The position numbers were made by a program, and so were the translations under genes. From a virus, in the IMG/VR virus record IMGVR_UViG_3300009507_000177, positions 1 through 20,087 of that record: a DNA stretch of 20,087 nt; one strand, 5' to 3'. Positions 1 through 20,087 of this stretch are shown here, piece by piece (within the stretch, counting starts at the first letter, position 1; each line of letters opens with the position of its first letter). Below the pieces are notes generated by a model. That model saw nothing but the letters and a program-made list of their open reading frames with translations. It ran no database searches and was not told the DNA's origin.

Positions 1-171
1 CAGGCACCTTACCAGGATGTCGAGAAGAAGATCTGGAACCAGGTCGCTCGGCAGATGCCTAAAGAGATCGCCTGGTCTGAGCTCGCTACATATGAGCAAG
101 GCGAGGACAACACTGCAGGATCACAGACGCTGGCTTGCTCCGGTGATAGCTGTGAGATTGTGGACATATAA
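1..171 (+). CDS. C-terminal fragment, probable ribonucleotide reductase
   Basis: Frame 1 is open from the first base and ends at TAA 169-171, giving the last 56 residues of a protein whose start lies left of the window. The tail reads TLACSGDSCEIVDI and holds a Cys-x4-Cys pair (codons at 136 and 151). A Cys-x4-Cys pair close to the C-terminus is the redox shuttle that re-reduces the active site in class I NrdA (CESGAC in E. coli) and in adenosylcobalamin-dependent class II ribonucleotide reductases. Many marine podoviruses carry class II enzymes to make dNTPs for replication. Upstream residues such as MPKEIAWSELATYE look like a normal helical protein end. The class II assignment is inferred from the general look of the tail; the catalytic domain is outside the window, so another Cys-pair protein cannot be excluded. 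The gene is followed by 691 bp without a clear gene, consistent with the end of the DNA-metabolism module. Confidence 0.55.
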   Translation, partial: QAPYQDVEKKIWNQVARQMPKEIAWSELATYEQGEDNTAGSQTLACSGDSCEIVDI

Positions 172-180
172 GAAGATGGT

Positions 181-255
181 GTGCAGGGGCAAGACGGTAT
201 CCACTAATGCTTCCCTAATGACAGGCCGCTGGACTGCACTGACAAGCCCCTGCAC
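181..255. repeat. Perfect 10-bp inverted repeat, candidate RNA stem
   Basis: GTGCAGGGGC at 181-190 is the exact reverse complement of GCCCCTGCAC at 246-255, with 55 nt between. As RNA this would close a 75-nt element with a strong GC-rich stem. The 75-nt length recalls a tRNA, but there is no TTCRA T-loop and no proper T arm, so it is not one. No T-run follows, so it is not a standard terminator. The right arm falls in the spacer of the promoter-like pair at 239-268, so a DNA-level role (protein half-sites) is also possible. Confidence 0.6.
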
Positions 256-268
256 TTCTACTTATATA
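239..268 (+). promoter_or_regulatory. Candidate sigma70-type promoter (weak)
   Basis: CTGACA at 239-244 matches the TTGACA -35 box at 5 of 6 positions, and TATATA at 263-268 is an 18-bp spacer downstream and matches the TATAAT -10 box at 4 of 6. Transcription would start near 275 and run rightward through the repeat array. This is a pattern match only; such pairs occur by chance. Confidence 0.25.
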
Positions 269-325
269 GGCAACATGCCCATAGTTACAACATGAACAAA
301 ACATGAATAGACTTATGTCCACCCT

Positions 326-346
326 AAGGAGAGTTTCCCCATGTAG
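326..346 (+). other. Shine-Dalgarno followed by ATG-TAG start-stop
   Basis: AAGGAG at 326-331 is one of the best ribosome binding sites in the window, with a 9-nt spacer to ATG at 341-343. The very next codon is TAG (344-346). The same frame then stays open for 49 codons to TAG 494-496, with an internal ATG at 374. TAG is a working stop in this phage (it ends the genes finishing at 3448, 3736, 6504 and 18237), so reading through it is not expected. It may be a minimal start-stop element, a decayed small gene, or chance. Confidence 0.4.
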
Positions 347-363
347 TCTCATGAGGGACTGCC

Positions 364-402
364 GACCAGGCATATGATATGGACTACGGACCAGGCATAT
401 GA
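364..402. repeat. 14-bp direct repeat with CATATG core
   Basis: GACCAGGCATATGA occurs exactly at 364-377 and again at 389-402, with starts 25 bp apart. The spacing is not a multiple of three, so the repeat is not a coding duplication. Each copy contains the palindrome CATATG. Twin binding sites or a structural repeat are possible; nothing identifies a partner protein. Confidence 0.65.
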
Positions 403-444
403 AGCCTCTAAGGACCTGCTGTCGTCCTCTTATGTGGCAGCGCA

Positions 445-584
445 CTCAGGACTACTCAGGTGGCTCTCAGGCAGCGTCTCAGGACTACTTAGGTAGTACT
501 TAGGTGGTACTTAGGTGGTACTTAGGTAGTACTTAAGTAGTACTTAGGTAGTACTTAGGTAGTACTTAGGTAGTACTTATGGGG
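445..584. repeat. Tandem array of 11-bp units, TACTTAGGTAG
   Basis: From 486 to 573 there are eight contiguous 11-bp units, five identical to TACTTAGGTAG and three with one change each (497, 508 and 530). A ninth, diverged unit (TACTTATGGGG) ends at 584. To the left, four CTCAGG cores at 445, 455, 466 and 478 continue the series with spacings of 10, 11 and 12 bp, so 13 CTYAGG-type cores recur at about one per helical turn. Units contain stop codons and shift frame, so the array is not coding. On the opposite strand the core reads CCTAAGT, close to the CCTAAAG repeats that flank T7 terminal redundancies. Function unknown. Confidence 0.92.
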
Positions 585-634
585 TAAGCCCCGATTTGTA
601 CTGCAAAGAAATAGCCTCGTCCCATCAATTGTCA

Positions 635-652
635 GACCGCCGATCGTCGGTC
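635..652. promoter_or_regulatory. Near-perfect 18-bp dyad, candidate operator
   Basis: GACCGCCGATCGTCGGTC equals its own reverse complement at 16 of 18 positions. It lies directly after TTGTCA (629-634), a 5-of-6 match to a -35 box. TAAAAT at 656-661 is a possible -10 box, but the spacer would be 21 bp, longer than normal. The arrangement suggests an operator in a promoter spacer, or a GACCG/CGGTC RNA hairpin. Confidence 0.35.
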
Positions 653-664
653 ATCTAAAATGTC

Positions 665-683
665 AACGGATACAACATCCGTT
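665..683 (+). other. Short hairpin, 7-bp perfect stem
   Basis: AACGGAT (665-671) pairs exactly with ATCCGTT (677-683) around the 5-nt loop ACAAC. No T-run follows, so it is not an intrinsic terminator. It lies between the dyad at 635 and the terminator at 740, and could be a 3' stabilising or protein-binding hairpin of the same transcript. Confidence 0.5.
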
Positions 684-739
684 ACCCTTCACCCCTAATG
701 ATATCAATAGCTTAGCTCTCTTAAGGTTCCATATCGCCC

Positions 740-765
740 AAAAGAGGCCCCCGTGGGTCTTTTAT
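740..765 (+). terminator. Rho-independent terminator, possibly bidirectional
   Basis: The stem GGCCC/GGGTC (746-750/755-759, one G-U pair) closes a CCGT loop and is extended outward by A-rich sequence pairing with the following T-run TTTT (760-763). A stem followed by a U-tract is the classic intrinsic terminator. The A-run before the stem gives a U-tract on the other strand as well. On the + strand it would end transcription from the upstream gene and from any promoter in the intergenic region, about 100 bp before the first virion gene. Confidence 0.7.
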
Positions 766-862
766 TAGGTCGATTTGAAAAGGCCGCTAAAGGGTTTGTC
801 GTTGTTGTTGTTGTTAGACCTCTTTCGTGAGAGCCCAAGATTTCCCATATGGAGCACTTATC

Positions 863-1513
863 ATGGCACTAGAGACCGCCACCATTATCTCAGACCTCAA
901 CAGTTCGAACCCCACGTCCACTGATGGCCTCGCCCAGGCAGACGACCACATTCGACTGCTTAAGGCAGTACTGCAGAGCACGTTCCCTAACATCAATGCA
1001 GCCATGACCGCTACTGATGAAGTACTCAACGGCCTTGACGCTCGCGTCACCACCTTAGAGGGCGACAGTTCACTACCGGCACCCTCAGGCACCAAGATGC
1101 TGTTTCGCAACCCCACAGCCCCTACAGGCTGGGTCCAAGACACATCAGACAACAATAAGGCTCTTCGGGTAACCAATGCAGGAACGCTGAGCTCCGGCGG
1201 CTCCCAGTCGTTTACGACAGCCTTCGCCTCCTCACGCTCCATCACCGGATCCATGAGTGGTACTGTTGCAGGTCATACGCTGACCATCGCGCAGATACCC
1301 CCTCACACCCACTCGATTACCCTGCGTGACCCATCAGAAACCAATGTTGCGTACAACGCCGCTTCGTCTGACGATGTTGTAGTTGGCACTGACGACACAG
1401 GATCTCGCGGTGGCGGTCAATCGCACACTCACGGCTTCTCAGGAAGCATGAGCGTCAACCCGATTGATATGGATGTGCAGTACATCGATGTCATTGTGGC
1501 GACTAAGAGCTGA
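863..1513 (+). CDS. Tail collar-type / tail-tip protein
   Basis: This 216-aa protein looks like a short tail fibre or tail-tip protein. Residues 1-60 carry a pattern common in such proteins (SDLNSSNPTSTDGLAQADDH), apparently a trimer-forming segment. The middle contains PTGWVQ and a Gly/Ser-rich beta region, as in phage tail collar domains. Two His-Thr-His motifs at residues 148-150 and 188-190 resemble the metal-binding HxH sites that hold the trimeric tips of T4 gp12-like fibres together. The C-terminus (MDVQYIDVIVATKS) is typical of the family. I chose ATG 863 because GGAG at 851-854 is 8 nt upstream; a GTG at 827 has no comparable site. Its likely role is receptor contact or closing the tail tip. 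A true fibre also begins at 19627, so this may be a second, smaller adsorption protein. Confidence 0.7.
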   Translation: MALETATIISDLNSSNPTSTDGLAQADDHIRLLKAVLQSTFPNINAAMTATDEVLNGLDARVTTLEGDSSLPAPSGTKMLFRNPTAPTGWVQDTSDNNKALRVTNAGTLSSGGSQSFTTAFASSRSITGSMSGTVAGHTLTIAQIPPHTHSITLRDPSETNVAYNAASSDDVVVGTDDTGSRGGGQSHTHGFSGSMSVNPIDMDVQYIDVIVATKS

Positions 1514-1519
1514 TTAGTC

Positions 1520-1825
1520 ATGAGATTAGAAGTAGAGAGCAACTGCCCACTAGATAAGTTTAAGCCATGCCGCCAACACAAGTGCGGGTGGTTTATCGAG
1601 GTACGCGGCACACATCCCCAGACCGGCGAGGAGATAGCCGAGTGGGGGTGTTCGATGGCAATGCTACCTGTGCTTATGATTGAGAACGGCAAGCAGTCAC
1701 ATCAGTCAACTGCCGCCATCGAAAGCTTTCGCAATGAGATGGTGAAGGCGAACCAAGACAATCTAAAGGTACTGGCTGACCAGTTCACGCCCCAGACCCT
1801 GAAAGACAAGTTTATAGAAGGTTAA
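1520..1825 (+). CDS. Small four-cysteine phage protein, function unknown
   Basis: A 101-aa protein with cysteines at residues 9, 17, 22 and 44, in CPLDKFKPCRQHKCGWF and later WGCSMAMLP. Four cysteines in the first half, followed by a hydrophobic patch and a helical C-terminus (residues 60-100), suggest a zinc or iron-sulfur site. I recall similar small proteins beside tail genes in environmental phages, with the Cys residues and the ESFRNEMVKAN segment kept, but know no established function. It begins 6 bp after the tail-tip gene and ends 6 bp before the nozzle gene, so it is almost certainly co-transcribed with them. The ribosome binding site (AAGAG, partly inside the previous gene) is weak, so translation may be coupled. 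Confidence 0.75.
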   Translation: MRLEVESNCPLDKFKPCRQHKCGWFIEVRGTHPQTGEEIAEWGCSMAMLPVLMIENGKQSHQSTAAIESFRNEMVKANQDNLKVLADQFTPQTLKDKFIEG

Positions 1826-1831
1826 TCATTC

Positions 1832-3448
1832 ATGGCTATATTACCCATCCGCGACCTAGGCAGTGCCGGAACGGTAACAGATGTAAGCCCATACAACCTT
1901 CCTTTGAACGCCTTTTCGCGGTCGGTAAACATCCGCTTTGATGAAGGCAAGGCTCGCCGGTCTCCGATCTTTCGGACGATGCTTCCCAGCCTCGCATTCA
2001 CTCCACGCTTCTGCTTTGGTGTCGTTCCGTCCACAGGCTTTGACACTATCGTTGTCGCCTCGGACGACTACCAACTACACGAGTACGTCTCAGGCAGCAT
2101 GAACAATCGTTCTGGTTCCATATCCTCGAATACAGACCCCCGCCCCTTTACGTCTACCCAGTTAGCGAATGTATCCTACGTCAATCGCCCAGACAAAGTA
2201 CCCAGCTTCCGAGGCCCTGGCGGCACTAACTTTGCTGCATTAAACAACTGGCCTAGCAACTACCGCTGTGTGTCGCTGCGGTCGTTTGGTGACGTTCTGA
2301 TTGCCTTGAACACCACAGAGGGTCCAACCTCGTTTCCTACGCGGGTGCGCTTTTCAGACATTACATTGTCGAACACCGTCCCGACTACCTGGGACGAAAG
2401 CGACACCACCGCCTCAGCAGGTTTTAACGACCTCGTGCAAATGGATACACCCATTGTCGATGGCGGCACCCTCGGTTCCAACTTCGTAATCTACAGCTCC
2501 ACGCAAGTTTGGCTGATGGAGTTTACCGGCGGCACATTCTTGTACAACTTCCGTAAGCTTTACACTGACTGCGGTTTGATTAACCAGAACTGCTACGCAG
2601 AAGTTGACGGAAAGCATTTCGTTTTTGGCCCTCGGGACATCTACGTTCATGACGCTACATCCAAGCAGTCTATATGCGACGAGCGCGTTAAGCAGTTCAT
2701 CTACCAAGGCCTCAACGCCTCCAAAGCTGACAGGTGCTTCGTACACCACAGCTCAGAGCTAAACTTGATTTACTTCTGCTATGTGTCAGGTGATGACCTT
2801 GTCGGCTTCCCTAATACAGACCGGTGTAACCGAGCTGCAGTATATAATTATAAGAATAATACCTGGTCGTTTGCTGACCTGCCTGATGTTGCTGCGGCAA
2901 GCCTGGCTAACGTCAACACAGTAGAAACCTACGGCACTGCCTCCGGCCTAACCTACAACACTGTAGGCGGCTCGTATTACGACCAGGAAGACAGCTTTGC
3001 TCGTCACTCTGTGTTTGTGGGGCCCAGCAGCTCTGCCAACGGAATTACAAGTAACAAGATCTACGTCATGGATTTGGCGGATGATGGTCAGGTGTCGTTT
3101 AGCTATGATACCGAGGCTAACAAACCTGCCATGTTAGAGCGTGTAGGCATTGACCTGGATGAGGCTCAGAACGAGCTGAGAGGCTATAAGAACATTAGCC
3201 GCATCTACCCTCAGGCTATGACAAAGAACACTGACAACACGACTTTGTCGTTTCAGTTCGGGGCTGCGGATGTACCCAACGAGACACCCAACTACGACAA
3301 CGCAGTCACCTTCGATCTCAACCTTGACTACAAGATCGACACCCGAGCTGCCGGTCGATACCTGAGTTATAAGATCACAGTCGCTGATCAGAAAGACTTT
3401 GAGTTTAGTGGTTTTGATTTGGAAGTAACCGCCACCGGACGGAGGTAG
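1832..3448 (+). CDS. Tail nozzle / hub protein (T7 gp12- or P22 gp10-like)
   Basis: This 538-aa protein is rich in beta-strands, Asn, Ser, Thr and aromatic residues, with repeated patterns such as YRCVSLRSFGDVLIALN, WLMEFTGGTFLYNFRKL and AAVYNYKNNTWSFADLP. These resemble blades of the beta-propeller in short-tail nozzle proteins (T7 gp12, P22 gp10). The length is near P22 gp10 (about 470 aa) and well below T7 gp12 (about 790 aa). The N-terminus (ILPIRDLGSAGTVTD, then LPLNAFSRSVNIRFDEGKARRSP) is typical of this class. The protein would sit below the adaptor and form the tube through which DNA leaves. The start at 1832 follows AGAAGG; the next gene starts 6 bp after its stop. The family call is from pattern and gene order, not alignment. 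Confidence 0.65.
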   Translation: MAILPIRDLGSAGTVTDVSPYNLPLNAFSRSVNIRFDEGKARRSPIFRTMLPSLAFTPRFCFGVVPSTGFDTIVVASDDYQLHEYVSGSMNNRSGSISSNTDPRPFTSTQLANVSYVNRPDKVPSFRGPGGTNFAALNNWPSNYRCVSLRSFGDVLIALNTTEGPTSFPTRVRFSDITLSNTVPTTWDESDTTASAGFNDLVQMDTPIVDGGTLGSNFVIYSSTQVWLMEFTGGTFLYNFRKLYTDCGLINQNCYAEVDGKHFVFGPRDIYVHDATSKQSICDERVKQFIYQGLNASKADRCFVHHSSELNLIYFCYVSGDDLVGFPNTDRCNRAAVYNYKNNTWSFADLPDVAAASLANVNTVETYGTASGLTYNTVGGSYYDQEDSFARHSVFVGPSSSANGITSNKIYVMDLADDGQVSFSYDTEANKPAMLERVGIDLDEAQNELRGYKNISRIYPQAMTKNTDNTTLSFQFGAADVPNETPNYDNAVTFDLNLDYKIDTRAAGRYLSYKITVADQKDFEFSGFDLEVTATGRR

Positions 3449-3454
3449 TACGAT

Positions 3455-3736
3455 ATGGCTATCAATGAAAAGCAAGACTTGATCGTCAATAACTACACTC
3501 GTGGGCAATACCCAGTCCTCAGCGAAGATGATGCTCGGCGTTATATACAAGACGAGCTGCAGCGTATTGAGGTGTTTTCGCGCCAAGCCGCTGAGGCTTC
3601 AATCCAAGTGGCTGACCAAGCCCCCGCTAACCCACTTAAGGGCATGGTGCGTTACGCCATAAGTCCTTGGGACCCATTAGGAAACGGCACAACCGGCCTA
3701 ATGGTTTACAACGGCACCTCGTGGGTCGCCGTGTAG
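3455..3736 (+). CDS. Small conserved phage protein, tail region, unknown
   Basis: A 93-aa protein with a very good ribosome binding site (GGAGGT 3441-3446) before ATG 3455. Residues 20-50 form a helix (EDDARRYIQDELQRIEVFSRQAAEAS). The end (GTTGLMVYNGTSWVAV) is a short beta hairpin of the kind seen at the ends of small phage tail-associated proteins. It lies between the nozzle and the cupin-like protein, and the next gene probably starts inside its last codons. A role as a tail or head-tail accessory protein is inferred from position only. Confidence 0.75.
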   Translation: MAINEKQDLIVNNYTRGQYPVLSEDDARRYIQDELQRIEVFSRQAAEASIQVADQAPANPLKGMVRYAISPWDPLGNGTTGLMVYNGTSWVAV

Positions 3737-4269
3737 ACCGCCTGGCACCGGCTTTAGCCCTTGGAGATGAGTACAGATCATTTCTCAAGCACAAGGCCGA
3801 CCAGGGAGCCTTCCGAGATGCGCTTATGCGCTTCCAGGGGGCAGTAGAAGAGAGCGACGACCGTCTAGGGCACAACGCAATGGCTGCGATGGTGCCTGTA
3901 ACGCATGATTTTGCGGATGGTCAGTACATAAGACAAATGGACATGGCGGCTGGCACAATTGTTGTCGGCCATATCCACGCCAGAAACCACCCGTACTTCA
4001 TTACCAAGGGTGATTTGTCGATAATAACAGAACAAGACGGAGAGCAGCGGATACAGGCCCCTCACAACGGCATAACTTTGGCCGGAACTAAGCGCATCTT
4101 ATACGCGCATGAGGACAGCACTCTGATTACGGTGCATCGAACCGACAATCTTGACGTTAATGAGATTGAACGTGAGGTCCTGGCTAAGAGCTTCGACGAT
4201 CTTGAGCTCACTCCCATGCAAACCGAGCACATAGAGGCTCTCATAAATAAAATCGGAGAAAGCAAATGA
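3721..4269 (+). CDS. Cupin-like phage protein, function unknown
   Basis: The frame encodes a cupin-type beta-barrel of the sort widespread in phages next to tail genes: VTHDFADGQYIRQMDMAAGTI, then VVGHIHARNHPYFITKGDLS, then GTKRILYAHEDSTLITVHRT, ending in a helical tail. The two His in HIHARNH and the later YAHED are at positions where cupins bind metal, but no enzymatic activity is established for these phage proteins. The start is uncertain. No ATG with a good ribosome binding site exists in this frame. GTG 3721 would overlap the previous gene by 16 bp and gives 182 aa, and translation could be coupled. The first in-frame ATG (3826) would leave 147 aa including the whole barrel. The stop overlaps the next start (ATGA, 4266-4269). 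Confidence 0.7.
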   Translation: MGRRVDRLAPALALGDEYRSFLKHKADQGAFRDALMRFQGAVEESDDRLGHNAMAAMVPVTHDFADGQYIRQMDMAAGTIVVGHIHARNHPYFITKGDLSIITEQDGEQRIQAPHNGITLAGTKRILYAHEDSTLITVHRTDNLDVNEIEREVLAKSFDDLELTPMQTEHIEALINKIGESK

Positions 4270-5357
4270 GTTTTGCAATTACAGCAGCAGTAGTAGGCGG
4301 CGCAGTCTCTTATGCTGGAGCAAGCAAGCAAGCAGATGCCGCAGATGCAGCCTCAAAACGCCAAATGGCTGGCTTTAACATGTCCAAACCTTATGTCGAA
4401 GCAATGTACAAAGGATCTCAGGATCAGCTCCAGCGCGTTAGAGACATAGGTAACTACCAAGGCCAAACACTGGCTGGCTTTAACCCCTATTCACAGCAGG
4501 GGTTTAATTACTTAGGTAACACCGCTCAACAATCCATGGATCAGCCTGGTAACATGATGCGTACAGCAGGAGGCTTCGCTGACAACGCCGCTAGCTTGTA
4601 TAATCAAGCTGCAAACGGTCAGACGCTAGCCAACGCAACTGCATATGCCACCAACCCTGCCAACTATGGTTCTCTTTTGGATGCAGCAATGCGCGATGAC
4701 ACGCGCAGACTGCAAGAGCAGACGCTGCCCGGTATCAACCAGTCTGCCATGGCTAGCAATAACGTCAATGGCTCTCGCGCGGGTGTTGCTGATGCAATCG
4801 CTCTTCGCTCTTACGATGATCGTCGGGCTGATGTTGGGGCTAACATTCAGCAGCAACTAATGGATCGCAGCATTCAACAGCAGAACCAAGATTATTCTAA
4901 TGCAGTCTCAGCTAACAACAACCTGGCATCGATTTACGGCAATGCATTCGGTATGCAAGGTCAAATCGGCGACCGCATGACGGGTGCAGGTTCTGCACTA
5001 CAGGCGCGTGAAGCTGCTGAGCTCCAAGACGAAAGAAACCGCTTTGAGCAGCTCCGTGATTATGAAATGGATCAGTATATCAAATACAATGCTGGCATCT
5101 TGAACAACGCACAGATGCAATCACCTCAGAACCCTGTCGTTAACACTGTTGACCCGACTGCTGCTGCACTTGGCGGCGCAATGTCTGCCTATGGTTTGGC
5201 TGGTGGTTTCAATCCGAAACCTGCCCCTGGAGCTGGAATGGCTTCATCCTACTACGGTCCAAGCTTCGGTAATTTATCACAGAACCAGCAAAACACGCTG
5301 ACCACTCAAGGTGAGTTCGGTGGAATGAGCTGGTCTGACCCATTTGGAGGTAACTAA
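4266..5357 (+). CDS. Internal virion / ejection protein, T7 gp14-like by position
   Basis: This 363-aa protein starts with a short hydrophobic segment (residues 3-19, FAITAAVVGGAVSYAGA), then a long Ala-, Gln- and Asn-rich helical region containing DDTRRLQEQTLPGINQSAM and DDRRADVGANIQQQLMDR. The middle with GSRAGVADAIALR is a pattern I recall from internal proteins of marine podoviruses. The Gly-rich C-terminus is predicted disordered and contains TLTTQG (344-349), also found near the end of the next protein. It is the first of three consecutive genes that resemble T7 gp14, gp15 and gp16, which leave the capsid at infection and form a channel across the envelope; the N-terminal hydrophobic segment fits the outer-membrane role of gp14. 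The start overlaps the previous stop, with GGAGAAAG upstream. Function is inferred from synteny and composition. Confidence 0.65.
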   Translation: MSFAITAAVVGGAVSYAGASKQADAADAASKRQMAGFNMSKPYVEAMYKGSQDQLQRVRDIGNYQGQTLAGFNPYSQQGFNYLGNTAQQSMDQPGNMMRTAGGFADNAASLYNQAANGQTLANATAYATNPANYGSLLDAAMRDDTRRLQEQTLPGINQSAMASNNVNGSRAGVADAIALRSYDDRRADVGANIQQQLMDRSIQQQNQDYSNAVSANNNLASIYGNAFGMQGQIGDRMTGAGSALQAREAAELQDERNRFEQLRDYEMDQYIKYNAGILNNAQMQSPQNPVVNTVDPTAAALGGAMSAYGLAGGFNPKPAPGAGMASSYYGPSFGNLSQNQQNTLTTQGEFGGMSWSDPFGGN

Positions 5358-5358
5358 G

Positions 5359-6504
5359 ATGGCAATCCAATTCATGCCCATGTTTGGTAGCCTTGCAAAA
5401 GGCATAGGCCTCTTCGGCGCGGGTAGCGCAGGTCTCTACGGTGCCGCGCAAGGCATTGGAGCTCTTTCGAGAGGACCAGAACAACAATCCTCTAATGTCC
5501 CACCAGCTTTGCAGCCAGGTTTGGCACCTTCAATGCCTATGTTAACCGGCCCATCGTCAATGGCTCGCTACGGTGTGCCTATGGCCCCAGTGCCGCCGAA
5601 GCAAAACATCGGAACTAACGAGATGCTTGCACGAGCTGGCGGTGCGATTATGTCGAATGCCTCAAAGGGAGGCCCTGCTGCTTATGGTGCAGGTCTCGAA
5701 GCCTATGGCTCAATGATGGACCAAAACCGCGAGCTGGAGCGGCAAAGTGCTGTCGATCAGTACAACGCAGCCGCAGCTCAGCAATCGGCTTTATCTAAAA
5801 TGCCGCAATCTGTCGCCCCTATGGATGCAGGATACACGACTGCAGCCTTGACAGCTCTTGAGAAGATTGAAACCTCTTATGACTACGCTGAAAGCACAAT
5901 GAACCCGCTCGATGACGTAGCAGGGTTTTGGGGCACAGTGATGAAGCACTTTCCTGGTTCTAACGCTAGCGATGTAAAGTCTTCAATTCAGACTGTCGTT
6001 TCGTCAGTTGGTTTCGACCGATTGCAAGCCATGCGTGATGCTTCTCCTACTGGCGGCGCATTGGGTCAGGTATCTGAGCGTGAGCTAAGTCAGCTCAACG
6101 CCTCTATCGCTAACTTAGAGCAGTCTCAGGGTGGGCCACAGTTTAGAGACAATGTCAGGATCGTAAAAGCACAGCTTCAGCGTACAATCTACTTTATGAA
6201 CCTGCGCGTTCAGCAGTACAACAACGAGATCAGGGGAATAGCTCCCTCGTCTAATGCGACCCCTAGTCAATTGTACGCCGCGTACAGCCAATCAATTGGT
6301 GGCGGCTCTGCACAACCGGCGCAGCCTCAACAAGCTGCCCCTGCACAACAGCCAGCTCCTGCAGGGACACCTGCGCCAGCTCCTCAGCCTGCGCCTATTA
6401 CTAATCTGGCACCTGCAGCTCCTGCAGCTCCTGCAGCTCCCCAGCAGCAGCCTCCAACTCTGACGACTCAAGGCGGTGTCCAGTACCGCCCACTCCCTCA
6501 GTAG
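5359..6504 (+). CDS. Internal virion / ejection protein, T7 gp15-like by position
   Basis: A 381-aa protein starting at ATG 5359, one base after the previous stop, with GGAGG at 5346-5350. An in-frame start at 5344 would fall on that ribosome binding site and is less likely. The N-terminus (GSLAKGIGLFGAGSAGLYGAAQGIGAL) is a Gly/Ala-rich, weakly hydrophobic helix. Residues 90-300 are helical. The last 70 residues are low complexity, made of Pro, Ala and Gln, partly from an exact 9-bp triplication at 6412-6438, and end PPTLTTQGGVQYRPLPQ. The TLTTQG here (367-372) matches the tag near the end of the previous protein. As the middle of the three-gene set it probably belongs to the ejection machinery. 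It has no recognisable catalytic motif. Confidence 0.6.
   Translation: MAIQFMPMFGSLAKGIGLFGAGSAGLYGAAQGIGALSRGPEQQSSNVPPALQPGLAPSMPMLTGPSSMARYGVPMAPVPPKQNIGTNEMLARAGGAIMSNASKGGPAAYGAGLEAYGSMMDQNRELERQSAVDQYNAAAAQQSALSKMPQSVAPMDAGYTTAALTALEKIETSYDYAESTMNPLDDVAGFWGTVMKHFPGSNASDVKSSIQTVVSSVGFDRLQAMRDASPTGGALGQVSERELSQLNASIANLEQSQGGPQFRDNVRIVKAQLQRTIYFMNLRVQQYNNEIRGIAPSSNATPSQLYAAYSQSIGGGSAQPAQPQQAAPAQQPAPAGTPAPAPQPAPITNLAPAAPAAPAAPQQQPPTLTTQGGVQYRPLPQ
6412..6438 (+). repeat. 9-bp tandem triplication in ejection-protein gene
   Basis: CCTGCAGCT is repeated three times exactly and adds Pro-Ala-Ala repeats to the low-complexity tail of the 381-aa protein. The in-frame 9-bp unit suggests replication slippage that lengthens the disordered tail. 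Confidence 0.85.
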
Positions 6505-6545
6505 CCCTAATACTTTTCATCACTCCAAGAGCGAGGTGCTTATAG

Positions 6546-9500
6546 ATGGCAATCTATGAGATCAATGGTGCTCGTTATGAAATTGACGATACCAATCTAA
6601 ACCAACAACAGCTCGAAGCTGCTGTCGAAGAGATCGCAGCCCAACCCCGTGACAGTGCTTTTGACTATGGTACGGATATGGCCCAGATGGTGGGATATAA
6701 AGGTTTTGAAGTTTCAGGCAAGAAACTGCAAGACTTCGGCCTCGACACTGTAGGATCCGCGTTGCAGGGCTTTGGAGCTCGTGGAGTAGCTCAGCAGGAG
6801 GAAGACATCGCTCGCGGAGGTTTCCAAGAGCAGTACACAGGATCGTTCTTTGAACAAGATAGTATTGGCGATGCCGCCGGATGGATCTTTGAAGGTATGC
6901 AGAAGAATGCACCTCAAATGGGTTTCGCCTTGGCAGGTACCGCCGCCGCTGCCGTAGCTGGGCTTGTTAGCGCACCGGCAGCGTTGCTTTTGGGGGGCAC
7001 AACCTACGCTGGTTCCTTCTTAATGGGGACGGGTGAAAGCGCGTTTGAACAAGAAGAAAAGACAGGAAACTACGACAGCTCTGTTGCCCTGGGCACAGGT
7101 GCCTTGATTGGTTTCTTAGATCGGTTAGGTGCCGGTCGCGTGTTTAGCCCTAGCGAGCTGGGCAAGATGTCAGTCAAAGAGCTTTACGAAAAGCTAGCCA
7201 AGAAAGGCTACACCGAGGCAGCTCAAGAAGTTGCAAAAGAGATCGGCAAGAAGGCCGTAGCTGAGGGCGTAACCGAAGCAACACAAGAAGCTGCAATCAT
7301 AGGCTCTGCTGCCACCCAGGGCGGTCAGTATACAGCAGGTGAAGTAGGCAACCGCCTAGTCGATGCCGCTGTGCTGGGTACCGGCTTCGGTGGAACTGCC
7401 GCAACAGCTCAGACGACTGTGCAAGGTGCTGCTCAGGCTGCTGGCTTTGCCAAGTCTTCTACACAGCGTCAAGCTGATACACTTTCTAACGCCGCAGCGA
7501 CTATGCTTGAGCGCGGTATGGATACCGACGATCAGGCGATGATTGATAAGGCTAACGAAGCTGGCTTTGCAATTGAGTCAGCCAAGAATGGTGATTTAGC
7601 TCCGCTGAAGAAGCTTGCTGTAGAAGAACAAGAAAACAACGACCCGTCCGAATTAGCTAAAGCAAGCTTTGCTCAGCGTCTGCAGGGCATCATTGATGAC
7701 GAGTCAGCAAGTGACCAGCCGTTTGATGTCGAGAACATTGATGTAAATGATGCTCAAAGTGCTCGCGGTATTGTGGACGCGGCGCACGGATCGATTAAGG
7801 AAGGCATTAACAACTTAAAAGCAATCCTGAAAGAAGGTGGCACTCTGGGTGATGGCACTTCGTATGCTGGCCTGAACCCTCAAAACGCTAAGACCTTTGA
7901 CGAGCTGATGCAGCGCGTCGAGGCGATGGTTGGCGTTAATATGGCAAAGAATAAAGTCAAGAAGACCATTACTGAGAAGCAGGTCGGAAAGATCAAAGAG
8001 CTTGTCGGAGACACCCAAGAGGGTCAGCAGCTCGTTAACCTAATTCGCGAAAGCGTTGTCCTGACCGACTTACACAATCAGGGTTACCAAGGCGGTCTTA
8101 GTAAAATCACAGACAAGCTAAACCCATTTGCCCCAACCGGCTCCTACAACACTTCAGCACTCGTTCAAGCTTCAGTCCGTGCGGGTGTAACAGGTGCCGC
8201 TGCAGCAGGTACAGGCGGCATGAGTTTGGCAATCCAGCTTCCTATCGTCGGTTTCGGTCGTTTGTATGATGCCCTAGGTGGTGACCGCAGCACTGTGTCA
8301 TCGTTTATCCGCGACAACAAAGATGGCGATGCTCTACCGGAACCAACGCCTCCTAGTATTGTTGCAGACCAAGCCGCAGCCCAGCAGCGCGATCAGGAAT
8401 TAGCTGCGCTCTTTCAGCCAGTCCTCGACGAACAATCAGAAACGTCAGGCGGCGGCGAGGCGGCTGCTATATCTACGGCAAGTCAGAACCTGGGCGGTTA
8501 CCCAGTAACTAGAGAACACTTTCAGCAAGCAATCGACAACCTGATGAAAAGGTTTCCTCAGGGTCGAAAAGATCTTCAGGCTGTTAAGGATAGAAAGGCT
8601 GGGGATTTTATTCCTAAGCCAATTCAATTTGCAATTACCCAGCAGATACAGGAAGACCTGCGTCCTTTGGTAACCGAAGCCTTTAAGCTGCAACAAGAAG
8701 CCAACAGGGCAACTGTTGATGCACAGCGTGACAAGCGCATCGAGCAAGGCAAAGCCGACAACCGCGCAGCAGTGCAAAATCTCCTCGATCAGCTCAACGC
8801 TGACAACGTGATTAACAAAGGCCACAAGGCGCAGCTCCAAAGTGCTTTGTCAGGTACCTTCCTGCGTGACCTCGGTCGCAACCCAATGGCGACTGTCGAG
8901 AACACCATCAAGGATCTGCAGGACAATGGTGTACCGCAAGAAGCGATCGACACCTACATCATGCCCTACGTCCAGCGCGTTGCACGTCAGCAGGACTCAC
9001 GCCCTCAAGAGTTTACTGAGGAAAGCAGTGTTTTAGATCCTTTGGATTTAGGTGATGAGATCGATGCAACAATCCTAGACATTTACCCAGACGACGATAA
9101 CGCCCAGGCACCTTATAAAGCCAAGAGCCTAAGAGACGCAGCGGAGTGGTTGTTCGATAACCTGTATGTACCGCATTATGGTACACGAGAGCCTCTCGCA
9201 TACACGCCGGAGAACAAAGAGAAGATTGCGCGTAAGATGGCTGCAGAAGCCATGCGAGCTCTTGAGTCGGATAACAACGCTATCGGCTGGTATGACCGCA
9301 CCCTGCGCCGCGCTAAAGCAGTTCTCGGTTTGATTGAGCCGCTGGCTGTGCAAAGCAACAACCCTGACACGCTAACAGCATTCAATGTTGCACTGGCTGC
9401 CACTTCTAACGGCACAGCAGTTACAGACAACTTTGAGTACGCTGTTGAAGCGTTCCGCTTTTACAAAGAGAACGACAGGTTCCCTGTAAGAGAGTGGAAC

Positions 9501-11699
9501 AAGGGCGGTGAGCGGCGTAAAGCAATGCGCGATGCCTTCGCTTTCTTTAACGCTTATCAGAAAGCTCGAGACACGGGTAAGTTTGATACACCGATCGGTG
9601 AGTTCCTGTCGAAACAGTTTACTGTTAAAGAGCTTGAGACCTTCATCGCGGCCTTCAACGATCGTCACAATACAGACATCAAGGTGCCTAGCTCAGAAGG
9701 CAAGAGCGTCTTAGTTAACGGAAGTTACATCATGGGCCCGAAGATCGGCCAAGGTTTCTATCAGAACCTAACAGGCAACTTTGATCCGCTGACGACAGAC
9801 ATATGGTGGATGCGTATGTGGAACCGCATGGTCGGTCGCCCATTTGCTACACCAATGACTGATGCGAAGATGCAGGAAAACAGAGATAAGATTGCCTCTG
9901 AAATGAAAGCTGCAAAAGGCGATAACAAGCAGGTCATCAATGAAGCTCTCAAGGCAACAGGCGAGACCCGTAAAGGTTTGTACACAGACCCTGAGCGTTT
10001 CGACGCATTTATCGGAGCTTTGGATAAAGCTTGGCAGCGTTACTATAAACAGTACCAGAAAGAGAACGGGAAGAACCCTGAGAAGCCTCAACTGTTTAAG
10101 TCAACAGGTACTCACGTTAAGAACATGGGGCCACAGCTCCAAGAACAGCCCAAGAATACCAGCGAGCGTGTATTTATCCGAGACACTGTAAATCGGGTTA
10201 AAGAATTACTATCTCAACAAGGTATCGACATCGAGACCGCTGACTTCCAAGCCCTGATGTGGTATCCAGAGAAACGCCTGTTTAGATCGTTAGGTGTTAA
10301 GGGCGGTCGTGGTGAAGATAATGACTACCTAGATGCAGCTCGTATCTTGGCAGAGAAAGAAGGTATTTCGAATGACAAAATCGAAGAAGCACTCGCCGCA
10401 ACAGACCGAGGACCGGACGGAAACGATCTTGGGCCAGGTACCGGAGGGCAACCTGGAGGACCTAATAGTGGGCCTGGTAGACTTAGCCAATTCACGGACA
10501 GCTCCCAGCAGTCCGAGCTCCCAGGAATCCTCACCGAGCCGCAGGGAAGTACCCAACCCGCCGAGCCTGTTCAAGAAGCAGTAGTACCTACTACTCGCCA
10601 AATAGCAGCTCAAGAAGACAACGCTAAGCCTCTCTTTGAAGTAGGAAAACGCGGCGGTGAGTTCCAGAACGGTATTAACAAAATCGAAGACCTACAGCGT
10701 TTAGCTAAGGCTCTTGGTATTGTCGTTAAGACCTTCCAGTCTATGGCGGCGATGAACCGTGATCGTGGGTCTAACGGCAAGTCTGGTAGAACGACTATGG
10801 GCGTAGCTACGATTGCACATCGCGGCGCACAACCTCCTAAAATCTCCATTATGGAGCCAGGATTTCCACGGCGGGGCAAAAACAACAATTACCCCGTACA
10901 AACTAAAGAAGACTTTATTACAACATTTGCTCATGAAATTGCCCATATACTAGAGGCACTGAACATGAGCACGGCAACACCGGAGGCGGCTCTACAGTTT
11001 TACGAGCCAAATGCACGAAGAAGTCCAATTGCGACTGACCAGTATTGGGTCAATAGCGGCTCGTTCCGCGAGGCTCTTCTCGATCTAGTTCGCTATGCTC
11101 ACGGAGAGGGTGACAAGTATGGTTTGCCGGAGGGATGGACACAAGAGGACGCTAAGCTCGTCGAAGAAGAAATAAAGTTTCTTCAAGACTACGCTATGGT
11201 CAATGTTGACATAGGCGATGGCAGAAGTGTTACCTCCTTTGTTCGCGGCCCATACGGTGCCGACCCCGAGGCCTTTGTAGAGGCTTCTTTGGAGAAGTAC
11301 CGTGAGGCTAGGAAACAGTTTATTAAAGACGGTATTGATCCCAACAGGATAGTCAGTGAAGCTGAGTATGCTTCCGAGGCGCGTCGAAGAGCAACGCAAG
11401 CTCGAGACAGTTACATCCGTAACCCAGCCGAGTTTGCTGTAGATCCGATCTGGACGTACATAGTCGATCCTGCTTTTGCACGAGACACTATGCCTAAGAC
11501 GACTGAGTTCATCCGTAAGCTCTTAAACAATAGCGGCTTTAGTAGGAACACAATCAAGTTCTATTCATCGCCTATGGCAACAATAATGGCTGTCGCTTTG
11601 GCAGTACTCGCAGCCAATGGCGGCGAAGAACCAGAAGAGCAGCCTATCCCACCAGGCGCGTTGTCGCCTCAAGGGCAGGGGGCTCTCTCAATCATCTAA
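6546..11699 (+). CDS. Giant internal virion protein with C-terminal zincin motif
   Basis: At 1717 aa this is by far the largest product, and the likely counterpart of T7 gp16, the ejected channel protein. The N-terminus (MAIYEINGARYEIDD) is a short opening motif I recall from large phage virion proteins. Residues 125-163 are hydrophobic (GFALAGTAAAAVAGLVSAPA and on), followed by Glu-rich helices with EGVTEATQEAA, another pattern from such proteins. Around 1063-1100 lies a distinctive conserved block (GPKIGQGFYQNLTGNFDPL, then WWMRMWNRMVGRP). A Pro/Gly/Ser linker spans about 1287-1352. Residues 1463-1467 are HEIAH, a zinc-metallopeptidase motif, with a possible third ligand near Glu1509. A hydrophobic segment (1677-1692) ends the protein. 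No lytic transglycosylase motif like that of T7 gp16 was seen. Start: GAGGTG upstream of ATG 6546. The enzyme call rests on the motif alone. Confidence 0.7.
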   Translation: MAIYEINGARYEIDDTNLNQQQLEAAVEEIAAQPRDSAFDYGTDMAQMVGYKGFEVSGKKLQDFGLDTVGSALQGFGARGVAQQEEDIARGGFQEQYTGSFFEQDSIGDAAGWIFEGMQKNAPQMGFALAGTAAAAVAGLVSAPAALLLGGTTYAGSFLMGTGESAFEQEEKTGNYDSSVALGTGALIGFLDRLGAGRVFSPSELGKMSVKELYEKLAKKGYTEAAQEVAKEIGKKAVAEGVTEATQEAAIIGSAATQGGQYTAGEVGNRLVDAAVLGTGFGGTAATAQTTVQGAAQAAGFAKSSTQRQADTLSNAAATMLERGMDTDDQAMIDKANEAGFAIESAKNGDLAPLKKLAVEEQENNDPSELAKASFAQRLQGIIDDESASDQPFDVENIDVNDAQSARGIVDAAHGSIKEGINNLKAILKEGGTLGDGTSYAGLNPQNAKTFDELMQRVEAMVGVNMAKNKVKKTITEKQVGKIKELVGDTQEGQQLVNLIRESVVLTDLHNQGYQGGLSKITDKLNPFAPTGSYNTSALVQASVRAGVTGAAAAGTGGMSLAIQLPIVGFGRLYDALGGDRSTVSSFIRDNKDGDALPEPTPPSIVADQAAAQQRDQELAALFQPVLDEQSETSGGGEAAAISTASQNLGGYPVTREHFQQAIDNLMKRFPQGRKDLQAVKDRKAGDFIPKPIQFAITQQIQEDLRPLVTEAFKLQQEANRATVDAQRDKRIEQGKADNRAAVQNLLDQLNADNVINKGHKAQLQSALSGTFLRDLGRNPMATVENTIKDLQDNGVPQEAIDTYIMPYVQRVARQQDSRPQEFTEESSVLDPLDLGDEIDATILDIYPDDDNAQAPYKAKSLRDAAEWLFDNLYVPHYGTREPLAYTPENKEKIARKMAAEAMRALESDNNAIGWYDRTLRRAKAVLGLIEPLAVQSNNPDTLTAFNVALAATSNGTAVTDNFEYAVEAFRFYKENDRFPVREWNKGGERRKAMRDAFAFFNAYQKARDTGKFDTPIGEFLSKQFTVKELETFIAAFNDRHNTDIKVPSSEGKSVLVNGSYIMGPKIGQGFYQNLTGNFDPLTTDIWWMRMWNRMVGRPFATPMTDAKMQENRDKIASEMKAAKGDNKQVINEALKATGETRKGLYTDPERFDAFIGALDKAWQRYYKQYQKENGKNPEKPQLFKSTGTHVKNMGPQLQEQPKNTSERVFIRDTVNRVKELLSQQGIDIETADFQALMWYPEKRLFRSLGVKGGRGEDNDYLDAARILAEKEGISNDKIEEALAATDRGPDGNDLGPGTGGQPGGPNSGPGRLSQFTDSSQQSELPGILTEPQGSTQPAEPVQEAVVPTTRQIAAQEDNAKPLFEVGKRGGEFQNGINKIEDLQRLAKALGIVVKTFQSMAAMNRDRGSNGKSGRTTMGVATIAHRGAQPPKISIMEPGFPRRGKNNNYPVQTKEDFITTFAHEIAHILEALNMSTATPEAALQFYEPNARRSPIATDQYWVNSGSFREALLDLVRYAHGEGDKYGLPEGWTQEDAKLVEEEIKFLQDYAMVNVDIGDGRSVTSFVRGPYGADPEAFVEASLEKYREARKQFIKDGIDPNRIVSEAEYASEARRRATQARDSYIRNPAEFAVDPIWTYIVDPAFARDTMPKTTEFIRKLLNNSGFSRNTIKFYSSPMATIMAVALAVLAANGGEEPEEQPIPPGALSPQGQGALSII

Positions 11700-11715
11700 A
11701 GCAAAAGGAAACACC

Positions 11716-11931
11716 ATGTCTAAAAAGGTTTTAGCTGTGCTGGCTGCTGGCTTAATGCTGTCTGCTTGCACTCATATTATCCCTAAAGAATGGCAAGCTC
11801 CTACTGTTGAAGAAAGAGGGCTGCAGTGGGCTAAAAGGCTTTGTACGCAATTTGGTCATACGCCTGGTCAGGTGCTTACTCAATGCATCGAGGATAGATA
11901 CGACCAGTATCTACTTGATCACCAACGATGA
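11716..11931 (+). CDS. Small phage lipoprotein, possible spanin or exclusion protein
   Basis: A 71-aa protein from ATG 11716 with AAAGGAA upstream; a longer in-frame start at 11617 lies inside the preceding gene and would bury the signal peptide. Residues 1-18 are a lipoprotein signal: KK, a hydrophobic core VLAVLAAGLML, and lipobox LSAC with Cys18 as the lipidated residue. Residue +2 is Thr, not Asp, so outer-membrane location is expected in a Gram-negative host. The 54-aa mature part has two more cysteines (43 and 57) that could form a disulfide, and ends charged without a second membrane segment. It precedes TerS, close to where T7 keeps holin and Rz/Rz1 genes, so an outer-membrane spanin is possible, but no inner-membrane partner is visible. 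A superinfection-exclusion lipoprotein like T5 Llp is the other option. The stop overlaps the next start (ATGA). Confidence 0.75.
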   Translation: MSKKVLAVLAAGLMLSACTHIIPKEWQAPTVEERGLQWAKRLCTQFGHTPGQVLTQCIEDRYDQYLLDHQR

Positions 11932-12413
11932 GTAAAAAGAAATACCCTCAGCGAGCTCCGAAACGTAACTACTTTGCCGAGTTAAGTAAGACCGCTGAGG
12001 GCCGCGCTAAACGTGCGGAGTGGGCTAAACAGCCACGCAAGAACCCTGGTAGACCGGCCGGTGTCCCTCATGGTTACACCAAAGAGACCATTGAGCCGAT
12101 CCGAGCAAAAGCCAAACAAGAAGCAGAAAGGTTTGTACAGATCATGTCAGACAACGGCGAAGCCCCAGAAGATGATTTCGCTAAAGAAGCCCTCAAGACA
12201 GCAGTCGAGGTAATGCGCGTTCCTGGTGAAACCAGGGAGCGTCTTGCGGCGGCTAGGCTTGTCTTGGACTTCACCAAGCAGAAACCAGCATCAAAGTCCG
12301 ATGTAACTATCGGCAAAGCAGAAGGCTTTTTAGAAGGCCTACTGGAACAGGAAGAAGAGAGCACCACAGATGGAACAAAAGCTGCAGCAGATACGGAAGA
12401 AGCTATACACTAA
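11928..12413 (+). CDS. terS: Terminase small subunit
   Basis: This 161-aa protein directly precedes and overlaps the large terminase gene, the normal place for TerS. It has a very basic N-terminus (about residues 1-55, rich in Lys and Arg, with NPGRPAGVPHGYT), as in small terminases where this part binds DNA. Residues 60-130 are helical (DDFAKEALKTAVEVMRVPG, then ERLAAARLVLDFTKQKPA), matching the helical, ring-forming core, and the C-terminus is acidic. It would recognise phage DNA and hand it to TerL. The start overlaps the lipoprotein stop by 4 bp, and the end overlaps TerL by 44 bp, suggesting coupled translation of all three. The call rests on position and composition; no single signature residue proves it. 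Confidence 0.75.
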   Translation: MSKKKYPQRAPKRNYFAELSKTAEGRAKRAEWAKQPRKNPGRPAGVPHGYTKETIEPIRAKAKQEAERFVQIMSDNGEAPEDDFAKEALKTAVEVMRVPGETRERLAAARLVLDFTKQKPASKSDVTIGKAEGFLEGLLEQEEESTTDGTKAAADTEEAIH

Positions 12414-13941
12414 CTTCCCCTACTACGCTAACGCAGCTCTAAAGATCCGTACTAAGCAAGGTGACATCACACCGCTTAAGCTCAACCAAGCACAGGAGAT
12501 ACTCGACAAAGCAGTTCAAGCTCAGCTCGATACTGAAGGTAAGATCCGAGTAATCATTCTGAAGGCCCGGCAGCAGGGTCTGTCCACCTACACTGGTGGC
12601 TACCTCTATTATTCAGTGTCGCAGCAGAAAGCGCGAAAAGCGATGGTTGTTACACACCACGCTGATAGCACTCGCGCTTTGTTCGATATGACCAAGAGGT
12701 TCCACGAGCATTGCCCTGAGATACTGAAACCCCACACTAAGTACTCAAGTAGACGAGAGCTGTCGTTCGATATACTTGACTCATCTTTCGTTGTTGCAAC
12801 GGCGGGTGGCGACAGTGTCGGTCGCGGCGAAACGCTTACACACTGCCATGCTAGTGAATTGGCATTCTGGCCTAAGTCTAATGCTGAAGAGGTTTGGAAC
12901 GGCTTGCTACAAGCGGTACCGAATGCTCCTGGTACTGCTGTTTTCGTTGAAAGCACTGCTAATGGTGTTAGTGGTATTTTCTATAATCTATGGCGAGGAG
13001 CTGTAGAGGGCAAGAATGGTTTCGTGCCGGTCTTCATACCTTGGTATGCGGATCCGACATATCGAGAGCCAGTGCCTGACAAGTTTGAGCGGACCCCCGA
13101 CGAAACTGATCTCGCCGATCTTTATGATCTGGATGACGAGCAGTTAATGTTTCGTCGCCGGAAAGTAGCTCAGAACGGGCTCGATCTGTTTAAGCAGGAA
13201 TACCCCAGCGAACCTGAGGAAGCTTTCCTGACAACAGGTAGGCCCGTGTTTAATCTTGAGAAGCTACAAGAGCAAATAAAGAAAACTCGAGATGTTGAAG
13301 AGCGTCTTGCTTTGGAAGGCGAAGACTTCGTCGAGCACATGCGAGGCGAGCTTACGACATATAGAAAGCACGACCCAGGCGAGCAGTACATTATCGGTGC
13401 TGACGTTGCCATGGGTGTTAGCCGGGGTGACTACTCAGTCGCCCAAGTCTTAGACAGTAAAAAGCGACAGGTCGCCACTTGGCGCGGCAGGGTTCACCCT
13501 GACTACTTTGCTGATGTACTGCGAGCACTCGGTTACTACTACAACGAGGCTAGGATTATCGTCGAGAATAATGGTCACGGCATCTTGACGTGTACACGAC
13601 TAGGTAAGGACTACGCTTACCCTAACTTCTACACGGAAGTGCAGGTCGATAAGATCACCGACAAAGAGACAATCAAGCTTGGCTTCTCAACCACCGCAAG
13701 AACCAAGCCACTTATTATTGACCAGCTTCGAGCTTCTCTAAGAGAAGGCGAGCTAGAGATAAACGACAAAACAACACTTAGAGAAATGCTTACTTACATC
13801 GTCACAGACAGTGGTTCGATGGAAGCGGAGCCAGGCTGCTTTGATGATTGTGTGATGTCAATGGCACTAGCCAATCACATACATGAAGGCGCTTGGGATC
13901 CAATCGATTCAACCGATGATTTTTACGAGGATATGGTCTAA
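12370..13941 (+). CDS. terL: Terminase large subunit, packaging ATPase and nuclease
   Basis: This 523-aa motor protein pumps DNA through the portal and cuts the concatemer. ATPase domain: residues 65-73 (KARQQGLST) are the variant Walker A of terminases, and HASELAFW around Glu163 is the Walker B with catalytic glutamate. The conserved WNGLLQAVPN and FVESTANG follow, the latter being the coupling motif. Nuclease domain: an RNase H fold with GADVAMG (Asp345), IIVENNGHG (Glu399) and CFDDCVMSMALAN (Asp492-Asp493), a plausible metal-binding acidic set. Length is normal for the family and no key residue appears missing. ATG 12370 follows a purine-rich stretch (GGAAGAAGAGAG) inside terS. The portal gene starts 2 bp after its stop. 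Confidence 0.95.
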   Translation: MEQKLQQIRKKLYTNFPYYANAALKIRTKQGDITPLKLNQAQEILDKAVQAQLDTEGKIRVIILKARQQGLSTYTGGYLYYSVSQQKARKAMVVTHHADSTRALFDMTKRFHEHCPEILKPHTKYSSRRELSFDILDSSFVVATAGGDSVGRGETLTHCHASELAFWPKSNAEEVWNGLLQAVPNAPGTAVFVESTANGVSGIFYNLWRGAVEGKNGFVPVFIPWYADPTYREPVPDKFERTPDETDLADLYDLDDEQLMFRRRKVAQNGLDLFKQEYPSEPEEAFLTTGRPVFNLEKLQEQIKKTRDVEERLALEGEDFVEHMRGELTTYRKHDPGEQYIIGADVAMGVSRGDYSVAQVLDSKKRQVATWRGRVHPDYFADVLRALGYYYNEARIIVENNGHGILTCTRLGKDYAYPNFYTEVQVDKITDKETIKLGFSTTARTKPLIIDQLRASLREGELEINDKTTLREMLTYIVTDSGSMEAEPGCFDDCVMSMALANHIHEGAWDPIDSTDDFYEDMV

Positions 13942-13943
13942 CA

Positions 13944-15953
13944 ATGGCAGACATCAAATCATATAGTGAAATGTCCGACGCAGAGATCACTAAGATCGTT
14001 GAGACAAACATCCGCCGCAGCGTGGGTTACTACGACAGCGAGATCTCAACTGAACGCCGCAGAGTTATCGAGTATTACAACGGCAAGCTACCGAAAGCAC
14101 CTGAAGGCAAAAGCAAGTATGTGTCTATGGATGTATACGACAGCGTCGAAGGTCTAAAGGCCAGCTTGCTAGAGACGTTTGCTGCTGGTAACCGCATTGT
14201 AAAGTTTGCGCCGCAAGGTCCAGAAGACGTAGCTAAGGCAGAAGTATGCAGTGCCTATACAGACTATGTCTGCTTCCGTCAGAACGATTTGTACTCCGTT
14301 ATGAGCTCAGTAATCCACGATGGTCTCACAGCGCGAGCCGGTGTTGCCAAAGTCTACTTTGAAACAAGTGAAGAGCAAGAAGAGCAAGAGTTTAGCAATC
14401 TTACCCAAGACGAGCTGGACATGCTCTTGGCTGACGATGGTGTCGAGCTTGGTGACAGCGATACAGATGACTTCGGTCTTATCAGCGGTAACGTATATGT
14501 CACCCGTGACACCAGTCAGGTTAAGATTGAAAACATTGCGCCGGAAGAGTTTCTAATCGAGCCTCAAGCTCGTGCGCTGCATCCTGACTTTATTAACTTC
14601 TGTGCCCATCGCACTCGCAAGACACTCAGCGAGCTGCGCGACATGGGTTATGACGAAGACAAGATTAGTAAGCTTAGCGATGCCGATGGTGTCGAGATGG
14701 AAACAGACCCTGAAATCCTAGCTCGTCACGAAGGCACCGGCTCCGACCGAGGATTTAGTGCCGAAGGCTACCAAGACCAAGTACGCCAGGTAATGTGCTA
14801 TGAGGCTTACATCCAACTTGACAAAGAAGGCACCGGAACAGCTCGTCTATACCGCGCCTTTATGGCTGGCACTACGCTGCTCGATTGTGAGCTGGCAGAC
14901 CGCATTCCGTTTATCGCCTTTGTGCCGATCCCGATCCCTCACGCTTTCTTCGGTTCCAACTTCGCTGAGAAGCTTGTCGCCACGCAGAATGCTCGCACGG
15001 TACTTACGCGCTCCATCCTAGACCACGCTGCGATTACCAACGCGCCTCGCTACATGGTGACAAAAGGCGGTCTGACCAACCCGCGTGAATTGATTGACAA
15101 CCGTGTAGGCGGCTTAGTTAATGTGACGCGGCCCGATGCTATTCAGCCGATGCCGCAAGCACCTCTTAACCCGTTTATCTTCCAAACCATTAAGATGCTG
15201 GACGAGGACAAAGAGGACACCTCAGGTGTGTCACGTTTGAGCCAAGGCACGAACAAAGATGCTGTAAGTAAACAGAACAGCAGTGCGATGATTGAGCAGT
15301 TGGCCTCTATGAGCCAGACCCGTCAGAAGATTATCGCTCGCAACTTTGCCAACCAGTTTATCAAGCCGCTCTTCCACGAGGTGTATCGCCTTTGCGTCGA
15401 GAACGAGGACTACGAGAAGATTATTCAAGTGGCCGGAGACTTCATTGCGGTAACACCAGGCGACTGGGAGCAAAAGCGCGATGTCATGGTCGAGTTGAAA
15501 CTCGGATACGGAGAAGCTGACAAAGAAGCTCAGAAGCTTGCAAACCTGCACGTCACGCTTAGCCAAGACCCAACACTTTCACAGTTATACAAGCCTGAGA
15601 ACGCTTACGCGCTCATGCGTGATGCAATGCGTCACCAAGGCATCCTAAATGTCGAGGAGTACTTAACGCCTCCCGATCAGATACCACCTCCGCAGCCTGA
15701 TCCTAACGCGGATATGCAAATGCAGATGGTGGCTAAACAGCTCGAGATCCAAGATCGTCAAGTTTCGATCAGTGAGCAGAAGGCAGCTTTGGAAGCCCAA
15801 ATCTCCCAAGCCAAATTGGAGCTCGACAGAATGAAAGCACAGAACGAGCTGGCAATCCGTTCGGATAGTCAAGACCTCAAAGAGGAGCAGTTCTTGCACA
15901 AACAGCGGATAGACCAAGCCGAGCTACAGCTCGCCCGTCTAAAGCAAAACTAA
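13944..15953 (+). CDS. Portal protein (head-tail connector)
   Basis: A 669-aa protein right after TerL, in the standard portal position. It would form the dodecameric ring at one capsid vertex through which TerL moves DNA, and nucleate head assembly. The N-terminal half has the typical opening (RRRVIEYYNGKLP, then YVSMDVYDSVEGLKASLLETF) and an acidic insertion (about residues 145-175). The central part (VATQNARTVLTRSILDHAA, then MLDEDKEDTSGVSRLSQGT) resembles the P22-type portal family, where such a segment precedes the crown. The last 80 residues are Gln-, Lys- and Glu-rich heptad-like helix, a probable coiled-coil barrel or crown. Its length lies between T7 gp8 (about 536 aa) and P22 gp1 (725 aa). 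The start follows GAGGAT with TerL only 2 bp away. Confidence 0.88.
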   Translation: MADIKSYSEMSDAEITKIVETNIRRSVGYYDSEISTERRRVIEYYNGKLPKAPEGKSKYVSMDVYDSVEGLKASLLETFAAGNRIVKFAPQGPEDVAKAEVCSAYTDYVCFRQNDLYSVMSSVIHDGLTARAGVAKVYFETSEEQEEQEFSNLTQDELDMLLADDGVELGDSDTDDFGLISGNVYVTRDTSQVKIENIAPEEFLIEPQARALHPDFINFCAHRTRKTLSELRDMGYDEDKISKLSDADGVEMETDPEILARHEGTGSDRGFSAEGYQDQVRQVMCYEAYIQLDKEGTGTARLYRAFMAGTTLLDCELADRIPFIAFVPIPIPHAFFGSNFAEKLVATQNARTVLTRSILDHAAITNAPRYMVTKGGLTNPRELIDNRVGGLVNVTRPDAIQPMPQAPLNPFIFQTIKMLDEDKEDTSGVSRLSQGTNKDAVSKQNSSAMIEQLASMSQTRQKIIARNFANQFIKPLFHEVYRLCVENEDYEKIIQVAGDFIAVTPGDWEQKRDVMVELKLGYGEADKEAQKLANLHVTLSQDPTLSQLYKPENAYALMRDAMRHQGILNVEEYLTPPDQIPPPQPDPNADMQMQMVAKQLEIQDRQVSISEQKAALEAQISQAKLELDRMKAQNELAIRSDSQDLKEEQFLHKQRIDQAELQLARLKQN

Positions 15954-15962
15954 GGAAAGCAA

Positions 15963-16250
15963 ATGAGCACTACCAACCAAGAAGAGCAAATGATCCATCT
16001 CGGTGACCTCGCTGAGCAGTTAATACAAAGCGAGGCATTCTCCGAAACGATCAATTCATTAGTGGAAGCTACGTTTCAAGCATTCGTCAACACTGCACCC
16101 GAGCAGGATGAAGAACGCCAACGTGCCTACACGCATTACCGTGCAATCGTCGATATCACTAATACGCTGCGCCAGCGCGTAAGCATTCGTGATGAAATCA
16201 ACGCAAAGCATGACGGTGACAACAACCAAACAGACGAAGAGGAAAGCTGA
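15963..16250 (+). CDS. Small acidic protein between portal and scaffold, unknown
   Basis: This 95-aa protein begins 9 bp after the portal stop with a good ribosome binding site (AAGGAAAG) and ends 4 bp before the scaffold start. It is helical and acidic, with LGDLAEQLIQSEAFSETINSL at residues 13-33, ERQRAYTHYRAIVDITNTL in the second half, and a Glu/Asp-rich end. There is no signal peptide, membrane segment or catalytic motif. Small proteins of this kind occupy the same slot in other podoviruses I recall. A helper role in portal or procapsid assembly is inferred from position only. Confidence 0.75.
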   Translation: MSTTNQEEQMIHLGDLAEQLIQSEAFSETINSLVEATFQAFVNTAPEQDEERQRAYTHYRAIVDITNTLRQRVSIRDEINAKHDGDNNQTDEEES

Positions 16251-16254
16251 GACC

Positions 16255-17319
16255 ATGTCAAACAACGTCCCAGATAATACTCGAACAAATATCCCGCTGT
16301 CTGTCGATGACGCGGCGGATGCACTCTTGGCTCGCTGGACTGACGCTGATGAAAATCAGCCATCAGAAAGCGATGTTCCAGAGGCAACAGAATCGGAACC
16401 CACCCCCGAGACTAATGGTTCCGATCTGGTCGATGAGCAAGATACCGAAGTCGAACTAGACGACGATCAAGATCTTGAAGGCCCTGAAGAAGAGGAGCTC
16501 GACGAAGACGACTACGAAGATGAAGATGATCAAGAAGAAGAAGAGACAGAGGAAGAGGCCGAAGAAGCCCGTAAACTGTCCGAAGATGATCTCGTCCCAG
16601 TAACTGTTGACGGAGAGACCCATCAGGTACCTGCCAAGAAGCTTGCGCGTCTTTATGGACAAGAGGCCTCGCTCACCCGAAAGTCTCAAGAACTAGCTAC
16701 CCAGCGTAAAGCTGCAGAAGAGGCAGTGGGTAAAACCAATGCAGTTATGCAGCGTATGCTTGAGAAGGCTGAAGAGGCATATAAGCCTTATGCCGAGGTC
16801 GATATGTTGGTCGCATCTAAGACCATGAACGACTCGGACTTTACGCAATTGCGTAAGGAAGCCCAACAAGCAGAGGAGCAACTTAAGTTCCTTCGTGAAG
16901 AAGCCGACACCTACTACTCATCAATGCGGTCTGAGCAAGACAAGCTTCTGCAGGAGCAAGCCCAGACAGCAGTGAAGGTACTGCAAGAGGCAGTGCCGGA
17001 GTGGTCCAACGAGCTCTACAATGACATCCGCACTTATGCGGTTACCCAGGGCTTGCCGGAAGAACAGGTGAACATGATTGTCGATCCTAACTCGATCATG
17101 ATCTTGAACAAAGCGCGTCTTTACGACCAGGGCAAAAGAGTTGCCTCCGTCAAACGTAAGAAAGCATCAACAAAGAAAACTATGCGGTCGCAGAAAGCCC
17201 CGCCTAGCTCAAAGCAGTTGAAAACAGAGAAGCTTGCTAAGTCCCGTGCCAAGTTGCACGAGCGCGGCAGCGACATTGATGACATTGCAGATGCACTTAT
17301 GGCTCGCTGGGAAGAGTAA
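16255..17319 (+). CDS. Capsid scaffold protein
   Basis: A 354-aa protein directly upstream of the capsid gene with the charge pattern of a scaffold: a very acidic region at about residues 55-110 (runs of Asp and Glu), a long helical coiled-coil centre at about 130-250, and a basic tail (KRKKASTKKTMRSQK). Scaffolds fill the procapsid and leave before packaging. An unusual feature is the near-identical segment at both ends: DDAADALLARW at 18-28 and DDIADALMARW at 342-352, the second being almost the last residues. Scaffold C-termini often bind coat protein, so a doubled motif could give two docking sites. ATG 16255 is preferred over an upstream start at 16189, which would lie inside the previous gene; GAGGAAAG precedes it. 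Confidence 0.85.
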   Translation: MSNNVPDNTRTNIPLSVDDAADALLARWTDADENQPSESDVPEATESEPTPETNGSDLVDEQDTEVELDDDQDLEGPEEEELDEDDYEDEDDQEEEETEEEAEEARKLSEDDLVPVTVDGETHQVPAKKLARLYGQEASLTRKSQELATQRKAAEEAVGKTNAVMQRMLEKAEEAYKPYAEVDMLVASKTMNDSDFTQLRKEAQQAEEQLKFLREEADTYYSSMRSEQDKLLQEQAQTAVKVLQEAVPEWSNELYNDIRTYAVTQGLPEEQVNMIVDPNSIMILNKARLYDQGKRVASVKRKKASTKKTMRSQKAPPSSKQLKTEKLAKSRAKLHERGSDIDDIADALMARWEE

Positions 17320-17352
17320 AACCCCCGCTGAAACATTGAAAGGAATAAAACA

Positions 17353-18237
17353 ATGGCAGCATATACCACTTACGACCAAGTAGGTCTGGCAGAGTCGGTT
17401 GAGGACGTAATCCACGACATTACGCCTACTGATTGCCCATTCTACAGCCTCATCAAGAACGAGAAAGTAAACGCTCGTACATTTGAATGGATTGAGGATT
17501 CGCTTTCCGCGGCAGCCGACAACGCCCAACTAGAGGGTTTCACGGCAACTGACGGAACACTGACTACTCCTTCGACCCGCTCGAACACGACCCAAATCAT
17601 GACCAAAGTATTCAACGTCACAGCAACCGCTGATGCCGTTAAGACTTACGGTCGTGCTAAAGAGACTGCGTACCAGCTTGGTAAAGCTCTGAAAGAGATT
17701 AAGCGCGACTATGAACGCGCCATGATCGGCGTAGACAACGCTGCTGTGACAGGCAACGGATCTACTGCCCGTGAAATGGCTTCTGTTTCGCAACAGATCT
17801 CAACAACGGTTGATGCCGGTTCAGGTTCTACTGATCCGCTCACTGAAGCTAAGCTTCTCGAGCTGGGTCAGGATTGCTATGACAACGGTTCCGACCCAAG
17901 CATCCTCATGATTAAACCTGCCGACGCTACTATTGTAGCTGGCTTTGCAGCCGCCTCAGGCCGCAATCGTGAGTTCGCTCAAAGCCGCGAGCTGGTCAAC
18001 GTAATTGACCTGTACGTCTCGCCATTCGGTGAGTACCGCGTTGTACTCAACCGCCACCAGCTCAGCACCAATGCGTTCCTCATCGATCCGTCGATGTTCC
18101 GCACTGTGTCTCTGCGCCCGTTCACTCGCACTCTGCTTGCTAAGCAAGGCGACAGCGACCGTCACATGGTCACTGGTGAAGTATCTGTCAAGCACAGCAA
18201 CTTCGCTGACTCGGGCATGATCACAGGCCTTTCCTAG
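17353..18237 (+). CDS. Major capsid protein, SU10-like family
   Basis: A 294-aa coat protein following the scaffold gene. The opening (AAYTTYDQVGLAESVEDVIH, then ITPTDCPFYSLIKNEKV) and the segment VTATADAVKTYGRAKETAYQLG are very close to the pattern I recall for the SU10-type major capsid protein family (once called DUF5309), which has the HK97 fold. The central part has RDYERAMIGVDNAAVTGN, and the end VSVKHSNFADSGMITGLS carries the final beta-strand. Length is normal for that family (about 300-350 aa). Start: AAAGGAATAAAACA before ATG 17353. A GC-rich hairpin at 18264-18308 follows the stop, which could adjust expression between this highly produced protein and the next genes. Confidence 0.92.
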   Translation: MAAYTTYDQVGLAESVEDVIHDITPTDCPFYSLIKNEKVNARTFEWIEDSLSAAADNAQLEGFTATDGTLTTPSTRSNTTQIMTKVFNVTATADAVKTYGRAKETAYQLGKALKEIKRDYERAMIGVDNAAVTGNGSTAREMASVSQQISTTVDAGSGSTDPLTEAKLLELGQDCYDNGSDPSILMIKPADATIVAGFAAASGRNREFAQSRELVNVIDLYVSPFGEYRVVLNRHQLSTNAFLIDPSMFRTVSLRPFTRTLLAKQGDSDRHMVTGEVSVKHSNFADSGMITGLS

Positions 18238-18263
18238 GCCTTTGGTGATTAGCTGATTGGGAA

Positions 18264-18308
18264 CCCAGGGGTTTGCAGGTTTCTGCTCTCCTTACTGCTG
18301 CCCCTGGG
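18264..18308 (+). other. GC-rich hairpin downstream of the capsid gene
   Basis: CCCAGGGG (18264-18271) pairs exactly with CCCCTGGG (18301-18308), and inside it GCAG (18275-18278) can pair with CTGC (18283-18286 or 18295-18298). A strong 8-bp stem just after the major capsid gene is where phages often place a partial terminator or RNA-stabilising structure. No T-run follows (GGACCTTCC), so it is not a complete intrinsic terminator. It could be an attenuator, a processing site or a 3' stabiliser of the capsid message. Confidence 0.55.
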
Positions 18309-18341
18309 GGACCTTCCAACGACATACGAAAGGAAGCATTT

Positions 18342-18653
18342 ATGTCTGACACAAAAGACACGAAATCGTATCACGACATTAAAGAGGAACTGATCCAAGA
18401 CGGTGATCGCGTTACTCGTAAGAAGTCACAAGTCATTCCACAAAGCTTTATCCAAGATCTACGCAATCAACGCTTTGCCAGCTCGCACACGCGAGAGGGC
18501 GAAAACCAGCGTCTCGCATCGATCCCTGTAGCAGTTCACGAGAAGTGGCTGCGTGAAGGCTTTGATCTATTCCAACATTCTCACAAGGATGTACTGAAGC
18601 GTTTAAGAGCTGAAAACCTCGACGCATTTATCACAACGAACAAGCAGGTGTAA
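18342..18653 (+). CDS. Small phage protein downstream of capsid, unknown
   Basis: A 103-aa protein starting at ATG 18342 with AAAGGAAG upstream; an in-frame earlier start at 18273 lies within the hairpin region and lacks such a site. Residues 25-40 include KSQVIPQSFIQDLRNQRF, and 60-80 RLASIPVAVHEKWLREGFDL; the C-terminal half is helical. I recall homologous small proteins following the capsid gene in other podoviruses, but no function is known to me. It is soluble and charged, without membrane segment or catalytic signature. It is likely a minor head or completion factor, by position only. Confidence 0.8.
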   Translation: MSDTKDTKSYHDIKEELIQDGDRVTRKKSQVIPQSFIQDLRNQRFASSHTREGENQRLASIPVAVHEKWLREGFDLFQHSHKDVLKRLRAENLDAFITTNKQV

Positions 18654-18655
18654 CT

Positions 18656-18823
18656 ATGGGTTTATACGCAAACATCCACGCAAAGAAGAAACGCATTAAA
18701 GCCGGATCGGGCGAAACAATGCGGAAGGCGGGTTCCAAAGGCGCACCGAAAGCTTCTGCTTTTAAAAAGGCCGCTAAGACCGCCAAGAAGAAGCCAGCTA
18801 AGAAGCGCAGCGGATATGCCTAA
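18656..18823 (+). CDS. Tiny basic phage protein, 55 aa
   Basis: This 55-aa reading frame starts at ATG 18656, 2 bp after the previous stop, with AGGTG just upstream. It begins MGLYANIHAKKKRIKAGSGE and continues to KGAPKASAFKKAAKTAKKKP, with roughly one residue in three Lys or Arg. I recall the same opening (MGLYANIHAK, then GSGE and MRK) in tiny proteins at this place in many podovirus genomes, which supports it being real despite its size. High positive charge and the Ala/Lys tail suggest nucleic-acid binding or a packaged basic peptide; neither is proven. Its end overlaps the next gene by 8 bp, as expected for translational coupling. Confidence 0.8.
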   Translation: MGLYANIHAKKKRIKAGSGETMRKAGSKGAPKASAFKKAAKTAKKKPAKKRSGYA

Positions 18824-19001
18824 TTGCGACACATATTATGCTCGGTTCTTTCGTGACTTTCGCGGCGCATACATCTGGGCATCCGAGCTCGGCGAAGGCA
18901 AAGGCAAGTCCTTTAGCTTTGACGTGAAGTGGGACAGCGAGGCATTGGCTTGGAAGGCCTCAGCCCGATGGACAATACCGACATCCAATAGAGAGGATTA
19001 A
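18816..19001 (+). CDS. Small protein between basic peptide and adaptor, unknown
   Basis: This 61-aa frame starts at ATG 18816, overlapping the previous gene's stop by 8 bp, and ends 5 bp before the adaptor start. It is aromatic-rich (YYARFFRDFRGAYIWASEL, then SFSFDVKWDSEALAWKASAR) with a beta-like second half. I do not recognise it. The tight fit between two convincing genes, with no other good frame in the gap, supports it as coding. No membrane segment, metal site or catalytic motif is seen. Confidence 0.65.
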   Translation: MPNCDTYYARFFRDFRGAYIWASELGEGKGKSFSFDVKWDSEALAWKASARWTIPTSNRED

Positions 19002-19006
19002 TCGCA

Positions 19007-19621
19007 ATGAATTACGGCGATCTTAAAACGCATTTTAATGAAGTGCTGAACCGCAGCGATATCAGCACAGTACTAACTGAGCGTTTTATCGACCAGGGCT
19101 TGGCGCGTATCCAGCGCAGCCTCCGAGTGCCTTTTATGGAGAAGCAGCGGAAGTACACGATCAGCAGCTCGACCCCACACATCACGCTGCCGAATGATTT
19201 CTTAGAAACCCGCGACCTCTATCACAGCTCCGGCACGACACTTGAGCGCGTTAGCATGGAAACAATGCAAGCCCTTAAAGCGAACAGCTTAGTCGGTAAT
19301 CCAACCAAGTACGCTCGAGAGCAAGCCTCATTGCTCCTGTACCCGCAGCCTGGCGATGGCACGGTGACACTTAATTACTATGGCGAGCTCGAAGCGTTTG
19401 TGTCGGATAGCACTGAGACAACAATCACGAAAGTGGCACCTGACTTGGTGATCTATGCCGGTCTAACCTTCGCAGCCGATTTCTATCTTGATGAGCGCAG
19501 CCCACTGTTCGAGGCAAAATACAAAGCCTTCCTCGAGGAGCTGCAAGAGCAGTCTAACGACCAAGAGCTGAACGGCGGCACCCAAAGCATTTCACTAGCC
19601 TTTACATATGACGAGGAGTAA
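19007..19621 (+). CDS. Head-tail adaptor protein, SU10/T7 gp11-like
   Basis: A 204-aa protein with the standard adaptor layout: an N-terminal helical bundle (YGDLKTHFNEVLNRSDIS, then ERFIDQGLARIQRSLRVP), a short beta domain (TISSSTPHITLPNDFLETRD, later LLLYPQPGDGTVTLNYYG), and a helical end (PLFEAKYKAFLEELQEQSND). Proteins of this type (T7 gp11, the SU10 adaptor) form a ring under the portal and link it to the nozzle. Length fits (about 200 aa). GAGAGG at 18991-18996 precedes ATG 19007. It agrees with the SU10-type capsid protein upstream. The tail fibre gene begins 5 bp downstream. Confidence 0.85.
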   Translation: MNYGDLKTHFNEVLNRSDISTVLTERFIDQGLARIQRSLRVPFMEKQRKYTISSSTPHITLPNDFLETRDLYHSSGTTLERVSMETMQALKANSLVGNPTKYAREQASLLLYPQPGDGTVTLNYYGELEAFVSDSTETTITKVAPDLVIYAGLTFAADFYLDERSPLFEAKYKAFLEELQEQSNDQELNGGTQSISLAFTYDEE

Positions 19622-19626
19622 CCGGT

Positions 19627-20087
19627 ATGGCGAACAGTAGTTTCTTCAAAGATGGAGGCAGTGGCTCAGGAACCTTTCAGACGATCGAAACAAAGATCGC
19701 TGAAGCTGAGGCAGCAAAGGTAGCAGCCGAAGCTGCTCAGGTAGCAGCCGAGCAAGCTGAGACAGATGCCCAGACCGCAGAGGCAGGTTCTGTTGCGGCT
19801 AAAAACACCGCAGTCGCATCGAGTGGCAATGCAGCAATCAGCGAAAGTAATGCAGCATCGAGCGCGGCAAATGCTTCGAACAAAGCTTCGGACACACAGA
19901 AGCTCGCAATCAATCCAGAGGATAGCCAGTACACCCTTAGCGATGGGTCTACAACCGGCTACTCTGCACTTCATTACAACGAAAAAGCAGCGGATAGCCT
20001 GGCTTCAACCACAACGCAAGCATCTAACGCAGCGGCATCTGCAGTCACAGCAGGACAGCACAAGGATGATGCTGAGAGCGCGAAAAC
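19627..20087 (+). CDS. Tail fibre, N-terminal part (runs off the window)
   Basis: The frame is open from ATG 19627 to the window's end, giving at least 153 residues. The start has a good ribosome binding site, GAGGAG at 19613-19618, inside the end of the adaptor gene. The opening (MANSSFFKDGGSGSGTFQTI) is followed by an Ala-, Glu- and Ser-rich helical region (about 22-100), a trimeric coiled-coil shaft type. Residues 112-121 are YSALHYNEKA, a motif frequent in the shafts of phage tail fibres (related to YSAKHWAEKA). The receptor-binding end is beyond the window. Internal near-repeats (GGTAGCAGCCGA twice) come from the Ala-rich coding. The missing C-terminus would decide host range. Confidence 0.85.
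   Translation, partial: MANSSFFKDGGSGSGTFQTIETKIAEAEAAKVAAEAAQVAAEQAETDAQTAEAGSVAAKNTAVASSGNAAISESNAASSAANASNKASDTQKLAINPEDSQYTLSDGSTTGYSALHYNEKAADSLASTTTQASNAAASAVTAGQHKDDAESAK

Follow-up and report, generated by a model that had tools for sequence, protein, structure and literature searches.

A marine, uncultured phage carries an array of short repeats that is probably a genome-end element of the kind found in T7 and SP6: that is, a short-repeat region at the concatemer junction, flanking a direct terminal repeat on its early side. We infer how this region is bound and how the DNA beside it is cut, and the array is likely a binding platform for the cutting and packaging of the genome. The phage is known from a viral record, IMG/VR record IMGVR_UViG_3300009507_000177, and "the window" is the whole stretch of 20,087 nucleotides that we analyzed. 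Its putative genome ends were placed from contigs and by comparison. A sequence-only reading of the window had suggested that the array could mark a genome end, a packaging or replication site, or a binding platform, and a genome end is supported by the match to the cut site of T7 and T3, a block that is present at both ends of a near-complete relative, breaks in other contigs, the genome ends of ICBM1, LUZ24, and SP6, and the terminase genes near similar arrays. Comparison supports the place of the array, a motif that recurs at a pitch of 9-12 bp, a neighboring T7-type cut or pause signal, and recurrence near genome ends or terminases.

The array in the window

The following features of the window are needed first:

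1-171: C-terminus of a B12-dependent ribonucleotide reductase, with matches in Roseobacter phages
364-377 and 389-402, + strand: a pair of GACCAGGCATATGA copies, 25 bp apart, directly upstream of the array and conserved in close relatives
445..584, + strand: helically phased array of 13 CTYAGG-type cores, including 8.5 tandem TACTTAGGTAG units
863..1513, + strand: tail-collar-like protein that opens the late module (phrog_5795, E = 1e-19)
11928..12413, + strand: candidate small terminase of 161 amino acids and candidate binder of the array; it overlaps the start of TerL and has a basic N-terminus with GRPxG
12370..13941, + strand: large terminase subunit, TerL (phrog_2, E = 4e-32), present in 20 of 21 related contigs

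A search for CTTAGG with at most one mismatch identified the same 13 cores that the sequence-only reading had described, starting at 445, 455, 466, 478, 488, 499, 510, 521, 532, 543, 554, 565, and 576. The core-to-core spacing is 10, 11, 12, and 10 bp and then, from 488 on, 11 bp without exception. Two cores are imperfect (CTTAAG at 532 and CTTATG at 576). Tandem Repeats Finder agreed that 11-bp units run in tandem from 486 (486-579, period 11, 8.5 copies, 95% matches), and it did not find a second array with a comparable score anywhere in the window. As had been claimed, the array is intergenic: it is noncoding and lies between the end of the ribonucleotide reductase gene and the tail-collar-like gene. 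Nor did the array arise by chance. When we chained matches to the family motif (described below) at spacings of 9-13 bp, the longest chain in the window had 9 units, and the longest chain in 200 shuffles of the window had 4 units, which was reached once.

The 20-kb window also contains SU10-type portal and capsid genes. Among annotated phage records, none has 60% or higher identity to the terminase, capsid, portal, collar, or structural proteins of the window. A single open reading frame of 1,717 amino acids (6546-11699) lies within the structural module; it is possibly an internal virion protein.

Arrays upstream of the first late gene in related phages

One relative (G001) is a 41,122-bp contig whose terminase is 97% identical to that of the window. 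It has a T7-type early module, with a single-subunit RNA polymerase, a gp4-like helicase-primase, a gp2.5-like single-stranded DNA-binding protein, a family A DNA polymerase, a 5'-3' exonuclease, and a ribonucleotide reductase, and these early genes point toward the array. In a relative of a different type (G004), the early module (about 14-16 kb) is flipped as a whole as compared to G001, so the array there lies at a divergent early/late junction. In both genomes, the array keeps company with the late module.

To compare relatives more broadly, we assembled a non-redundant set of 118 regions that precede the collar gene, of which 92 were long enough to use, and we tested each of these for periodicity at every lag from 4 to 40, with significance assessed against shuffles. 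A significant short-period array was found in 72 of the 92 regions, and the remaining 20 or so had no significant array by the shuffle test. The best lag was 10 in 30 regions, 11 in 9, 9 in 8, and 20-23 in 12. The sequence-only reading had proposed aligning the region across related phages, and this comparison puts the array of relatives at a shared location, flanked by the early genes on one side and by the first late (tail) gene on the other.

The sequence of the unit varies among relatives (ACTGAGGTAG, GACTTAGGTCT, AACTAAAGAG, ACTATAGACT, TGTCATTGGT, and others). Nevertheless, motif searches in 33 distinct arrays from six different seeds all led to one near-palindromic, degenerate motif, (g)ACTaagGt, which we also write as (g)ACTAAGGT; its C is conserved in 98% of sites and its G in 97%. 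Neighboring matches in these arrays were mostly 10 or 11 bp apart, but the 33 arrays had passed a filter on lag (about 9-12, 18-24, 30, or 33), and the fair test of pitch is therefore the set of unfiltered lags from the 92 regions. Chains of at least three motif units were present in 53 of 73 relatives and in 0 of 88 shuffled controls, as counted with a motif that was trained in part on these very arrays. In 47 of the 53 relatives with chains, the ACTNAGGT strand was equal or stronger. An exact search for two units (TACTTAGGTAGTACTTAGGTAG) over viral contigs gave no matches, because the units drift.

Copy number shifts quickly: the window has 13 cores, versus about 7 in a close relative (L084) with 98% identity in the structural protein. 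This rapid change, together with the recent origin of the exact copies, is what would be expected if the array were a neutral tandem repeat, without function, that formed by replication slippage. We consider slippage very improbable as the whole explanation, as distant relatives with differing units share one motif, one pitch, and one place, and even degenerate units stay in phase.

A cut-like signal and a probable terminal repeat

The array is followed by these features:

589..599, + strand: junction or cut-like block CCCCGATTTGT, the counterpart of TGTCCCT|ATCTGTT in T7 (the vertical bar marks the edge of a terminal repeat); it would put the left edge of the putative terminal repeat at about 592/593
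593..815: putative direct terminal repeat of about 223 bp, with an uncertain right edge (801-822), placed from the end repeat of G009 and from contig ends
665..683: inverted repeat AACGGAT-ACAAC-ATCCGTT, inside the putative terminal repeat; other paired sequences replace it in relatives
740..763: terminator-like inverted repeat AAAAGAGGCCCCCGTGGGTCTTTT, as read from the sequence; variably retained in relatives
774..794, + strand: conserved TTTGAAAA-n4-GCTAAAGGG; in relatives, it precedes the first late gene
801..815, + strand: (GTT)5 tract, just ahead of the first late gene, where contig ends of relatives pile up

In relatives, the block beside the array reads (TGT)CCC-n-AT[CT][CT]GT, and in many of them TGTCCC[GTA]AT[CT][CT]GTG. 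It matches the edge of the terminal repeat in both T7 and T3 (TGTCCCT|ATCTGTT), and the window's copy has diverged. Two relatives (L155 and L158) are identical to T7 over 13 consecutive bases (TGTCCCTATCTGTG in the relatives versus TGTCCCTATCTGTT in T7). Two other terminal-repeat edges, CTCCCC|ATCTGTTC in Syn5 and GGGCTA|TCTGTTC in SP6, match the block in part; the edges in cultured phages were read from records with identical ends. As an exact pattern, TCCCNAT[CT][CT]G is not unique within genomes; the window lacks it and has GCCCCGATTTGT instead. In T7, ATCTGTT is a class II terminator for the RNA polymerase at the concatemer junction (PMC11617373), and a complex of RNA polymerase and gp3.5 (lysozyme) that pauses at the junction has been described as initiating maturation with gp18 and gp19 (PMC3276506).

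Beyond this boundary lies a block of about 200-250 bp that terminates in (GTT)n. Across 23 relatives, its length is 170-268 bp, and mostly 198-253 bp. The near-complete relative (G009; 39,125 bp) starts at GATTTG and stops in (GTT)n, 243 bp beyond a second GATTTG. It thus bears the 243-bp block at both ends, in copies that differ at two positions; it has no clear array. Other contigs break at the edges of the block: one (L141) has its left end one base away from the GATTTG boundary, three early-side contigs (L493, L507, and L242) have right ends at or shortly past (GTT)n, and three late-side contigs (L089, L111, and L033) have left ends at (GTT)n. More broadly, the 640 bp that precede the collar gene contain the left ends of 26 contigs, as compared to 8.8 expected (a threefold excess; P = 2e-6). 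Because the block is present at both ends of G009 and contigs break at its edges, the segment from 593 to about 815 is probably the direct terminal repeat of the phage genome. Its length compares with known terminal repeats of 160 bp (T7), 174 bp (SP6), 184 bp (LUZ24), and 231 bp (T3). However, near-circular contigs besides G009 overlap by 90-361 bp at unrelated positions in the genome, so the overlap in G009 could reflect an assembly cut that landed here by chance, and one contig is not proof. Similarly, the breaks near the array may stem instead from repeats or from exchange of tail genes.

About 75-100 nt into the putative terminal repeat, a hairpin changes in sequence among the window and its relatives while its pairing is kept (arms AACGGAT/ATCCGTT, TGCTGA/TCAGCA, CAGCTGAT/ATCAGCTG, and GGGATA/TATCCC). 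The hairpin may serve at the genome end as a conserved inverted repeat.

The element at 774..794 is a candidate late promoter for the phage's single-subunit RNA polymerase. Among the genomes checked, the full motif occurs at this site only. Its CTAAAGGG core resembles T3-type promoters. A promoter scan with TTTCAAAAN{2,9}GCTAAAGG was discarded because it is too degenerate and its matches are mostly due to chance.

Comparison with known genome ends

T7 and T3 have short repeats (CCTAAAG) at the terminal redundancy, known as SRL and SRR, and we compared the window to the sequences in NC_001604 and NC_003298. In T7 and T3, repeats with a CCTAAAG/CTTTAGG core flank the terminal repeat on its early side, and the window's array would have this position relative to its putative terminal repeat; short direct repeats with a T7-type core (CCTAAAG / CTNNAG) are present in the window as its 13 cores. 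The order of elements is also equivalent: late genes, putative terminal repeat, junction signal, array, and early genes in the window, and late genes, SRR, terminal repeat, junction, SRL, and early genes in T7. The pitch is not the same: it is 13 bp in T7 (R = 0.90) and about 12 bp in T3, versus 11 bp in the window and mostly 10-11 bp in its family, so we rejected the T7 SRL as a match of equal pitch. Thus, of the likeness to T7 that the sequence-only reading had pointed out, the core stands and the pitch does not. T7 also has the late-side SRR, which the window lacks; its late genes head toward the end, whereas the window's head away from it; and the capsid and terminase modules of T7 and T3 are unlike the window's. 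A second array in the SRR position is missing at 816-862, exceeds the threshold in just 1 of 73 relatives (L032), and is degenerate in G005. The late side of the putative terminal repeat bears an SRR-like array of ACCCCAGTA / ACCTAGGAC, in inverted orientation, in L032, L033 (at 77-126), and G005 (about 36910-36980).

SP6 has ACTAAGGAAGCTACTAAGGAAGTGACTAAGGTAG immediately outside its 174-bp terminal repeat, with units of ACTAAGG (ACTAAGGNNG) at a 12-bp pitch. The motif and the orientation are as in the window, and so is the early-side location if the window's putative terminal repeat is correctly placed; the pitch differs, there are fewer units, and the boundary is a partial match (CTA|TCTGTTC). 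The one-turn period that had been read from the window holds there (11 bp) and for most of the family (10-11 bp), but not in SP6 or T7, and given the 13-bp pitch of T7, one-turn phasing belongs to the window's family rather than to the whole kind. Overall, the array is like those of T7 and SP6 in core and place and differs in pitch and, within the window, in having no late-side copy.

ICBM1 (Cobavirus) and LUZ24 have annotated terminal repeats (172-184 bp) at a divergent early/late junction, the layout that is also seen in G004. The ends of ICBM1 were mapped with PacBio reads, and its late genes are in the order tail/collar, terminase, portal, scaffold, and capsid, as in the window. Unlike the window, neither phage has a significant periodic array; ICBM1 has just two CTAGGT units, 13 bp apart. 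Because phiKMV, VpV262, Syn5, ICBM1, and LUZ24 all have terminal repeats but no significant array, the element is common but not universal. The array is also absent from the ends of CRP-7.

We also considered the pac sites of SPP1 and SF6, where direct repeats beside the packaging cut are bound by a ring-shaped small terminase (PMC4737164). A ring of helix-turn-helix domains could read evenly spaced sites, although the SF6 TerS domains show little sequence preference (PMC4737164). Those pac sites are for headful packaging, are at the terS gene, and have few box repeats. In the window, 11 kb separate the array from the candidate terS, and the end repeat of G009 suggests fixed ends, so the array does not fit an SPP1-type pac site. 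Sites for the T7 primase (GTC) were rejected as the meaning of the unit, as the window's unit contains neither GTC nor GAC.

Similar arrays near terminase genes

We scanned all viral contigs for the motif only, as three ACTNAGGT units in a 10-11-bp register. This identified 34 stretches, about half of which are from the window's family. In 6 of the roughly 10 other phage groups (L485, L488, L489, L497, L499, and L511), the array is about 1.2 kb or less from TerL. Three of these groups (L488, L489, and L497) have the array downstream of TerL, and two of the three (L489 and L497) have T7 gp19-like terminases, with the array in the SRR position. Separately, three ACCTNAGT units are present in each of 50 scattered bacterial and archaeal contigs (loci L515-L564), usually spaced by 11 bp, and one Bacteroidales genome (JAFWQP) accounts for several of these contigs.

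These arrays bear on two other explanations. The array might be a region upstream of the late operon that is bound by a regulator: it is always upstream of the first late gene in the window's family, and in three relatives (G004, G011, and G012), it lies between divergent early and late modules. We think that this is quite improbable, since the array is about 200-300 bp upstream of the sole promoter-like element, with the junction signal in between, and in the three groups with an array downstream of TerL, it is not upstream of late genes.

Alternatively, the array could be an iteron-type origin of replication, bound by a phage initiator, whose proximity to the late genes is a coincidence. Direct repeats of one turn, in noncoding DNA at the early/late junction, do look like iterons. 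This explanation is unlikely: the early module is T7-type (RNA polymerase, gp4-like and gp2.5-like proteins, and polymerase A), and T7-type replication initiates by transcription; no gene for a Rep-like or O-like initiator was found among the early proteins of G001 that we scanned; and the motif also occurs near terminase genes in other phages and beside the terminal repeat of SP6.

A packaging element at the genome end would be bound by a protein, and the best candidate for that binder is the 161-amino-acid protein whose gene overlaps the start of TerL. In other phages, small terminases are rings of DNA-binding domains (PMC4737164, PMC7672466). The 161-amino-acid protein has homologs that are 50-95% identical. 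It has no match in Pfam, PHROG, or among PDB folds, and its predicted model is mediocre (pLDDT of 72), so its assignment as a small terminase comes from gene position alone. Also, the motif is common to phages whose terminases belong to different families, which leaves room for another binder, such as a complex with the phage RNA polymerase.

Proposed mechanism and implications

We propose that several protein molecules would bind the repeats of the array along one face of the DNA. The binder may be the small terminase, or a complex of the phage RNA polymerase and the terminase that is paused at the junction. The bound proteins would position the terminase to cut at CCC|GATTT, and a genome with flanking repeats of about 223 bp (593 to about 815) would be excised from the concatemer and then packaged. 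The number of units evolves quickly, and the core and the pitch are retained.

A broader possibility, which we put forward tentatively, is that this is a packaging-initiation element built of repeats exactly one helical turn apart. Along a single face of the helix, these repeats would assemble either the small terminase or a paused complex of RNA polymerase and terminase; the number of units could be adjusted, and their sequence would drift. Such an element would be an ancestral feature shared by the genome ends of phages with T7-type replication, and the SRL and SRR of T7 would be off-pitch versions of it.

To our knowledge, what the T7 end repeats do is still unsettled, and our literature search did not find a paper on the function of SRL or SRR. 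Dozens of diverged arrays reveal what selection keeps, namely the CTNNAG core and a spacing of about one turn. Through such arrays, the genome ends of uncultured phages can be read from sequence, and assays of footprinting or packaging gain a clear substrate. Because the same repeat pattern is found at the genome ends or beside the packaging genes of both related and unrelated phages, the puzzle that the end repeats of T7 have posed for 40 years becomes testable.
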